Shown here: positions 1-63,924 of the stretch, piece by piece
Position numbering within the stretch: position 1 is the stretch's first letter
Layout of the letters: each line of letters opens with the position of its first letter
From: a virus
DNA: 63,924 nt
Reading direction: 5' to 3' (one strand)
Virus record (IMG/VR): IMGVR_UViG_3300031687_000009
Span: 1 to 63,924 of that record
Notes under the pieces: generated by a model
The model's input: only the letters and a program-made list of their open reading frames with translations
Told to the model about the DNA's origin: nothing
Databases searched by the model: none
Made by a program: the position numbers and the translations under genes

Positions 1-428
1 TTACGATAGACGAAAACTTAACGCTAGGTGATTTTCCTATCATGCACAGTACTGCATCGATAGTAGATACAGAATCTGGTGATCAAATTACAGCATCGTC
101 TGTAGTAGGTATTGATCTTAATCAGAAAGGCATGCAAATGCCTCAGAAGTTTGGTAGCGCATCATCTTATGGCAAGAAATATGCGTTAGGTAATCTATTA
201 CTAATTGACGATACAGCTGACTCAGATGCAACCAATACGCACGATAAGTCTGCATCTAGACAAACGCTTAAAGCTTTGGCAGGAACTGTTGATGCTATTA
301 AGAAACCAGTTGTTGATGCAAGCAATATCGATCAAGCTAAAAAGTTCTTAGCTAATGGAGGTTTGATGAAGACTCTATTAGAGAAGTATACTATAACAGA
401 TGAAACACTAAAAATACTGAATGGATAA
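1..428 (+). CDS. ERF-family single-strand annealing protein (C-terminal part)
   Basis: Single-strand DNA annealing protein that pairs resected strands during phage recombination and DNA repair. The open frame continues upstream of the first internal Met (position 42) to the window edge, so the N-terminus is missing. The core ERF signature is visible: a TIMHSTASI-like strand, then QKGMQMPQKFGSASSYGKKYAL and LLLIDD with a following acidic patch. The gene overlaps the next one, a RecE-like exonuclease, by 8 nt, which gives the classic annealase plus exonuclease pair. Family assignment is by motif recognition; the signature is distinctive, so I am fairly sure. Confidence 0.85.
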   Translation, partial: TIDENLTLGDFPIMHSTASIVDTESGDQITASSVVGIDLNQKGMQMPQKFGSASSYGKKYALGNLLLIDDTADSDATNTHDKSASRQTLKALAGTVDAIKKPVVDASNIDQAKKFLANGGLMKTLLEKYTITDETLKILNG

Positions 429-1152
429 TAAAGAAGCAATTGAGAAATTAAGAGACGACGAAAACTATTACGGCGACTTTGGTAAACAGTATCTTAGTAA
501 CAGTGATATATCTTCGTTGTTGAATAATCCGCTCGATTTCAAAAAGCCATCACCTCCAAACCCTGCGTTTATTGTTGGTGGTTATTTCCACACTACTATA
601 CTAGAGCCTGAAAAGCTTGATAAGTATAAGATAATTAAATCATCAACTAGAAATACTAAAGCTTATAAAGAGATATCTGGAGGCGATATATGTCTGCTAG
701 AACACGAGGCTGATAATATTGAGTTGATGCGTGAAAAAGTATTAGAAAACGAGTTGTTTTATGATATGATAAGAGAAGGTAACGTTGAATATGAAGTGCC
801 TGGTATTAAGACTCTAGACGGTCTTGATTGGAAAGGTAAAGCTGATATTGTTAATCATAGCCATCAACTTGTTATTGATCTTAAAACAACTAACAACATA
901 AATTCATTTGCTAGTTCAGCTTATAAGTATAATTATGACAGTCAAGCTTATATATATTCTAAGATGTTTGGATATGAGTTAATATTCATAGTTGTAGATA
1001 AGAAGACTAGACAGCTAGGATTGTTTGATTGTAGTGATCAGTTCTTACAATCAGGACAGAACAAAGTTGCTAAAGCAGTACAAGCTTATAATGAATTTTT
1101 TGTAAATGGCGAAGGAGATTTTAGCCAATATTATATCTCTAAAACACTTTAA
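421..1152 (+). CDS. PD-(D/E)XK exonuclease, RecE/DUF3799-like
   Basis: A 243-aa protein with a PD-(D/E)XK nuclease core. An early part (YLSNSDISSLLNNP and GGYFHTTILEPEK) matches the N-terminal helices of RecE/exonuclease VIII-type proteins. The catalytic segment is GKADIVN followed by LVIDLKTT, supplying the Asp and the D-x-K pair at about residues 139-155, then a helix with SQAYIYSKMFG. The expected role is 5'-3' resection of double-strand ends to load the ERF annealase encoded just upstream. ATG at 421 overlaps the ERF stop, so translation is probably coupled. Other RecB-like nucleases of this fold are the main alternative. Confidence 0.8.
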   Translation: MDNKEAIEKLRDDENYYGDFGKQYLSNSDISSLLNNPLDFKKPSPPNPAFIVGGYFHTTILEPEKLDKYKIIKSSTRNTKAYKEISGGDICLLEHEADNIELMREKVLENELFYDMIREGNVEYEVPGIKTLDGLDWKGKADIVNHSHQLVIDLKTTNNINSFASSAYKYNYDSQAYIYSKMFGYELIFIVVDKKTRQLGLFDCSDQFLQSGQNKVAKAVQAYNEFFVNGEGDFSQYYISKTL

Positions 1153-1162
1153 TTTAAAACAA

Positions 1163-1483
1163 ATGGCAAGTTTAATATCAGCAAATATAGATTTAACTAA
1201 GATTGACAAGTCTAAAATATACGAAGGTAAGAAAGGTAAGTACTATCCTATTACTATAGTTATAAACGATGAGCTTGGACAGTACGGAGACTCAGGCTAT
1301 ATACAAACAGAACAAACTAAAGATGAAAGAGATGCTAAAGCACCTAAGTCGTTTTTAGGCAACTGTAAGGTAGTATGGACTAATGGGACTAATGTTAATA
1401 CAGCTCCTAAAGAAGGACAACCTCAACAGTCTAATGTTGAAACGCTACAAAGTATAGCAGCGGATCCTGATCTACCATTTTAA
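1163..1483 (+). CDS. Single-stranded DNA-binding protein (SSB-like)
   Basis: A 106-aa protein that I start at ATG 1163, 10 nt after the exonuclease stop, rather than at 1106 inside that gene. It has a short beta-rich body (KGKYYPITIVIND, FLGNCKVVWTNG), a Gln/Asn-rich linker and an acidic C-terminal tip ending DPDLPF. That tip is the classic SSB partner-docking tail (compare DDDIPF). It lies between the recombination exonuclease and the primase-helicase, where an SSB is expected. The OB-fold is inferred rather than visible, and the tail is the strongest evidence. Confidence 0.75.
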   Translation: MASLISANIDLTKIDKSKIYEGKKGKYYPITIVINDELGQYGDSGYIQTEQTKDERDAKAPKSFLGNCKVVWTNGTNVNTAPKEGQPQQSNVETLQSIAADPDLPF

Positions 1484-1551
1484 TGGATGATGAAGATTAC
1501 ATTAGTAGAGTTACCGACGATAACGGTAATATAACTTTAATAGAAGATTAA
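1483..1551 (+). CDS. 22-aa acidic micro-protein between SSB and primase-helicase
   Basis: A 22-residue open frame, MDDEDYISRVTDDNGNITLI plus ED. Its ATG overlaps the SSB stop (TAATG), and it ends one base before the helicase ATG at 1553. The packing without gaps and the plausible peptide composition argue that it is translated. It is very acidic (7 Asp/Glu in 22). No family recognised. It could be a coupling peptide for helicase translation or a small modulator; no function is claimed. Confidence 0.45.
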   Translation: MDDEDYISRVTDDNGNITLIED

Positions 1552-1552
1552 T

Positions 1553-3262
1553 ATGACAGTTAACAATACAGAGATCAACGGATTTACTATTGACCAGTTC
1601 AATCAGTATGATCTAGCGGTAGGTAAAAAAGAGGGCGTATGTCCTCTTTGCTCTGCTGATAGAAAACCTGAGAATCGTAAAGCAAAGTGTGCTATGTACG
1701 ATTGGGAACGTGGTCTTGGTACTTGTATGAATTGTGATGAAGTTTTTCAGTTGCATACGTTTAAGCGTAAAGGTGAAGCAAATAAAGTATATGTTAAACC
1801 TGAATGGAAGAACAACGTTATGCTAAGTGATAATGCTGTTAAGTGGTTTGAAGCTCGTGGAATATCACAGCGTACACTTATCAAGATGAAAATATCTGAG
1901 GCTCTAGAGTGGATGCCTCAGACATCACAGCAGGAAAATACAATACAATTTAATTATTTTATTAATAATGAACTTATAAATGTAAAGTATAGAGATGGTA
2001 GAAAGAATTTTAAATTGGTTAAAGATGCCGAAAAGGTATTCTATAATCTTGATAGTACTGTCGGCCATGACTATGTTGTTATTGTGGAAGGTGAGATTGA
2101 TGTTTTATCTTTTGTGGATGCTAAAGTCGACAGTGTTGTCAGTGTTCCAAACGGAGCTACTCTTAATCGTCTTAATCTTGATTACCTCGATAACTGCATT
2201 GAATATTTCGAAGACAAGAAAAAGATTATCATTGCAGTCGATGGAGATGAAGCCGGACAGAACTTACAACAAGAACTCATCAGACGTTTTGGAGCTGAAG
2301 TATGCTACACGGTTAGCTTCGGAGACTTCAAGGATGCTAATGAATATCTCGTCGCTCACGGCAATAGTATGCTCAAGCGCCTTATTGATACAGCTAGTCC
2401 TGTTCCTCTTGAAAACGTAGTAACCTTAAAAGATGTAAATGATGAACTACAAGAATTTATTCACGAAGGCTTTAAGCCTGGTTATCAAATCGGTCTTGAT
2501 AACTTTGATAGCATATTCTCTACTTACACGGGACAATTCATCACAGTTACAGGCGTTCCTAGCAGTGGGAAGTCTGATTTTGTTGATCGAATGGTCGTGG
2601 GATACCAAATGAAGTACGGCTGGAAAACAGCATTTGCTTCACCAGAGAACAAACCTACATTCTTACATACTCATAAGTTGATACGTAAGATAGGAGGTTG
2701 GATGCCTACTAAAGAAGATATAGGTACAGAGAAATGGGATAAAGTAACAGAAATAGTAGATAGTAACTTTTATTTTATAGAAAACGAAAGATATGATCTA
2801 GATTCTGTACTAGCTAAAGGTGCTGAGCTTGTTAAGCGTAAGGGTATTAAATGTTTAGTTATAGATCCATATAATAAAGTTAAAATGAATGGGTCTAGCG
2901 CAATGAGCATACCTGATGCAACGATGGAATACTTAACACGTATAGAAGCTTTTGCAAAGAAGTATGATGTGTTAGTTATTGTAGTAGCTCACCCAACTAA
3001 AATGTATAAGAAAGATGACGGAACAATGGATGAACCAACAATGTATTCTATTAAAGGCGGTGGTGAGTGGTATGATGCTAGCTATCATGGCCTTCTTGTT
3101 CATAGGAATTATAGTAATAAAACAGTTAAGGTTAAAGTTCTTAAAGTTAAGTTTCAGAATCTTGGCGAAAACCAAGCTGAAGCACACTTTAATTGGAACA
3201 AAGATTCGGGCGACTATATACCGCATGAACAAGAATTGAACTCAATGCCTTGGGAAGGATAG
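1553..3262 (+). CDS. Primase-helicase, T7 gp4 / Twinkle type
   Basis: A 569-aa replicative primase-helicase. A zinc ribbon lies at residues 30-61 (Cys30, Cys33, Cys58, Cys61). The TOPRIM domain has Glu179 in VIVEGEID and Asp230/Asp232 in AVDGDEAG. The C-terminal RecA-like hexameric helicase has Walker A GVPSSGKS (334-341) and Walker B CLVIDP (Asp438). The architecture matches T7 gp4, with primer synthesis plus 5'-3' unwinding on one chain. It follows SSB directly. Codon use between about 2090 and 2400 is visibly richer in C-ending codons than in the rest of the gene (see findings). No DNA polymerase is present nearby. Confidence 0.93.
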   Translation: MTVNNTEINGFTIDQFNQYDLAVGKKEGVCPLCSADRKPENRKAKCAMYDWERGLGTCMNCDEVFQLHTFKRKGEANKVYVKPEWKNNVMLSDNAVKWFEARGISQRTLIKMKISEALEWMPQTSQQENTIQFNYFINNELINVKYRDGRKNFKLVKDAEKVFYNLDSTVGHDYVVIVEGEIDVLSFVDAKVDSVVSVPNGATLNRLNLDYLDNCIEYFEDKKKIIIAVDGDEAGQNLQQELIRRFGAEVCYTVSFGDFKDANEYLVAHGNSMLKRLIDTASPVPLENVVTLKDVNDELQEFIHEGFKPGYQIGLDNFDSIFSTYTGQFITVTGVPSSGKSDFVDRMVVGYQMKYGWKTAFASPENKPTFLHTHKLIRKIGGWMPTKEDIGTEKWDKVTEIVDSNFYFIENERYDLDSVLAKGAELVKRKGIKCLVIDPYNKVKMNGSSAMSIPDATMEYLTRIEAFAKKYDVLVIVVAHPTKMYKKDDGTMDEPTMYSIKGGGEWYDASYHGLLVHRNYSNKTVKVKVLKVKFQNLGENQAEAHFNWNKDSGDYIPHEQELNSMPWEG

Positions 3263-3562
3263 ATGAGTGTAGGAACATTAAAAGCAAGAGAGCTTGCTAA
3301 ACGTAGAAAGTCAGGATTTCTTCTAGATGTAGAATGGGTGGCTGATACCGATCAGCAAGTTTGGTACGAGTGGGGAGTTAATAAAGGTATAATTATATCT
3401 CCAATACCTGTAACTAATAAACCTGGTAAATGGTTTGTTGGTATATCAGAGCCTGGTAAACATAAGAAAGTTTACAAATCTAAATTCCAATATGATTGGA
3501 AACAGATATGGGATGAGGTCATGAACGCTTATAAATATTATTATGATAAAGAGAAAATTTAA
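3263..3562 (+). CDS. Hypothetical protein, 99 aa
   Basis: Not recognised. It starts immediately after the primase-helicase stop and overlaps the next gene by 20 nt. The N-terminus is basic and helical (LKARELAKRRKSG); the remainder is rich in Trp, Tyr and beta-branched residues (EWVADTDQQVWYEWGV, GKWFVGIS) and ends in a charged helix. It has no membrane segment or cysteine motif. The position suggests a replication accessory role, but nothing in the sequence shows this. Confidence 0.7.
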   Translation: MSVGTLKARELAKRRKSGFLLDVEWVADTDQQVWYEWGVNKGIIISPIPVTNKPGKWFVGISEPGKHKKVYKSKFQYDWKQIWDEVMNAYKYYYDKEKI

Positions 3563-3845
3563 TTATTTAAGCATAAAAAGCTTTTTACTTTCAATAGTTA
3601 TTGTTATATTTACAGGCTTTGCATTGAGTGCTTATTCTCAAGCAGATCAAGTAATAGGTTTAAAACCAACAATTATAATAGCATGCTCTTTATTATCTAT
3701 TCTAATTAATTTAGAAGAAATAATAGAGCATACCAAGTATAGTTCTTTATATTATACTATATGTAAAACAATTGCTTTAATTTGGTATGTTTGTTTTGTT
3801 ATGATTGTATATAAATATTTTTTATTAGAATCTTATGAAGTATAA
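3543..3845 (+). CDS. Small membrane protein, about three TM segments
   Basis: A 100-aa protein with hydrophobic spans at about residues 11-30 (SFLLSIVIVIFTGFALSAY), 40-57 (LKPTIIIACSLLSILINL) and 72-93 (ICKTIALIWYVCFVMIVYKYF). The N-terminus is positively charged (MIKRK). It overlaps both neighbours and ends just inside the TS-family gene. Inner-membrane location is inferred from hydropathy. No family recognised; superinfection exclusion or host-membrane takeover are possibilities without specific evidence. Confidence 0.65.
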   Translation: MIKRKFNYLSIKSFLLSIVIVIFTGFALSAYSQADQVIGLKPTIIIACSLLSILINLEEIIEHTKYSSLYYTICKTIALIWYVCFVMIVYKYFLLESYEV

Positions 3846-4476
3846 TTTTAAAAATGCAAATCAAGCTTTTAATTATTTTTACAAAAGAATACCTAAAGAA
3901 GGTATTGATTTTGATAATACAAAAGCTCTTTTTGATGTTGGCTTTACTATTAAAGATCCACTAGATAATATCATTACAAATAAAGATCGAAACTTTAGCA
4001 TAAAATATGCTGAAGCTGAATGGAACTGGTATTTGTCTGGAGATAATAGTATTGATAAGCTTGGCCAGCTTTATGGTAAAATACCCTTGATATGGGAAAG
4101 AATGTCTATTGATCGTCATGTTAATTCTAATTATGGTTATCAATGGGAGCGCAACTACCAATTAGATTATGTAGTTGCTAAACTAAAAGACAATAGAAAC
4201 ACTAGGCATGCAGCAATAAGCATTTATGATGGTAAGGAACATAAGTTATATAGAAAAGATACTCCGTGTACTTATGCAGTTCAGTTTACTATACTTAATA
4301 ATAAGCTTAATATGTCTGTTCTGATGCGTTCTAATGACCTCTGGTTTGGCTTTTGTATTGATCAGTATTGTTTTTCATATCTACAAAAAATGGTTGCAGA
4401 TAGGCTGTCTATTGATGTTGGCACTTATTATCACTATGCACATAACTTACATCTTTATAACGATAAATTAAAATAA
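3835..4476 (+). CDS. Thymidylate synthase-family pyrimidine (hydroxy)methyltransferase
   Basis: A 213-aa member of the thymidylate synthase fold. Visible landmarks are YGYQW (100-104), the Arg pair region TRHAAISIYD (123-132), the catalytic cysteine Cys145 in DTPCTYAVQF, MRSNDLW (164-170) and the C-terminal LHLY. In E. coli TS the RSCD motif is followed by the Asn that reads the uracil base (Asn177). Here the equivalent position is Asp176 (GFCIDQYCF). Asp at this site is the hallmark of T4 dCMP hydroxymethylase. The substrate may therefore be dCMP rather than dUMP, which would point to a modified cytosine. The fold is certain; the dCMP preference is inference. It is shorter than typical bacterial TS (about 264 aa). 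Confidence 0.85.
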   Translation: MKYNFKNANQAFNYFYKRIPKEGIDFDNTKALFDVGFTIKDPLDNIITNKDRNFSIKYAEAEWNWYLSGDNSIDKLGQLYGKIPLIWERMSIDRHVNSNYGYQWERNYQLDYVVAKLKDNRNTRHAAISIYDGKEHKLYRKDTPCTYAVQFTILNNKLNMSVLMRSNDLWFGFCIDQYCFSYLQKMVADRLSIDVGTYYHYAHNLHLYNDKLK

Positions 4477-4477
4477 T

Positions 4478-4747
4478 ATGCAAATAGAAACTAAAGACGA
4501 AATAGTTCAAACAGTTCTTAAAAAGATGGATCAGCGTAGTTTGATTGGTCAAAAGAAATACGGTGCAACCATGATGGAAGAAATTGTGGGTGAAAAGAAA
4601 GATCTTAATAGATTTATAATAGATGTTCAAGAAGAAATGATGGACGCTATACTATATCTTGAAGCGGCCAAACGTTGTTTGTCTGATGAGATTGAAGATG
4701 CTATGGTTGAAAGATCTAATAGCGGAGGATTAAATTATAACTTTTAA
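4478..4747 (+). CDS. MazG-like / all-alpha NTP pyrophosphohydrolase-like protein
   Basis: An 89-aa helical protein two bases after the TS-family gene. It contains RSLIGQKKYGATM followed by a DLNRFIIDVQEEMMDAILYLEAA helix, the pattern of small phage MazG-like proteins, in which an E-E-x-x-D set binds Mg and nucleotide. Known all-alpha pyrophosphatases remove unwanted (d)NTPs or act on alarmones. Next to a possible dCMP-modifying enzyme, a dCTP-removing role is conceivable, but that is inference. A second MazG domain is encoded at 5081-5962. Confidence 0.6.
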   Translation: MQIETKDEIVQTVLKKMDQRSLIGQKKYGATMMEEIVGEKKDLNRFIIDVQEEMMDAILYLEAAKRCLSDEIEDAMVERSNSGGLNYNF

Positions 4748-4757
4748 ATCAAACAAA

Positions 4758-5090
4758 ATGAAAAAATTAATATTATTAGTATTATTACCATTAATGTCTT
4801 ACGCTCAAGGCTTTGAAAATATATATTATAGTCCAAGCATTACTATAAGTATTATGGATGATTCTTATGCTGAACCAATTCAAGATGCTAAAATATTAGC
4901 ATCAAAAAACAATCTTTATCCTTTGTTTGGAAAAGGAAAAGTTATGTCATCTTTTGAATCTAATTCTGATATAGATGCTTTGTATGATTATCAATGGAAA
5001 AGTGATTACATTACTAGACCAGGAGAACAAAAACAAGATGCTTTAGTTAAAGGCGATAACGGTAAATACTATATTATAAGATGGCAATAG
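4758..5090 (+). CDS. Exported small protein with Sec signal peptide
   Basis: A 110-aa protein with a textbook signal peptide: MKK, a Leu/Ile-rich h-region and a probable signal peptidase I site after SYA (residue 16 or 17). The mature part is about 94 residues, polar, with no cysteines, and has two predicted beta-rich stretches. Exported phage proteins in replication modules are uncommon. Possible roles are superinfection exclusion or action on the periplasm. Not recognised by family. It overlaps the next gene by 10 nt. Confidence 0.65.
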   Translation: MKKLILLVLLPLMSYAQGFENIYYSPSITISIMDDSYAEPIQDAKILASKNNLYPLFGKGKVMSSFESNSDIDALYDYQWKSDYITRPGEQKQDALVKGDNGKYYIIRWQ

Positions 5091-5962
5091 AAATAAGTCA
5101 AGGTAAGTATAAAGTCTATCATATACCAGGTCAAAAGGTTGGTTGTACAACTGATATACAAAAAAGAGTTACAGAACAACAAGGGTTCAAACCTGGTGAG
5201 TATGATATACTATTTGAAACAGATGATATAAGACTAGCATCTGAAGCTGAAAGAACTTTACAAAAAGATTTTGGTTATAAAGTAGATATTAAACCTTATC
5301 ATAAATTATTTAAAAAACAAATGAAACAAGATATAAACGTTACTAATCAAACTACAACATTTGCTGTATCTGTTCAAGATATTGACGCTAACTATTTAGA
5401 AAGTTTGGAATGGACCACTCAGTATGGTGATGTTGTTATTGATTCAACAGATAAAATTGAATGGATATTAAGTAATATCAAAGAATCAATGTTTAATAAA
5501 TCAAGAAGTTATGTTTACAATAAAGCATTATATGAAGCGGGTCCGTTTGAAAAGCAGACGAATATGGCTTTCACTAAAAATGACAGCACTTCATTTAATA
5601 TATTTAATCTTATACGCTCTTGGGCTGAGGTAAGAGGTATATTTGATAAAGGCAATTCACATACTCAGTATGTTAAGCTGATGGAGGAAGCTGGCGAATT
5701 AGCTCAAGCATTGCTTAAGAAAGATACTCCTGAGATTAAAGATGCTATAGGCGATATGGTTGTTGTTTTAACTAATCTAGCGCATCTTGAGAATTTTACT
5801 ATAGAAGAATGTATTGATTCAGCTTATATTGAAATAACAAACCGTAAAGGTAAAATGATTAATGGAACTTTTGTTAAAGATATAGAAGTTAAAGATCCTG
5901 AAACAATATCTGCTTATCCAGATCCAGGACCACCACCTAGGTTTACATCTAATAGAACTTAA
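5081..5962 (+). CDS. Fusion of GIY-YIG/T5orf172-like domain with MazG pyrophosphohydrolase
   Basis: A 293-aa two-domain protein. The N-terminal part (about 10-75) reads YKVYHIPGQKVGCTTDIQKRV and later ASEAERTLQKDFGY. This is the layout of a GIY-YIG or T5orf172-type nuclease: two short strands, an Arg on the first helix and a Glu on a later helix. The C-terminal part (about 165-265) is a MazG domain with KLMEEAGELAQALL and EIKDAIGDMVVVLTN supplying the EExxE and ExxD metal ligands. A proline-rich tail ends the protein. MazG assignment is strong; GIY-YIG is moderate because the core motif is degenerate. It sits in the nucleotide-metabolism operon. Confidence 0.72.
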   Translation: MAIEISQGKYKVYHIPGQKVGCTTDIQKRVTEQQGFKPGEYDILFETDDIRLASEAERTLQKDFGYKVDIKPYHKLFKKQMKQDINVTNQTTTFAVSVQDIDANYLESLEWTTQYGDVVIDSTDKIEWILSNIKESMFNKSRSYVYNKALYEAGPFEKQTNMAFTKNDSTSFNIFNLIRSWAEVRGIFDKGNSHTQYVKLMEEAGELAQALLKKDTPEIKDAIGDMVVVLTNLAHLENFTIEECIDSAYIEITNRKGKMINGTFVKDIEVKDPETISAYPDPGPPPRFTSNRT

Positions 5963-6414
5963 TGAAAAGAAAATCAGGAAAAAGAGGACCAGTTGCAGCA
6001 AAGAAGGTATCATATGATGGTATCAACTTTGCTTCAGGGTTAGAAAGATATACCTATATGGCTCTTAAAAAGAACAAATTATTTGAAGGTTATGAAAATG
6101 AAGTTTTCCAGTTGGTCGAAGGTTTTGATTTTAACAATGAATCTTTTGAAAAACAAGCAAACGGGAAAGGTGATTACACTAACCGAGGGCAAAAGAAAAT
6201 CTTGGGAATTAAATATACACCTGATTTTATTGGAAAAGACTACATAATAGAATGCAAGGGAAGAGCTAATGAGTCCTTTCCTTTAAGATGGAAATTATTT
6301 AAATTATGGCTTACGAAAAACAAGATTGGAAAGACACTTTACAAACCGCAAAACCAGAAAGAAGTAGAACGGACGATGATACTGATCAAAGAAAAAAGAA
6401 GGAAGCGAGGATGA
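5962..6414 (+). CDS. PD-(D/E)XK endonuclease, T7 endonuclease I-like
   Basis: A 150-aa basic nuclease. The early SGLERYTYMALKK helix carries the first acidic residue. YTPDFIGKDYIIECKGR gives the Asp and the E-x-K of the PD-(D/E)XK site, and RWKLFKLW follows. This arrangement is shared by T7 endonuclease I-type Holliday-junction resolvases and related phage VSR-like nucleases. The expected job is to resolve branched replication and recombination intermediates before packaging. The start codon overlaps the upstream stop, and the end overlaps the next small gene. Confidence 0.78.
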   Translation: MKRKSGKRGPVAAKKVSYDGINFASGLERYTYMALKKNKLFEGYENEVFQLVEGFDFNNESFEKQANGKGDYTNRGQKKILGIKYTPDFIGKDYIIECKGRANESFPLRWKLFKLWLTKNKIGKTLYKPQNQKEVERTMILIKEKRRKRG

Positions 6415-6533
6415 TGTATTCGCGTAGAGTGTTACAAAAAGATATTAATAACTATATAAAATTAGCAAATGGAGCAATTAGATACTCAGACATCGAATCT
6501 ATTGGAAGAAAACATGGATTTTACACTACGTGA
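6411..6533 (+). CDS. Hypothetical 40-aa protein
   Basis: The longer open frame starting at 6306 lies inside the nuclease gene. I start at ATG 6411, which overlaps the nuclease stop (ATGA arrangement). The protein MMYSRRVLQKDINNYIKLAN continues with an SDIESIGRKHG turn. It is basic and helical, with no recognised family. It is the first of four very small genes that overlap each other between the nuclease and NrdB. Confidence 0.55.
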   Translation: MMYSRRVLQKDINNYIKLANGAIRYSDIESIGRKHGFYTT

Positions 6534-6618
6534 TCACCATGAAGAGCGTGTTAAACATCATATGAAAATGTTAAACTATTATTTAAAAGAACAAAAAAAT
6601 GACAGGATGGGAGATTAG
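6514..6618 (+). CDS. Hypothetical 34-aa His-rich protein
   Basis: Short frame of 34 codons overlapping the previous gene by 20 nt and the next by 20 nt. It begins MDFTLRDHHEERVKHHMKML, so four of its first 17 residues are His and the whole is helical. It is too short for a family call. The regular overlaps with neighbours in different frames support translation, but selection has not been tested. Confidence 0.4.
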   Translation: MDFTLRDHHEERVKHHMKMLNYYLKEQKNDRMGD

Positions 6619-6736
6619 TGCTGGATTATACCCGGGAGTTCTTGTTGGTATGAGAAGCTACCCAGAAGACAATTTTGTAGAACACGTTTTCTACATACCT
6701 TTTATTGAATTATGTATAACAATTTATTATGGATGA
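6599..6736 (+). CDS. Hypothetical 45-aa protein, hydrophobic
   Basis: The frame runs from ATG 6599 to TGA 6736. The peptide includes WEISAGLYPGVLVGMRSY and a hydrophobic C-terminal half (HVFYIPFIELCITIYY). The pattern looks like a small membrane-associated phage protein. It overlaps both neighbours by 8-20 nt. Its well-formed composition (Gly, Pro and aromatics in a plausible arrangement) makes a chance ORF unlikely. Function unknown. Confidence 0.55.
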   Translation: MTGWEISAGLYPGVLVGMRSYPEDNFVEHVFYIPFIELCITIYYG

Positions 6737-6878
6737 AATTAAAAAGTACGTGTTAAAGAATTATCCTACACGCTTTAAAAAAGATGATAATATTAAAGTA
6801 GAAGAAAGAGAAAAGCATTTTGTTGTATATGCTAAAGATAAGTCTCCAGTATTTCTCAGTAAAAAAGATTTTAAATGA
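6729..6878 (+). CDS. Hypothetical 49-aa lysine-rich protein
   Basis: 49 codons, ATG 6729 to TGA 6878, overlapping the preceding gene by 8 nt and the next by 4 nt (ATGA). Sequence features are a basic N-terminal helix (MDEIKKYVLKNYPTRFKKDD) and a beta pair (EKHFVVYAKDKSPVFLSKKD). It is a compact single-domain peptide with no recognised family. Coupled translation with the next gene is likely. Confidence 0.55.
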   Translation: MDEIKKYVLKNYPTRFKKDDNIKVEEREKHFVVYAKDKSPVFLSKKDFK

Positions 6879-7093
6879 AAGAAAATAAACTAATAGAAAT
6901 GTCTAACAAAATAGACACAATGGGAAGTGTTTTAAATAGGATAGTTCAAGAACTAAATACTATGAAAGACATATCAGTTGGTACAACTGAATTACTTAAG
7001 TTAATGCCTGGTTATAAAAAAGCCTTAAAAGAATTAACTAAAGTGTTTGAGGAAAAAAGAAAAGAACAAGAAGATAAAAAACTAGAAGTATAA
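6875..7093 (+). CDS. Hypothetical coiled-coil protein, 72 aa
   Basis: An almost entirely helical 72-aa protein with heptad-like spacing (LIEMSNKIDTMGSVLNRIV, then LKELTKVFEEKRKEQEDKK) and a charged C-terminal tail. It ends immediately before the NrdB start. It may be an oligomerising accessory factor; no family recognised. Confidence 0.6.
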   Translation: MKENKLIEMSNKIDTMGSVLNRIVQELNTMKDISVGTTELLKLMPGYKKALKELTKVFEEKRKEQEDKKLEV

Positions 7094-8062
7094 ATGGGAT
7101 TATTTGATGAGAGAATTGCGTACAAACCGTTTGAATATCCAGAGTACTATACTGAGGGATGGCTTAAACAAGCTCAAGCGTTCTGGTTACATACAGAGAT
7201 ACCTATGTCAGGTGATGTTAAAGACTGGAACGAAAAGCTTACAGACTCAGAAAAAAACTTGGTTGGAAATATTCTTTTAGGCTTTGCGCAGACAGAGTGT
7301 GCAGTATCTGATTACTGGACACAGAAAGTAGTAGGTTGGTTTCCTAAGCATGAGATAAAACAAATGGCTATGATGTTTGGTTCGCAAGAAACAATACATG
7401 CTGTTGCTTATTCTTATTTAAATGAAACATTAGGTTTAGAAGATTTTGAAGCTTTCTTACAAGATGAAGCTACAATGCAACGTTTTGATACTTTAGTAGG
7501 ATATGAAGGAACTGATAGAGTTAATATCGCAAAATCGTTGGCTGTTTTTAGTGCTTTTGCTGAAGGAGTTAGTTTATATTCTGCTTTTGCTGTGCTATAT
7601 AGCTTCCAAATGAGAAACCTTTTGAAAGGTGTAGGTCAACAAATGAAATGGAGTGTAAGAGATGAATCTCTTCACAGTAAAATGGGATGCCAATTGTTTC
7701 GGCAAATGTGTGCGGAAGATCCTAAGCTCCTAGAAGAAGTAAGAGATGATGTTGTGAATGCCGCGCAAATGATGTTAAATGCAGAAGAAAAGTATATTGA
7801 TAAAATGTTCGAACAAGGAGACATTGAAAACCTTAAATCCTATGACCTTAAACAATTCATTAGAAAACGACTCAATGAAAAACTACAAGAACTTGGTTAC
7901 TTCGACCTCGGGCAATACTTTGAATTTCACGAAGCCGCAGCAGACAACCTCGACTGGTTTTACCACCTTACAGGTGGTCATACCCATACTGACTTTTTTG
8001 CTATTAGGTCTACAGATTATTCCAAAGCTAATGAAGGTGAGGATTTTGAAGATATATGGTAG
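7094..8062 (+). CDS. nrdB: Ribonucleotide reductase class I, beta subunit
   Basis: A 322-aa diiron radical-generating subunit. Ligands and radical site line up with E. coli NrdB: Glu68 (QTEC, where E. coli has Asp84), Glu99 and His102 (SQETIH), and Tyr106 four residues later as the tyrosyl radical (Tyr122 in E. coli). The second half has FAEGVS and RDESLHSKM for the remaining Glu/Glu/His ligands. It supplies the radical to NrdA at 8438-10189 to reduce ribonucleotides for phage DNA synthesis. The order is nrdB then nrdA, with two small genes between. Codon use at 7800-7990 is unusually C-ending. Confidence 0.95.
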   Translation: MGLFDERIAYKPFEYPEYYTEGWLKQAQAFWLHTEIPMSGDVKDWNEKLTDSEKNLVGNILLGFAQTECAVSDYWTQKVVGWFPKHEIKQMAMMFGSQETIHAVAYSYLNETLGLEDFEAFLQDEATMQRFDTLVGYEGTDRVNIAKSLAVFSAFAEGVSLYSAFAVLYSFQMRNLLKGVGQQMKWSVRDESLHSKMGCQLFRQMCAEDPKLLEEVRDDVVNAAQMMLNAEEKYIDKMFEQGDIENLKSYDLKQFIRKRLNEKLQELGYFDLGQYFEFHEAAADNLDWFYHLTGGHTHTDFFAIRSTDYSKANEGEDFEDIW

Positions 8063-8329
8063 ATGGTTAAGAAAATTAATAAAATCTTTACGTCTTTAGT
8101 AAAAGATAGAAGAATAACAGCTAGAGAGCGTATAGCTCAAAGGCTAGGTTATATGGGAACAGGCTTTATAATGCTAGGTCCTTATATATTGAGTGCAGGT
8201 GATATAGGACCTATAGTTTATATAATTGGTGGTTTTATATCACTGCCTCAAGTTTGGTTAGCTAAGCAATGGAATTTAGTTGCTGTTAATTTAAACGTTA
8301 TGATTGGCTATACTGTATACCTATTATAA
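8063..8329 (+). CDS. Small membrane protein between nrdB and nrdA
   Basis: An 88-aa protein with a basic N-terminal helix (KDRRITARERIAQRLG) and two or three hydrophobic spans (YMGTGFIMLGPYIL, IGPIVYIIGGFISL, LVAVNLNVMIGYTVYLL). It starts at the nrdB stop and its stop overlaps the next ATG (TAATG). Likely an inner-membrane protein. Its position inside the RNR operon suggests co-expression; a direct link to RNR is not shown. Confidence 0.65.
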   Translation: MVKKINKIFTSLVKDRRITARERIAQRLGYMGTGFIMLGPYILSAGDIGPIVYIIGGFISLPQVWLAKQWNLVAVNLNVMIGYTVYLL

Positions 8330-8451
8330 TGGATAGACACATTATTAAATGTAGCCAATGTGATGAAACTTTTCCTGGTGGATTTGAATATAGAATACAC
8401 TGGGAAAAACATTTAGATGAATTTTTAAAAATTAAAAATGGATTGGAATAA
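8329..8451 (+). CDS. 40-aa single C2H2 zinc-finger protein
   Basis: A short gene whose ATG overlaps the upstream stop. The peptide contains Cys8, Cys11, His24 and His28, an exact C-x2-C-x12-H-x3-H spacing (KCSQCDETF ... YRIHWEKH). That is a classical C2H2 zinc finger occupying almost the whole protein. It overlaps the nrdA start by 14 nt in another frame. It could bind DNA, RNA or protein; the target is unknown. The perfect ligand spacing argues strongly that it is a real gene. Confidence 0.65.
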   Translation: MDRHIIKCSQCDETFPGGFEYRIHWEKHLDEFLKIKNGLE

Positions 8452-10189
8452 TGAATGGAAGAAAGGGATTGATTACCCTTCCTGGGGAGATACGGAAGTC
8501 TACAAAAAGACTATAGCCGGTGGATATTTATTACCAGGAGAAACGCCTAAAGAGGCGTATCAAAGAGTTTGCAAGGCTGTTGCAAGAAGATTATATAAAC
8601 CAGAATTAAGTGATAAATTTTTTGATTACATATGGAAAGGATGGCTATGTTTAGCTTCTCCTGTTCTATCTAATACTGGTACTGATAGAGGCTTACCTAT
8701 TTCTTGTTTTGGAATTGACGTTGCCGACAGTATTGCTGATATAGGTCAGAAAAACCTAGAAATGATGTTACTAGCTAAACACGGCGGGGGAGTTGGTATC
8801 GGAATTAATATGATTCGTCCTGCCGGAGCTAAAATAACAGATAATGGAACTTCAGATGGCGTTGTCCCTTTTTGCAAAATCTACGACTCAACTATACTCG
8901 CAACCAACCAAGGTTCCGTTAGAAGAGGAGCTGCATCAGTTAACATTAATATTGAACACCCTGATTTCCTCGAATGGCTTAACATCAGAGAGCCTAAAGG
9001 GGATATCAACAGGCAATCTCTTAACTTACATCAGTGTGCTGTCATTGGCGATAAGTTTATGCGAAGCCTTGAAGCGGGAGATCAAGAAGCAAGGAATAAG
9101 TGGAGTAAACTCATCCAAAAGCGTAAAGCAACTGGCGAGCCATACATCCTTTTTAAAGGAAATACGAACAAAGCTAATCCGCAAGCTTACAAAACGAACG
9201 GATTAAAAGTTCACATGACTAACATATGTAGTGAAATTACACTGCATACTGATGAGTCACATAGTTTTGTTTGCTGCTTGTCTTCATTAAACTTAGGCAA
9301 GTATGATGAATGGAAGAATACTAATTTAGTATATGATGCTACTTGGTTTTTAGATGGTGTGATGGAAGAGTTTATACAACGCGCTAAGAATATGCGAGGT
9401 TTTGAAAATGCCATAAGATCAGCTACTAAAGGTAGAGCTATTGGTCTTGGTGTATTAGGATGGCATACGCTATTGCAAAAGAGTGGAATAGCATTTGAAG
9501 GTCTTTTAGCGCAGTTTAAGACGCGTGAAATATTTTCAAAGATTAAGATAGAAACTGAGAGAGCTTCTAGGGCACTTGCGGAGACGTATGGCGAGCCCTT
9601 ATGGTGTGTAGGTACTGGAATGCGAAATACGCATTTAAGGGCTGTAGCGCCAACCGTATCAAATAGTAAATTAGCAGGTAATTTGTCACCAGGTATAGAA
9701 CCTTGGGCTGCAAATATATTTACTGATCAGTCTGCTAAAGGAACTTTTATTAGAAAAAATCATGAACTTAAGAAAATACTTAAAAAGATTGGTATTGATA
9801 CTAAGGAAACTTGGGATCAAATTCTGGAAGATGGTGGATCCATTCAAGGAATTAAAAAACTCGATGGATGGTTTTACGATCACCTCGGAAGATTAACTGA
9901 AGTATCTGAAGAAAACGAACCAGTAAAGAATGTGTTTAAAACATTTAAAGAAATTAATCAACTAGAATTAGTTGGTCAAGCTGGTATACGTCAAGATTAC
10001 ATAGATCAATCAGTTAGCTTGAACCTAGCTTTTCCTGCAGAGGCAGAGCCTAGGTGGTTAAATAAAGTTCATTTCGAAGCTTGGAAGCGAGGAATAAAAA
10101 CTTTATATTATACAAGAACAGAATCTGTTCTAAGAGGAGATATAGCTGCAAGAGCTATGGATCCTGATTGTATTTCTTGCGACGGATAA
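8438..10189 (+). CDS. nrdA: Ribonucleotide reductase class I, alpha subunit
   Basis: A 583-aa catalytic subunit, short for the family because the N-terminal ATP-cone is absent. Active-site residues are visible: Cys90 (PISCFG), Asn262/Cys264/Glu266 (TNICSEI), the redox partner cysteine near 279-280 (CCLSSLNL), the LYYTRTES radical-transfer tyrosines, and the C-terminal pair Cys578/Cys581 for reduction by glutaredoxin or thioredoxin. It reduces NDPs with NrdB. Loss of the ATP-cone implies no dATP shut-off, common in phage enzymes. A glutaredoxin-like gene lies far away at 51054-51284. Parts (about 8850-9220) use C-ending codons unlike the rest. Confidence 0.95.
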   Translation: MDWNNEWKKGIDYPSWGDTEVYKKTIAGGYLLPGETPKEAYQRVCKAVARRLYKPELSDKFFDYIWKGWLCLASPVLSNTGTDRGLPISCFGIDVADSIADIGQKNLEMMLLAKHGGGVGIGINMIRPAGAKITDNGTSDGVVPFCKIYDSTILATNQGSVRRGAASVNINIEHPDFLEWLNIREPKGDINRQSLNLHQCAVIGDKFMRSLEAGDQEARNKWSKLIQKRKATGEPYILFKGNTNKANPQAYKTNGLKVHMTNICSEITLHTDESHSFVCCLSSLNLGKYDEWKNTNLVYDATWFLDGVMEEFIQRAKNMRGFENAIRSATKGRAIGLGVLGWHTLLQKSGIAFEGLLAQFKTREIFSKIKIETERASRALAETYGEPLWCVGTGMRNTHLRAVAPTVSNSKLAGNLSPGIEPWAANIFTDQSAKGTFIRKNHELKKILKKIGIDTKETWDQILEDGGSIQGIKKLDGWFYDHLGRLTEVSEENEPVKNVFKTFKEINQLELVGQAGIRQDYIDQSVSLNLAFPAEAEPRWLNKVHFEAWKRGIKTLYYTRTESVLRGDIAARAMDPDCISCDG

Positions 10190-10206
10190 ATTAATTAAAA
10201 ATAATT

Positions 10207-10419
10207 ATGGCACAAAAATTTACATTCGCTGATGCGAAAAAAAGAATAAAAGAATTAGAAAATCAAGTTGAAGAAGCTGCTACAAAAGCAGGCAACATAA
10301 TACTTGATACATCTGATAATGTATTCACTAGTAAAGAACTAAATAAAATTAAGTTCTTAGAACTATGGTCAGTACTTGGCCCTATAATTGGTATAGTTAT
10401 AGGAGTTATTATAGGATAA
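10207..10419 (+). CDS. Small membrane-anchored protein, 70 aa
   Basis: Last gene of the rightward replication module. An N-terminal amphipathic helix or coiled coil (AKKRIKELENQVEEAATKAG) is followed by a C-terminal membrane span (LWSVLGPIIGIVIGVIIG) reaching the end of the chain. It is preceded by an A/T-rich leader and followed directly by the bidirectional terminator. Function unknown; a tail-anchored scaffold or holin-like role is possible. Confidence 0.65.
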   Translation: MAQKFTFADAKKRIKELENQVEEAATKAGNIILDTSDNVFTSKELNKIKFLELWSVLGPIIGIVIGVIIG

Positions 10420-10421
10420 TT

Positions 10422-10463
10422 AAAAGGGGGAGCTTGCCGTAATGGTTTGCTCCCCTTTTTTTA
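10422..10463. terminator. Bidirectional intrinsic terminator between convergent modules
   Basis: AAAAGGGGGAGC, then a loop of about 16 nt, then GCTCCCCTTTTTTT. The GGGGAGC/GCTCCCC stem is flanked by A-run and T-run on opposite sides, so it can terminate both the rightward replication operon and the 50 kb leftward late operon, whose last gene ends at 10464. Confidence 0.88.
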
Positions 10464-11549
10464 TTAACCTCCAAAATTGTTATTAGCTTTTCTTCTATAT
10501 TCATCTATTCTAGATGAAATACCTTGGCTATCTATCTCTCTCTGAAGATTTATGTCTTGAAGAGTTTTATTAGGATCTATATTAGGTTGAATATTATTAT
10601 CAATATAAGATTCTGATTGTCTGTATTTTGGAGAATCAAAAAAATTAGCACCACTTGCCATTCCAGTAATATTTGACATTCCATTACCTATAGTGTCAAC
10701 TGTAGCTAATTGTGGCACATCTTTAGACTGTACTCTATCTCTTTGTACTCTTCCGTCTGAAGTGTCTTTTAAAGAGGTTTCTACATCTTTTTTTGATTGA
10801 TCTTCAGATACATCTTGTTTATCCGGTACTTTATTGTTTGGTATAACTGGTGCTATAGGTATTTTGCTACCTGCTTTTTTACCAATTATTTGTTCATACT
10901 TGTCAGGTGTTTCTCTAGCCATACCTCTATCTCTGTAGCCTAAAGCAGCTGTTCCTTTATAAGGAGAAGAAGCATCAAAAGTACCGCCTTTACCATCGTC
11001 CATAGCTTGTATAGTTCCTGGTCCAGCAGCTCCTTTTGGATTTTTACGATAATAACGATCTTCTATTTTATTTAAGTTTTTATCTAGATTTTCATCACTT
11101 GATGTAAAAGCGGTTAAAGCTTGGTTTAAACGATTACGCCTGTTTTGCATAAATTCTCGCGCCTGCTCTGGACCTAATCCGCGTTTTATACCAAGTCTTG
11201 TACCTCTTTTAACTAATCTAGCTTCTTTTCTTTCTTTTCTTTTAGCAACTCTATTGGCTAGTCTTTCATTTCTAGGTGAAAGATTTCTACTGTTTGCACC
11301 AGCCTCTGTTGTTCCTTTATATTGAGAACCATCACCTGTAGTTTCAACAGTACCACTTCCTCCTTGTCTTAAATCTTTAGTAACAGTAATGTTATTACGT
11401 TCATTTTCAGTTAATAAACCACCAACATTTTTTTTACCTTTTATAGTTTTTGTAGATACTTTTTCTCCTAAAGGTCCAGTAGTTTCCATTGGAACTATTC
11501 CCCTTTCCTGAATTTGATTTACTCGTTTTACTTTATCTCTTTTAGCCAT
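10464..11549 (-). CDS. Hypothetical virion-associated protein, 361 aa
   Basis: Last gene of the late operon. It is hydrophilic and basic, with low complexity in parts. The central Arg/Lys-rich region (ERLANRVAKRKERKEARLVKRG) is followed by helices (EQAREFMQNRRNRLNQAL). The C-terminal half is disordered-looking and polar. It has no membrane span. It sits directly downstream of the giant ejection protein, so packaging with the internal virion proteins is plausible. No family recognised. Confidence 0.6.
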   Translation of the reverse strand: MAKRDKVKRVNQIQERGIVPMETTGPLGEKVSTKTIKGKKNVGGLLTENERNNITVTKDLRQGGSGTVETTGDGSQYKGTTEAGANSRNLSPRNERLANRVAKRKERKEARLVKRGTRLGIKRGLGPEQAREFMQNRRNRLNQALTAFTSSDENLDKNLNKIEDRYYRKNPKGAAGPGTIQAMDDGKGGTFDASSPYKGTAALGYRDRGMARETPDKYEQIIGKKAGSKIPIAPVIPNNKVPDKQDVSEDQSKKDVETSLKDTSDGRVQRDRVQSKDVPQLATVDTIGNGMSNITGMASGANFFDSPKYRQSESYIDNNIQPNIDPNKTLQDINLQREIDSQGISSRIDEYRRKANNNFGG

Positions 11550-11553
11550 TTTA

Positions 11554-14500
11554 TTATTTTATATTAGATCTTTCCGCATTATTTGCTGCAATTTCCCAAG
11601 GTAATTTAGTACCACCCTCTATATGCATTTTACCTTTATATTCAATTTTACCATTTACTCTAGGATATTTTTGTTTGTTATAATAAACAAAGTTATCGTC
11701 ATAATCTAATTTTCCTGATTTAATTTCTTTTTGATGATGTTTTTCATGTTTAATTACAGCTTTTTTCTGTTCAGGTGGTAAATTAGAATCAACTTCAATT
11801 GTACCATCTTTATTAGCTCTACCAGCTACTCCTTTTGGTAAAGATTTTTTTAATGGTCCAAGATCAAGATCTAGATCTAAATCTAGATCAAGACTAAGAT
11901 CTAATGCAAATTTCTTTTTTTGATTTAAACCTAATTCCCATTTACTCCAACCTAAAGCTAGAAATAATTTTTGCCAAGCTTCAGATTCTTCATTAGCCAT
12001 AGCAGATAAATTTTGAGCTTTTCTAATAACTCTATCTAAAGGAATACCACCAAATGAAGCAGCATTACCAACAATTTCCAAAGCCTTGTTGTCAGGAGAC
12101 AGTTTAAAAGGATCATTTTTAATTTCTTTTTCATTGTATTTATATATATTTCCTATTGCAACTATGTCTTTTAACTTAGTATTAAGAGGTGGTGATATAG
12201 CTGTAGCCTCTAAAGCTATTTTATATGGATTATCAATTTTACCATACTTTTCTTGTTGCTCATTAGCTTCTGCTATAACACTATATATAGCTCCAGCAAC
12301 TGCACCAGGATTACCTAGACTTTTAGCATAAGATGTTAAAGCTCTTTCAACAGATAAAATAGTTTTTTCATCCATTAATTTTTCTTTTTCATCTTCATCA
12401 TCTTCAAATGCTACTGCAAATAAAGCAGTTTGTAAAGCATTAAAAAGCATTGCTTGACCTACGGAATAATATAAAACACTCTGCAAGTCTTGTCTAACTT
12501 TATTACCTCCGCCTTCAGCTGCTGATCTTCCAGATACTACATCTTGTAGTTTTCTTTTTACAATACGAGCATATTGAAAAGGTGTATTTGCAAAAGCGTA
12601 TATAACCTTACCAATTGTACTTGATTGTATTTCAGATATTTTAGAAGGATCAGATGACTGTTGAGATTCTTCAGCTGTTTCAATCCATTTTTGCATTGCC
12701 GCTTTTTTAGCATCAGCTTCACTCATTCCACCTTCAATTAAAGTTTTTAAAGTGTTTCTATAAAAAGCTGCACCACCTAAAGCAATAGCAAAACTATCAG
12801 ACATTCTTGTTGGTAAAAATCCAAATTTAAGTATTTTGTTTAAACCTGTTACATCACCTTCAGACATTTCATCAGCTAATACATCAAACTTAGCACCTTC
12901 TCTTCTGTTTTTTAAATAATCACTGTTCCAAAGAGTATTAAAATCTTTTTTCCAGTCACTACTAAACATTGCACTTGTTGCTTGGAATATGTTATTATTA
13001 GCTTTACCTATAAAATTTAAAGAAGATAACAACTGTAAGACAGCAGATCTAGTGTTTACAAACATAGTAGTTGCTACAGCTCTATTTATCCAATTTAAAA
13101 ACGCATTTGACTGTGCATCCGTACTTACACGGTTTCTACCAGTCTTCATTCTTTGTAATGAATTTTGTAAAGCTTGTCTAAACTTTTTACCATACAAGTT
13201 TTCTATTTCTTGCATGTTATCTTTGTTAAATATATTATCTACATTTTCAGCAAAAGTTTCTAAATGTTTAGCTCTAGTTCCAGAATTAATAGAATCGTAT
13301 ATAGATTTGTTTATAGTAGTATCATTTCTCCATGTAGATTTATATTCTATAGGAAAGTTTTGTTCAATTTGATCAGCAAGAGCTTTTAACTCAGGATCAT
13401 TTTCAACTGCTGACACCAATGCATCTATGTAACTTTGTTTTTCTATATCAACTTCTACTCCGTTTTTAATCCAATTGTAAACTTTAATAGCTTGGCCCTT
13501 ACTGTAAGGTGTACCATCTACTACTTCTTTTAAATCAGATTTAAAACTTTTCATTATTTCAGCAAATTGCTTAGTCTTAGCTAATATTTCAGCTTCGGCA
13601 GCAGCAACACCTCTTGAATAAGGTTCTAATATAGTTGATTGAAAAAACTTTTTAGCTTTTAAGCCAGCTTCTCCACCAGGCAAGAAAGCATAAAGTAATC
13701 CTTTAATGTCTTCTGCATTTGGTGGTATAAACCATCTTGATGGTTTACCTAATCTACCAGTTATAGAGTTTAGTATTTTTCTAAAGTTTCTATTTAATCC
13801 TTCGCCTTGACCTTCAGCTTTTGCTTTTTCTTTTTCAATAGCTTTATTTTGAACTTCTTCTAGTTTTTTATCTAGTTCTTCAGAAGTTTTGTTTTGGTCT
13901 TCTTCAGTATAATTATCAGATTCTTTTAAAGCTTTTATTTTTTTAAGTCTAGCGGCTTCGTTTTGTGCTGCATTTTCTTTAGCTATTAATAAAGCTTTTT
14001 CTGATGGAGTTTTGCCTATTTGTACTTCACTTGTTGTTTTAGCAACAAAATCAGACCACTCTTCAAAAGTCATGATATTTTTAACTGTTGAATAAGATTT
14101 TTTAATAGCTTCTATTAAGTTTTTACTTTCTTTATAAAACTTTTCTAAAGCTTTCAAACCTTGATATTCTGGATTAATAGAAGATCTGTATTCAGGATCA
14201 ACATTTGATCTAGATTTTTTATACCATGTTTTACCTTCTGAATCTTTTAGTTTAGAGAAATTAGACAAAGGATCGCCTGAAACAACTTCTGAAACAGCAA
14301 GATCAATCATTTGATCTAAAGTTAAATCTCCAAAGTTTTTAGTAGTAGGATCAAAGCCTAGCATGTTAGCTAACTCTGTCATATACTTGCTTATGATATC
14401 TTTTATTTGAGCAAGAGTATTTTTGTTAGTTCCTAAAGCTTTAGCACCATAATCTTCTAATATTCTAGCAAATATTTCATTTTCTAATCCAAAAGTATCT

Positions 14501-17500
14501 CCATTGTTATAGTTTTCTATTAAACCAGCGTAAGCAGGATCATTTTTTATCTTATTAAAAACAACATCAAATAATCCAGTTTCTTTAACTCTAGATATTA
14601 TATTATTCCAAACTTCTGGAGCAGAATTAAAAATAACTTGATTCCATACATGACCAGATTCATGAATAGTAGTATTTAAAGCATCTTTTCCTGTTAAATC
14701 TACAAATATTTTACTAGTACCAAGTATTTGAAAACCTAAATTGTTTTTCATGGCATTATCAGCGTCATCGCCTACAACTTCTTCCTCAGCTAATACTTCT
14801 TTTATTCTAGCTTTATCAGTTACTATTTCAAAATCTTGATCACCATTTTTATTCCAATTAGCCTCTAATATAGCGGCTAGACCTTCAGCTGCTTGATCAC
14901 CTGTTTTTTCAGAATCTGCTTTTTCGTTGTATACTTTATCTTTTGCTTTTCCAATTATTCTTTCGGTAGGATCAGCTTTTTCAGTAACAACTTTTTGTTG
15001 TGCTTTTATTAAATCAGGATTAGAATTTATACCATCTAAACCTGCTCCAAAAAATTCAGCTACAGTTTGACCATTACTTAATACTATACTGTTTGCATCT
15101 ATACCACCATTAACATTGTTAACGTTTGCATTAAAATATCTAGCCCATATACTATCAGTCAACATCCATCCTTCTGGAGTTTTGCTTTTATATGAAAAAC
15201 GTCTACCATCTGGCCCGTTTCCAGCTAGTTTATCGTCATTAACATTTAACAAAGCCCCTTGAAAATAATTTTTTTCAATTAAATTAAAATTATCATTTAC
15301 TTTTCCATTTATAGCTTGTCTGAATAAAAATTTAGCTACAGCTGAAGCTGGAAGAGTGTGTTCTTCTGTAAACAAAGCTTTACCTTTAGGATTTTTAGAA
15401 TAATCAAACATTTTACCTTTAGAAGTAAATTTAACTGGAGAAGCTAATCTCATAAAATGACCTTGCCATCCTGAAGAAGACTTTAAAAGACCACCTATTA
15501 CAGCTTTTCTTTGTGCTTGAGTTGAAGGCTTATTATTATTTTCAGGATCTTTAGCAATAAAATCCTCAAATATATTAAAAATTTGTTTTAAAGCTTTTAA
15601 TTTATTTTCTTGTTGTTTTTTAAATTCAGGGTTTTTAAAGTCATTTTCTAATTTAATTTCTCTTCTTCCATTTACAATTTTATCATAACTAGTTGGTGTA
15701 AAAAGATCTTTATATAATTCAGATTCAGCAGCGAAAGGACCATTTTCAGCTATCCATGCGTCTGCATCAGGGGCTGATTTAAAAAACACATGACCTCTAC
15801 GCGTTCTAAGTAAAGAATTTTTAAACTTACCTTTTCCGTTTTTACCATATTCTGGAGGATAAGTAGAAACTTCTTCACCTTTATTGTTTATTTTTGTAAC
15901 AGCTTCAACTTCTCCTCCATTTTTAAGTTGATAAAAAACTATTCCTCCTCTCATTACTGATGAAGGATCTGTGGTTCCGTTGAATTGTCTAAAAAAGCTG
16001 GCTGGAAGTAATTTAGTTAATCCAGTTGATTTTAATAATTTTAAAAAAGTTTGTACTCTTTCTTCGTTATTTAAATTAAAATCTTCAATGCCTTCATTTT
16101 CTAATAGTTTTTTCCAATCTAATGAATTTTCAGCAAAATCTTCTTTTGTTTTTTCTAAACTTTTTTGAAATTGTTCAAATTTAAAAGCAGCTATAGTATT
16201 TTCAAAACTTTGGTTATTTAATTTGCTTTTAGCTATAATAATAGTTTTTTCTGAACTAACATCTTTATTTGCAGCTTTATTTATTTCACTAGCTTCAATT
16301 GGATTAGCTAACAAATATTCAGCTCTAACATCTTCTGCTATTTGAGTTGACACAGCTTCCGCTAAAGCGGCTTTTCTATCGCTAATAACTGATTTTCTGC
16401 TTTTTCTATCTAATGGTATATCTTTTCCTTCATAGTAATCTACAAACTCAGATCTAGTAGGAGCAAACATTGACCATTGTTTAGATATTCCAGTTCCTTT
16501 TTGTCCAGCTTTTTGAGCTAAAAAAGCAGTTGCTAAAGGTTTATAATTTCTATTTAAATAATTAGAAAAATCTTCTTTGGTTTTTGTGTTTTTGCCAAAT
16601 TCTGCTTTTATGTCTTTTACTAATTGGCCATCATATATGCTATCTATAGCTTGTTTAGAAAGAGCTTGCCTTTTCTTAGCGGTTAATTCTTTATTTTTCT
16701 GTAATTCATTTACGGCTTTTTGTAATCCAACTGGTATAATTTTTTTAGCTTTATCAATTATAGCCATCGGAAGCTTAAGTTGATCTGCTAAAAATTTAGA
16801 ACCAATTTTTACTTCAAAGTCATTTTCTTCTTCAACTAATAAATTAGCTGCTTCTGTAGAGTTAAAATCTACATTATTATCTTGAGATAGTACTTTGGTT
16901 GCAGCTCTTTCAACTCTTTTATTTAATTGCTGAGCTATATATGCTGCTATTGGAACACCAGATTCTGGTTTATAAGTTTCTACTAATCTAGCGACACCTT
17001 CAGGGCCATATCTTAATTCACTAGCTAAAGCATCAACATCACCATCATATCGTCTAAACTGAGGCACAGAGTTCAGCTTTTTTATAGCTACACTTCTTAT
17101 TGTACCTTCTTGGGTTTCAACAATGCTATTTAAAGCCTTAACGCCATTAGCATCGTATAGCGATTGAGCTTGTTCAGATAAAACAATACTGTCTTCAGCT
17201 ACTATGCCATCTATAGTTTGTACAGCTTGCTCTGCTTTAACTATTTTTGAATTTATTTCAGATTCTAAATCCGGGTCACCATTCACTATAGCTCTATCTA
17301 AATCATTATATAAATCTACAAGTCTTAAAGATTCATCTTCTCTAAATTGTTGAGTTTTAGATTTTGGTTGTATTCTTGTTTTAGATGCGTTACTTATAGT
17401 GCTTAATTCTTCTTGTTTAGTTGTAAATTGTTCTTCATACGTTTTAACAGCTGCATTTCTTTGCTCTGTGTTTATTACACCATCAGCTAGTTTTTTATCT

Positions 17501-18933
17501 AACTCTGTAACGCCATTACTTATGATATCTACTTCATCTTGTATGACTGCAATTTGATCGATTTCTTTATCTGTTAATTTTGCTGCTTTAGCTTGAGCCT
17601 TTAAAGTAATATCAATAATTTTAGCTTCTTGTATAGCTATACCTTTTTTTATTTCTTTTTTAACCTGTGGATCTGTTGTTGTTGCTAAAGTTTTTCTTAA
17701 CTCAGCTATACTTTGTAAAGCTTGATTTTGCAATACTGTTTCAGCTGGTCCACGTAAAGCTGCTGTAGCTTTTTTAAATTTAATATTTTTTTTACTGTCT
17801 AATGATTTTGATATAGGATCATTACCTGAACCCCTCATTAATCCGCCACCTACAAAACCTTGTAAATAAGACTCTAATCCTTCTTGAGATAAAACAGCGT
17901 CAACAAAAGCTTCTGTTTTATTTTCATCTTTTGCAGAAGCTATATTTACAGCATCTAATCCTGTTTGAGCTAGTTCAGTTAATCCTTCTTTGTTTCCTGA
18001 GAGTAAAACGCTAGTCATAGTTTTTCCTAAACCAGCACCTGTTAACTTTTTAGTCATTAATCTTCCAGCGCCTTTCAACCCAGCACGCTCTAAAAGACCA
18101 CTTACAGTTCCTACAGTGGCAGCGGTTGTTATATCATCTTCACCATCTCTTATTAGATCAGATAAAGTTTTGCCTTTTTGTTTAGCAACTTCTTCATTAT
18201 AATCTATGTAAGATCTACCTATCATGTCTGGAATCAATCCTCCTCCAAGAGTAAGTGTGTTTATTGCAGCTGAAGATCCTATCGATGTTATACCATTGAC
18301 TATACCAGCGACTAATTCACCTGAACCTTTCATTATTTCACCTTTACCTAAAAGCTTTAAACCTTCCGTTATTGATCCAACCTCACCCATTTCAGCTTCT
18401 TCAAGTTTAGATTGTTGTATGGCTTCATCAAGATCTTTTTCAGAAAGTCCTTCTTTAAAAAATTCAGGAATATTTTCGTTTTTTAACCAAGATTCAACTG
18501 CTTCATCTCCAAAAATACCTCTGTATATTTTATTACTAGCAACTGTTAAATTTGGTAGAAATTGTTGAAATGAATTTGCTACATTTTTAAATATACTATT
18601 AACTATTTTATCACCAGAAGATAATTCTTTTAATTCAGGTTGTCCAGTTTCAGGGTTTATTTTAACTTGGCCTGTTGAATCATCAATAACATATTGATCA
18701 CTTAATGTTTCTTGAGTTTTAGCTTCTATCTCATCAGCTTGTCTTGCTTCTCTTTCTTCATATGTTTCGTTTCTTTCTATATCTTCTCCAAACAATTGTC
18801 CAAAGAAACCTTTAGCTGGATCTGTATTAACAGGGTTACCAAACTCATCGAGCTCTTCTTCCTCTTTGTCAGGAGTATAAAAATCATCCATGCTAGCAAC
18901 TGGAACGTTTGTGTAGTCGAATTCTTCTTCCAT
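11554..18933 (-). CDS. Giant internal virion (ejection) protein with two HExxH zincin motifs
   Basis: A 2459-aa protein, the largest in the window. The N-terminal part has acidic repeats and Gly/Ala-rich stretches that may insert in membranes (about 190-370). The middle is long, helical and coiled-coil-like. A metalloprotease motif TTIHESGHVW lies near residue 1422. The later region NTPFQYARIVKRKLQDV resembles internal virion proteins of marine podoviruses. A Leu-Asp repeat (LDLSLDLDLDLDLDLG) near 2350 precedes a second zincin-like motif IKHEKHHQKE near 2397, followed by LPWEIAANNAE, where a third zinc ligand Glu often sits. Likely ejected into the cell envelope, where proteolysis may help DNA entry. 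No RNA polymerase motif was seen. Confidence 0.75.
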   Translation of the reverse strand: MEEEFDYTNVPVASMDDFYTPDKEEEELDEFGNPVNTDPAKGFFGQLFGEDIERNETYEEREARQADEIEAKTQETLSDQYVIDDSTGQVKINPETGQPELKELSSGDKIVNSIFKNVANSFQQFLPNLTVASNKIYRGIFGDEAVESWLKNENIPEFFKEGLSEKDLDEAIQQSKLEEAEMGEVGSITEGLKLLGKGEIMKGSGELVAGIVNGITSIGSSAAINTLTLGGGLIPDMIGRSYIDYNEEVAKQKGKTLSDLIRDGEDDITTAATVGTVSGLLERAGLKGAGRLMTKKLTGAGLGKTMTSVLLSGNKEGLTELAQTGLDAVNIASAKDENKTEAFVDAVLSQEGLESYLQGFVGGGLMRGSGNDPISKSLDSKKNIKFKKATAALRGPAETVLQNQALQSIAELRKTLATTTDPQVKKEIKKGIAIQEAKIIDITLKAQAKAAKLTDKEIDQIAVIQDEVDIISNGVTELDKKLADGVINTEQRNAAVKTYEEQFTTKQEELSTISNASKTRIQPKSKTQQFREDESLRLVDLYNDLDRAIVNGDPDLESEINSKIVKAEQAVQTIDGIVAEDSIVLSEQAQSLYDANGVKALNSIVETQEGTIRSVAIKKLNSVPQFRRYDGDVDALASELRYGPEGVARLVETYKPESGVPIAAYIAQQLNKRVERAATKVLSQDNNVDFNSTEAANLLVEEENDFEVKIGSKFLADQLKLPMAIIDKAKKIIPVGLQKAVNELQKNKELTAKKRQALSKQAIDSIYDGQLVKDIKAEFGKNTKTKEDFSNYLNRNYKPLATAFLAQKAGQKGTGISKQWSMFAPTRSEFVDYYEGKDIPLDRKSRKSVISDRKAALAEAVSTQIAEDVRAEYLLANPIEASEINKAANKDVSSEKTIIIAKSKLNNQSFENTIAAFKFEQFQKSLEKTKEDFAENSLDWKKLLENEGIEDFNLNNEERVQTFLKLLKSTGLTKLLPASFFRQFNGTTDPSSVMRGGIVFYQLKNGGEVEAVTKINNKGEEVSTYPPEYGKNGKGKFKNSLLRTRRGHVFFKSAPDADAWIAENGPFAAESELYKDLFTPTSYDKIVNGRREIKLENDFKNPEFKKQQENKLKALKQIFNIFEDFIAKDPENNNKPSTQAQRKAVIGGLLKSSSGWQGHFMRLASPVKFTSKGKMFDYSKNPKGKALFTEEHTLPASAVAKFLFRQAINGKVNDNFNLIEKNYFQGALLNVNDDKLAGNGPDGRRFSYKSKTPEGWMLTDSIWARYFNANVNNVNGGIDANSIVLSNGQTVAEFFGAGLDGINSNPDLIKAQQKVVTEKADPTERIIGKAKDKVYNEKADSEKTGDQAAEGLAAILEANWNKNGDQDFEIVTDKARIKEVLAEEEVVGDDADNAMKNNLGFQILGTSKIFVDLTGKDALNTTIHESGHVWNQVIFNSAPEVWNNIISRVKETGLFDVVFNKIKNDPAYAGLIENYNNGDTFGLENEIFARILEDYGAKALGTNKNTLAQIKDIISKYMTELANMLGFDPTTKNFGDLTLDQMIDLAVSEVVSGDPLSNFSKLKDSEGKTWYKKSRSNVDPEYRSSINPEYQGLKALEKFYKESKNLIEAIKKSYSTVKNIMTFEEWSDFVAKTTSEVQIGKTPSEKALLIAKENAAQNEAARLKKIKALKESDNYTEEDQNKTSEELDKKLEEVQNKAIEKEKAKAEGQGEGLNRNFRKILNSITGRLGKPSRWFIPPNAEDIKGLLYAFLPGGEAGLKAKKFFQSTILEPYSRGVAAAEAEILAKTKQFAEIMKSFKSDLKEVVDGTPYSKGQAIKVYNWIKNGVEVDIEKQSYIDALVSAVENDPELKALADQIEQNFPIEYKSTWRNDTTINKSIYDSINSGTRAKHLETFAENVDNIFNKDNMQEIENLYGKKFRQALQNSLQRMKTGRNRVSTDAQSNAFLNWINRAVATTMFVNTRSAVLQLLSSLNFIGKANNNIFQATSAMFSSDWKKDFNTLWNSDYLKNRREGAKFDVLADEMSEGDVTGLNKILKFGFLPTRMSDSFAIALGGAAFYRNTLKTLIEGGMSEADAKKAAMQKWIETAEESQQSSDPSKISEIQSSTIGKVIYAFANTPFQYARIVKRKLQDVVSGRSAAEGGGNKVRQDLQSVLYYSVGQAMLFNALQTALFAVAFEDDEDEKEKLMDEKTILSVERALTSYAKSLGNPGAVAGAIYSVIAEANEQQEKYGKIDNPYKIALEATAISPPLNTKLKDIVAIGNIYKYNEKEIKNDPFKLSPDNKALEIVGNAASFGGIPLDRVIRKAQNLSAMANEESEAWQKLFLALGWSKWELGLNQKKKFALDLSLDLDLDLDLDLGPLKKSLPKGVAGRANKDGTIEVDSNLPPEQKKAVIKHEKHHQKEIKSGKLDYDDNFVYYNKQKYPRVNGKIEYKGKMHIEGGTKLPWEIAANNAERSNIK

Positions 18934-18941
18934 TAAAGTTA

Positions 18942-20330
18942 TTATTTTTTACGAGTTAAAAACTTTTTTAGTTTTTGAACAGGGGATGATTTAATATTAT
19001 ATTTTGGGGTAAACTTAGATGAATCTACTCCGTAAACAGCACCGGATAAATACCTAGCTAAAATTTCAGGATTATCAAACATTTCTTGTGTTATTTCTCT
19101 GTACAGTTTTCCGCCTTTAACTAAAACTATTTTACCGTCAGTTTGATCAAGTGGAGCTATTGATATATTTTGATTTCCTTGTAATCCAGCTGAATCTAAC
19201 CATAGAGATAAGTTTTCTTTAGTTGGAGGTGGCAATTTTTTCAATATACTTGCTTTAGCCATATTATTTCTTTCTTTTTCACTTCCGGCCATTTGCATTT
19301 GAGCGGCTCTATTGGCATCAATTTGTTGCATTTTTTGAAGTTTAAGATCGTAATCTTGCTGCTTCCAATTGGTTTGTTGTTTGACTATGTAATTATCTAC
19401 AGCCATTTGAGAATACTTTTCTTCAACATCATATTCTAATTTACTAGAATAAATTTCACCATTAGGTCCTTCGTATTGACCAGAATTTATGTCAGCATTT
19501 ATTTGTTCATGAGTATATCCCATGTAATCAGCTGCCAAAGATTTTAATCCCATTTCACCTCCGTTTTTTTCTAAAAAAGTATCAAAGCTACTTCTAACAG
19601 TTTTTTCAAACTCAGGAGATTCTAACATAACTCCTCTAACAACTTCTTGACCATTAGGTAATTGTCTTCTTTCTGGTACAGCCATTTTAGTTAAAACAGG
19701 GCCTAATAAAGATTCAAACGAAGGAGCTCTTTGTATAGGTTGAGGCATTTGATCTATTTTATTAGCTGGTATGCTAAAACTTTCACCATCTTCTGTTTTA
19801 CCTTGAAAAACTAAAACACCATTATCATCCATACCAAAATTACCTCTATTATTTATAATAGCTTGATAATATTGCTCTTGTTCTGGTGTTATAGCTTTAC
19901 TTAGTGATCCTTCAGATAAACCTGTAGCATATTGAACAGCAACTCCATTTACAGCACCTATCAATTGTTTTATTTGAGGAACTTGGCTATTTATTTTAGC
20001 GCTAGCTGTAGCAAATTCATTTTGACTTATTTCTTGGTTTTCTAAACTGTTAACCAATCCGCTATATTGATCTACAAGTTGTCTACTCATAGATTGTTCG
20101 TAGTTTTGTAAAGATTCATATTCAGTGTCTGATGAAATCATCAAACCCTGTATGTCTTGTGCTTTAAGCTTTGCTAATTGTAAGTCTCTAGACTTTTTTT
20201 GATCTGCAGCTTGTCTTAGTTTTACTCCTTGTGCTATATCAGCATCCATACCAGCCTCTGCTCTAGATAAATCTAAATATGTATTGTATGGATTTCTGCC
20301 CGTAGGACTTGTGGAAACTTTAATCGCCAT
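18942..20330 (-). CDS. Predicted internal virion protein, 462 aa
   Basis: A mostly helical, Gln-rich protein with no membrane span. The N-terminus (NPYNTYLDLSRAEAGMDADI) leads into long helices (KSRDLQLAKLKAQDIQGLM). It is encoded between the Gln-rich repeat protein and the giant ejection protein, the position of T7 gp15-type core proteins. Assignment rests on context and composition only. Confidence 0.6.
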   Translation of the reverse strand: MAIKVSTSPTGRNPYNTYLDLSRAEAGMDADIAQGVKLRQAADQKKSRDLQLAKLKAQDIQGLMISSDTEYESLQNYEQSMSRQLVDQYSGLVNSLENQEISQNEFATASAKINSQVPQIKQLIGAVNGVAVQYATGLSEGSLSKAITPEQEQYYQAIINNRGNFGMDDNGVLVFQGKTEDGESFSIPANKIDQMPQPIQRAPSFESLLGPVLTKMAVPERRQLPNGQEVVRGVMLESPEFEKTVRSSFDTFLEKNGGEMGLKSLAADYMGYTHEQINADINSGQYEGPNGEIYSSKLEYDVEEKYSQMAVDNYIVKQQTNWKQQDYDLKLQKMQQIDANRAAQMQMAGSEKERNNMAKASILKKLPPPTKENLSLWLDSAGLQGNQNISIAPLDQTDGKIVLVKGGKLYREITQEMFDNPEILARYLSGAVYGVDSSKFTPKYNIKSSPVQKLKKFLTRKK

Positions 20331-20382
20331 TTTGTTATTTTGAAGATTTAATTATTAAAAACTTTTTATTATTCACTACTTA

Positions 20383-21696
20383 TTAGCCTTTATTGCCTCT
20401 TAAGAAATTACTTACTCTATTACTTCTACCAGCAACAGCGGATATACCTCCTATTAAGTCATTAGTAGCAGAATTTCTAGCAGCTGTAGCGGCTCCTAAT
20501 CTATCTCCGGTTATATTAAATTGATCCATATTTTGATTATATTGACTTTCTTGTATATCATTACCTGCAGTTGCAGCATTTTGATAATAATTATTTAATT
20601 GCTGCTGATTTGCCATGTCAAATTGGTTTTGAGAACCTGCATTAAATTGACCTGATTGGTTCATTGACTGTTGATTAGCTAAAGCAAATTGATTTCCAGC
20701 ACCAAATTGCGTTTGAGCAAAACTATTTTGAGCAGAAGTATTATATTGATTCATTTGATTTTGAGCACCAAATCTAGCTTGAGCAAAAGCATTATTAGAA
20801 GAAGCCCCAAACTGTCTAGCTTGATTTTGAGCTTGCATATTAGCCATACTCATTGTATTTTTGGCTTGTGCGCTAAACTGATTAGCCGTATTTCTAGCTC
20901 CAGCACTAAACTGATTTGCTTGATTTTGAGCACTTGCACCAAATTGAGCAGCTTGATTTTGAGCACTTGCCGCAAATTGAGAAGCATCATTTTGAGCGCC
21001 TACATTAACTTGCTGTTGTCCTAAGTCAAATTGAGATGCGGTATTACCTTGTGCTAATTGATTTTCTTGTAATCTTTGTTCAGCACTTGCTCTAGCCATG
21101 TTATTTGCCTGTTCTTGTTGGCCTATTTTAGCTGCTATACCTTGTTTTGATTTAGCGGCAGCTGCAGCTATTGCGGTTGCTCCACCAGCACCAGTACCAG
21201 CTTGAGTAGCTGCATCTTGAGTTGCAGCTAAAGCTTGATCTACTTCTTGGTTTTGCATATCAGCTTCAGCTGTACTAACTTGCAAATTATTCATATTATT
21301 AGTAAGTCCAGTATCAGCTCCTCTTTGTAAATTAGAAACATTAGTTCCCATAGCTGAATAACCTTGAGATGTGTAACCTTGACCTTGGTAACCTTCACCT
21401 TGATAACCTTGAGCTTTACCTTGTGCGGCTTGATAACCTTGAGCGCTACTTAATTTACCCATTTCAGCTTGTGCAGCTGGACCTAATTGACCAACTTCTG
21501 CTATAGATCCTTCGTAGGTATTAGCATCTCCTAATTCAACTGGATCATAATCATCAAAAGCATTTGTAAATTCAAAATTTTCTAAATTATCTCTAGCCGC
21601 TTCAAAACCTTCTTCAGCAGCATCTTCTTCTCTTCTTCTAGCTCTACCACCAAATAAAGACGCAACGCCTTTTCCAACTTTACCAAAAAATCCCAT
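20383..21696 (-). CDS. Ala/Gln/Asn repeat protein, predicted internal virion protein
   Basis: A 437-aa protein. The N-terminus is amphipathic (MGFFGKVGKGVASLFGG). It is followed by GYQ repeats (about 95-125; AQGYQGEGYQGQGYTSQGYS) and then more than ten 11-residue repeats of the type A-Q-N-Q-A-x-Q-F-x-A-S between roughly 225 and 375. Eleven-residue periodicity fits a right-handed coiled coil or membrane-lying amphipathic helix. Similar repeats occur in ejection proteins of marine podoviruses. The 50 nt downstream before the next gene hold only A/T-rich sequence. Confidence 0.68.
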   Translation of the reverse strand: MGFFGKVGKGVASLFGGRARRREEDAAEEGFEAARDNLENFEFTNAFDDYDPVELGDANTYEGSIAEVGQLGPAAQAEMGKLSSAQGYQAAQGKAQGYQGEGYQGQGYTSQGYSAMGTNVSNLQRGADTGLTNNMNNLQVSTAEADMQNQEVDQALAATQDAATQAGTGAGGATAIAAAAAKSKQGIAAKIGQQEQANNMARASAEQRLQENQLAQGNTASQFDLGQQQVNVGAQNDASQFAASAQNQAAQFGASAQNQANQFSAGARNTANQFSAQAKNTMSMANMQAQNQARQFGASSNNAFAQARFGAQNQMNQYNTSAQNSFAQTQFGAGNQFALANQQSMNQSGQFNAGSQNQFDMANQQQLNNYYQNAATAGNDIQESQYNQNMDQFNITGDRLGAATAARNSATNDLIGGISAVAGRSNRVSNFLRGNKG

Positions 21697-21697
21697 A

Positions 21698-22141
21698 TTA
21701 TTTATATTTTATCATTAATTCGCAGGAAGAAATACTGTTAACATTGTAATCCGCTTTTTTATATTTTTCTAATAACTTTTCATCTTTACAAATGCTATAG
21801 GAATATTTATAACCTAAATCTTTAGCAAAATCAGTTGTAAAATTTATTAAAAGTTGTAATGCATCATCTTTATCAATATCACAATAAGATTTATCATCAA
21901 CAATTGCAGCTGGAATTGCCATACTGCTATTTGTCATCCACAGCCACATAGCTGCTATTGGATCATCTCCCTTGCATACCATGAAACCACCTAAACCTTT
22001 TCTTTTTTCTTCTTGTTTATCACCTACTTTAAAAGAACCAGGCAACATGTCACGTGGAAGAATTTTTTCATCATAAGCTTCCCACCATTTTGGTATTAAA
22101 TTCCAATCTGATTCTTGTAATTTTCTAACTTGTAATTCCAT
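21698..22141 (-). CDS. GNAT-like acetyltransferase of the virion gene cluster
   Basis: A 147-aa protein with GNAT features: an N-terminal beta strand and helix (LQVRKLQESDWNLIPKWWEAY), the central GFMVCKGDDPIAAMWLWMT strands, a following helix (ALQLLINFTTDFAKDLGY) and a final strand. It lacks an obvious R/Q-x-x-G-x-G/A acetyl-CoA loop, so activity is uncertain. Acetyltransferase-like genes lie next to internal virion genes in several marine T7-like phages, and the context here matches. Confidence 0.6.
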   Translation of the reverse strand: MELQVRKLQESDWNLIPKWWEAYDEKILPRDMLPGSFKVGDKQEEKRKGLGGFMVCKGDDPIAAMWLWMTNSSMAIPAAIVDDKSYCDIDKDDALQLLINFTTDFAKDLGYKYSYSICKDEKLLEKYKKADYNVNSISSCELMIKYK

Positions 22142-22146
22142 ATAAT

Positions 22147-22386
22147 TTAACTTGACGAATTCACTGCCTGCGCATTTAAAGCAAATAATTCTTTTTGAAC
22201 AGAAGCGTTTGCCACTGGTAATTTTAATTTAATATTAGCATAGGCTCCTTTTATTCCACCTACTATTTGAGTTCCGCTTGCTTGAATAGCACCATTAACA
22301 ACTATATAATTAGGTTGTTCAGATGCTATTGGTGCAAAGTATTTACCTTCATTATTTTGAAAAGCAAAATTTACTAAATTTCCCAT
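22147..22386 (-). CDS. Hypothetical 79-aa structural protein
   Basis: Small soluble protein, beta-rich (YIVVNGAIQASGTQIVGGIK), ending in polar Ser residues. It lies between the tail nozzle gene and the acetyltransferase, with 2-5 nt gaps. No family recognised; a minor virion component is the natural guess from position. Confidence 0.55.
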   Translation of the reverse strand: MGNLVNFAFQNNEGKYFAPIASEQPNYIVVNGAIQASGTQIVGGIKGAYANIKLKLPVANASVQKELFALNAQAVNSSS

Positions 22387-22388
22387 AA

Positions 22389-25300
22389 TTATGTAACTTG
22401 TTGATTTATTACTATAGTTCTAAAAGAAGGTGTCATACTAGATTTAACTCTATCATTGTTAACTGCTACAACTACATTACCTGTTCTTATTGATCCTGTG
22501 TTGTTATCTGTTGCAGCTATTGTAAATCCAACAGTTGGACCTAACTCTTGTGTTGACCCTGGATCACCTCCATTTATTATTAACCAGCCAACATCTGGAT
22601 TAGCAGTTACATTAACATTCCAAGCGTTAGCAATAGTGGTACTTGTACCTGCTTTAGGTAAAGAAATTGGAGTTGAAAGTGCTGCAATTACAGCTGTTTC
22701 TGGAGCAACTTTAGTTATAGTAGGTGTTATTATTGTATTACTTAATAGTATTGGAACAACAGTTGTTATTATTAATGTTCCAAAATTACTAGATGCTAAT
22801 ATATTACCACTAACAGAAGGTGTTACTCCGGTTGAAGCCATTGAAGCTGTATAACTGTTACTAGTTAAAACTTGACTATTTGAACATGTATATGTTAAAA
22901 CAGTTGTTCTAGTACTTGCTACATCATATGGTCCATTATAAAATGGATTTCCTGTAGATGTTGTATCACCATTAGCTTGAACTGGCATAACAAATGAAAC
23001 TGTACCCGCCGCGTCTGAAATAGTAAGAGCATTACCTACGTCAAATATTAATTGCCATTTTAGAGTAGCAAAACCATTTATCGTTATTGATCCAGCTGTT
23101 GCAGACGTAGGTACTGTTATTGGAAGTGTATAAGTTAAATTGTTTAAAAAAGGAGCACTTCTTGCCACTGTTGCAGCTTGCGGATTAGTTGAAGCTGGCA
23201 TACCGCTGGTACTTAACGTTGTATTAGAAGCATCTATATAAAAATTGTCAACAACAGCAGTGCTAAATACTATATTATTAGCACCTGCATTGTTAAAAAC
23301 TAAAGATGCTGGTGTTATAGCTGAATTTGATACTGTATCAACAATATTAACAGTTAATAATGCAACTGTAAAAGCTAATTCAGCACCAGTTCCTCCTATA
23401 TTTAAGGTTTGAATACTATTCTGATTTCCTACAGTATGTTGTACTAAAAAAACTAATCTTCCATCTGTAGATTCAAAAGGTTTTGTTCCAACAGGGTTTG
23501 TAACTGTTAAAGAACTTCCAGAAGCTTGCGTTAATGTAATATTATTTATATTTGTAAATTCAAATTGAGAATTTAATGGAGATACAAATATAGCCCATTG
23601 TATTCCAGCGCCTTGTTTGGCTATAGAAGTGTTTGATCCAGTGAAAGTTGAATTAGCTGCAGCGCCCGATAATTGTAAAGTTGTTGTAAAAGTAACTGCT
23701 TCAACAGGAATTGTTCCAGCTGTATCTATGTCAGTTTCTATATATTCTAGTTCCCAACCAGAATCTCCTTCGTAACTTAATGAATTAAATTGTTTTATAT
23801 TAGAAGGTGCATCGTTAAACACGGGCACCACATAAGATTCTGTAGTTCCTGCTCCATAAAAATTATTACTTGTAACATTTGGACTATGGTGCTGCCACAA
23901 ATCTCCTCCTTTAAATGTATAATAAGAATTATTTAAAGATATACCGCTTTCTTGTTTGAAGGATCTAAAACTAGTCCACCCATTTGATCTATCGTCAAAC
24001 GATAACGTTAAAAATCCAGAAGAAGCTGTTGCTAAATTAGTATCTGGATTGCTATCATATCCTTCGCCTATTATTGTTAATTCATATATGCGACTATATT
24101 CATCAAATGATCCTATTATTTGTGTAGATGTTTTTAAAGCATCTCTAAAAAAATCACCCATGCCAGTTTGTGATATTTCTTGAATACCATTTTGAGACAA
24201 TCTTAACACTGAACCTCTATTTTTATCAGTAAAATATCTAGAAAATCCAAAAGAAGAAAAAGATTCTGGATTCTCAGCTATACCATATTGACCTGCGTAT
24301 GCTGCTATTGTTCCTAAAAATTGTGTATTACTAGTAACGGGTATTTGACCACCTTCTGCTGAATAAATAAAATCTTTATCTATTGGTGATCTTGATACTT
24401 TGTCTTCTTGAAAAACAACTATTTGAGTATCATCTGCAAATAATTTTTGTATAGATCCATTTAGTGGATCCAGAGAAACAGTTAGACCACCCTCACTTTC
24501 ATTAAATTGATTTATATAATTAATACCTGTTCTTGAGTTTAAAAGTCCACTAGAATGTATAAGAGTATTACTTCTTCTTTCTTCTGTAAAGTTTTCTTGA
24601 ACAACAAATGCTCTTACGCCTATGTCAAAAAAAGGTTCATTAAAACCTGCTTTAATTCTATTAATCTCAAGATGAGCATTATTTCCTCCATCTGGATCAA
24701 AAGTAAGTAAAATACAATTAAAAAACTCTATATCTATAGCTGTTAAAGGAATATTTTCTACTAATCCACCCGTTGATGTTTCGTAAAAAATATCTAATTC
24801 AGAGCTAATTGGTTCTGTTTCAAATACACATATTCCACCACTTACGCTAACGTTACTATTGTTTAAAGTTGTTACTAAAGCATCGCCAGATGGATTACCT
24901 ATTGATTGAACTTTAGTTAAATTACCAGCTGCTGTAGCATTTGTTACGTTATCTCCAGCTATGTATTTAGGAAAAACAGAAATATCACAAGGTGATATAG
25001 TGCTTGATGTGCTTGGAGGTATAACGGCAGTAGGATCTCTTGGTATTTTGTTAATACTATCACCTAATCTTTCTACGGTATTAACACTGCTAATAACAGA
25101 AATCCAATTATAATATTCTTGTTCTCGTTGTTTTACAACAACTTTATATGAATAAGCCCATGTTGGTATTTGATTTATAGGATCTGTAAAAACTAATCTT
25201 AATGCATGAAAAGCATTTGTACTTGAAGAGTTTCCAAAACCTGGATCTATAAAAACAGTATCAACGCCTGAACTAGAAAGTATAACTGGAGATTGTCTTC

Positions 25301-26459
25301 CAAATTTATCAGCAAGAACAATACCTACTTGATATGTTCTTCTTGACTTTAAAGATTGTTTATTTAATATAGTATTTCTTGCAGAATTTTCTCCTGTTTC
25401 ACTAACTGTAAAAGCTATTTGTGGTATATCAAAATTTTGTAAAAAATTACCATAAACTAATCTACCTCCACCAACTTCTTGAGATTTAGCTTTTCTTGGA
25501 ACTGCATCATAAACTCTAGTAAGTTGATCACCAGGTAATGTTCTAAATGGATCCGTGGATGAATAAGTAAAATTTATAAAAGGTTCTGTTGTAACTTCTA
25601 TATCTTCAACAACATACAACGCGCTAGATCCTGATTCTTTATATATTAATTCTACATTAGATATACCATATCCTTGAGGAGTTGGTATTTGTAATTGTAT
25701 TTTATTTATAGCATTTACAAAAGTTTCTATTTCACCAAAATTAGAAACTGTAGAAGTAACAACGTCTACTTCGTTTAATCTAGAAAAACAAATAGGTGTA
25801 AATGGAGCCAATATACTGTATTCATTGTCTTCAAATTTCCATCTATAAGAAAATCTTACTAATTTTAACTGTAAAAAAGTAGAAGATATAGCTGCATCTT
25901 TTACTGCAGACACTAAAGTTGGAGATTCGTAAGGTGCAAATTTACATACAGATATTAAATTATCAATATTTGAAGTTGACGTATAGTAATTAACGTTATT
26001 TCTAGCTGTTTCTACATTTATCTTTCTTGGAGCATTTCTATTGTCCGTAAAAAACAATAAATCATCAATTATATTGACACCTGTAATAGTATATTTTGTG
26101 TGAAAATTTAATTGTTGAGATACAAGTAATGCTGTTGTTTGTTTTGATTTTTGATCATATTCATATACACCATGATTACCTGTATTTGTTTCATTATATA
26201 TAGAATTTGTTGTTACAAAAAAATAAATTTTTTCAGAACTATTATCTCTAAGTGAACCAATACAAACTGGATTACCACTTAAACCACATTGAGCAACTAG
26301 TTCGTTACCTAATAAGTTTTCTACAGCACCAACATCTGATCCTTCTGATTGACCTATGTTAATATTAAATCCCTCTCTATATTCTCCTGGAGGTACCATC
26401 CTATCATCCAGGTCTCGGTTCATTTTACCGACATTGAATGTTCTTTTAATTTCTGGCAT
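22389..26459 (-). CDS. Tail nozzle / stabilization protein
   Basis: A 1356-aa beta-rich protein. The N-terminal signature GKMNRDLDDRMVPPGEYREG followed by GQSEGSDVGAVENLLGN is the hallmark of podovirus tail stabilization or nozzle proteins, the functional analogue of T7 gp12. The body has repeated strand-rich segments; the C-terminal third (from about 930) has several Ig-like beta modules rich in Thr, Asn and Val. It would form the end of the short tail below the ring proteins encoded just upstream in transcription order. Confidence 0.82.
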   Translation of the reverse strand: MPEIKRTFNVGKMNRDLDDRMVPPGEYREGFNINIGQSEGSDVGAVENLLGNELVAQCGLSGNPVCIGSLRDNSSEKIYFFVTTNSIYNETNTGNHGVYEYDQKSKQTTALLVSQQLNFHTKYTITGVNIIDDLLFFTDNRNAPRKINVETARNNVNYYTSTSNIDNLISVCKFAPYESPTLVSAVKDAAISSTFLQLKLVRFSYRWKFEDNEYSILAPFTPICFSRLNEVDVVTSTVSNFGEIETFVNAINKIQLQIPTPQGYGISNVELIYKESGSSALYVVEDIEVTTEPFINFTYSSTDPFRTLPGDQLTRVYDAVPRKAKSQEVGGGRLVYGNFLQNFDIPQIAFTVSETGENSARNTILNKQSLKSRRTYQVGIVLADKFGRQSPVILSSSGVDTVFIDPGFGNSSSTNAFHALRLVFTDPINQIPTWAYSYKVVVKQREQEYYNWISVISSVNTVERLGDSINKIPRDPTAVIPPSTSSTISPCDISVFPKYIAGDNVTNATAAGNLTKVQSIGNPSGDALVTTLNNSNVSVSGGICVFETEPISSELDIFYETSTGGLVENIPLTAIDIEFFNCILLTFDPDGGNNAHLEINRIKAGFNEPFFDIGVRAFVVQENFTEERRSNTLIHSSGLLNSRTGINYINQFNESEGGLTVSLDPLNGSIQKLFADDTQIVVFQEDKVSRSPIDKDFIYSAEGGQIPVTSNTQFLGTIAAYAGQYGIAENPESFSSFGFSRYFTDKNRGSVLRLSQNGIQEISQTGMGDFFRDALKTSTQIIGSFDEYSRIYELTIIGEGYDSNPDTNLATASSGFLTLSFDDRSNGWTSFRSFKQESGISLNNSYYTFKGGDLWQHHSPNVTSNNFYGAGTTESYVVPVFNDAPSNIKQFNSLSYEGDSGWELEYIETDIDTAGTIPVEAVTFTTTLQLSGAAANSTFTGSNTSIAKQGAGIQWAIFVSPLNSQFEFTNINNITLTQASGSSLTVTNPVGTKPFESTDGRLVFLVQHTVGNQNSIQTLNIGGTGAELAFTVALLTVNIVDTVSNSAITPASLVFNNAGANNIVFSTAVVDNFYIDASNTTLSTSGMPASTNPQAATVARSAPFLNNLTYTLPITVPTSATAGSITINGFATLKWQLIFDVGNALTISDAAGTVSFVMPVQANGDTTSTGNPFYNGPYDVASTRTTVLTYTCSNSQVLTSNSYTASMASTGVTPSVSGNILASSNFGTLIITTVVPILLSNTIITPTITKVAPETAVIAALSTPISLPKAGTSTTIANAWNVNVTANPDVGWLIINGGDPGSTQELGPTVGFTIAATDNNTGSIRTGNVVVAVNNDRVKSSMTPSFRTIVINQQVT

Positions 26460-26468
26460 AAAATCTTA

Positions 26469-27404
26469 TTAATGTTTAATCCACTTGGCTTTATTTCTAA
26501 ATATCTGAGTCATTTCATCTAACTTCATATTTGAAATTCTTATTTTTGCATTTCTGGTTTTAGCAGCAGCTTCTTGTCTATATAATTGAGCTGCTCCAGC
26601 TGCAGAAGGTCTTAATTTACATAAATTATAAAGTATAGTAGACATTACAGCATCTTCTGCCATTTTAGGCACTAAAACATTGTCAAAATCTCCATTTTCA
26701 CCTAAACCGTCAGATATATAATTTAATGTAACATAAGTATCTTGAGGTATTGATGTTGGAAAATATATTTGACCGGCGTTTAGATCTAATACAAAATTAC
26801 CATTAGTATTTGCATATTGTGGATCTAATCCATATCTTCTACCATAATAACCAAATGAATTTTGCGCATCAAAAAATCCATAATAATAATTACTAGCTGT
26901 TTCGGCTGCTGCTTCAACAGACTGCTGCGATTTAGATTGATATCTGTCTATTGTTTCAGATGTTTCTGCAAATACAATGTTACCCTCATTATCGTATAAA
27001 TAATGATAATTATTATCTTGAGCAACACCTTGGTTTGCTCTAGTTGCTGTGCTTGGAAGCATTGTTCTCATAACACCCGTAACATCAGTCCATTGTACAC
27101 TTATGTAATTTACATAATCAGAAGGAAGTGACATTTGTCGCATTGAATTCAATTGTATTTCTAATGCTTTTTCTGAATGAAAAGTATCATAACTAAATTC
27201 TTGTACAGCTCTTTGAGCCCAAAAGGCAACTTCATATCTAGGTATTTTTGTAAGAACTTTACCATCACCAATATAAGCAACAATAAAATTGTTTATTATA
27301 TCATTTAAATTTGTTCTCCTGTAATATCCAGGGACTGCCAATCCATTACCACCATCTAATGCGGAATAATTATCTACGTCTAAAGGTCTTCTTGATATTG
27401 CCAT
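26469..27404 (-). CDS. Tail connector / ring protein
   Basis: A 311-aa protein. The N-terminal NDIINNFIVAYIGDGKVLTK and YEVAFWAQRAVQEFSYD lead into a beta-rich centre (LPSDYVNYISVQWTD) and a helical end (MAEDAVMSTILYNLCKL). This layout matches tail adaptor or ring proteins that sit under the portal in podoviruses of Bacteroidetes. It overlaps the preceding gene (27404) by one nucleotide and lies directly before the nozzle gene in transcription order. Confidence 0.68.
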   Translation of the reverse strand: MAISRRPLDVDNYSALDGGNGLAVPGYYRRTNLNDIINNFIVAYIGDGKVLTKIPRYEVAFWAQRAVQEFSYDTFHSEKALEIQLNSMRQMSLPSDYVNYISVQWTDVTGVMRTMLPSTATRANQGVAQDNNYHYLYDNEGNIVFAETSETIDRYQSKSQQSVEAAAETASNYYYGFFDAQNSFGYYGRRYGLDPQYANTNGNFVLDLNAGQIYFPTSIPQDTYVTLNYISDGLGENGDFDNVLVPKMAEDAVMSTILYNLCKLRPSAAGAAQLYRQEAAAKTRNAKIRISNMKLDEMTQIFRNKAKWIKH

Positions 27405-28120
27405 TATTGTTCAGTTGCTGCGTTTTGTTGTTCTTTGCTTTGTGCGAATCCTGCTACGTCTGCTTGTTTTATAACTACTCCAGCATAATTCAATATACTT
27501 ACAACTAAATTATTTTCTTCAGATGGGTGTAATTCAAAATTATAAGACTTAGCTGGAGTATCATAACTATCTGTTGCAGGATCAAATAAAGTTGAATCGT
27601 AATAAGGTACAGTACCTTGAAGTACATAACCCCATTTAGGTCTAACTGGTTGTTTTAAATAATCTAAACTTACGCCATCTGTAACTGTTGAAGGATAAAT
27701 AACCACGCCTGAACTTGTTAAAGTATAAACTGGTTGAGTTTTTACAGGTGCTGTTAATGGAGATAGATTTATATATTTAATCTCTTCATTAGAAGCTCTA
27801 TCTGCAACAGAATTACCTACAGAAACTACACCAACTCTATATAAATCTGCAGGATATGTAAACTCTTTATCTAACTTTGTTAACGTAGTATTTTTATAAA
27901 AAACACTTATTTTTTCTGCTAAGTATTGGTTTGGGTCTGAAAAATCACTAGTTAAAAATGCATTTAATTCATAACCAGCTTCTCTCATGAAATAACTAGC
28001 AAATATTTCATTTTGTGCTTGCTCAGCTAATCTATTAAATTCAGCCGGTGTTATATAACCTCTATGATCCTTGTTTGTTATAACAAGAACTGTCTGGTAT
28101 ACATTATTTATATTAACCAT
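27404..28120 (-). CDS. Head-tail adaptor / tail tubular protein A-like
   Basis: A 238-aa protein beginning MVNINNVYQTVLVITNKDHRGYI with helices (PAEFNRLAEQAQNEIFASYF), a central beta domain (FTYPADLYRVGVVSV; VSLDYLKQPVRPKWGYV) and the end motif FELHPSEENNLVVSILNYAG. The combination resembles gp11-type adaptor proteins in related podoviruses. It ends in Gln/Glu-rich sequence overlapping the next gene by one nucleotide. A stable hairpin (28148-28176) precedes it. Confidence 0.68.
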   Translation of the reverse strand: MVNINNVYQTVLVITNKDHRGYITPAEFNRLAEQAQNEIFASYFMREAGYELNAFLTSDFSDPNQYLAEKISVFYKNTTLTKLDKEFTYPADLYRVGVVSVGNSVADRASNEEIKYINLSPLTAPVKTQPVYTLTSSGVVIYPSTVTDGVSLDYLKQPVRPKWGYVLQGTVPYYDSTLFDPATDSYDTPAKSYNFELHPSEENNLVVSILNYAGVVIKQADVAGFAQSKEQQNAATEQ

Positions 28121-28147
28121 GTATCTATGTTTGTTATTTATTTAGTA

Positions 28148-28176
28148 GGTATAAGGTTGATTTCTCACCTTATACC
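28148..28176 (-). promoter_or_regulatory. 10-bp perfect hairpin between head and tail genes
   Basis: GGTATAAGGT, a 9-nt loop, ACCTTATACC. It is a perfect inverted repeat in the 64-nt gap between the gene at 28185 and the adaptor gene. No T-run follows on the minus strand, so it is more likely an RNA stability or processing element, or a weak attenuator, than a full terminator. Confidence 0.6.
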
Positions 28177-28184
28177 AAGTTAAG

Positions 28185-28949
28185 CTATGAAAGCTTTTTA
28201 GTTATTGACTTCATTAAATTTATACCTTCATCTGTTTTAAAATATTGAGATAAAGCAGCATAAGGATGTTGGTCAAAAGGAATTGTCATTACTTTTTTAC
28301 CATTACTTAATTTAAAAACTGTATTATCATCTGTAAGTTGTAATATACCAGTTTCAACAGCTCTGTTAGCTAAGTTTCTTAATTTTATATCTTCGTCTTC
28401 AGACAATTCTATAAATAAATCAGGCTCTTGTCTAGCAAATCTGTAAGCATCTCTTTTTAATTCTTTAGAAGACATTGTAGAAACACTTGAACCTAATTCT
28501 GTTCTCATTATTGCTTCTAAATGTTCTATATCTAAAGATTGAACTAAGTTTAATGCTATAAGTTCGTTTTCTACATTTTCAACTTCGTCATTAGCTATTA
28601 AAACATCATCAATTTCTTCCCATAATTTATTTGGATGATAAATTGATAATAATTTTTGAGTATTTGGATCTTCTTTTGGAACGTATAAAGCTCCATCTTC
28701 AAAAATAATATGAGATAAAGTAGAAAAACCATCTTGTTCATCAACAAAAACTGATTTTTGATTTGATGCTAATCTTATTTCTCTATTTAACTTTTTATCA
28801 TCATCCCAATAAAGCAAAGGCTTTCTAGGCGTATGTCTTGTTTGTATAGTGTATGTAAGAGGCGCTATTTCGCCTTTTAATAGATAAGTTCTATCTTTAT
28901 ATTCCCATTTTTTTTCAATGGTAGTTGTTTGTTTTCTTGTTGCATTCAT
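28185..28949 (-). CDS. Conserved head-module protein, 254 aa
   Basis: Soluble protein encoded directly downstream of the major capsid gene. It has an N-terminal beta region (YKDRTYLLKGEIAPLTYTIQ) and a helical end (RFARQEPDLFIELSEDEDIK, LRNLANRAVETGIL). I recognise this helical motif from uncharacterised head-region proteins of marine phages but cannot name a function. It could be a head decoration or completion protein. Confidence 0.6.
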   Translation of the reverse strand: MNATRKQTTTIEKKWEYKDRTYLLKGEIAPLTYTIQTRHTPRKPLLYWDDDKKLNREIRLASNQKSVFVDEQDGFSTLSHIIFEDGALYVPKEDPNTQKLLSIYHPNKLWEEIDDVLIANDEVENVENELIALNLVQSLDIEHLEAIMRTELGSSVSTMSSKELKRDAYRFARQEPDLFIELSEDEDIKLRNLANRAVETGILQLTDDNTVFKLSNGKKVMTIPFDQHPYAALSQYFKTDEGINLMKSITKKLS

Positions 28950-28976
28950 AATTAAATAATATATAATAAGAATACT

Positions 28977-28992
28977 GAGCCCCGAAGGGCTC
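28977..28992 (-). terminator. UUCG-tetraloop hairpin after the major capsid gene
   Basis: On the minus strand GAGCCC-TTCG-GGGCTC, a 6-bp all-matched stem capped by the exceptionally stable UUCG loop. It is followed by AGTATTCTTATTATA, which is only moderately T-rich. It lies 21 nt after the capsid stop and is likely a partial terminator or 3'-end stabiliser that raises capsid mRNA over downstream genes. Confidence 0.7.
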
Positions 28993-29012
28993 GTATCCTA
29001 TAGTTAAAAAAA

Positions 29013-30575
29013 TTAAGCTTTGAATAATACAAAATTATTCGCTGCTTGGGTAATAAGGCATCTTTCACTTAAGTAAGATATTCTCATTTCATCAATATCA
29101 GTTGTAGGACTTGAAGTTCCAACAGATCCTGTAATCCAAGATTTATTTTTTCTGTTTTCAGTTTCAGAAGACCTGTAACGAATATGTAAAAATGGTCTCT
29201 TGATGTTTTGACCTAATTGTTGGTCGTAAACAGTAGAAGTACCTGCTGGTACTAATACACCTTCAACATCTCCAAAACCTCCACGAGTTGACCAATCATT
29301 AAGATATTTCCAGTCAGTTTTGTAAAAGTCATAAGAACCTCTACGGTAACCAGTAAATCCTAAATTAAGAGCCATATCTTCGCTGTTATTAAATACTCCA
29401 AAAGAAGTACCACCAGCATAAGCTCCATTTTGTTGAGCAAGAATATCGTCAATTTCTAAAGATAAATCTCTATTTAAAAACATCATATTCTCTTCAATAG
29501 CACCTTGCTTATCTAATTGCTTAAGAACTGCATCAAAATCAGTTAACGCACCACCACCGGTAGCTTGTGCTCCAAATCCTGCATAAACATTTCCTCTTGC
29601 TTCTAAAGCAGCAAAGAAACCTTCAGTACCTTTAGCATTTTGATTAGTACCTCCAACTGTTATCGAGCTAGCACCTGCAGTATAACCTAAAGCTATTCCG
29701 TTAGCACCTGCTTGACCACCTGTTTTTACTACACCTTCTACCATAGACATTTCTAAGTAATCTTCCCAACGAAGTCTTACTTCATGTTCTGCTTTCATGT
29801 ACCATAAATATCCATTAGCTCCATTTTCAGAAGTAACTTCAATCCATCCAATCTGAGCTGTGTCAGATCCATTAATAGCATAGTTATCTTTTAAGATAAT
29901 TGGTGAATTATTAAACGTAGCATAACTAGGATTTAAAGATTCTGTAAAAGTACCTGTACCTTTAGCAAATTCATTACCATATGCAACTACAGTTACTCTA
30001 GCAGCTGCTGCTACACCTGTATGAGCAACATAACATTTGATCTGAAAGTTTTGTGCTGCAACTGCAGTAACAACACCTTTGATAACTGCTCCAGTACCTC
30101 CAACTGCTGATGCAACTCCCGTTTGAACTTGAACCATCACTGTTGCGCCTGTTCTAAAGTTTACAGGTTCTGTTTTGTCTGTAGTAGTTCCTGTACTTCT
30201 TGGTTGTGCAATTGGTACACTAAAATTAAGTACCGTACCTGATGCGCCTGCTGCAATTGCTCCTTGCGCTGCTCCACCTGGTAAAGCTGCTTGATTTCCT
30301 AAAGGAACCACATTTGCATAACGAGTATGTAAACGTCCTTGTTCTGTCCATATAATTTGATCTGAAGTTGATGGCATCTCTGCTGATACCATACGTAAGA
30401 AAGATCCGATAGAACGATTTCCGTAACGTTCTACTTCTTTTTCATACACATCTGGTAAAAATTGTTGACCCCATTGTTCAAATCCTGCTGCGGTGAAATC
30501 TATATAGTTTCCTCCGTACATTGTTTTCGACTGCGTTGGTTGTAACGCTGCCGGTATTCCTGCTGTAAAAGCCAT
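29013..30575 (-). CDS. Major capsid protein
   Basis: A 520-aa protein, Ala/Gly/Thr-rich, with no membrane span. It begins MAFTAGIPAALQPTQSKTMY and contains FEQWGQQFLPDVYEKEVERYGNRS and long beta segments typical of HK97-fold capsid proteins. It lies immediately after the acidic scaffold gene and portal in transcription order, and it is followed by a UUCG hairpin, as is common after highly expressed capsid genes. The identity rests mainly on position, size and composition. Confidence 0.8.
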   Translation of the reverse strand: MAFTAGIPAALQPTQSKTMYGGNYIDFTAAGFEQWGQQFLPDVYEKEVERYGNRSIGSFLRMVSAEMPSTSDQIIWTEQGRLHTRYANVVPLGNQAALPGGAAQGAIAAGASGTVLNFSVPIAQPRSTGTTTDKTEPVNFRTGATVMVQVQTGVASAVGGTGAVIKGVVTAVAAQNFQIKCYVAHTGVAAAARVTVVAYGNEFAKGTGTFTESLNPSYATFNNSPIILKDNYAINGSDTAQIGWIEVTSENGANGYLWYMKAEHEVRLRWEDYLEMSMVEGVVKTGGQAGANGIALGYTAGASSITVGGTNQNAKGTEGFFAALEARGNVYAGFGAQATGGGALTDFDAVLKQLDKQGAIEENMMFLNRDLSLEIDDILAQQNGAYAGGTSFGVFNNSEDMALNLGFTGYRRGSYDFYKTDWKYLNDWSTRGGFGDVEGVLVPAGTSTVYDQQLGQNIKRPFLHIRYRSSETENRKNKSWITGSVGTSSPTTDIDEMRISYLSERCLITQAANNFVLFKA

Positions 30576-30600
30576 TTGTCTTGATTTTAAAAATTATTGT

Positions 30601-31848
30601 TTATTTCCATTTAATTCGCAATTTTGAAGAATCATTACCGGATACAACTTTAACTTTTTGACCATTTGAATTTATAACACTAGTATTATCTGCTCTAGGG
30701 GACATATCAATGTTTTTAGATAATTTAGCTTGCTCTTTTATGGCGTCGGCACGGCCTTGATCATAAAAATGAGTAGCTATTTTATCTGCATTTCGTCCTG
30801 CAAATAATGCTTTGTGATATCCTTTGACATTATTAACTTTACCATCTTTTGAAAAATATTCAAAAGCAAAGTTATCAATATCGGATTGAAATTCTTTAAC
30901 GTCATTAGGATTTTCTACCTTAAACCTGTACTTGCTTTTTCCAACGCTAAAATCAAAACCTTTGAAATCGTCTGAAAAAACATCATTTGTTTTATTTAAA
31001 AAATCTTCGTGTATCTTTTTATTTTCTTCTTGAATTTGCTTTTGAGTATTATGATATTCATAAGCTTCTTTATATTCAGGAGCAATATCATTTTGCTTAC
31101 TTAACTTAAGATCAGCATAATATTGTTCTTTACTTGTTTTAAAGTGCTTTTGAGCATTATATAACTCTTCTTTAAAAGCTAATTGCTTAGCTTTAACTTC
31201 TGACGGATCGTCCGCGTCCTCATCATACCCAAAATTTTTGCCCAATAAAAATTCGACATCACTTGAGTCTAGATGTGGTTTTGTTTTATTATAATATTCT
31301 CTAAGTAAAGATGTATTATCATATTTACTTATATCTTTATTTAGTTCTACAAAGTCTGAAACAGTACCACCTGTTTCTTCCATAAAACTAACTAGTTTAT
31401 CTATATTTTCAGGAAGAACTCTTGCATCCTCTTTTGGTTCTTCTTTTTGAAGTTTTACTTCTTCTTTTTTTGGTTCTTCAATTGTAGTTTCATCTTCAAC
31501 TATTAATTCTAAAGGACCACTTGTTTCTGCTACTTCTTCTTGTTTTGTTTCAGTATTTTTTTCACTGGATTTGACCCGTACTTTTTCGACCACTTCTTTG
31601 CTATCTCCGGTTCGTTCGCCCACAGGTATTTCCTTTGTTTTTCGCTCTTGAATGGCATCTTTTTCTTTTGTATTAGGATCTTTGTCTAAATCTATTTTAA
31701 AAACACCATCGTCTTGTAGCCCATACTGAGCATCAACTTCACCAGACTCTATAGCTTTTTCTAAAACTTGTACTTCTTTTTCTTGTGATGTAGGCGATGG
31801 ATCTGTATTATCAACCGCCTTTACTGTTACTTTTTCTTGTTCTTCCAT
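30601..31848 (-). CDS. Capsid scaffolding protein
   Basis: A 415-aa, strongly acidic and Lys/Glu-rich protein with a disordered N-terminal third (many E, K, V repeats). The middle helix pair is NIDKLVSFMEETGGTVSDFV and the end is coiled and polar, finishing in a basic strand (KLRIKWK). Charged coiled-coil proteins between portal and capsid genes are scaffolds that are removed or released on maturation. No protease was identified next to it. Confidence 0.75.
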   Translation of the reverse strand: MEEQEKVTVKAVDNTDPSPTSQEKEVQVLEKAIESGEVDAQYGLQDDGVFKIDLDKDPNTKEKDAIQERKTKEIPVGERTGDSKEVVEKVRVKSSEKNTETKQEEVAETSGPLELIVEDETTIEEPKKEEVKLQKEEPKEDARVLPENIDKLVSFMEETGGTVSDFVELNKDISKYDNTSLLREYYNKTKPHLDSSDVEFLLGKNFGYDEDADDPSEVKAKQLAFKEELYNAQKHFKTSKEQYYADLKLSKQNDIAPEYKEAYEYHNTQKQIQEENKKIHEDFLNKTNDVFSDDFKGFDFSVGKSKYRFKVENPNDVKEFQSDIDNFAFEYFSKDGKVNNVKGYHKALFAGRNADKIATHFYDQGRADAIKEQAKLSKNIDMSPRADNTSVINSNGQKVKVVSGNDSSKLRIKWK

Positions 31849-31879
31849 AATTATATATAATAAAATATTTATTTTTTAT

Positions 31880-34345
31880 TTATTTAGGCGAAAACCTAGA
31901 TAAATCAAATCCTCCTAAAACATCATTACCTTTTGATTCAAATGATTTTTTAGTTTTTCCTGAAGATGGCGGTCCCGTTATTGAACTTGCTGATATTTTA
32001 GCAGCCTCTCTTTCGTTAGCTCCAGATTCTTTCATGCTGGATAATTGCATGGCATTTTCATTATTAGCTTGAGCTAATTCTTTTTGAGCTCTTAATTCTA
32101 AATCTTTTAATTTAACATTAAGTTCATACTCATATTGCATTAATTCTCTTTTAGTAGAAGCTTCTACCTCTAGTTTTTTAATTTCAAATCCAACATCGGC
32201 TTGTCTATATTGTATTTTTGATTCAGTTTTAATTTGCTCTGCTTGAGCTTTAGCTTCTTCTATTTGTACTTGAGCTTGACCTTGAGCTTTGGCTTGTGCA
32301 ACACTCGCTGCTTGAGCAGTTTGTTGATCCATGCCTTGCTTTCTAATTCTTCTTATCTTTAATAATTGATTAGCTAATTTTAAATTTTTAACTTCTCTTA
32401 TATCGATAGCATCTTCTAAATTTATACTATCTCTTGACAAAGCCATTTGTATATTAGCTTCTAATAAAGATTTTTCTTCTTCATCTGGCATTAATTCTAA
32501 AAATATTCCAAAATCATGCAAATGTAAATTTTTCATTTCCTCTAAAGAACCAACTGAAAATTGGCCTAAAGCTCCTATAAAAGCTTCTTTAGTTGGATGA
32601 AATTCTAGAACATCTTTAAATCTTAAACAAATAGCCTCAGCTAAAGCTAAAGTTATATACATGCTAGAACTTAATATATGTCTAGTTGCAGTGTTGCTAT
32701 TTGCAGCTGCTAATTTTTGAACACCTACAAGCGCATTTGGATCTGGATCAGAACCGTCTCTAGCTTCATTTAATCCAGTAACATCACGCATCATCTGTAT
32801 GTATTGATTATATGCGCCAACTAAAACTTGAATTTGACCACCGCCACTTCCTGGTAATTCTTGTATAGGTACTTTACCTGGATTTGGATTACCTTCTACC
32901 GTTAAAGATCTACCTATAATAGAACCTGTTGAAAAGTACATATTAAGAGCTTCTTGAGCATTATAACTGCTTCCGTTACCTAAATCTACCTCAGCTAAAC
33001 CATCTGCATCTATAAATACACCTGAAGGTGTCATTCTTTGTATGGCTTGCTGTAGTTTTAAATGAGTTAATTGAACTAAATCAGCGTAAGGGCACATTTT
33101 AGAAACAATAGATGTTATGTTTCCTTTGTACATTCTTGGAGCTGAAACAGTATAATTCATTACAACTTTATTTGTATTAGAAGATGGACGAATCATATTC
33201 GTAGCTTTTTCCCATTTTAATAAAGTATCTGTACCTAAAACATAAGCACCTTCATACACAACTTCTCTAGCTGTAGCAACTCTTTCGAATCTTGTGCTTT
33301 TATCCTGAGGAGGATTAAATTCATCTGATTTAGCTATAGCTCTTTCTGCTCCAGTAGATGTTTCTTTTATTTTATAAACATTATTTTCCCATGTTTTCCA
33401 ATTAAAATATAAAAGTGTTACAGTGTTATTGTTATCAATATCACCTTGACCACGAGCTTGACTTGAAAAATCTGAATTATTATCAACCCAACTTGATCCT
33501 TTTCTAGTTAACTCAGACATTTCTTCGTCACTTATGCTAGGAAATTGTTTTTTTAATTCATTTACAGGCAATCTTTTAACTTCGCCAAAATAATAACAAT
33601 CTTCAAAATTAGGATCTTCAGTATAAGACCATATTAAATTAGCTGGATCTACATAATCTAATTTTATTCCATCAGTATTATTAAAGGTATTTTTAACAGC
33701 ACCTATTCCTAATACAGTTAAATCATAATCAAACCTTTTCTTTATTTGTGGAAATTTGTTTGTTAAGAAAACATTATTTATAGCTTGTTCTTCTGCTATT
33801 TCAATGCCTTGCTTATAACCAAGTTGCATGTATAACTCTAATTCCTCTGTATTTGATGGTAAATCTTCTTCGGGTACATTTCTAGCATTTACACCTAATT
33901 GAGTCTCAATGCTTTTAAGTAAACCTTGCGCATTAATATCTCTTTGAACGTCATTAACAAATTTAGTTCTTTTTCCAGTTGAAACAGGATCTTGAGCAAA
34001 AGCTTTAATATCAAACAATCTATCTTGCATTCCATTTACAACTATATCTACAAATTTAGGTATAATAGGAACTGGTTTCCAATCTAAATTTAAATAAGAA
34101 AGATCGCCATTTACAGCAAATTCATCTTTGTATTTTCTAATAGATTGCTCACCTCTAGCATATAATCTAAGTCTATGAAATTCATCTCTAGTTTGAAAAT
34201 ACATTCCTGGTCCACTGTCTCTATTGAACCACTCTTGCTCAATAGCACGAGATACTGATAAACCATATTCCCTTGACATTTTTTCTTTATCTGAGACTGA
34301 TTGACTCGGAAATTGTGTAGGAAATTGTCCTGTAGTTATTGCCAT
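31880..34345 (-). CDS. Portal protein
   Basis: An 821-aa protein. The N-terminal region has TRDEFHRLRLYARGEQSI and PKFVDIVVNGMQDRLFDI; the middle has MRDVTGLNEARDGSDPD, where portals of this type carry the tunnel-loop region. The C-terminal 200 residues are a Gln/Ala/Lys-rich coiled coil (QAKAQGQAQVQIEEAKAQAE), like the long barrel of podovirus portals. It lies 2 nt after the terminase gene. It forms the dodecameric DNA channel and the terminase docking site. Confidence 0.85.
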   Translation of the reverse strand: MAITTGQFPTQFPSQSVSDKEKMSREYGLSVSRAIEQEWFNRDSGPGMYFQTRDEFHRLRLYARGEQSIRKYKDEFAVNGDLSYLNLDWKPVPIIPKFVDIVVNGMQDRLFDIKAFAQDPVSTGKRTKFVNDVQRDINAQGLLKSIETQLGVNARNVPEEDLPSNTEELELYMQLGYKQGIEIAEEQAINNVFLTNKFPQIKKRFDYDLTVLGIGAVKNTFNNTDGIKLDYVDPANLIWSYTEDPNFEDCYYFGEVKRLPVNELKKQFPSISDEEMSELTRKGSSWVDNNSDFSSQARGQGDIDNNNTVTLLYFNWKTWENNVYKIKETSTGAERAIAKSDEFNPPQDKSTRFERVATAREVVYEGAYVLGTDTLLKWEKATNMIRPSSNTNKVVMNYTVSAPRMYKGNITSIVSKMCPYADLVQLTHLKLQQAIQRMTPSGVFIDADGLAEVDLGNGSSYNAQEALNMYFSTGSIIGRSLTVEGNPNPGKVPIQELPGSGGGQIQVLVGAYNQYIQMMRDVTGLNEARDGSDPDPNALVGVQKLAAANSNTATRHILSSSMYITLALAEAICLRFKDVLEFHPTKEAFIGALGQFSVGSLEEMKNLHLHDFGIFLELMPDEEEKSLLEANIQMALSRDSINLEDAIDIREVKNLKLANQLLKIRRIRKQGMDQQTAQAASVAQAKAQGQAQVQIEEAKAQAEQIKTESKIQYRQADVGFEIKKLEVEASTKRELMQYEYELNVKLKDLELRAQKELAQANNENAMQLSSMKESGANEREAAKISASSITGPPSSGKTKKSFESKGNDVLGGFDLSRFSPK

Positions 34346-34347
34346 AT

Positions 34348-36579
34348 TTATTTTATTATCTCACTCATTGATCCGCCATTTTTATACTTTGCAAATCCAA
34401 AATCAATTTTTCTTGTTATTCTTTGTGCATTAGGTCTATACATATGTTTTCTACAAGCCATTATAGCTAAACCGCTACTTATTGAAGCATCGTAAGCTGT
34501 TCTTTTTGATATATCAAATTTAGCCCAATCTTCTAATGTTCTTTGAAAAAACATATTACCATGACTTTCTTCATTACTACCTACATATTCTTCTATGTAA
34601 GATTCTATAGCTGCAGCATGTGCTTGTTTTATGTCTTCAGATGTATTAGGTATGCCACCTAATTCTACTTCTGTTTTTGATAAATTACCAAGAAGTTTAT
34701 CTGGTCTATTCATAGACATACCTCTGTAACCTCTTCTTTTAAAATGATATAATAATCTTGGTTTATTATTTTCAGCTAGTATTGGCATTCCATAAAATAT
34801 ACAAGCCATTAAAACTTCTTCAAAAAATATTTCAGCAGTTTGTGGTCTAGCAACATATTCTAAAAAAAACTTACTATTAGGAACATCATTTATCATTGAA
34901 AACGTTGTTAACCCGTGCAATGCTCCATTTGATCCGCCACCGCCTACTGTACCTGATATATCATAAGAATCACAGCCAAAAGCGCCTAATCCATCATTAC
35001 CAGGATATTTAATACCATTTTTATTTATAACATTATTTTGTAATTCATCTGGTGGTATCCAAGATACCTTAAATCTACCATTAGCAGTAGGTACCCAAAT
35101 AACCTTTGTGTCTTTTATTCCATTTTTCCAAGCAAATGTTCCTCGAATAACATAACCCTTAATGGTCATCTCTTCGTTAAAATCAATTTGTTGATATATT
35201 TTTGTTAGATTAAATAACGAATTAATTGTTTCATCTCTAAACGCATGTTTTTCTGATCTTGGAAATTGTCTGTAATACTCATTTAAAGCATCACTATCGT
35301 TTTTTAAACCATCAACCTCATTGTCCCAGTGTTCAATAACGCCCGAATAGATTTTTTCGCCATCAATTCCTTCAACCTCATTTGATGGAGTTTCGAAGAC
35401 AGGATAGCCGAACTTATCAATAAATCCTTCGTAACCCCATTCCATAGGCAAGAACAAAGAATATAATCCACTTGAAGTCTGGCCATTTTTATTTCTATTG
35501 TTGACATCTGAATTGTAATATAATTTTTTAAAATTATCTCCTCCTTTTGCTAAAGCATTAGAAGTAGATCCCATCATACATTTTCCAACTATTTTTGATC
35601 CGAGCCTGAGGCAGGTTTTCGTGACCCTCCAGTTGTTGAGGATATTGTCGGGCCTCTCCCATTTACCCGATTCGTCGTGAACGAGGAGTTGTAATTTCTC
35701 CCCATCGTACGAGTTGTCTCCTGTGTTCTTCCAATCGATTGTTGTATCGAGCCCTTCTCCAAGTTTTTCTTCTTGATTGGTTTTCTGTAAGGAATTTCTG
35801 GTAAGTCTTCTTGATGGTATTTTATAGGATAATTCTGTTTTGGGACGTTCCATACCGTCCTGTATTGGTTTGAAAAAGAATGGATAGTTGATGCTAATGG
35901 GTACAACTTTGTCTGTGAACATTTTTTTAGCATCTGCTCCACTCTTAGATAAGATCCCAAACCTAGAGTCTTTTGAAGTTGTAGCTTGGTTAACGGATTC
36001 AGATGATGCCATGAAAGAAAATCCAGACCTTCTGTTCTTAAGGTAGCACATCCCATAAGACCTCTTGTCAGCCTTGCATGCCTCCCAAAAGTAGTAAAAT
36101 ATTCTGTTTGCCTGCCTGAAATCAGGCGATCCAACGTCGATCTTTGTCCAAGTGAGATATACATAGTGCGATCCTGTAATGTAGTTCGCGGAACCGTTGC
36201 ACATGAACCAATAACCATCGTTACGATAATTAAATTCAGCATCAATATATGGGTAATATTGTTCTTTATCTTTTTCATTAACTTCCTTAAAATCATAAAT
36301 AGTTTTTATTTTAATTAAAGAATTAGGTTTATTACGAATTTTAAAATATTGATTTTCTACTTTTAAATCTTCTCCATTTACTTTTTCTGGAGTTTTAGGT
36401 ATAGCTACCTTAAGACCTTGTATTTCATATATATCACCTATAGTTCCATCTTTACTTATAACAACACAATCTAAATCTTGATTATATCCATAAGCAAATT
36501 TTTTATATCTGTTTAAATTCTTTACTTTTTTATCTAATAAATGATCAGTAAGAACTTTATATAACGTTTGTTTATACAT
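34348..36579 (-). CDS. Terminase large subunit
   Basis: A 743-aa packaging ATPase-nuclease. A deviant Walker A lies at about 180-189 (LKNRRSGFSF), Walker B with catalytic acid at 298-303 (LLVHDE), followed by SGKWERPDNI. The coupling region has MGSTSN. A nuclease-domain Asp cluster is in FGCDSYDISG. Its partner is the portal encoded downstream. DNA between about 35330 and 36240 is richer in G+C and in C/G-ending codons than the flanks, which produces long open shadow frames. The family is clear; the deviant Walker A resembles large terminases of Bacteroidetes podoviruses. Confidence 0.9.
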   Translation of the reverse strand: MYKQTLYKVLTDHLLDKKVKNLNRYKKFAYGYNQDLDCVVISKDGTIGDIYEIQGLKVAIPKTPEKVNGEDLKVENQYFKIRNKPNSLIKIKTIYDFKEVNEKDKEQYYPYIDAEFNYRNDGYWFMCNGSANYITGSHYVYLTWTKIDVGSPDFRQANRIFYYFWEACKADKRSYGMCYLKNRRSGFSFMASSESVNQATTSKDSRFGILSKSGADAKKMFTDKVVPISINYPFFFKPIQDGMERPKTELSYKIPSRRLTRNSLQKTNQEEKLGEGLDTTIDWKNTGDNSYDGEKLQLLVHDESGKWERPDNILNNWRVTKTCLRLGSKIVGKCMMGSTSNALAKGGDNFKKLYYNSDVNNRNKNGQTSSGLYSLFLPMEWGYEGFIDKFGYPVFETPSNEVEGIDGEKIYSGVIEHWDNEVDGLKNDSDALNEYYRQFPRSEKHAFRDETINSLFNLTKIYQQIDFNEEMTIKGYVIRGTFAWKNGIKDTKVIWVPTANGRFKVSWIPPDELQNNVINKNGIKYPGNDGLGAFGCDSYDISGTVGGGGSNGALHGLTTFSMINDVPNSKFFLEYVARPQTAEIFFEEVLMACIFYGMPILAENNKPRLLYHFKRRGYRGMSMNRPDKLLGNLSKTEVELGGIPNTSEDIKQAHAAAIESYIEEYVGSNEESHGNMFFQRTLEDWAKFDISKRTAYDASISSGLAIMACRKHMYRPNAQRITRKIDFGFAKYKNGGSMSEIIK

Positions 36580-36824
36580 TATTTTATTCTGTTTTCAACA
36601 CCAAAAAAAGCTTCTTTGTTTTCTTTAATATCTTTCGCACCTGAAAGTTCTTCTATTTTTTCTATTATCTTTAAAGAATCTTCTATAGCAACCCATTTGG
36701 CTTGAGCTGCTGTCTTTGCTTTTTCAGGATCTAGTTCAACTAAATCAATATTTTGTCTTATAACTTTTTCTAATTCAACTAATGCAACTTCAGATGCTTT
36801 AACTACTCTTTCTCTTCGATCCAT
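36579..36824 (-). CDS. Small helical protein, possible terminase small subunit
   Basis: An 81-aa all-helical protein (ERVVKASEVALVELEKVIRQ; DPEKAKTAAQAKWVAIEDSL). It overlaps the preceding gene by 26 nt and the large terminase by one nucleotide. The position is that of a small terminase subunit, but I see no helix-turn-helix. The call is contextual only. Confidence 0.5.
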   Translation of the reverse strand: MDRRERVVKASEVALVELEKVIRQNIDLVELDPEKAKTAAQAKWVAIEDSLKIIEKIEELSGAKDIKENKEAFFGVENRIK

Positions 36825-37377
36825 AATTAATTGTTATTTGATTTGATAAAATTCTATAAAGTTTTTGGCCGTCTATATTAAATTCATATTCTGAGTTTGG
36901 CGTAAACCCCACTACGTCTCCAGGGAACATCCCTAAAGAACTTAATATGTCATTGCTATATGTAAGTATGCCTTTTAAGTTTTCGTCTGTTTTAAGCGCC
37001 CATTCGTCATCTTTATAAATAGGTTTAACAAAACAATATTCAGGTAAACAATTCCATCCATCTTTATTTTTATAAGCAAAAACTTGATCAGGCATAACTG
37101 AATACATGTTTTCATCTAAATAACTAGCTGAATTTCTTTCTTCTCTATGGGCATCAAACCATCTTCTAAAAACATTGTGATGTAGTATAACTTCATCACC
37201 TTCTTTTATCAATGATTGTCCCGAAATAGGGCAACTAACAACAGTACCGATACGGTTAACAAAAATATGGTCACGTTCTGTAATTTCAGTATTAACAATT
37301 AATTCTTTTTCGTCGATTTTAATCGCATTATTATAGCGATTTTCAGTAGATATGATATAATTAAAAAGTGCTTGCAT
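36799..37377 (-). CDS. GroES-like protein, 192 aa
   Basis: Beta-rich protein with IFVNRIGTVVSCPISGQSLI, then EGDEVILHHNVFRRWFDA, and near the end FPGDVVGFTPNSEYEFNIDG. The alternation of short strands with a conserved G-D-x-V and HHNVF is how phage co-chaperonin-like (GroES-fold) proteins of this size look. The insert in the middle (about 80-130) has no GroES counterpart. The phage also encodes a canonical short GroES with GroEL at 56.7-58.5 kb, so this would be a second one. The fold call is moderate. Confidence 0.5.
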   Translation of the reverse strand: MQALFNYIISTENRYNNAIKIDEKELIVNTEITERDHIFVNRIGTVVSCPISGQSLIKEGDEVILHHNVFRRWFDAHREERNSASYLDENMYSVMPDQVFAYKNKDGWNCLPEYCFVKPIYKDDEWALKTDENLKGILTYSNDILSSLGMFPGDVVGFTPNSEYEFNIDGQKLYRILSNQITINYGSKRKSS

Positions 37378-37598
37378 TAATAATCTAAATTATATTCAAC
37401 AGATACCGCCATGTTAGAATTAAAGTGCTTCCACGGTAGTATCTCTTTGTTTTTAGTTATAAATATTTTATATGATCCTTCGTCTTCTAGTATGTCAGAA
37501 ATTTTATGTCCACCATATACTTCTTGACCTACTGCGTAATGCATTGCTTCGTTCTTATAATCAGAACCAATACTTATTTTTCTTATTAACTTTGCCAT
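37377..37598 (-). CDS. Hypothetical 73-aa protein
   Basis: Small beta-rich soluble protein (KLIRKISIGSDYKNEAMHYA; YGGHKISDILEDEGSYKIFI). Its stop overlaps the next start by one base, and the ATG is preceded by an AAATTAAAT leader. It sits between the amidase and the GroES-like gene. No family recognised. Confidence 0.6.
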   Translation of the reverse strand: MAKLIRKISIGSDYKNEAMHYAVGQEVYGGHKISDILEDEGSYKIFITKNKEILPWKHFNSNMAVSVEYNLDY

Positions 37599-37609
37599 TT
37601 AATTTAATT

Positions 37610-38017
37610 TTATATTAAGTGAGAATACTCACTTGGTACATCAAAACCAGGACATTCTTTAGTTGAATACTGATTATGACCTGATATTTTATTTATATTA
37701 TATTTTTTTATAAGATCAATAAGTAACATAACTAATGCATCTTTTTGTTCTTCTGTTCTAGTGTCTTTTCCTTTTTTAATATTTCCACCTATGTAACATA
37801 TACCTACTGTACGTCTATTATGTCCTTTGCAGTGTGCACCTGTTCTATTTATAGGTCTACCCTCTTGAACAGTTCCATCTAATTTAACCACATAATGATA
37901 ACCTACATCACTCCATCCATTACCATTGACGTGCCAGTCTCTAATGTCTTCAACATCAAAAGGTTTTCCTTCTGGTGTAGCGCTGTAATGTATAATTGCT
38001 TCGTTTATTGTTCTCAT
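37610..38017 (-). CDS. N-acetylmuramoyl-L-alanine amidase (endolysin, T7 lysozyme type)
   Basis: A 135-aa amidase_2-fold zinc enzyme that cleaves the amide bond between MurNAc and L-Ala in peptidoglycan. Zinc ligands are His10 (IIHYSAT), His114 and Cys122. Lys120 and Tyr40 match T7 lysozyme Lys128 and Tyr46; the H-x5-K-x-C spacing is identical to T7. There is no signal peptide, so it needs the holin encoded just upstream in transcription order. T7 lysozyme also inhibits T7 RNAP, but no such polymerase is seen here. Confidence 0.93.
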   Translation of the reverse strand: MRTINEAIIHYSATPEGKPFDVEDIRDWHVNGNGWSDVGYHYVVKLDGTVQEGRPINRTGAHCKGHNRRTVGICYIGGNIKKGKDTRTEEQKDALVMLLIDLIKKYNINKISGHNQYSTKECPGFDVPSEYSHLI

Positions 38018-38031
38018 TAAAATATTTCATT

Positions 38032-38181
38032 TTATTCTTGTGCTTTTTTTATTATCATCAATATAGTATATCCTATAGATAACAATAAAACTATTGTCTG
38101 TAACACTGTGTTTATTTCCGGTGCGAATGAAAATAGCACAGCTCCTACGTTTATTCCAAAGATCTTCAAATCTTGTATCAT
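38032..38181 (-). CDS. 49-aa membrane protein of the lysis cassette
   Basis: A gene of 49 codons whose ATG overlaps the holin stop (ATGA). The peptide starts MIQDLKIFGINVGAVLFSFA and has a hydrophobic C-terminal span (VLQTIVLLLSIGYTILMIIK) ending KKAQE. A competing 67-aa frame covers the same DNA (38027-38230) but is less plausible because it is not hydrophobic and overlaps the holin by 53 nt. Likely a holin partner or antiholin. Confidence 0.72.
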   Translation of the reverse strand: MIQDLKIFGINVGAVLFSFAPEINTVLQTIVLLLSIGYTILMIIKKAQE

Positions 38182-38603
38182 TGTTTATGTTTATTATTTC
38201 CAAATACTTTCTCGACGCCGCGAGAACCAAAATAGCCTCCTATGACTATAGTTAAAAGTGAAGTTACTGATTCCAGTGAATAGCCGGCGTACCACCCTAT
38301 AACATATGATATTGTTAAAAATACAAGAACCAATGGACGAACATTGGATGCAAGCCAATTTCCGCTTCGAGCATCTGCTACCCATCTTTTGGTTGTGCCG
38401 TCTATTTCGGCTCTTTCTATTCTTAATTTCTCTAGCGCAACTTGTTTATCGTTTTCAGATAAACTTGAGTTACCGCTAATTAGTTCTGATATTACGTTCC
38501 CTGGCAATATTGCATCGCCGACCATTCCTAGAATACTCGGTGCCTTTTCGATTAAAAACCGTCCGACACCTGTATCTTTAAAAGATTTCTTTTTTTCACT
38601 CAT
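38178..38603 (-). CDS. Holin, 3TM (GTA-type) superfamily
   Basis: A 141-aa protein. A helical N-terminal half contains SSLSENDKQVALEKLRIERA, and the RWVADARSGNWLASNVRPLV motif is typical of the GTA_holin_3TM family. Two strong spans follow (LVFLTISYVIGWYAG and VTSLLTIVIGGYFGS), and the C-terminus is basic. It would make the lesion that lets the amidase reach the cell wall. Order in transcription is holin, 49-aa membrane protein, amidase, with overlaps. Confidence 0.85.
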   Translation of the reverse strand: MSEKKKSFKDTGVGRFLIEKAPSILGMVGDAILPGNVISELISGNSSLSENDKQVALEKLRIERAEIDGTTKRWVADARSGNWLASNVRPLVLVFLTISYVIGWYAGYSLESVTSLLTIVIGGYFGSRGVEKVFGNNKHKQ

Positions 38604-38613
38604 TTAATTTAAT

Positions 38614-40929
38614 TTAAGCTATTGCAAGGTATATATAAGTTCCTCCTGAAATATTTGTATCATTAGTAGAACTTTGTCTTGGAGAAAAACCAGTTGAAGT
38701 AAATGATTCACCTTGACCAGCATCTTCTGCATTACTTAAATTTGCATATAATCTATTATCTCCATTTGCTCTTTTATCATCAACAATTACCCAATTACCA
38801 TCAGCATCAGTTCGTTTGATCATAACAAAAGAAGGTTCAAATCCAACGTACACAGTAAGGCTACCTCCTGTTCCGATATAAGAACCTACGCGACTGTAAC
38901 CCGGTATTGATGCAAAACAATAGGCGATTAAAGTAGCACCAGATGAATTATTATTAAAATTTCCATCAACAACACCAAACACACTATTTGTAGGTGCAGC
39001 TGGTCCCCAATAATTAGAATAGTTAGATGATAAGCCTGCATTGTCTAATTCAAGATATTTATTTATTCCTGTTGGCTCAGAATAAACTGCCCAACTTGCA
39101 CTGGCAGATGTAACTTTAACTAAAATTAATTCTGCAGGTTTTCCGAGCCCATGACCTACGGTAGATGGACTTGCATTTCCTGTATACCTTACAACACTGA
39201 ATCCAGCTTCTTTATTTGCAGATACGCTACTTGTTATAGTACCATCTGTATTTGTATCAGTTATTCCTGAACCTTTCCAGTTCCAAGCAACAAATGTTTG
39301 TCCATTTTCATTACCATCTAAATCATTTCCCAAAGTAAATCCATTTGTGTCAAATGAAGTTAAACTTGTAGATGCAGTTCCCTGTGCGTCTGCTACGTTT
39401 GAATTTATTCTTTTTGTTACACCCCTAATAGAATCAAATAATTCGTGCCATCTTGTTCCACTTCTTTGTTTTATCCAAGTAAAATCAGGTTTAAATCCTA
39501 CTGTAGAAATTGGATTAGTTCCACCATTACCAGTATACACAACAGTATTAAAACTATTAACTATAGTAGCTGCTGGACATTCAATTTCATTGTAAAGCGT
39601 AGTTACATCAGCTGCTGATATAGCTGAGTCGTATATTCGTATTTGGTCTATTGAGCTATCTGTATAGTAAGCAAAACCGCTCCCACTTTGATACGCCCCT
39701 ATTAAATTCAGTCCGCCAGACCCACCAGCAATAGAATTTGCTGTACTTGAATCACTTGCAACTTCTGAACTATTTACATACATTTTTCTTCCTGTAGAAG
39801 AACTTTTAGTTATAACAATATTGTACCAAGTTGATGTAGCAACAGTGGATGCGGGCGAGTATAAACTCACTCCGTCATAAAAATGAAGAGCACCACTCGC
39901 TGTAATATCTAAATAATTTCTATAAGTATTTTGAAATCCAATGGTTGTATCATATAGAGTTAAAGTATTAAATTTTATCCAAAACGACCAACTAAAATTA
40001 TTATTTTTATTTACACCTGCAGGTAGTGAAACATAACTATCACTACCATTAAATTTTCCAGCAAATCCAAAATTACCTTCAGTATTAAAGTTTACATTAG
40101 TAGCTGTACCATTGTAATTACCAAGCTGATCTGAAGCATTTGACATTTTGTAGTATGCAATACTATTAGGATTAGCATTTGCATAATTAATACTAGCTGA
40201 ACTTGATGTTGCAACTGTTTCGTTATATAAAGTTGTTACAGCGCCTTGTGGTAAAGCTGTGTTAAAAATTCTTACTTGGTCTAAATATGATGAAGTCAGT
40301 GGTTCAGTGGCATACGCTCCTGCTCTTCCTAAATATAAAGGATTGGAGTTATTATATGTGTCACCATCCATTGGTTGAGTATAACCTGATCTATCACTCA
40401 TTAACGAACCATCTTGGTAAAATGTCCATTCGTTATTATTAACTGACATCACTATGTTTGTCCATACATTTAATACATTTCCACCTCCTTGATATCTTCC
40501 TAAAGTAGAAGACCCGTTTCTTGTTATAATATCAAACCTATATCCACCACTAGAATCATAAACTCCAATTGCAAATCCATTTAAAATACCAGTGTCAGTT
40601 GTTCCTAATATATATTCAAACTGACTAGAAGTAGTTCTTTTGTACCAAAACGAAATAGAAAAGGTATTTGTGTTAAATATTGATCCAGGAAGACCTGTTT
40701 GAATATAACCATTCCCACTAAAAGAAGCTGCATTACCAAATTTACCAGTTGCATACGCTGCATTTGTAAATGTTCCAGGATATGTATTGCTAGGAATAGA
40801 AGTTGTAGCATTGTTTAACTGGTATGTAGCTATAGATGTAGCTGTTACATCTGATGTAAATAACTGATCTGTGTCTGTTGTACACGCCGCGCCACCAAAA
40901 GCGCCTGATAACAAGCTTTGTCCAAACAT
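38614..40929 (-). CDS. Tail fibre/adhesin with two LamG domains and a DUF7483-type domain
   Basis: A 771-aa protein. Two concanavalin-like (LamG) domains sit at about 30-235 and 245-455; each has a WxKR/K-type strand (FSISFWYKRTT, FSWSFWIKFNT), a NEWTFYQDG-like loop and a final DQVRIFNTALPQG or DQIRIYDSAIS motif. The C-terminal 310 residues form one copy of a repeat also found twice in 41384-43996 (VYTGNGGTNPIS, GFKPDFTWIKQRSG, FVAWNWKGSG, ending YIYLAIA). LamG domains bind carbohydrate, so receptor recognition is likely. It is the last adhesin gene before the lysis cassette. Confidence 0.8.
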   Translation of the reverse strand: MFGQSLLSGAFGGAACTTDTDQLFTSDVTATSIATYQLNNATTSIPSNTYPGTFTNAAYATGKFGNAASFSGNGYIQTGLPGSIFNTNTFSISFWYKRTTSSQFEYILGTTDTGILNGFAIGVYDSSGGYRFDIITRNGSSTLGRYQGGGNVLNVWTNIVMSVNNNEWTFYQDGSLMSDRSGYTQPMDGDTYNNSNPLYLGRAGAYATEPLTSSYLDQVRIFNTALPQGAVTTLYNETVATSSSASINYANANPNSIAYYKMSNASDQLGNYNGTATNVNFNTEGNFGFAGKFNGSDSYVSLPAGVNKNNNFSWSFWIKFNTLTLYDTTIGFQNTYRNYLDITASGALHFYDGVSLYSPASTVATSTWYNIVITKSSSTGRKMYVNSSEVASDSSTANSIAGGSGGLNLIGAYQSGSGFAYYTDSSIDQIRIYDSAISAADVTTLYNEIECPAATIVNSFNTVVYTGNGGTNPISTVGFKPDFTWIKQRSGTRWHELFDSIRGVTKRINSNVADAQGTASTSLTSFDTNGFTLGNDLDGNENGQTFVAWNWKGSGITDTNTDGTITSSVSANKEAGFSVVRYTGNASPSTVGHGLGKPAELILVKVTSASASWAVYSEPTGINKYLELDNAGLSSNYSNYWGPAAPTNSVFGVVDGNFNNNSSGATLIAYCFASIPGYSRVGSYIGTGGSLTVYVGFEPSFVMIKRTDADGNWVIVDDKRANGDNRLYANLSNAEDAGQGESFTSTGFSPRQSSTNDTNISGGTYIYLAIA

Positions 40930-40930
40930 A

Positions 40931-41377
40931 CTATGTTGCTATTTGTGATATAGTGTACCAGAATTCAGTAGCACTAACACATGTGATTTGTATAAAATTC
41001 TTTTTTGCAGATGTATCGTCATAGGTACCAGATATTTTATTAAATGTACCAGCTGATCCGCCAACAGTATAAGCTATTACATATGACCCGCCTGCACCAG
41101 TTACTATTATGTTTTTAGTTACACCGATTACAGGATTAGTTATATTAAGTGTAGTTGCAGCATTAGGCGTCAATGTAAATACTTGAGCTGCTGTATAGTC
41201 TACATTAATAGTACCTGCTGGTGTCAATACAGAGCTTGTTATAAACTCTGTACCTACCTTAGCGCTAGTAACACTACTTGCTGCTAACTTACCTGAAGTC
41301 ACATTTGAATCTAGGATTTTACCTGTTGTTACAGCATTGTCTGCTAGTACATTACTTGTTACTTTTGTTAAAGCCAT
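40931..41377 (-). CDS. Small appendage protein with fibre-type repeats
   Basis: A 148-aa protein. The N-terminal MALTKVTSNVLADNAVTTGK with NVTSGKLAASSVTSAKVG is a threonine/serine/alanine repeat seen in phage fibre shafts. The rest is a compact beta module (TLNITNPVIGVTKNIIVTG ... FWYTISQIAT) of the type shared by other genes of this array. Probably an accessory fibre or tip subunit. Confidence 0.6.
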   Translation of the reverse strand: MALTKVTSNVLADNAVTTGKILDSNVTSGKLAASSVTSAKVGTEFITSSVLTPAGTINVDYTAAQVFTLTPNAATTLNITNPVIGVTKNIIVTGAGGSYVIAYTVGGSAGTFNKISGTYDDTSAKKNFIQITCVSATEFWYTISQIAT

Positions 41378-41383
41378 TTTTTA

Positions 41384-43996
41384 TTAATTTTCTTTTATTG
41401 CTAAGTATATAAATTTAGCGCTAGAGTCATTTAAACCACTTGCAGCTGTATTTAACGCAAAGCCAGTTGCATTTATACTAACATAAGTACCTGTTGCTTC
41501 TGATCCATTTGTATTTGCTATTAATTGATCTGAATATACTCCTGTTGTTCTTTTATTATCAAACATATACCAATTACCGGTAGCACTAGTTCGTTTAATC
41601 ATTAAAAAACCAGCTGCAAATCCTGTTGTTATATTATGACCAGCAGTTCCATTTCCGGTATAAGTGCCCACTTTGCTGTAACCTGTTATTGATTTGAAAG
41701 AGTAGGCAATATAAGATTGTCCACTTACAGAAACTCCATTTCCTACAGAAATAGTTGTTGATGTTGGTGCTGTATTATTCCAAAATCCTGAATTTGTTTC
41801 TTCAGCACTAGTTTCATTTAATCTTATAGCTCTATCTGTTTGATTTGTCAAAACTGATGAATTTACAAACCAAGAGTCAGTAGTTGTTGTTACTTTTAAA
41901 ATCACTAAATCAGGAATTACACCAAGTCCGTGACCTGCGGTAAGTGTAGTTGAATTAGCTGTCCATTTTGCAATACTAAATCCAGCAGCTTGATTTGCGC
42001 TAACTAAACTTGTAATAGATCCATCTGTGTTTATAGATATTATACCTCCAGCTTTCCAGCTCCAAGCAACGTAATCTTTTCCACTTGCACCTGTATAATT
42101 AGAATTTCCTATTGTAAATCCATTATTATTAAAGGTTGATAAATATTCAGCAGCCCCTGGATCCGCAATTCCACTAAGATTTGCGTAAAGAATTTTTGGA
42201 TTAGGTAAAGGACCACGAACACTATCAAATAACATATGATCTCTGTTTGGAGTTGATCTTTGTTTTATCCAAGTAAAATCTGGTTTAAATTCAGTAGTTA
42301 TGGATTGTGTTCCACCATTTCCAGTATAAATTTCGGGAGCAAAACTCTTAGCTAAAGTAGGTGTTGATGTAGTACCGTCAGCTGCAAAAGCTAGGTAGAT
42401 GTAGGTTCCATTATTAATGTCGGCATTGTTTCCATCTACAGTAAACCCATTAGCTAAAAAATCAACATTTATAGAAGCTGCATCTCCTTCAGCGTCAGTT
42501 GTATTTGCTGTTAAAAATTTAGTTCTTGGGTTTGATGTATCTCTCTTATCATCTAACATTATCCACGACCCACTTCCACTATTTCTTTTAATCATTAAAA
42601 ATGAAGGTTCAAATCCTGTAACAATTGATGTTAAACTTCCATTTCCGGTGTAAGAGCCTACTTTGCTAAAACCTGCTTTTGATGCGAAAGTATATGCTAT
42701 ATAGTTATTGGCATTATTGTTTACTTCCCCATCACTACCAATTGTAAATACGCTTGAAGTTGGAGTAGTATTATTCCATCTATCATTTGCAGTTGCTTCT
42801 CCTTGGGTCGAGTTTAATCGTAAATATTTTGTATTTCCTATTCCTGAACTATAAACACACCAATTGTTACTCCCAAGATTTTTTACAATTATTAATTCTG
42901 GAATAGAACTTAGTCCGTGTCCAATTTTAGCTCCTGCTGTGTTATTACCTGTATACTTTACAATACTAAATCCTAAAGTATCATTAACACTAACTTGACT
43001 ATCAATAGTTCCATTAGTATTTGCTACAGCAGCTCCTCCGGCTTTAAGATTCCAAGCAACAAACGTATTATTATTACCATTAGAATCAGTTGCAGAGCCT
43101 AATGTAAAACCGTTAGAATTAAAAGAAGTTACGTTACTTGAGTAAGTTGTTACACCGTCTTCACTATTTGAGGAAAGTTGACTGTTTGTTCCCCTAATTG
43201 AATCTGTTAAAATATGCTTTTCAGCTGCGCCCCTTTCTTTTATCCAAACTAAATCTGGTTTAAAATTTAAAGTAATATTTTGTGTACCACTATTACCTGT
43301 GTATATATAAGGCGCAAAATGATCGCTAGGTGCATCATTTGTAACTATTATATTAAAAGATCTTACAGCACTAGTTTGATTTTCATCGTCTGTAGCTGTA
43401 ATACTAAATGTTGTTGTCGTATCTGCTGACACAGCAGGTGCTGTTCCTGTAATAGCTCCTGTAGCTGTTGCTAGAGATAAACCTGTTGGTAAAGTTCCTG
43501 TTGTTACGGCATATTCTATGGTATCAGTACCTTCAGTGGCTGTTACTTGAAAAGAAGCCGCTGCTGCTTCTGTTACAGAACCTATATTACCTGCTGCAGT
43601 TGTCCATATTGGTATACCGCTATATTGTATAAAGTTAGCTTGTGAAGCTGTACCACCGTTGGAATTAGTTACTGCAACCGCATATGCGCCAGCTGATTTA
43701 GCTGGTGTATTGATTGTAATTTGTGTAGCTGAATTAAAAACTGTTGTAACTGTTGTTCCGCCTACTGTACATGTTATACCTGAAGCAAATAAAGTACCAT
43801 TAATAATAACACTTTCACCACCAGCAGGATTTGCTGCAGTAGCTGTTCCTGGATAATCAATAGACGTTATTGTAGGGTTAGTTATAGGACTTGCCCAAGC
43901 CATACCACCTGTACCGTCGGTTTGTAAAAACTCACCATCTGTACCGTTATCTGATACGCCGTAGAATTGCCCTGCTTTAGGTTTAGTTTGTGCCAT
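41384..43996 (-). CDS. Appendage protein: TIG domain, Ig-like domain, two DUF7483-type repeats
   Basis: An 870-aa modular protein. The N-terminal 40 residues anchor it (MAQTKPKAGQFYGVSDNGTD). An IPT/TIG-like domain follows (about 42-130; GGESVIINGTLFASGITCTV). Next is a putative Ig He_PIG-type domain (about 130-220; GTLPTGLSLATATGAITG). Two copies of a roughly 320-residue module fill the rest, each with KPDLVWIKE or KPDFTWIKQ, an SIRG/SVRG motif, AWNLKAGG or AWSWKAGG, and a terminal IYLA. A third copy ends the gene at 38614. Likely a receptor-binding or decoration fibre. Confidence 0.75.
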   Translation of the reverse strand: MAQTKPKAGQFYGVSDNGTDGEFLQTDGTGGMAWASPITNPTITSIDYPGTATAANPAGGESVIINGTLFASGITCTVGGTTVTTVFNSATQITINTPAKSAGAYAVAVTNSNGGTASQANFIQYSGIPIWTTAAGNIGSVTEAAAASFQVTATEGTDTIEYAVTTGTLPTGLSLATATGAITGTAPAVSADTTTTFSITATDDENQTSAVRSFNIIVTNDAPSDHFAPYIYTGNSGTQNITLNFKPDLVWIKERGAAEKHILTDSIRGTNSQLSSNSEDGVTTYSSNVTSFNSNGFTLGSATDSNGNNNTFVAWNLKAGGAAVANTNGTIDSQVSVNDTLGFSIVKYTGNNTAGAKIGHGLSSIPELIIVKNLGSNNWCVYSSGIGNTKYLRLNSTQGEATANDRWNNTTPTSSVFTIGSDGEVNNNANNYIAYTFASKAGFSKVGSYTGNGSLTSIVTGFEPSFLMIKRNSGSGSWIMLDDKRDTSNPRTKFLTANTTDAEGDAASINVDFLANGFTVDGNNADINNGTYIYLAFAADGTTSTPTLAKSFAPEIYTGNGGTQSITTEFKPDFTWIKQRSTPNRDHMLFDSVRGPLPNPKILYANLSGIADPGAAEYLSTFNNNGFTIGNSNYTGASGKDYVAWSWKAGGIISINTDGSITSLVSANQAAGFSIAKWTANSTTLTAGHGLGVIPDLVILKVTTTTDSWFVNSSVLTNQTDRAIRLNETSAEETNSGFWNNTAPTSTTISVGNGVSVSGQSYIAYSFKSITGYSKVGTYTGNGTAGHNITTGFAAGFLMIKRTSATGNWYMFDNKRTTGVYSDQLIANTNGSEATGTYVSINATGFALNTAASGLNDSSAKFIYLAIKEN

Positions 43997-45252
43997 TAAT
44001 TGTCGTTAAATTGTATATTTCCTGTTCCTGTTAGAAAAGTTGTTACTTTATCAGTTCCTACTGTAGTTGTTGTACCTGATAATCCAGATATTGTATATGA
44101 GCTTGGATAACGAAGTATTATAATTCCTGATCCACCAGCACCTCCTTGTTGCACTGATACACCCATACCACCACCACCACCACCGGTGTTAGCACCACCA
44201 GCACCACCAATAGAACTAACATCTGGACCACTACCATTTCCTCCAGAATTTAAACCAGAACCTCCAGTTCCTGCTCTTGCTGAACTTGAATAATTAGCGC
44301 CACCGCCACCTCCACCATTACCACCATTCCCGGAATATGTAGAACTTCCTTGAGCGCCACCTCCACCGCCGCCAGCAAAGTAATAGTTAGTTCCATTAAT
44401 ACTTGAAGCAATACCTATGCCTCCGTTACCTGAACTAACTCCTGAATCTGAAGATCCAGGGGCACCAGCTCCACCACCACCAGAAGAATTGTATGGATTA
44501 CTAGCAACATCGTTTGTTGTTCCTCCAACTTTTCCTTGAGCATTGCCTGCTGGTAACGCAGCTCCACCTTGAGCTTGAACACCAGCACGGAAACCACCAC
44601 CACCACCAGAACCACCTGCTAAACCATCTTGACTTCCAGTTACATTATAGCCGTAAGCACCGCCACCTCCACCACCTATCGCAATTGCAATAGATGCTAA
44701 AGAAACATTACTTCCATTAGTTCCTTTGATATCATTACCATTAGTAGCTCCAGCGCCACCGTTTCCAAGCGTTAAAAGATAATTTGTAGCTTTTGAAAAA
44801 TTATGTGTACCGGTTAATAAACCACCTCCACCACCACCACCAGCTCCACCACCACCACCACCGCCAGCAACTACTAAATATGTAGTCGCAACAAGTAATG
44901 ATACTAAAGAAACATCTTGTGATGTCCAGCCTCTAGTTGCATCTTGGTATATTAATGTAGCAGTAGCATTATTGGTTGTTATTTCGCCGCCAGTAGTTAC
45001 ACCTTGAATCTTTTCAGAACCATTAGCAGTGAGTATAACTTTATTAGTTGCAAATGTACCAGCATAGTCTTGTATTACTATTTCAGCACCCACAACACCT
45101 ACGGGTAAGTTTACATATAAAACTTGACTAGTTGTATTAACAAAATAACCTTTACTAGCTACTGCTGTAAAATTACTTGTCTGGATAGTTGATACCCATT
45201 CGGTACCAAAATTTCCGTCTATTAGGTTTTGTGTTAATTTTGTTAATGCCAT
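43996..45252 (-). CDS. Glycine-rich adhesin (polyglycine domain)
   Basis: A 418-aa protein. The N-terminal beta module (GYFVNTTSQVLYVNLPVGV) is shared with other genes here. From about 130 to 385 there are more than ten runs of 3-8 Gly, with GGAGG and GGSGG spacers, ending in SGIIILRYP. Such regions can form polyglycine-II helix bundles, as in the distal adhesin gp38 of S16-type phages, where loops between the runs choose the receptor. The overlap with the preceding gene is one base. Confidence 0.75.
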   Translation of the reverse strand: MALTKLTQNLIDGNFGTEWVSTIQTSNFTAVASKGYFVNTTSQVLYVNLPVGVVGAEIVIQDYAGTFATNKVILTANGSEKIQGVTTGGEITTNNATATLIYQDATRGWTSQDVSLVSLLVATTYLVVAGGGGGGGAGGGGGGGLLTGTHNFSKATNYLLTLGNGGAGATNGNDIKGTNGSNVSLASIAIAIGGGGGGAYGYNVTGSQDGLAGGSGGGGGFRAGVQAQGGAALPAGNAQGKVGGTTNDVASNPYNSSGGGGAGAPGSSDSGVSSGNGGIGIASSINGTNYYFAGGGGGGAQGSSTYSGNGGNGGGGGGANYSSSARAGTGGSGLNSGGNGSGPDVSSIGGAGGANTGGGGGGMGVSVQQGGAGGSGIIILRYPSSYTISGLSGTTTTVGTDKVTTFLTGTGNIQFNDN

Positions 45253-45255
45253 TTT

Positions 45256-46014
45256 TTAAAATTCTAATATTGATGCTCCCGCATATGCATTACTTATTAC
45301 TAAAGCGTTTTGAACTTTCATTTCAACTTTTAATGAAGTAGTAAAATATAAATAAGGCAATCCCTGCATAGAAGCAGTAACTGCATCTATCATATCAAAA
45401 CTTACTTTTATTGCACCACTATCCCAATTGTTTTGATTAGTATATCCACCTGTTGTAGCGTCATAATAATTATATAAAGGATTTACTCCATTTCCACCAA
45501 TCATTTGAGTTCTAGATGAAATAGCACCATATGGGCTAGATTGATAAAGACTTCCAAGAATCCAAGCTTGTCCCATAGCTACAAAATTACGTCTTGTATC
45601 TGTATATGGTACTGGAGCAAAAGCGTATTCTGTAGCTGTTCCTCCATCTAATGTTATTCTAGCTGTCCAATTTTTATTTGCTGCTGTATTAACATCGCCC
45701 ATCCAACCTAATATTCCATAGCAACCACCCCCATTAGTAGAGCTTGTAATATCTGCAACAGTTTCATAAGTGTCGGCAGTAGCTAATCTTTTTACATACA
45801 TTGTTCCAGCTGGCTGAGTTAAGCTAGACATTTGATTATTTAAATTACTAATAGCAGAACCAGTACCATTACTACTAGCAAAAACTGTAAGTTTATGGCC
45901 TGTAAAAGTAGCTAAACTTTGTGCGTTAGGATAACTATAATCTCCTACTGTTATTGTTTGTCCAATACCACCACCACCTCCTGCTGCTGGAAAAAAATCT
46001 GTAAAATTACTCAT
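45256..46014 (-). CDS. Appendage protein, 252 aa
   Basis: A protein beginning MSNFTDFFPAAGGGGGIGQT, a start seen in many marine phage appendage proteins. It has a beta-rich body and a conserved-looking centre (GCYGILGWMGDVNTAANKNW). It has no recognised enzymatic motif. By its place in the array it is a tail fibre or adhesin component. Confidence 0.6.
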   Translation of the reverse strand: MSNFTDFFPAAGGGGGIGQTITVGDYSYPNAQSLATFTGHKLTVFASSNGTGSAISNLNNQMSSLTQPAGTMYVKRLATADTYETVADITSSTNGGGCYGILGWMGDVNTAANKNWTARITLDGGTATEYAFAPVPYTDTRRNFVAMGQAWILGSLYQSSPYGAISSRTQMIGGNGVNPLYNYYDATTGGYTNQNNWDSGAIKVSFDMIDAVTASMQGLPYLYFTTSLKVEMKVQNALVISNAYAGASILEF

Positions 46015-46015
46015 A

Positions 46016-47629
46016 TTATTGTCCTATTATTACCCATCCTTGAGCTGTTCCTGTAAATATTAATTCAAAGCTAGCAGCAGCTGTATCTAATGTCATTGTA
46101 GTTGCACTACCCATTATTTTATCTGATCCAGCTGGTACAATTGTACATGTTTCAACAGCAGATCTATTACTTATTTGTAAACTTTCTCCTAAAACACCTG
46201 CTGGAAGTGTTAAAGCTAAACTAGCAGTTAATATATAAACTCTTCCTGTTGCTGCTGTAGTATTTGTAGATATTACATTAGGTGTTATATTTTGTGCTAT
46301 GGTAAAGTTGTTAGGTGAATTAGTTGTAACATTAATTCCTGTACCACCTGTTAAAGTTGCAGGTGATAAAGTACCACCTGAATTTAAGAATCCTACAGAT
46401 CTTATTTCTATTATAACACCACTTGGTGGTGCTGTAGCAAAAGTAACTGTATTTGCTGATAATGATAATGTACTTACGTTTTGATACAAACCGTTTAAGT
46501 ATACATCAATAGCATTTAAATCAACTGGTGTTATGCCAAGAGCATATGCCGTTGTTGATCCATTACCTGTAAAAGTATCTGTATATAAAGCATTAGTCGA
46601 TGCTGATATAGCACCTAATACCATTACCTCTACATTGTAACCATTTTGAGGTGCTGTTGCAAACGTAAGTGTTGTACCTGATATTGCATATGTACTTTTA
46701 TCTTGGTATATACCTTCTAAAAATACAAAGGTCATATTCTCTTCATTTACAGTAGTTGTCAAGGTAAATGCTGTTTTAGAACCTGTACCTACAAAGTTAT
46801 TCTTATTAAATCCACTTAAAGCTAAGGCTTTTATATGAACTATTTCTATATTAGCACCGTTTGGTGGTGCTGTTGTAAATGTAACTACATTGCCTGTGGT
46901 TCCATAAGTTAATTTAGACTGATAAACACCACTTACATATACTTGTGTTGCATCTTCATTAATTATAGAAAGTGATGTAGCAAAGTTAATTGTAGTACCA
47001 TCGCCTACAAATTCATCAACTTCAATTACACCATCAACTGCAACATAGTGCATTATTTCTATTTCAGCGCCCGTTGGAGGTGCTGTACCAAATGTTACTG
47101 TACTACCAGTTGTAGTAAAGCCATCTTTATCTTGATAAACACCATCTATATATATCTGTATATTATTTTCAGATACTATAGTAGACGAAACACCATAAGC
47201 AACGGTTGAACCGTTACCAGTATAGTTGTTTCTTTGTATCGTTACTGTACCACCACCAGATCCTCCTGTAGAAGCGATTGTAAGCGTGTCTGTTGCAGCA
47301 TTTGTAGTTAAACTTATATTACTACCAGCTGCCACTGTTAAAGTGTCCGTAGGACCATCTGCTACAATACTAGTTTGTCCTGATACAGCAAATGTTTTAA
47401 ATGCTTCAGTAACAGTACCACCACCACCGCCGCCACCTATCTCACCCCAAGCTGGAGTTGAGCCAAAGTATCCTTCAAATTTATCAGTAGTTGTATTATA
47501 CCTAAACATACCAACTGCAGGCGAACCTGGGCGCTGAGCCGTTGTACCATCAGGTACTTGGATCCAGTTCCCGCTTGATATTGATAGATAACCATCAATT
47601 TCTACCGAATTTTTAAACTTAGTGGCCAT
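46016..47629 (-). CDS. Fibre protein with four tandem beta repeats
   Basis: A 537-aa protein. The N-terminal baseplate-type motif is VPDGTTAQRPGSPAVGMFRY, followed by a poly-Gly linker. Four or five repeats of about 65-70 residues follow (roughly 130-420). Each reads like F-x-G-N-G-S-T-x-Y, then E-N-x-I-x-V-Y-I-x-G-V-Y-Q, then V-T-F-x-T-A-P-P-x-G-A-x-I-E-I. The C-terminal module (LTLPAGVLGESLQISN ... GWVIIGQ) recurs in 53130-55250. Such repeats probably build a trimeric shaft. Confidence 0.75.
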   Translation of the reverse strand: MATKFKNSVEIDGYLSISSGNWIQVPDGTTAQRPGSPAVGMFRYNTTTDKFEGYFGSTPAWGEIGGGGGGGTVTEAFKTFAVSGQTSIVADGPTDTLTVAAGSNISLTTNAATDTLTIASTGGSGGGTVTIQRNNYTGNGSTVAYGVSSTIVSENNIQIYIDGVYQDKDGFTTTGSTVTFGTAPPTGAEIEIMHYVAVDGVIEVDEFVGDGTTINFATSLSIINEDATQVYVSGVYQSKLTYGTTGNVVTFTTAPPNGANIEIVHIKALALSGFNKNNFVGTGSKTAFTLTTTVNEENMTFVFLEGIYQDKSTYAISGTTLTFATAPQNGYNVEVMVLGAISASTNALYTDTFTGNGSTTAYALGITPVDLNAIDVYLNGLYQNVSTLSLSANTVTFATAPPSGVIIEIRSVGFLNSGGTLSPATLTGGTGINVTTNSPNNFTIAQNITPNVISTNTTAATGRVYILTASLALTLPAGVLGESLQISNRSAVETCTIVPAGSDKIMGSATTMTLDTAAASFELIFTGTAQGWVIIGQ

Positions 47630-47632
47630 ATA

Positions 47633-48997
47633 TTATATTTCTTGAATAAGTACTCTTATATCATTTGTTGTAGGCGCTGTTGTAAAACTTACAGTTACAA
47701 CATTGACGCTAGTTCTTACAACATCAGCATACACTGTGTCATAAGTTGATAGATCATAAAGTTGTACTATAACGTCAAAATTATTTAAATTATGTGTGAT
47801 TGTATATGACAGGGCTGATCCATTACCTATTGATGTGGTAAATGTCTTAGGTGCAAGTTGCACCCAACCAGCTGTGTCTACTGTAAAACTAGCTGAATCA
47901 TAACCAGATATACCTTTTATAGCGGCGCCTGAGGTGGCCGCTGCGGTAGCTATGTCTATATTACTCTGAACAACTGTCCAGTTAGCCAATGCGCTACCAG
48001 CTGCTGCGGCCGTTGCTACTTCCGCAATTAAAAAGTCTCCTATCCTTACTTGTTCTGAGAAGAATAAACCATCTACAGTAACTGTGTAAGTATCTCCTAC
48101 AGCTATTGCAATATTTCCACTACTTACATTGCTACCCATATTTAAATGGTAATAACATATATAATTTAAGCTTGGTACACCAACTGGTAAAGTTACAGTT
48201 ATTTTTCTTGCAGTTGCTGCCGCAAATCCACTTATGTAAGCATTATAAGTTACTACAGCACCGTCTAAATAATAAACAACTCCAGTACTGTAAACACCAG
48301 CTGCAGCATTTGTTGTACTTAATAACAATGGATGCGGTGCATTACTAGCATCATCTTGATTTATAGTGTATGCAGTTCCTGGTATTAGCGTTAAAGTTTG
48401 TTGCTGTATACCGTTTATAAAATATCTATTACCAGCAGCTACTGCTTGAACTGTTATAGTATAAGTTGCTGCACTTGTAGATGAATCTAAATCAGGTGTA
48501 TTTGTAGACGCATTATATCCGCCTTTATAAGTTAAACCACCAACAACAGCATTATCAACATATGCTTTTGTTGCTGCATCTTGTGCGGCTGCAGGATCAG
48601 TAACATTTATAATTTTATTACTACCCATGTCCACATTAGCAGTAGCTGTAGCTAATGAACTTATAGGTGTACCTACAACAAAGTCATATATCTGATCACC
48701 TGTAGCAAGTGCTGTACTATTATTTGCAACTGTAGCAGTTACTATAGCTAATTGAACTATAGGACCTGTTCCGTTTGTTACAGTTAATTGATTAGCTGTA
48801 CTTGTTGAAATTTCAGTAATATCACCAGAAAAAGAAGACCAAGCTGTTCCATTGTAAAAGTATATATTATTATCCGTAGAGTCATAGTATATCTGGCCAG
48901 CGACAGCATTAGCGGGTGCAGTTGCTAGCACCTGTATTACAGCATTTTGTAGCTGATTCTTGTTTAAATCAAGATTGTTTAAAAAATTTATTGCCAT
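47633..48997 (-). CDS. Fibre protein with cupredoxin-like domain
   Basis: A 454-aa protein. The fibre-type N-terminal half contains GQIYYDSTDNNIYFYNGTAW and NVTDPAAAQDAATKAYVDNA, the widespread phage fibre motif. The central domain (about 160-300) has a cupredoxin-like layout with His222 (APHPLLLS), Cys281, His284 and Met287 (ICYYHLNMG), a complete set of type-1 copper ligands. The C-terminus has a short beta domain. Related segments occur in marine phage structural proteins. Whether copper is bound is untested. Confidence 0.7.
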   Translation of the reverse strand: MAINFLNNLDLNKNQLQNAVIQVLATAPANAVAGQIYYDSTDNNIYFYNGTAWSSFSGDITEISTSTANQLTVTNGTGPIVQLAIVTATVANNSTALATGDQIYDFVVGTPISSLATATANVDMGSNKIINVTDPAAAQDAATKAYVDNAVVGGLTYKGGYNASTNTPDLDSSTSAATYTITVQAVAAGNRYFINGIQQQTLTLIPGTAYTINQDDASNAPHPLLLSTTNAAAGVYSTGVVYYLDGAVVTYNAYISGFAAATARKITVTLPVGVPSLNYICYYHLNMGSNVSSGNIAIAVGDTYTVTVDGLFFSEQVRIGDFLIAEVATAAAAGSALANWTVVQSNIDIATAAATSGAAIKGISGYDSASFTVDTAGWVQLAPKTFTTSIGNGSALSYTITHNLNNFDVIVQLYDLSTYDTVYADVVRTSVNVVTVSFTTAPTTNDIRVLIQEI

Positions 48998-49002
48998 TTT
49001 TT

Positions 49003-49698
49003 TTAGTTTAAATATGCATTACCACTTGTTGCGGAATTGAATACTACTGTTATTTTGTTTTCATTATTGTAAGTTACAGCACCTGTGATTTCGCTACCAG
49101 CTGAATCTACAGTAGTTATACTTGGAAATCTACCTAAGTTATGTTGTATTACCCATGTTGATAATGGATTTGGAAAATCTTGATCATATTCAAAACCTTC
49201 ACCTCCAAATGGTTGAAGAGATATGATATCATTGCCAACTAATCCAGAAGCTCCTTGAGGTTCTAATGAAAAAAGAAAAGCTTCACCAGATTGTTTTGTT
49301 GAAGAGCTTTTAACTCTAAATAAACCATAACCTTTATCAGTGGAAGTTCCTATATCTAGTATTCTAATTAGTTGATTAACTAAATGAGGTACCATAGGCG
49401 TAACATCTTCTCCGTTTCTGTTAAACCTACTTATAGCTATTCCAGTTATCTGTGCCCAGTTATATATAATTGGTGCACTTGGATCTACTTGATATCTATA
49501 CTCTCCTGTGTTTATTACTTCAGTGCTGTAAGTTCCAGCAAAGTTATATTGAAATAATGCATTACCGCTTTGTTCAAAATACTGTGCAAGTTCTTCAACC
49601 TGGTAATTTTTAGTAGCATTACCGTTTATATCAGTCCCAACAAGTTTATCACCACCAGTTATAGCAGTATCATTGGGATAAAGTTTTATTCTTGCCAT
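49003..49698 (-). CDS. Appendage protein with GGDKLVGTD N-terminal module
   Basis: A 231-aa protein. The N-terminus ARIKLYPNDTAITGGDKLVG shares a template with 53130-55250 (IEGNDKLLGTD), followed by a short helix ending in YFEQ. The remainder is beta-rich, with LVNQLIRILDIGTSTDKGYG. Likely the attachment domain of a tail fibre with a short distal part. Confidence 0.6.
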   Translation of the reverse strand: MARIKLYPNDTAITGGDKLVGTDINGNATKNYQVEELAQYFEQSGNALFQYNFAGTYSTEVINTGEYRYQVDPSAPIIYNWAQITGIAISRFNRNGEDVTPMVPHLVNQLIRILDIGTSTDKGYGLFRVKSSSTKQSGEAFLFSLEPQGASGLVGNDIISLQPFGGEGFEYDQDFPNPLSTWVIQHNLGRFPSITTVDSAGSEITGAVTYNNENKITVVFNSATSGNAYLN

Positions 49699-49707
49699 AT
49701 TGTTTTT

Positions 49708-50520
49708 TTATGGAAATTGATTTCCAGTAGCTTGAGTATTAAGACCAGTAGCACATGGTACTGTTGATGTTTTTGTAACTTGAAAGTTAAAAGAAGGAGC
49801 ATAAGAACCTGTATAAGTCCATTCTGCAGAAGCTCCACTTTCACTAGTTTGAAAAGCTGTATCAGATGTAACAGATTGACCACCCGCATCAACACTATAG
49901 TAAGATGAAGGAGATGACCAAGTTCCACCTGAGCCACTAATTTCTGATACAACTTGTTTTGTTGGAGAATTAGATGCAGCTGTTGTCCATACTATTGAAA
50001 ATTTAGATCCAGTAGACCAATTAACTTGACCACCTATTGTAACAGTATTTCTAGTTATTACAGAAGCTACAGCTATAGTATGACCGCCAGTAACAGTTAC
50101 ATTTACTGGTCCAGCAGCTTGAATAACATTACTTGTTGTCGTTAAACCAACAGGATCAAATGCAGTGCTACCTTGAGTTGATATTGTTGCAGTAGGGTTT
50201 CTAACACCAGCACCACAAGCTCCGTTAGCTGCAATAGCTAATTGATATGTTGTTGGACTTACCGATAGCACTTGAGTACCAGCAAGACCAGTTGCACCTA
50301 AAGAACCTAATACAGTAAATGAAGATCCAACGTCTCCGGATACTGTATATGGTTGGTTTTGAACTGCATTTGTTATATTAGAACCAGCATTATCAAATGC
50401 TGCCGCAGTTATAGATGACTCATTAGGAAATATTTGATTAATTCCCACATAAGCATTTAAGATATTTTTCTCACCTATTTTTAAAGCGGCTAAAGCGTTG
50501 TTTGATAAATTTAATGGCAT
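49708..50520 (-). CDS. Appendage protein, 270 aa
   Basis: A protein starting MPLNLSNNALAALKIGEKNI, with a Ser/Thr/Ala-rich beta body and Trp motifs (SGGTWSSPSSYYSVDAGG). It lacks recognisable enzymatic residues. Position and composition point to a tail appendage subunit. Confidence 0.55.
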   Translation of the reverse strand: MPLNLSNNALAALKIGEKNILNAYVGINQIFPNESSITAAAFDNAGSNITNAVQNQPYTVSGDVGSSFTVLGSLGATGLAGTQVLSVSPTTYQLAIAANGACGAGVRNPTATISTQGSTAFDPVGLTTTSNVIQAAGPVNVTVTGGHTIAVASVITRNTVTIGGQVNWSTGSKFSIVWTTAASNSPTKQVVSEISGSGGTWSSPSSYYSVDAGGQSVTSDTAFQTSESGASAEWTYTGSYAPSFNFQVTKTSTVPCATGLNTQATGNQFP

Positions 50521-50521
50521 A

Positions 50522-50914
50522 CTACGTTGCTGTTATTAAGTATACGGTTTCTGGTAAGTAACTGTCTATAGTATAACCAGTTGTAGCTGTAGAAGTGTAT
50601 GCAGCTATTGATACGGTTACACTTGTGGCCGTTGGTATTGCTGTTACTGTAGCTACAGTTCTAGTAGTATTGCTACCAGTTGTTCCAGTTACGTAAACAG
50701 AATCTCCTACAACAAATGGATTTGGAGCCGTAAAGCCTGTGAATGCTAGACTTGTAGCACTTGTAGGAGCTGTGGCTAATATAGCACTTGTTTTTTTCAA
50801 AGCATTATACTGAGCCTGTGTTCCTTTCCAAAAGTCTAATAAATTATTCTTTTCATTACCAGCTGTTGCACTGTAGTACGGTTGACCACCTATTATTTGT
50901 GTTAAATTTGCCAT
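50522..50914 (-). CDS. Appendage protein with WKGTQAQYNAL motif
   Basis: A 130-aa protein. LLDFWKGTQAQYNALKK near residue 30 and the C-terminal PETVYLITAT match the W-x-G-T-x-x-x-Y-x-A-L ... Y-x-I-T signature of small phage tail proteins. The same signature is at the C-terminus of 52580-52807 (VLVWTGDATAYAAV ... LYFVT). It probably mediates attachment between appendage subunits. Confidence 0.6.
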   Translation of the reverse strand: MANLTQIIGGQPYYSATAGNEKNNLLDFWKGTQAQYNALKKTSAILATAPTSATSLAFTGFTAPNPFVVGDSVYVTGTTGSNTTRTVATVTAIPTATSVTVSIAAYTSTATTGYTIDSYLPETVYLITAT

Positions 50915-50917
50915 TTT

Positions 50918-51073
50918 TTATTTTTTATAAGGTATTTTTTTGTTTAACCATTCTTTACGTTCATCACATCCACAACCGTTGCCAAATATAGATTTTACAA
51001 TTGTTTTTATTCCTGTGGACGAAGTAAATCTTTCAACAGTATCACCAAAACCTTTATCGCTTATAGTAGCCAT
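50918..51073 (-). CDS. 51-aa protein with CGC motif, next to glutaredoxin
   Basis: Short gene that overlaps the glutaredoxin gene by 20 nt. The peptide MATISDKGFGDTVERFTSST continues into GIKTIVKSIFGNGCGCDERK, EWLNKK, with a C-G-C pair at residues 34-36. I recall similar short proteins with a G-x-G-C-G-C-x-x-R motif in marine phages, of unknown function. The vicinal cysteines and coupling to glutaredoxin suggest a redox or metal-binding role; this is inference. Confidence 0.62.
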   Translation of the reverse strand: MATISDKGFGDTVERFTSSTGIKTIVKSIFGNGCGCDERKEWLNKKIPYKK

Positions 51074-51284
51074 CCTGAGCGTTTCTTACTAGGTTTAAAA
51101 CTTTATTTATTACTTCTGGTCCTTGAAAACTTAAACCCTCGTATTGCAACATAGGCACATTTTCTGGTGTAAATCCTCTATACTTTTTACTACTTATATT
51201 AAATGTAGTTGTTTGGATTTTTTTTGGTATATCTAATTGATCGCAAAAATTACAATCATCTTTTGTAAAAATTTTTATTTCCAT
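51054..51284 (-). CDS. Glutaredoxin-like protein
   Basis: A 76-aa thioredoxin-fold protein. Active site C-x-x-C is Cys11-Cys14 (DDCNFCDQ) after the first strand (EIKIFTK), and NVPML near residue 43 supplies the cis-proline. It is short for a glutaredoxin but has the minimal fold. It could reduce the C-terminal cysteines of phage NrdA, although it is encoded in the late adhesin array, 40 kb from nrdAB; folding or redox control of virion proteins is an alternative. A TTTAA tandem leader precedes the ATG. Confidence 0.78.
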   Translation of the reverse strand: MEIKIFTKDDCNFCDQLDIPKKIQTTTFNISSKKYRGFTPENVPMLQYEGLSFQGPEVINKVLNLVRNAQDGYYKR

Positions 51285-51308
51285 TTTATTTAATTTAATT
51301 TAATTTAA
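51285..51308 (-). promoter_or_regulatory. Tandem (AAATT) translation leader of the glutaredoxin gene
   Basis: Four tandem AATTA units immediately upstream of the ATG at 51284, with no Shine-Dalgarno sequence. Shorter versions (AAATTAAATTAAATG) precede the genes starting at 37598, 38603, 58508 and 60091. Consistent with Bacteroidetes initiation, which relies on A/T-rich unstructured leaders. Confidence 0.55.
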
Positions 51309-52580
51309 TTATTGACAAGGAGGCCTAGTGCATCCTAAATTATTAGTCGGCGTTGGACTTCCATTTTGATTACTCCAGCTTCCACCACCACATACTAAAG
51401 GTGGATTTGCTACTGAACAAGCTCCAGAAGCTCCAGTTACAACAGGAGCTGTAACGATAGTTATATTAGTTCCGTTTTGCTGAAGAGTACAATTTGCTAC
51501 TAATTGTGCTGCACTCATACCCGCACCTCCACCTGGACAAACTATAGTCCATTGTGCCGTTATACCAGATACTCCAAATGTTACGTCTTGAGAACCTCCA
51601 TTACTTAAACCACTAACGTTAGGACTTCCACTCAAATTGAAATTATTAGTATCTACAGTAGGTGAGCTAAATGAACCAAAGCATGAATTTGCTGCTGGAG
51701 GATTACTTGCTGGATTACAATTAGTACCTGAACATGTTGCTGATACAGACACCCCTGAACGAGCTGCAGGATAAATTCCACCTGGACAACTAGTAAAACC
51801 AATGTAAGTTCCTGAATAACTATAACCTAAACACAATACATTAGCTGTAACTGTTCCTGATGACTGTGGAAAGCCACCTGTGTCACTAAAATTAGTTGAA
51901 CCACTATTATATCCAGATTTGCTAGAACTAAATGAAGCGTTACAAGTAACACCGCAGCCATTTCCATAAGCTCCGCCTGCTAAATTGGGTCTATTATAAC
52001 CATACCATGTATCACTATTACCACTACCAGCATTTTGAGTACCTGAACCTGTAGTTCCACCAACACAACCAGAATCTGCACTTGCAGACCAATTGTATGT
52101 TCCTAAAGCAGAACCATTGCTAGTTGTTGTTGTAGGATAAGCACCATTATTTGTAACAACAAGGTTTGGTAATTGTACTTGTGTTGCTCCGTTTACTGTC
52201 AAAGTAACTGTTACTCCTTGAGTTGGATACGTACCGCTAACATTTAAAGTTGCTGTAGTAGATCCTTGACCGCTTATAGAAGCATTAACATTGTTTCCAC
52301 TGTCTCCAGCTTCAGCAACGGTAACTGTACCGTTAAATATTCTACCACTATCAGTAGTTATAGTTCTAGTAAAAGAAGAAAATGATGCACCAGGAGTTCC
52401 TATTGATGAAAACTGAGTTGTACTCATAGTAGCACCAGAAATAGCATCTACAAAATTAATTGTAATTGCTAATGTGTTTACATAGAACTGATCGGTTTGT
52501 TTATAACCATTCTGTATCTCAGTTGATCCTTTTCTTAGGTTACCACTGGAAACTTCGTTACTTCCTTTATATATTGGCAT
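51309..52580 (-). CDS. Cysteine-rich appendage protein, 423 aa
   Basis: The N-terminal MPIYKGSNEVSSGNLRKGST with EIQNGYKQTDQFYVN is a tail-attachment type start. Residues from about 40 on are Ser/Gly/Thr-rich beta sequence with roughly 15 cysteines (GNGCGVTCNASFSS, SCPGG, SCFGSFSS) and the end CTRPPCQ. Such a Cys content is unusual in a cytoplasmic phage protein and suggests metal or disulfide stabilisation. The glutaredoxin gene follows directly in transcription order. Confidence 0.6.
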   Translation of the reverse strand: MPIYKGSNEVSSGNLRKGSTEIQNGYKQTDQFYVNTLAITINFVDAISGATMSTTQFSSIGTPGASFSSFTRTITTDSGRIFNGTVTVAEAGDSGNNVNASISGQGSTTATLNVSGTYPTQGVTVTLTVNGATQVQLPNLVVTNNGAYPTTTTSNGSALGTYNWSASADSGCVGGTTGSGTQNAGSGNSDTWYGYNRPNLAGGAYGNGCGVTCNASFSSSKSGYNSGSTNFSDTGGFPQSSGTVTANVLCLGYSYSGTYIGFTSCPGGIYPAARSGVSVSATCSGTNCNPASNPPAANSCFGSFSSPTVDTNNFNLSGSPNVSGLSNGGSQDVTFGVSGITAQWTIVCPGGGAGMSAAQLVANCTLQQNGTNITIVTAPVVTGASGACSVANPPLVCGGGSWSNQNGSPTPTNNLGCTRPPCQ

Positions 52581-52807
52581 TAGGTTACGAAATAAAGTGT
52601 ATTAGCGTCTTTAGGGCTTACAGCTGCATAAGCAGTTGCATCTCCAGTCCAAACTAAAACGTTTGAGGCTGAATTTTGATCATCTACAGAATTACCAACT
52701 GTTGCAGTAGTGGCTGTAGTGGCTAATGTAGCTAATGCAGCATCTGTAGCATTGTTTATTGTGTTAGTCGCTGTAGCGCCTGGGTAAAATGTTTTTGCGT
52801 TTGCCAT
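52580..52807 (-). CDS. Small appendage protein, 75 aa
   Basis: Ala/Thr-rich 75-aa protein (MANAKTFYPGATATNTINNA). The C-terminus WTGDATAYAAVSPKDANTLY matches the W-x-G ... Y-F-V-T signature noted in 50522-50914. Start and stop overlap or abut neighbours. Likely an attachment subunit. Confidence 0.6.
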   Translation of the reverse strand: MANAKTFYPGATATNTINNATDAALATLATTATTATVGNSVDDQNSASNVLVWTGDATAYAAVSPKDANTLYFVT

Positions 52808-52810
52808 AGC

Positions 52811-53125
52811 TTAAGTTATTAACCAACCAAAAGTAGCATTTACATATACTAAACGTATTGCCTGGTTGTTTGTTATTTCTATTGTTTGATTTGTTCCTTC
52901 GATATTTGCTGCAGCTATTGTAACTGTTTGATTTCCTACTTTTTTAATAAGAATTTCACCACCATCAGCTGTTACTGTTGCTGGTAATGTTACGGTAAAA
53001 GGTGCTGCTTGCTTGCAAACATATATTTTATTAATACCCATTGTGGTATTAGCCGTTATTTCAAAGGCTTGCGCGCCGGATATTCCTAGAAGGCCAGCGC
53101 TTGGTAGATCTATTGTAAGTCCCAT
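52811..53125 (-). CDS. Small beta-module appendage protein, 104 aa
   Basis: A protein that consists almost only of the module seen at the C-terminus of 53130-55250 and 46016-47629: IYVCKQAAPFTVTLPATVTA, then GGEILIKKVG, ending YVNATFGWLIT. Standing alone it may be a separately expressed tip or capping subunit. Confidence 0.6.
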   Translation of the reverse strand: MGLTIDLPSAGLLGISGAQAFEITANTTMGINKIYVCKQAAPFTVTLPATVTADGGEILIKKVGNQTVTIAAANIEGTNQTIEITNNQAIRLVYVNATFGWLIT

Positions 53126-53129
53126 ATTG

Positions 53130-55250
53130 TTAGTTTAGTATCCATCCGTCAGCAGCGACAGAATAGAATATTTCAAATGATTGAGTTGATGCATCTAAAA
53201 CTAACTCTGAAGCTCTCATTATTTTTTCAGTTCCATTTGGATCAAGCTTCCAAACGAAAGCATTTTCTTCTTCGTAAGTTACAGGTAGACCATTAGCGTC
53301 TAATTGTGACATGTTAGTGAATTTTATGCTTTGACCAGTTACACCCGCTGGAAGAGTTACGGTTCTATCTGCAGTAATATTACTTAATATATAATGATTA
53401 AAATTAACAACTGTTGTGTCTACCGTTAATGCACCACCAAAAGTATAACCTTGTTTTAAGGTTACAACACCATTAGCTGGTGCTGATATTATAAAGTTAT
53501 CAAAATCAATTGATACAACCGGTACATTAGTATTACCACCAAATGTATATGTAGCACCATTTGCAGATCCTAAAACACTAAGTGGATTATGAGATATAGC
53601 TTTTGTAGCTGTATCATAATACATATAATTTGTTTTAGCAGCTTGTGGTATACTATTAAACTTAACAACCTCTGAATCTATATTCAAAGCACTTGTAGAT
53701 ATATTTAAAGTACCATAACCTTGTCTACCAAAAGTAGCAATGTAAGTTGCGGTATCATATGCAACTACTAAATACATATTTATTGATGCATCAAGTAATT
53801 GACCTCCAGCTGCTGGAAAAGCAGTTGTATACGTACTGTCTACAAAGTATAAACTCTGACCAGTAGGTACATTTGCAAAATAAGCTGCAAAGTTAGTTTG
53901 ATTGCCAGTGTCTACAGCAAAAGAAGTAACGTCTTGCGCTATGCTTTCTGCTGTTGATAAAGATGGTGGGGTTGTTGCAGTTTGAAATAAAGCTCCTGCT
54001 GCATTTTGTATACCGTAGAAAAAACGGCCTGTTGTTATTGCTATTGGTGGACCAGCTAAAGTTTCGCTTAGTCCTGGTAATGCTTCTGCAACTCCAGAAG
54101 ATAATGCTGGAAGTTGAAACCAGTTATCATCAACTTTTATTGAAGAAAGATATCCTCTATTTGTTAAAGTACCCTGTGCTGCATTACCTGATACTTGTTG
54201 TACGGCTAAAGCAGTTCCAGATGCATCTTGTAGTACGCTTCCAGCATTTGAAAGTACACCTCTTGTGCCATCTGTAGCTATTGCTGTAAATGTATTTTGA
54301 CCCATAATGGTTCTACCGTCAGTAGAAGTAGCATTAGTGTCTTTTACTATATCTTTTGTAAATCTAGTTGCGTTTGTAATAAGGTTAGATCCAGTTCCAG
54401 TTCCTGAAACAGTAAGATCACTACCATCTGTGCTCATAAGCACATTATTAGTATCACCACCAAATTTTATACGACTTTCAGTTGTAGGTAATTTTATATC
54501 ACCATATACCGTAAGGTTATGTGGGTCTGTTATAGGTGATAACGTACCTATAGTAACATCACCATCCGGTACCTCAATATTACGAGTAACCTTAAGTGTA
54601 CCTATAGCCTGTGTTTCTATTTGAGTAGCACCTGTTAAGAAAGTGAACTCAGTAAAGGCAACTTGGCCTCCAGTGTATGTAGGCGCTGTTGTAACGTTAA
54701 ATGCCCAGTCTGTATATTTTACACTTCCGCTTGAAACATACTGAGTAGCGTTAGCTGCAGGGCTTGCATTAGAAAAGTCTGGAGTATTAAAAGCTGTAAC
54801 AGTTCCAGTATGAGCAACACCTCCGATAACACCTGACCATGTAGCTGAATTAGCTGCAAAGTCTGCTAGATCGTAATCAACGGCAAAAGAACCGTTGTTA
54901 TAATCTCTTATAATTAAAAAAACCTGACCACTACCTAATGTATTTAAGTAGATGTCTGCACCTGTATTGATTGTAGCACTTTTAAGAACAACATTGGTAA
55001 GCGTAGAGCCAGCTAAGGTTCTTACTAAAGCTCTTTCATAGTCAGTTCCTTCTCTATTAACAGTAAGCGCAAAACCTAAAGGTATTGTGTCTATTATATT
55101 AGCAGGAGAACCTGTTTGTATGTAAGTCTTTAGGCTATCAATTGTGTAATTTCTAGTTGCAAGCGATGAGGTTGATGCAGAGTCAGTACCAAGCAGCTTA
55201 TCGTTGCCTTCTATAATAGAGTCTATTGTATATGTACTGATTTTAGCCAT
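53130..55250 (-). CDS. Tail fibre protein, 706 aa
   Basis: The N-terminal module MAKISTYTIDSIIEGNDKLL with ATRNYTIDSLKTYIQTG is shared with 49003-49698. The middle is long beta sequence containing a DVTIGTLSPITDPHNLTVYG shaft-like segment. The C-terminal module has RTVTLPAGVTGQSIKFTN, then PNGTEKIMRASELVLD, and ends GWILN. It is the first large fibre gene of the array in transcription order. Possibly the main tail fibre. Confidence 0.7.
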   Translation of the reverse strand: MAKISTYTIDSIIEGNDKLLGTDSASTSSLATRNYTIDSLKTYIQTGSPANIIDTIPLGFALTVNREGTDYERALVRTLAGSTLTNVVLKSATINTGADIYLNTLGSGQVFLIIRDYNNGSFAVDYDLADFAANSATWSGVIGGVAHTGTVTAFNTPDFSNASPAANATQYVSSGSVKYTDWAFNVTTAPTYTGGQVAFTEFTFLTGATQIETQAIGTLKVTRNIEVPDGDVTIGTLSPITDPHNLTVYGDIKLPTTESRIKFGGDTNNVLMSTDGSDLTVSGTGTGSNLITNATRFTKDIVKDTNATSTDGRTIMGQNTFTAIATDGTRGVLSNAGSVLQDASGTALAVQQVSGNAAQGTLTNRGYLSSIKVDDNWFQLPALSSGVAEALPGLSETLAGPPIAITTGRFFYGIQNAAGALFQTATTPPSLSTAESIAQDVTSFAVDTGNQTNFAAYFANVPTGQSLYFVDSTYTTAFPAAGGQLLDASINMYLVVAYDTATYIATFGRQGYGTLNISTSALNIDSEVVKFNSIPQAAKTNYMYYDTATKAISHNPLSVLGSANGATYTFGGNTNVPVVSIDFDNFIISAPANGVVTLKQGYTFGGALTVDTTVVNFNHYILSNITADRTVTLPAGVTGQSIKFTNMSQLDANGLPVTYEEENAFVWKLDPNGTEKIMRASELVLDASTQSFEIFYSVAADGWILN

Positions 55251-55251
55251 C

Positions 55252-55398
55252 TTATCCTTTTAATTTAGTTCCGCCTTGTGACATTTTTACTTTAGCAGTA
55301 ATAGGCATACATTGATTAGGGTTTTCTACTTTTTCAGGCTTTATTTCAAGTGGTCTAGTAAAAACGTTTTCTGGTTGTATTTTTAATCCTTTTTTCAT
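55252..55398 (-). CDS. Hypothetical 48-aa protein
   Basis: An uninterrupted 48-codon frame, 13 nt from the preceding gene and directly abutting the fibre gene. The peptide is basic (MKKGLKIQPENVFTRPLEIK; PITAKVKMSQGGTKLKG) with one Cys. Not recognised. The fit into the gap between two genes supports it. Confidence 0.6.
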   Translation of the reverse strand: MKKGLKIQPENVFTRPLEIKPEKVENPNQCMPITAKVKMSQGGTKLKG

Positions 55399-55411
55399 TT
55401 TGTTTTTTTTA

Positions 55412-56224
55412 TTATACGTCAGTATCTGTTATTAATGCATGCACTACTCCATTAGCTGTACCTGTAGTTACCCAAAATTCAAAAGATTGAGCTAAAATAC
55501 CTTCATTCCATACTATTACATCATAACCGCCTAAATTTATAGAACCTTTTGTGTTAGATACATAAACTGGAACATCATAAACTAAATTATAAGCAATAGT
55601 ATCGTAATACTCATAACTAATAGTTGTTACTTTATCATTACCTTGATAAGCATTGTTTAATGTTATTATATTTTCAAATACAGAGAATCCATCTCCTTGA
55701 TGTAGTGTAGTTGCTGCTTGCGTAGAACTTTTTATTTTTAATACAGCATTTCTAATAGTTTGAGGTCTATTTAAAAGCTGGTAACCTGTAGTTGCATCTG
55801 AAGTGTAAGATGAAGTAAAACTAATCACTGCTGAAAAGGCAGTTGGTAGACTTGTTATAACACCATTTTCAGGAACGTTATTATTTCCCGTAGCATTAAA
55901 AACTTGTACTTTTTGACCTACATACCAATATAAATTAGTTATGATTTGGCTTAAACCTGTTAATGTCATTGTTGTTGCATTAGATGGAGCAGCGCTTAAG
56001 CCACCAGTTCTTGCATCATCATTGTAATTAGGTACCGTTATAGTTGTAATATTACCATTAGGTACTGTTAAAGCTTCATTTTCTACATTATAATTATATG
56101 CACCTGCACACATTCTTTTTCTAAGTACAACACCTTCTAATGTAGCATTAGCCGCTACAGTAAAGCTATTTATGGGTGTACCTGTGTCTGGATTTACTGA
56201 AGAAGTAATTGGTATTAATGCCAT
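55412..56224 (-). CDS. Structural protein, 270 aa
   Basis: A protein starting MALIPITSSVNPDTGTPINS, beta-rich and Thr/Asn/Val-rich, with TLEGVVLRKRMCAGAYNYNV and a central TLTGLSQIITNLYWYVGQKV. It lies at the transition between the winged-helix/chaperonin genes and the fibre array. No family recognised; a baseplate or fibre-attachment subunit is plausible. Confidence 0.55.
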   Translation of the reverse strand: MALIPITSSVNPDTGTPINSFTVAANATLEGVVLRKRMCAGAYNYNVENEALTVPNGNITTITVPNYNDDARTGGLSAAPSNATTMTLTGLSQIITNLYWYVGQKVQVFNATGNNNVPENGVITSLPTAFSAVISFTSSYTSDATTGYQLLNRPQTIRNAVLKIKSSTQAATTLHQGDGFSVFENIITLNNAYQGNDKVTTISYEYYDTIAYNLVYDVPVYVSNTKGSINLGGYDVIVWNEGILAQSFEFWVTTGTANGVVHALITDTDV

Positions 56225-56227
56225 TTT

Positions 56228-56677
56228 TTATTTTTTTTGTTTGTTGAATTCTTTTATTGCTTGGCTGTACACTTTGTCTATATAAGTGTCACGCTTCATG
56301 ATTTTATTTCTTCTCGCTGAATAAGGTAGTTCTTCTACTCCTATTAATATGCGATATATTCTTTTTATTAATAATTTACCTTTTTGACTTACTTTATATT
56401 TATTATGATCACCCTTTCGGCCACCACCTTTCCAGGACTTTTCAATCCATTGGTTTTTTTGTAATCTATAAAACCGGTCTTTATCCCATGAATAAAATAA
56501 AGTACCGGTCTTAAAATCTTCTATAGTAAAATATACTATTGGATCTAAATAAAATAATAGTTCTAAATCAGCTACACTTAACTCATTATTCTGAACCGCC
56601 CATCTAGATACTAATCTGTAGTATTTAAGGAAATCAATTTTTAATTCCCCACGTTGTGCGAAATCAGATCTTTTCAT
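56228..56677 (-). CDS. Winged-helix DNA-binding-like protein
   Basis: A 149-aa basic protein. A helix-rich N-terminus (KIDFLKYYRLVSRWAVQNN; LSVADLELLFYLDPI) and the RFYRLQKNQWIEKSWKGGGR wing-like turn, followed by KYKVSQKGKLLIKRIYRIL, look like a MarR-type winged helix. The C-terminal 35 residues are strongly basic. It lies next to groES; its stop is at 56228 and its start overlaps the groES stop. It may regulate late transcription, or may be structural; not proven. Confidence 0.6.
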   Translation of the reverse strand: MKRSDFAQRGELKIDFLKYYRLVSRWAVQNNELSVADLELLFYLDPIVYFTIEDFKTGTLFYSWDKDRFYRLQKNQWIEKSWKGGGRKGDHNKYKVSQKGKLLIKRIYRILIGVEELPYSARRNKIMKRDTYIDKVYSQAIKEFNKQKK

Positions 56678-56931
56678 TACATTACTGCTACAACGTCTCT
56701 TAACTGAATAACTTTGTATACTTCGTCTCCATATTCTACTGGAAAGCCTGATACACGGTCATAGAGTATCCTCTGACCACTTTTAAGAGCGTTTGGTCCA
56801 GAAGAGATAATATTAGCTTGTCTGTATCTTATATCTTCTCTATGCTTCTCTGATAGCTCTAAACCACCTTCGGTTTTTTTAGTAACTTCTACTATTTCAT
56901 CTATAACTATATAATTTCCTACTGCTTCCAT
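56677..56931 (-). CDS. groES: Co-chaperonin GroES
   Basis: An 84-aa GroES-fold protein, a little shorter than the usual 97. I start at ATG 56931 because it overlaps the groEL stop as TAATG; the longer frame starting at 56958 lies inside groEL. It has the first strand (YIVIDEIVEV), the mobile loop (KKTEGGLELSEKHRED), the GPNALKSGQRILYD roof-and-barrel segment and the last strand (YKVIQLRDVVAVM). It should cap the phage GroEL, or host GroEL, for folding virion proteins. Confidence 0.88.
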   Translation of the reverse strand: MEAVGNYIVIDEIVEVTKKTEGGLELSEKHREDIRYRQANIISSGPNALKSGQRILYDRVSGFPVEYGDEVYKVIQLRDVVAVM

Positions 56932-58508
56932 TATTCTCTTACGTTTGAAATTACACAATCAGTTGATAGTATCGTATTAGCTACAGATACAGCATTATTT
57001 AATGCACTTTTGGTTACTAATAAAGGATCTATGATACCTGTGTCTATCATGACCTTATCAACGCCCAGAGTTACATCAACTCCAATGCCCCATTCATTTA
57101 ATGAAAAAGATTTTGGATCTAATCCTGCATTTGTTAATATTTTGGTAAATGGCGAAACTAAAGCGTCTTTTAATATATTCACTCCAGCTAACATACCCCC
57201 ATTAAGTTCCATTTCCCAATCTACAGAAGCAGCATATGCTAATGCTGAACCTCCTCCTGGTAAAATGCCTTCTTTACGAGCTGCTTTAACAGCGTGTATG
57301 GCGTCATCTACTCTGTCTTGCTTTTCTTTTAACTCTACGTCAGTATCTGCACCTACATAAATTATAGATACACCACCGCATAATAAAGCCAAGCGATCAT
57401 TCAAGTGTTTCGTTAAAACATGATGATCTTCTTTTTCAAGAGCAGTTTTTAAATATTCGATACGCTCTAATGCTTCTTCAGATTTTTCCTGAATAACTAA
57501 AACTGTACCTTCTTTGTTTGAGATAGCTTTATCAGCTTCTCCTAGCATGTCCGGGGAAATTGCATCAATCGAATCTCCTAGGGTTTCGTCAAAAACTTTA
57601 GCCCCGACAAGCAATGCTAGATCCTCTAAAATATCCTTACGCTTAAGTCCGAAGCTAGGGGGATCTATGACATTGACCTTAATATTGCCCTTAGCCATGT
57701 TCATAGCTAAAGCCGTAATTGGCTGAGCTTCCAAGGGGGCAATAAGTAGTATGCTACGGTTTGACTTAATAGCATACTCTAGGATGTCTTGTATTTTTCT
57801 AACGTTTGGAATATCTGTTGCGCTTATAAACACAAGGGGATTTTCCAGTTCCGCAACTTCTTTTTCTTTATTAGTATAGAAATGCGGCATTTTTGTAGTA
57901 GAGTTTAATTTAGTTCCCTCAACTACGTCTACGTATGTTTCACTTGTAGCGGATTGCTCCATTGCTACTATACCATTATCACCAGCTTTTCTAAAAGCGT
58001 CAGCAATAAGAGTACCTAACTCTTTATCATTATTAGCAGATATGATGGATACATCATCCAGCATTTTATCATCAACATCTATAGCTTTTTTTTCTAAAAA
58101 GTCTACAATGTGCTTTTTATACTTATTTACACCTTCTTTTACGTCTCTAAAAGAAAAATCGCTTGCATTTGATTTATGATAACAGTCAATAATAGCCTGA
58201 GTTAGTACTATAGAGGTGGTGGTACCATCTCCTGCTATATTGGCTGTCTGTTGTGCTGCTTGCTTCATCATAGATACGCCCAGGTTCTCCACCGGGTCCA
58301 TAAGCATTATGGAATTAGCTACCGTTACACCATCTTTAGTGACATACGGGTTGCCAAAGTCATCTTCTATGATTACACTACGTCCACTAGCTCCTAATGT
58401 AGAGCTAACCGCGTCAGCAATCTTATTTATTCCTGTAATTAATTTATCTTTTGCCGTATTATCAAAGTACAGTGCTTTGACAAGTTTAGGACCTCCGAAT
58501 TGTGCCAT
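56931..58508 (-). CDS. groEL: Chaperonin GroEL
   Basis: A 525-aa, full-length group I chaperonin. Nucleotide-binding GDGTTTS is at 93-99 (Asp94 corresponds to Asp87 of E. coli). Also seen are the apical region with ENPLVFISATDIPNVRKIQD, the GILPGGGSALAYA segment and the DTGIIDP end region. It lacks the C-terminal GGM tail. The gene begins behind an A/T leader (58509-58534), and groES overlaps its stop. Phage GroEL is rare but known (Pseudomonas phage EL and marine phages). It probably folds the capsid or the large adhesins. Codons at about 57540-57780 are C-rich compared with flanks. Confidence 0.95.
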   Translation of the reverse strand: MAQFGGPKLVKALYFDNTAKDKLITGINKIADAVSSTLGASGRSVIIEDDFGNPYVTKDGVTVANSIMLMDPVENLGVSMMKQAAQQTANIAGDGTTTSIVLTQAIIDCYHKSNASDFSFRDVKEGVNKYKKHIVDFLEKKAIDVDDKMLDDVSIISANNDKELGTLIADAFRKAGDNGIVAMEQSATSETYVDVVEGTKLNSTTKMPHFYTNKEKEVAELENPLVFISATDIPNVRKIQDILEYAIKSNRSILLIAPLEAQPITALAMNMAKGNIKVNVIDPPSFGLKRKDILEDLALLVGAKVFDETLGDSIDAISPDMLGEADKAISNKEGTVLVIQEKSEEALERIEYLKTALEKEDHHVLTKHLNDRLALLCGGVSIIYVGADTDVELKEKQDRVDDAIHAVKAARKEGILPGGGSALAYAASVDWEMELNGGMLAGVNILKDALVSPFTKILTNAGLDPKSFSLNEWGIGVDVTLGVDKVMIDTGIIDPLLVTKSALNNAVSVANTILSTDCVISNVRE

Positions 58509-58534
58509 TTAATTTAATTTAATTTGATTTTATT
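58509..58534 (-). promoter_or_regulatory. A/T-only translation leader of groEL
   Basis: The 26 nt between the upstream gene and groEL, on the minus strand, consist of A and T except one C, ending in three AAATT-type repeats before ATG. Same design as the leaders noted for the genes starting at 37598, 38603 and 51284, and apparently the local substitute for a Shine-Dalgarno. Confidence 0.5.
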
Positions 58535-58921
58535 TTAACATTTCCATCTACGTCTAGCTGCTCTACCTCTTTTACCGGTCCAGCTTTTAGATCTAGCACA
58601 AAATGATTTACGTCTGCCAGCAGCTTTGCTACCTTTTTTAACCTCACCGGTTACTGCAGTTTTTAATTTACTACCTGGGTTTTTAGATCTGTATTTTTTA
58701 ACTCCAGCGGCCGTCATACCGGCTCCTTCTTTTACAGTTCTAAAATTACGACCTTTACCTTTAGTAGTTTTTCTAGGTTCTTTACTTTTTTTGCGTAAAA
58801 AAGGTGATTCATCAGTATTGGATTCAACATTCTGCTGTATCTTTGGTTCTTCTTTTACACTAAAAAGAGATTTACCTGCATTTGACTGATTGAAAGGATT
58901 TCCTTTTTGTACGTAAGCCAT
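58535..58921 (-). CDS. DUF6321-type small basic virion protein
   Basis: A 128-aa strongly basic protein. FRTVKEGAGMTAAGVKKYRS followed by KNPGSKLKTAVTG is the signature I associate with DUF6321-type proteins of cyanophages and marine phages. The C-terminus (RRKSFCARSKSWTGKRGRAA) is Arg/Lys-rich with conserved Cys. Likely a structural or DNA-binding component. It is encoded just upstream of groEL in transcription order. Confidence 0.75.
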   Translation of the reverse strand: MAYVQKGNPFNQSNAGKSLFSVKEEPKIQQNVESNTDESPFLRKKSKEPRKTTKGKGRNFRTVKEGAGMTAAGVKKYRSKNPGSKLKTAVTGEVKKGSKAAGRRKSFCARSKSWTGKRGRAARRRWKC

Positions 58922-58924
58922 TGC

Positions 58925-59335
58925 TTAAGGAGTAGTAATAGTATCATCATCTAATCCAACCTTAATCATTTCAGGTGGCTTATTTAAAGATTCATTTGCT
59001 ACGGCACTTGATTCTTTTAATCCACTCATATCAGGTCCTTTTTCGTCTTCTTTAGCAACATTCTTTTCAGCTACTTCTAATCCATCTTCTTGATCTAATC
59101 CTGAACTAATAGCACCTTCAATTCCATCTCTACCTTGAGAAGGATCAGCGTCACTATATAGACCTGTACTTCTAGCGCCTTGAGCTATTGCAAATAATGG
59201 AGATCCGTAGGAATCCATTTTGTCTGATGACTTTTTACTAAACGAACCTTCAGTATGAAGTTCTTTAGAACCTTGATTCATAGTGAATGGATTTCCACCT
59301 TGTGAAAAACCACTACTTTTTGGAAATTTTGGCAT
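58925..59335 (-). CDS. Hypothetical 136-aa polar protein
   Basis: Low-complexity, Ser/Gly/Glu-rich and probably disordered, starting MPKFPKSSGFSQGGNPFTMN. The NPF motif and the start resemble the neighbouring DUF6321-type gene (GNPFNQ), hinting at a shared packaging or scaffold peptide. No family recognised. Confidence 0.55.
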   Translation of the reverse strand: MPKFPKSSGFSQGGNPFTMNQGSKELHTEGSFSKKSSDKMDSYGSPLFAIAQGARSTGLYSDADPSQGRDGIEGAISSGLDQEDGLEVAEKNVAKEDEKGPDMSGLKESSAVANESLNKPPEMIKVGLDDDTITTP

Positions 59336-59344
59336 AATATATAA

Positions 59345-59560
59345 TTAAGAGTTATTGCTCCAATGTTTAGATAAAAAAGTACCGCCTCTTCGAGACTTAG
59401 CATCGTAGCTAGCATCTTTCTTTAATGCATGCGCGTGATCGAAATCGTTCTTAGCAGCCGCCATTTTACCTGTAGCCGCTTCATAGCGACCATCAGCTTT
59501 TAGTTTCTTTTCGTGAGAGTAATCATCCATAGATGATTCTTTGTCTTGGTACTTGTTCAT
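59345..59560 (-). CDS. Hypothetical 71-aa helical charged protein
   Basis: MNKYQDKESSMDDYSHEKKL, then a long helix with several Ala and His (AAAKNDFDHAHALKKDASYD), ending GGTFLSKHW. It has no membrane span. Not recognised; it belongs to the row of small proteins at the start of the late block. Confidence 0.55.
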   Translation of the reverse strand: MNKYQDKESSMDDYSHEKKLKADGRYEAATGKMAAAKNDFDHAHALKKDASYDAKSRRGGTFLSKHWSNNS

Positions 59561-59570
59561 TTTTTGATTT

Positions 59571-59663
59571 TTAAATGTCAGATGGTCTAGCCGTCTTTAA
59601 GGTTTTTTGTTTTGGACCGTCTGTCCTTAACCTTTCAGGCTTTTGCCTTCTGACTGTTTTTAT
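59571..59663 (-). CDS. Possible 30-codon gene starting with ATA
   Basis: Open frame in the 99-nt gap between two genes, with no ATG. The first in-frame codon after an upstream stop is ATA at 59663, which overlaps the stop of the preceding gene as ATAA, the same geometry as the ATGA overlaps elsewhere here. Reading it as Met gives MKTVRRQKPERLRTDGPKQK and then TLKTARPSDI, a convincing basic peptide. An inverted repeat (TTAAGG/CCTTAA, 59597-59630) in the same DNA makes an RNA element the alternative. Confidence 0.35.
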   Translation of the reverse strand: MKTVRRQKPERLRTDGPKQKTLKTARPSDI

Positions 59664-60091
59664 TTATTTTTACAGTTACACTCTTTTTTGCCACACTCAC
59701 AGGGAGCATCCTCGATGTCTCCTAATTTAGTTAGCCTTGTAATGATATTCTTTTGTATTTGAATGATCATAGATTCAAGCTGGTCGTTACGTACTTCCAT
59801 CATTTGCATTCCTGCCTGAAGTGATTCATTCTTATTTCTTAAACTTTCTAGTTCCTCTGGGTTCTTTCCAATGATTGTATATATTACTACTGATAAGGAT
59901 CCTACCATCATACCTACTACAGATACAAACACATCTTTGTTAACCGGAGGTATTTCATTATATGATAAGAATAACAATAGAAAAACAATCAATAAGAATA
60001 TACCCGCTGCACCTAAGTAGTGCCTTAAATCTTTTGCTGATCTGGGTGTCATACTCATATTGTTTTTAAATTTTCTAATAGTTTCTGTCAT
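59660..60091 (-). CDS. Two-TM membrane protein with coiled coil and CxC tail
   Basis: A 143-aa protein. A basic N-terminus is followed by TM1 (about 28-45, AAGIFLLIVFLLLFLSY) and TM2 (about 55-74, FVSVVGMMVGSLSVVIYTII), a coiled coil (about 80-115, ELESLRNKNESLQAGMQMME) and a C-terminal cysteine cluster C-E-C-G-K-K-E-C-N-C. The layout resembles holin or spanin-like proteins, but another holin is encoded at 38178. The four clustered Cys could bind metal. Confidence 0.62.
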   Translation of the reverse strand: MTETIRKFKNNMSMTPRSAKDLRHYLGAAGIFLLIVFLLLFLSYNEIPPVNKDVFVSVVGMMVGSLSVVIYTIIGKNPEELESLRNKNESLQAGMQMMEVRNDQLESMIIQIQKNIITRLTKLGDIEDAPCECGKKECNCKNK

Positions 60092-60104
60092 ATTAAATTA
60101 AATT

Positions 60105-60236
60105 TTATTTCTTCACACAGTTGTTGACCATCTTAGCTTTACCGCCTTTAGTCTTTTTCCCACTAGGAGATTTTTTCTTTCCAACTGCTTTATAACCTTT
60201 CCAACAACTAGGTCCTTTCTTTTTTTTAGCAGCCAT
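60105..60236 (-). CDS. 43-aa basic protein with CWKGYKAVG motif
   Basis: A gene of 43 codons in a 148-nt gap. MAAKKKKGPSCWKGYKAVGK with a C-terminal MVNNCVKK matches the short C-W-K-G-Y-x-x-x-G ... N-C-V motif often seen at the ends of marine phage virion proteins. Two Cys frame a lysine-rich core. Function unknown. Confidence 0.68.
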   Translation of the reverse strand: MAAKKKKGPSCWKGYKAVGKKKSPSGKKTKGGKAKMVNNCVKK

Positions 60237-60239
60237 TAC

Positions 60240-60443
60240 TTAGTACATTTTATTTTTCCTAATAGGCTCAGTTGTTTTCTTTTTAGTTTTTTTAGTTGGT
60301 TTAGCAGCTAAAATACTTTTCTTAATAGCATCAGGTAAATTCTTTTGCTTACCAACTAATGCCTTTTTAGCTGGAGATTTCTTTACAGCTTTTTTCTTTA
60401 CAACTTTTTTCTTTACAACTTTTCTTTTCAATATAGGTTTCAT
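60240..60443 (-). CDS. Lysine-rich, histone H1-like protein
   Basis: A 67-aa protein with about 27 Lys/Arg. It carries KKKVVKKKAVKKSPAKKA repeats resembling the C-terminal tail of histone H1 and bacterial Hc1-like proteins. It should bind DNA non-specifically and could condense the genome or coat packaged DNA. It is not a HU-fold protein. Confidence 0.68.
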   Translation of the reverse strand: MKPILKRKVVKKKVVKKKAVKKSPAKKALVGKQKNLPDAIKKSILAAKPTKKTKKKTTEPIRKNKMY

Positions 60444-60462
60444 AATGATTATTTTTTAAATT

Positions 60463-60648
60463 TTATTCTTGACTTTTTTCCATTGCTTTTTTAGCGAGCA
60501 TCTGTGCGCCTATCTTAACTAGCATAGCTGGTATTACTTTGATTGGACTACCTGAAGCCCCACCTGTTTTTTTACTCATAGTAGTTCCGCAGTTATGTAC
60601 ACCTTTCTTTGTACCCGCGCCACCTAAATTCATTGGTCCTAATCCCAT
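60463..60648 (-). CDS. Hypothetical 61-aa Gly/Lys-rich protein
   Basis: MGLGPMNLGGAGTKKGVHNC followed by TTMSKKTGGASGSPIKV, with a hydrophobic C-terminal helix (IPAMLVKIGAQMLAKKAMEK). It could be membrane-associated through the end helix. No family recognised. Confidence 0.6.
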   Translation of the reverse strand: MGLGPMNLGGAGTKKGVHNCGTTMSKKTGGASGSPIKVIPAMLVKIGAQMLAKKAMEKSQE

Positions 60649-60649
60649 G

Positions 60650-60871
60650 TTATCTTTTTTTATCTTTTTTAATTTTAGCTGCTTTAGCCTTAGCGTTAGC
60701 TTTTAAATACGCTGCTCTTACAGCAGCCTTTCTCTCTGACTCTCTAATGGCAGCTTTCTGTAGTTGAGATAGTTTACCAGTCTTTTCTCTTTTCTGCGCC
60801 TTCTTCAATGACCTAGCATTGTCCTTGTCACTCGCATAGAGATTCTTATTCTTAGGTTTTCTTCTTACCAT
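60650..60871 (-). CDS. Hypothetical 73-aa Lys/Ala-rich helical protein
   Basis: A highly basic, Ala-rich single helix (KKAQKREKTGKLSQLQKAAI; KANAKAKAAKIKKDKKR). It looks like a nucleic-acid-binding tail with no globular domain. It belongs to the run of basic small proteins at the start of the late block. Confidence 0.62.
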   Translation of the reverse strand: MVRRKPKNKNLYASDKDNARSLKKAQKREKTGKLSQLQKAAIRESERKAAVRAAYLKANAKAKAAKIKKDKKR

Positions 60872-60873
60872 AG

Positions 60874-60993
60874 CTACTTCTTGGTATGGCTGTACCCTTT
60901 CTTCTTCAGGGCCAGATGGTCCTTCATAGTCTTAGCAGTTTTTACCAAGCCCGTCTTGCTGTACATCTTATGTACCTTGAATGCTTTTGCCAT
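60874..60993 (-). CDS. 39-aa basic protein, first gene of the late block
   Basis: 39 codons, MAKAFKVHKMYSKTGLVKTA then KTMKDHLALKKKGYSHTKK, Lys-rich with several His. It is the most upstream gene of the leftward unit, next to the intergenic repeat region, so a late promoter must lie above 60993. The frame abuts the next gene with a 2-nt gap. Too short for a family call. Confidence 0.6.
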   Translation of the reverse strand: MAKAFKVHKMYSKTGLVKTAKTMKDHLALKKKGYSHTKK

Positions 60994-61158
60994 TTGTTAA
61001 TGTTTTAAATATAGGAGTATTGTGTAATATATATGTATCTAGTAATCAGATGATTAGAAAAGTCATATCTTATTATGCCCCCATATCAATAGTATATTGT
61101 TGATTTCATTGCGTATTTGACAGATAACATACAATTCTATTATCGTATTGACAATCGT

Positions 61159-61382
61159 ATGTCAATGTGTCATGTATTATTCATTGATATCATCCAATCA
61201 TTATCATATTATCATTATATAGCTATATCGTTATGTTATTATCATATATGTATACATATCGTTAAGACATTGATATGTATTGTATTGTATATGTCATTGT
61301 GTCATAGTTATATTAATATAATATAGTATTTGGTTATGACATAGTGTCATGATATATATATAGTTATATGACATTGTGTCAT
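61159..61382 (+). repeat. Four iteron-like 15-mers, consensus ATGWCAWWGTGTCAT
   Basis: Copies at 61159-61173 (ATGTCAATGTGTCAT), 61291-61305 (ATGTCATTGTGTCAT), 61336-61350 (ATGACATAGTGTCAT) and 61368-61382 (ATGACATTGTGTCAT). The last two are near-palindromic (ATGACA/TGTCAT with a 3-nt centre). A half site TGTCAT follows at 61391. Repeated same-orientation binding sites between divergent operons fit an origin (initiator iterons) or an operator; which one cannot be told from sequence. Confidence 0.7.
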
Positions 61383-61502
61383 ATGATTGATGTCATTATC
61401 ATATTGTCGATATATCTCATTATATCTATGAGATTATTATATATATAGTATTATAGTGCAATATATTCAAAAAGGGACATTTTATATATATGTTATAATA
61501 AA

Positions 61503-61540
61503 GTACGTTACAAAGTGTATATTAATGTGATAATATATAT
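61503..61540 (+). promoter_or_regulatory. Early promoter copy 1
   Basis: TACGTTACAA at 61504 and GTGATAATATA at 61527, start-to-start distance 23. Read as sigma70-like: TTACAA, 17 nt, TAATAT. It lies 20-25 nt upstream of the ATG at 61562 and is identical in layout to three further copies. Confidence 0.82.
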
Positions 61541-61561
61541 GAATATAATAATATAAATACT

Positions 61562-61804
61562 ATGAAATACAATAAAATATATAATTTAATAAAAAATGAC
61601 TGTGAAGAATTATATCACGTGAATGATTGTGAAAACTTTCTAGAAGAAAATGAATTAGATTTAAATTGGTTTTCAAAAAATGAATATATAATATTCTCTA
61701 ATATATGTACAAATTATAATAATGTTATAAAAACATTAAACAATAATAAAATTAAATTTAATGAATATGAAGATTATTTAAATTTAAAATATATAATTGT
61801 ATAA
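61562..61804 (+). CDS. Hypothetical early protein, 80 aa
   Basis: An acidic, Asn/Tyr-rich protein (MKYNKIYNLIKNDCEELYHV; FLEENELDLNWFSKNEYI). No membrane span and no family recognised. It sits alone behind its own promoter copy, so it is probably made on its own immediately after infection, as with small host-takeover proteins. The next promoter copy starts at its stop. Confidence 0.6.
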   Translation: MKYNKIYNLIKNDCEELYHVNDCENFLEENELDLNWFSKNEYIIFSNICTNYNNVIKTLNNNKIKFNEYEDYLNLKYIIV

Positions 61805-61805
61805 A

Positions 61806-61843
61806 GTACGTTACAACTCACATATAAATGTGATAATATAAAT
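61806..61843 (+). promoter_or_regulatory. Early promoter copy 2
   Basis: TACGTTAC at 61807, GTGATAAT at 61830, again 23 apart. The spacer forms a perfect inverted repeat (TCACAT, 4 nt, ATGTGA; 61818-61833), so the element could also be an operator. It drives the gene at 61863. Confidence 0.82.
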
Positions 61844-61862
61844 GAATATAAAAATAATATAA

Positions 61863-62066
61863 ATGCAAAAACTTAAAACAAATCACTACAAATCACAATT
61901 GATTTTCACTAAAAAACTAACTAAAAATAATATTTCTTATTACGGTTTTAAATTAAATGAATTAATAGATTTTAAATTATACAAATTAGATTATGACTTT
62001 CAATTTAAAGGTTTAACATTTATAAGTGATGAAAAATTAAGCGAAAGTTTATATATAAAAAGATAA
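61863..62066 (+). CDS. Hypothetical early protein, 67 aa
   Basis: Basic N-terminus (MQKLKTNHYKSQLIFTKKLT), then a beta-rich body with YYGFKLNELIDFKLYK. Expressed from promoter copy 2, with the third copy beginning just after its stop. No family recognised. Confidence 0.58.
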   Translation: MQKLKTNHYKSQLIFTKKLTKNNISYYGFKLNELIDFKLYKLDYDFQFKGLTFISDEKLSESLYIKR

Positions 62067-62073
62067 TAATAAA

Positions 62074-62111
62074 ATACGTTACAAATCATATTAATGTGTG
62101 ATAATATAATG
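62074..62111 (+). promoter_or_regulatory. Early promoter copy 3
   Basis: TACGTTAC at 62075 and GTGATAAT at 62098, 23 apart. It lies upstream of ATG 62132. The spacer shares AATGTG with copies 1 and 2. Confidence 0.82.
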
Positions 62112-62131
62112 TAAGTAAAAATAATAATAAT

Positions 62132-62272
62132 ATGATAGTAACAGTAAAAAGTAAAGATAATTATAAAATAGATGTGACGAGATTATATCTTCAAGCATTA
62201 GAGAAAACTATAAGTGTAGAAGACTACAAAAAAGAATTAGATTTAATAACAAGTAATAATAAAAATATATAA
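62132..62272 (+). CDS. Hypothetical early protein, 46 aa
   Basis: The ATG lies 27 nt after the -10-like box of promoter copy 3. The peptide is MIVTVKSKDNYKIDVTRLYL then QALEKTISVEDYKKELDLIT, a plausible small alpha/beta fold. It ends one base before the next ATG. Placement behind the promoter supports it. No family recognised. Confidence 0.62.
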   Translation: MIVTVKSKDNYKIDVTRLYLQALEKTISVEDYKKELDLITSNNKNI

Positions 62273-62273
62273 T

Positions 62274-62507
62274 ATGAATGATATAAAAAATGTAAAGCGC
62301 TTTGTGATAAGTGTAAAAGGTATAGAAAATAAACAAGTATGTGTGTTTATAAATAAAAAAGGTGTTGAGTATAAGTACGATCAAAGTGTAGTATTCAATC
62401 AATTAAAAGAAAAGTTTGAAAAAATGAATTGTTGGACAAAGTATAAAACTTATACTAATACAAATAACTTACCAACTTTCGTTAAAGCTTTAAATAGCTT
62501 AGTATAA
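62274..62507 (+). CDS. Hypothetical early protein, 77 aa
   Basis: MNDIKNVKRFVISVKGIENK, then CVFINKKGVEYKYDQSVVF, a beta-strand pair followed by helices (FNQLKEKFEKMNCWTKYKTY). It shares the operon of the 46-aa gene, starting two bases after its stop. No family recognised. Confidence 0.58.
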   Translation: MNDIKNVKRFVISVKGIENKQVCVFINKKGVEYKYDQSVVFNQLKEKFEKMNCWTKYKTYTNTNNLPTFVKALNSLV

Positions 62508-62557
62508 TAAAAGAATAAGGTGTTGAAGTGTGTTCTTTCCTTAAACGAACAGACAAT

Positions 62558-62628
62558 TGAGTGAACGGTTAGCAAGGTTAAATTCCTTAGTTAAATGGGA
62601 AATAAAGGTTCGATTCCTTTCCGCTCTA
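62558..62628 (+). tRNA. tRNA-like element or tRNA 3'-half (uncertain)
   Basis: The 3' part is a textbook T-arm, AAAGG-TTCGATT-CCTTT (62604-62620), followed by CCGCTCTA, fitting a 7-nt acceptor strand plus discriminator with no encoded CCA. Upstream sequence contains GGTTA-type D-loop words and an AAGG-TTAAATT-CCTT hairpin (62574-62588), but I could not fold a complete cloverleaf: the best 5' acceptor candidate (62558-62564) has two mismatches. It may be a degenerate tRNA, a tRNA fragment (attachment-site relic), or a non-canonical RNA. Confidence 0.35.
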
Positions 62629-62641
62629 CTAAATAATAAAT

Positions 62642-62797
62642 ATGAATAAAATAGAAAAGAAATTATTAAACAAAGTGTTTAATGACTATATATATAACTA
62701 TTGTTATAAAGATAAGAAACCAAATGAATTTAAAAGTGATGTAGAACACAAAATAGTAAGTGATATATGTGACTTTATGAAAAAATATAAAATATGA
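62642..62797 (+). CDS. Hypothetical 51-aa early protein
   Basis: A frame of 51 codons, MNKIEKKLLNKVFNDYIYNY then CYKDKKPNEFKSDVEHKIVS, helical and basic. Its TGA overlaps the next ATG (ATGA). It lies just after the tRNA-like element. The overlap supports translation. No family recognised. Confidence 0.55.
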   Translation: MNKIEKKLLNKVFNDYIYNYCYKDKKPNEFKSDVEHKIVSDICDFMKKYKI

Positions 62798-62988
62798 CAG
62801 AGAAAATGATGAGTGAAAAACTGCTTAAAATAGCAGAGTTCGAAAAAGAATATGGCGAAGATCATGGTATTACAAACGTAATAGCTATGAAGAAATATTG
62901 TAGTGACAAACAATATAGAGAAAGAGTACACGCTTTTAATAAAGCAAGTGCTAATACAATTAAATATTATAAATTATTCACATGTTAG
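62794..62988 (+). CDS. Hypothetical 64-aa early protein
   Basis: Charged helical protein (MTEKMMSEKLLKIAEFEKEY; ITNVIAMKKYCSDKQYRERV). It starts in an ATGA overlap with the previous gene and overlaps the next by 7 nt. No family recognised. Confidence 0.58.
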   Translation: MTEKMMSEKLLKIAEFEKEYGEDHGITNVIAMKKYCSDKQYRERVHAFNKASANTIKYYKLFTC

Positions 62989-63566
62989 AAAAATTAAAAC
63001 CACTAAGAAGTACACCAACAGGTATATATTTCCGTATGGCAGATGGTCGTATCGGTTACGCTAATCACCAATATGCTCGAGTGAGTGTCACTCGCGAAGG
63101 AATTAGAAATGGTCAATATTACAAAGAAGATTGTAGTATCGGCGATAGAATGTATCAAATAAATACAAGAATTAATTATCCTCACCACGAAACATCAAGT
63201 ATAAACATGATAGGTAGAGTGAGATATAATGATATTAGCGAAGCGATTAACGCTTTACAAAATTTTAACTGTAAAAACTGTGGTGAATACGCTGTAGAAT
63301 TACGTAAAAATAAAATTATAAAAGAATATAACGAGCACAAAGCTTTAAATATTCGCTCTGTATTAACAAGAGATGAAGACGAAGCATACAATCGAGGTCA
63401 TGATGACGGTAGAGAAAATGGTTATAGTGACGGTAGAGAATTTGGTTATAGCGAAGGTTATAAAATGGGCAAAGAAAATGGCTATGAAGATGGTTATAAC
63501 GAAGGTTTTAGCGAAGGTGTTATTTCAGTCGAAGAAAAATTAAATAAATTATTAAATACATTATAA
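62982..63566 (+). CDS. Early protein with C-terminal GY(x)xG repeat
   Basis: A 194-aa protein. The N-terminal half is beta-rich with STPTGIYFRMADGRIGYANH; a CxxC (NCKNCGEY) sits near residue 97. From about residue 138 to 181 there is a short-period repeat, DDGRENGYSDGREFGYSEGY then KMGKENGYEDGYNEGFSEG, with Gly every fourth residue and aromatic-Gly steps, followed by a short terminal helix. Such Y/F-x-x-G spacing favours a thin, regular helical or stacked structure. Function unknown. Confidence 0.62.
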   Translation: MLEKLKPLRSTPTGIYFRMADGRIGYANHQYARVSVTREGIRNGQYYKEDCSIGDRMYQINTRINYPHHETSSINMIGRVRYNDISEAINALQNFNCKNCGEYAVELRKNKIIKEYNEHKALNIRSVLTRDEDEAYNRGHDDGRENGYSDGREFGYSEGYKMGKENGYEDGYNEGFSEGVISVEEKLNKLLNTL

Positions 63567-63775
63567 TGAATAAAGAAGATAAATCAATTTTAAAATATGC
63601 ACTTAGTATAGATGAAAAAGGTAGAGTAACACCATTAGAATTTGCTTCATGGTTAAGACAATCACTAGATATAGAAGCAGAAAACTTATTTGGTGAATTT
63701 GGTTTTGCTACATTAACAAACGACGAACAAAATCTTTGCTTTGCAGAAGTATATGAAAAAGGATTGATTGAATAA
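63566..63775 (+). CDS. Hypothetical 69-aa early protein
   Basis: An acidic helical protein (MNKEDKSILKYALSIDEKGR; LRQSLDIEAENLFGEF) whose ATG overlaps the previous stop (TAATG). It has no Cys/His cluster except one Cys. It is followed by promoter copy 4. No family recognised. Confidence 0.58.
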   Translation: MNKEDKSILKYALSIDEKGRVTPLEFASWLRQSLDIEAENLFGEFGFATLTNDEQNLCFAEVYEKGLIE

Positions 63776-63776
63776 A

Positions 63777-63814
63777 ATACGTTACAAAACAAAATAGTTT
63801 GTGATAATATATAT
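63777..63814 (+). promoter_or_regulatory. Early promoter copy 4
   Basis: TACGTTAC at 63778 and GTGATAAT at 63801, again 23 apart. The spacer carries a different inverted repeat (ACAAA ... TTTGT; 63784-63802). ATG follows at 63834. Recurrence 2 kb away from copies 1-3 shows that the element is dispersed through the early region. Confidence 0.82.
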
Positions 63815-63833
63815 GTAACAAATAAATAATAAT

Positions 63834-63924
63834 ATGCAAAAATACTGTAAATGTGGTAGTACACTACACCCTGTTAGATTAAGTTTAGGATATACTAGAT
63901 GCATCGAATGCTCTACTATCAATA
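63834..63924 (+). CDS. Zinc-ribbon-like early protein (N-terminal part)
   Basis: Partial gene cut by the window end. It starts MQKYCKCGSTLHPVRLSLGY and continues TRCIECSTIN. Cys5, Cys7, Cys23 and Cys26 could form a small zinc ribbon. It lies behind promoter copy 4. No family can be named from 30 residues. Confidence 0.5.
   Translation, partial: MQKYCKCGSTLHPVRLSLGYTRCIECSTIN

Follow-up and report, generated by a model that had tools for sequence, protein, structure and literature searches.

Genome context and the four sites

The stretch analysed here (hereafter the window; 63,924 nt, IMG/VR record IMGVR_UViG_3300031687_000009) is a podovirus-like genome with a minus-strand structural module and a plus-strand early/replication module. 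For TerL and portal, named relatives were identified at 27–62% identity, among them MW202828, Maribacter phage Panino, the Flavobacterium elemo phages, Cellulophaga phi38:1/Calle (Pervagoviridae) and others. No DNA similarity between the window and phage records was detected, and Rfam and tRNA searches returned nothing. The window begins inside an ERF-like gene and ends in a small cysteine-rich gene, just after the last of four short sites. The relevant features are given below; sigma groups are described in the third section.

1..428, + strand: 3' part of the ERF-like gene, truncated by the contig start
421..1152, + strand: next gene after the ERF-like one, probably an exonuclease, judging by its place and sequence; used as the synteny anchor beyond the gap in which the sigma gene should lie
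61450..61492, + strand: conserved block ATTATAGTGCAATATATTCAAAAAGGGACATTTT upstream of copy 1, also found before the first promoter in relatives with group-A sigmas
61504..61541, + strand: putative promoter copy 1 (TACGTTACAA 61504-61513, GTGATAAT 61527-61534, predicted +1 G 61541)
61562-61804: ORF after copy 1, 80 aa
61807..61844, + strand: putative promoter copy 2 (GTGATAAT 61830-61837, predicted +1 G 61844)
61863-62066: ORF after copy 2, 67 aa
62075..62111, + strand: putative promoter copy 3 (GTGATAAT 62098-62105, predicted +1 G 62111)
62132-62272: ORF after copy 3, 46 aa
63778..63815, + strand: putative promoter copy 4 (GTGATAAT 63801-63808, predicted +1 G 63815)
63834 onwards: ORF after copy 4, small, cysteine-rich, truncated by the contig end

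The element TACGTTACAA-N13-GTGATAATATA occurs four times between 61504 and 63808, always on the plus strand and nowhere else in the window. Written as TACGTTAC-N15-GTGATAAT, all four copies are exact (starts 61504, 61807, 62075 and 63778), with box starts 23 nt apart in 4/4. The four copies and the invariant step of the preliminary description were thus confirmed, and no shuffled sequence equalled the match count: with three mismatches allowed, the window yielded only two extra matches (0.8 expected in all) and 0/100 shuffles reached six. Scored with a weight matrix built from 93 copies of the element, the four sites gave 38.8–50 bits and no other site in the window exceeded 8 bits. Each copy also precedes a separate small ORF, as had been described (ATG at 61562, 61863, 62132 and 63834), with 25–27 nt between the end of the -10 box and the ATG. 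Copy 1 lies within a divergent intergenic region, and copies 2–4 start 2–9 nt past a stop codon (3 nt for both copy 2, after the ORF at 61562-61804, and copy 4, after the ORF at 63566-63775).

Numbering from the first T of TACG as 1, GATAAT occupies positions 26–31. In an alignment of 134 sites from relatives, covering all -35 variants (dialects, see below), position 38 was a purine in 134/134 and position 37 a pyrimidine in 87%. This YR step, 7 nt after GATAAT, sits where a sigma70-type -10 element at positions 26–31 puts +1, and under this predicted start positions 3–8 form the -35 hexamer with a 17-nt spacer. The +1 predictions listed above derive from the same alignment. By sequence, the YR spacing is exact in three of the four window copies; in copy 3 the TG lies one base nearer than in copies 1, 2 and 4. 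Predicted leaders in the window are 19–21 nt.

Flavobacterial sigmaA promoters carry TAnnTTTG at -7 (PMC9723704). This element, with TTG ~19–21 nt upstream, was absent at all four sites. The window has few matches to the host consensus, most of them intragenic. A search before copy 1 gave no clear host promoter, and candidate host-type promoters at or before the four sites were rejected, none being consistent. The preliminary description was therefore right that the family is not of the Bacteroidetes TTTG/TAnnTTTG type; it is specific to one phage group. Several near-identical, co-oriented, bipartite sites thus stand before genes and are missing from the rest of the genome. Sequence comparison gives us high confidence that they would form a promoter array, and an uncultured flavobacterial phage very probably uses them as such.

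Conservation of the element across relatives

A scan of the phage and its relatives for the bipartite element, as the preliminary description had proposed, returned only the four sites in the window and ~30 IMG/VR contigs with 1–9 copies each, in a single orientation and within a few kb. The exact pattern was present in 47 IMG/VR stretches and a stricter TACGTYRCAA form in 34, nearly all seemingly from one phage group. Bacterial genomes contained just eight single, scattered matches in 257 Gb, and the element was not seen as a regulon among 85,000 bacterial and archaeal genomes. The gap between boxes was 13 nt in 84/86 box pairs from relatives, exact TACGTTACAA boxes were paired at +23 in 65 of 69 cases, and the consensus was AAA(A/G)TACGTTACAAA-N12-GTGATAATATAA.TG. 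The distance from the -10 box to the ATG had its mode at 24–28 nt. Many copies inside genes, which had been named beforehand as evidence against a promoter family, were not found: only 5/122 promoters in relatives lay inside an ORF.

The sequence of the spacer varies freely. Inverted repeats had been noted there, and the arms are literally present in copy 2 (TCACAT/ATGTGA) and copy 4 (ACAAA/TTTGT). Across 85 distinct copies, stems averaged 2.87 pairs compared with 3.00 in shuffled spacers, and stems of at least five pairs occurred in 5.9% of copies compared with 4.6%. A functional spacer stem was rejected on these grounds and an operator is not supported; chance is the best account of the repeats in copies 2 and 4, since stems are no longer than in shuffled spacers. 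The earlier suggestions were reading by a phage-modified polymerase, or a sigma70-like site doubling as an operator; the geometry is sigma70-like, and the reader is narrowed below to, most likely, a phage-encoded sigma70-family factor.

Variant sites in L165/L210 (G017) and L003 carry ACGATAAT or TCGATAAT in place of GTGATAAT, and one spacing is 1 base shorter. In L165, L215, L225 and L229, one conserved promoter copy (at ATGAAAAATACG) overlaps the open frame ATGAAAAATACGTTACAA...; either a later ATG at the usual distance is the true start, or the promoter and the N-terminus (MKNTLQ...SDNIS) would share the same DNA.

Sigma genes and -35 dialects in relatives

A sigma70-like protein is encoded downstream of several sites in one relative (G017, L165). 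All 12 aligned proteins of this kind matched phrog_351 'RNA polymerase sigma factor', and their profile matched SigA/RpoD regions 2 and 4 (E 6e-15); matches to regions 2/4 in Pfam were weak. The AlphaFold model was mediocre (pLDDT 68) and its best PDB matches were sigma factors, weak except in region 4, which the C-terminal domain fits at 1.8 Å. Scanning relatives revealed 48 sigma loci. A promoter array on the sigma strand was present in 19 of the 21 loci having at least 6.5 kb upstream, the exceptions being L245 (about four similar sites by eye) and L249 (looks rearranged), and no array was found on the opposite strand of sigma loci. In relatives the sigma gene lies ~2–3 kb downstream of the last array copies and is followed, after a few hundred nt, by the ERF-like gene. 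Sigma gene and array were both present or both absent in nearly all genomes checked. Named cultured relatives had no sigma (eight in one search; six in another, with four matching positive controls) and no array, and de novo array searches in elemo, phi38:1 and MW202828 were likewise negative.

No sigma gene was found in the window itself. In relatives that retain both anchors, the homologues of the two genes at the window's ends (e.g. L210, L215, L217, L225, L228 and L229), sigma lies between the anchors, shortly before the ERF-like gene, and in L215, L217 and L225 the anchors are 4.3–4.7 kb apart. For this reason, the ~4.4 kb missing between the contig ends should, by synteny, hold this phage's sigma gene, which would account for its not being visible in the preliminary description. 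An exact search gave no contig bridging the gap, and this region is missing from the contigs whose TerL is closest.

Group-A and group-B sigmas, both within the TACGTTACAA clade, share only ~27% identity (23–30%) compared with 58–81% for the flanking genes, and the promoter is unchanged between them. Either the array fixes sigma specificity while the remainder of the protein evolves quickly, or the sigma factor is not the sole reader. Group-A sigmas are without the usual region 2.4/3.0 signature (RRAI..TIRIPE). Directly after sigma in L215 (9811-10161) lies a gene for a 116-aa protein that, among the loci compared, occurs only with group-A sigmas; it is a possible sigma partner or anti-sigma.

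A systematic search of the sigma loci revealed several -35 dialects: T1 (TACGTTACAA), T1b (TACACAACAA), T2 (TTACAAA-N2-AAATACGA), T3 (ACGGACTTA) and T4 (TTCGAA-N3-TAATACGA). All retain GATAATATA and the purine, with the -10 GATAAT and the geometry constant. In G042, for example, TACGTTAC is missing, and seven sites of the ACGGACTTA type keep the 24-nt step between ACG and GATAA; G049 has TTCGAA-N3/4-TAATAC before GATAAT. Weak T1-like sites at late operons were absent from the window, G022 and G026 (none above 8 bits). In the sigma tree, T1/T1b formed one well supported clade and T2–T4 the other; the tree included 22 loci without an assigned dialect, and clade structure alone was used, not group statistics. 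Dialect thus follows sigma clade, both being confounded with phage phylogeny. The recognition-helix positions that we take to be equivalent to RpoD R588/Q589 are basic (KK, RK, RR) in the T1 clade and S/Y then Q/E elsewhere. That this difference tracks dialect is suggestive only, since phylogeny alone could yield the pattern. The T2 and T4 dialects have an extra box at ~-27 to -22, where sigma70 usually makes no contacts, which hints at a further protein.

Each phage lineage seems, from these comparisons, to have its own private gene-start signal. We consider the chances evenly balanced that a large uncultured family of flavobacterial podoviruses shares one arrangement, in which every lineage pairs a sigma of its own with ~4–9 matching promoters that amplify it. 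The pair would have drifted through at least 4–5 -35 dialects with a fixed -10, geometry and gene order, and sigma would be among the module's faster-changing genes.

Reading of the array and its alternatives

The sites would be promoters of sigma70 geometry, with TACGTTACAA as the -35 region, a ~17-nt spacer, a -10 GATAAT and a purine start 6–7 nt downstream, and would start the small genes heading the plus-strand (early) module of a podovirus-like Flavobacteriia phage. We infer from the comparisons above that the most likely reader is host core RNA polymerase with a sigma70-family factor encoded by the phage, and we think it probable that such a factor reads the array. With the array pointing towards the sigma gene, the loop would probably be self-amplifying. 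Since relatives have the sigma gene itself downstream of their arrays, the sites may belong to a delayed-early or middle class of promoter that boosts sigma synthesis.

Several features could also be explained by a phage activator of the T4 MotA/AsiA kind, which would bind the box at -37 to -28 and bring in host holoenzyme, with the host sigma opening GATAAT and the phage sigma-like protein serving other (late) promoters. The -35 box, at 10 nt, is longer than the sigma70 hexamer and varies by lineage while the -10 is constant, the T2 and T4 dialects have their additional upstream element, and the promoter stays the same despite the divergence of sigma subgroups A and B. However, no small dialect-tracking protein with a recognised DNA-binding fold was noticed in the (non-exhaustive) module table, GATAAT departs from the TAnnTTTG that hosts have at -7 (PMC9723704), and the joint presence or absence of sigma gene and array argues against a separate reader, making an activator unlikely. 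Reading of the array as immediate-early sites by host RNA polymerase with a primary or alternative host sigma, leaving later genes to the phage sigma, would suit its position at the very start of the plus-strand module, the place expected for immediate-early promoters, and production of the first phage sigma requires some reader. Yet TAnnTTTG is missing at -7, the window matches the host consensus at few places, mostly in genes, the element forms no regulon in the 85,000 bacterial and archaeal genomes and the dialects differ among related phages, so that we regard this account as improbable.

Virion-packaged RNA polymerase is known from the crAss-like phage phi14:2. The structural genes here are distantly crAss-like (a weak muzzle-domain match) and the virion module includes a 2459-aa protein, which gives some ground for a polymerase of this type reading the sites. 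A simple pattern scan of the window, however, found no RNAP-like DxDGD-type motif (the 2459-aa protein has DxDxD-like strings, which have no diagnostic value), and the bacterial sigma70 spacing and YR step fit a holoenzyme instead; such a reader is very improbable. The chance that the sites are an operator, an origin or other DNA sites rather than promoters is slighter still: they are short repeats in an AT-rich region and two spacers happen to form inverted repeats, but their strict orientation, fixed distance to the ATG, -10-like box, YR step and lack of spacer-stem excess all point the other way.

A phage-encoded sigma factor reading such an array would have known counterparts. The sigmas of podoviruses phiEco32 (gp36) and 7-11 (gp47) direct host core RNA polymerase to a few conserved promoters, with starts 6–9 nt from the element; the two proteins are 15% identical and their promoters dissimilar (PMC8948821, PMC4331800). 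The likeness lies in a podovirus that probably has its own sigma, together with a small set of conserved putative promoters. In phiEco32 and 7-11, however, the sigma promoters serve middle/late genes, whereas here the array heads the early module and reads towards sigma, many lineages share geometry and -10 with distinct -35 dialects, and the probable host is a flavobacterium. The kind of system is therefore known, and what would be new is its occurrence in flavophages, an array directed into the gene for its own sigma, and the dialect series. Phage sigma-like proteins with cognate promoters also provide temporal control in the SPO1 gp28 cascade and through T4 gp55, the latter requiring gp33/gp45; as far as we know, their promoter boxes differ from this element. 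To our knowledge, few transcription programmes have been worked out for marine flavophages. If correct, this reading would give them a defined phage regulon with a likely master regulator, and the dialects would constitute a natural series for sigma/promoter co-evolution. With the same -10 and spacing, a changed -35 and a changed sigma region 4, both co-evolution and private, host-independent promoters become testable, and the series is a possible source of orthogonal sigma-promoter pairs for Bacteroidota. The sigmaA promoters that drive genes in the presumed hosts differ in having TAnnTTTG at -7 (PMC9723704), whereas in the phage element GATAAT occupies -12 to -7 and TTTG is missing.

Other features were observed around the array and elsewhere in the genome. 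Just upstream of the first promoter, phages with group-A sigmas carry the block ATTATAGTGCAATAT..TT.AAAAAGGGACATTTT (window 61450-61492, L211, L215, L217, L031 and L045) and group-B phages TATATATTACATAAA...AAAAAGGTATAATTTT; the block before the first promoter is no clear match to a host promoter. The divergent region also has, within 225 bp (61156-61383), four palindrome-like TGACATWGTGTCA elements, two perfect and two with 1–2 mismatches, found nowhere else in the window at the same stringency. Their count is within chance and their clustering notable, and the cluster is a candidate operator. Similar TGTCA pairs precede the arrays in L231, L252 and L007. The 2459-aa virion-module protein (11554-18933) had no Pfam, PHROG or phage-record match and has homologues of ~2200–2600 aa in relatives. 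At 62982-63566, a 194-aa protein has tandem GxxDG/GYxEG-like repeats in its C-terminal half (weak Yae1_N match). Finally, the non-coding stretch at 62518-62632, unrecognised by ARAGORN and Rfam, contains a tRNA-like T-arm (GGTTCGATTCC), and L036 has a stretch with the same start (GGTGTTGAAGTGTGTT..CCTTAAACGAACAGAC).
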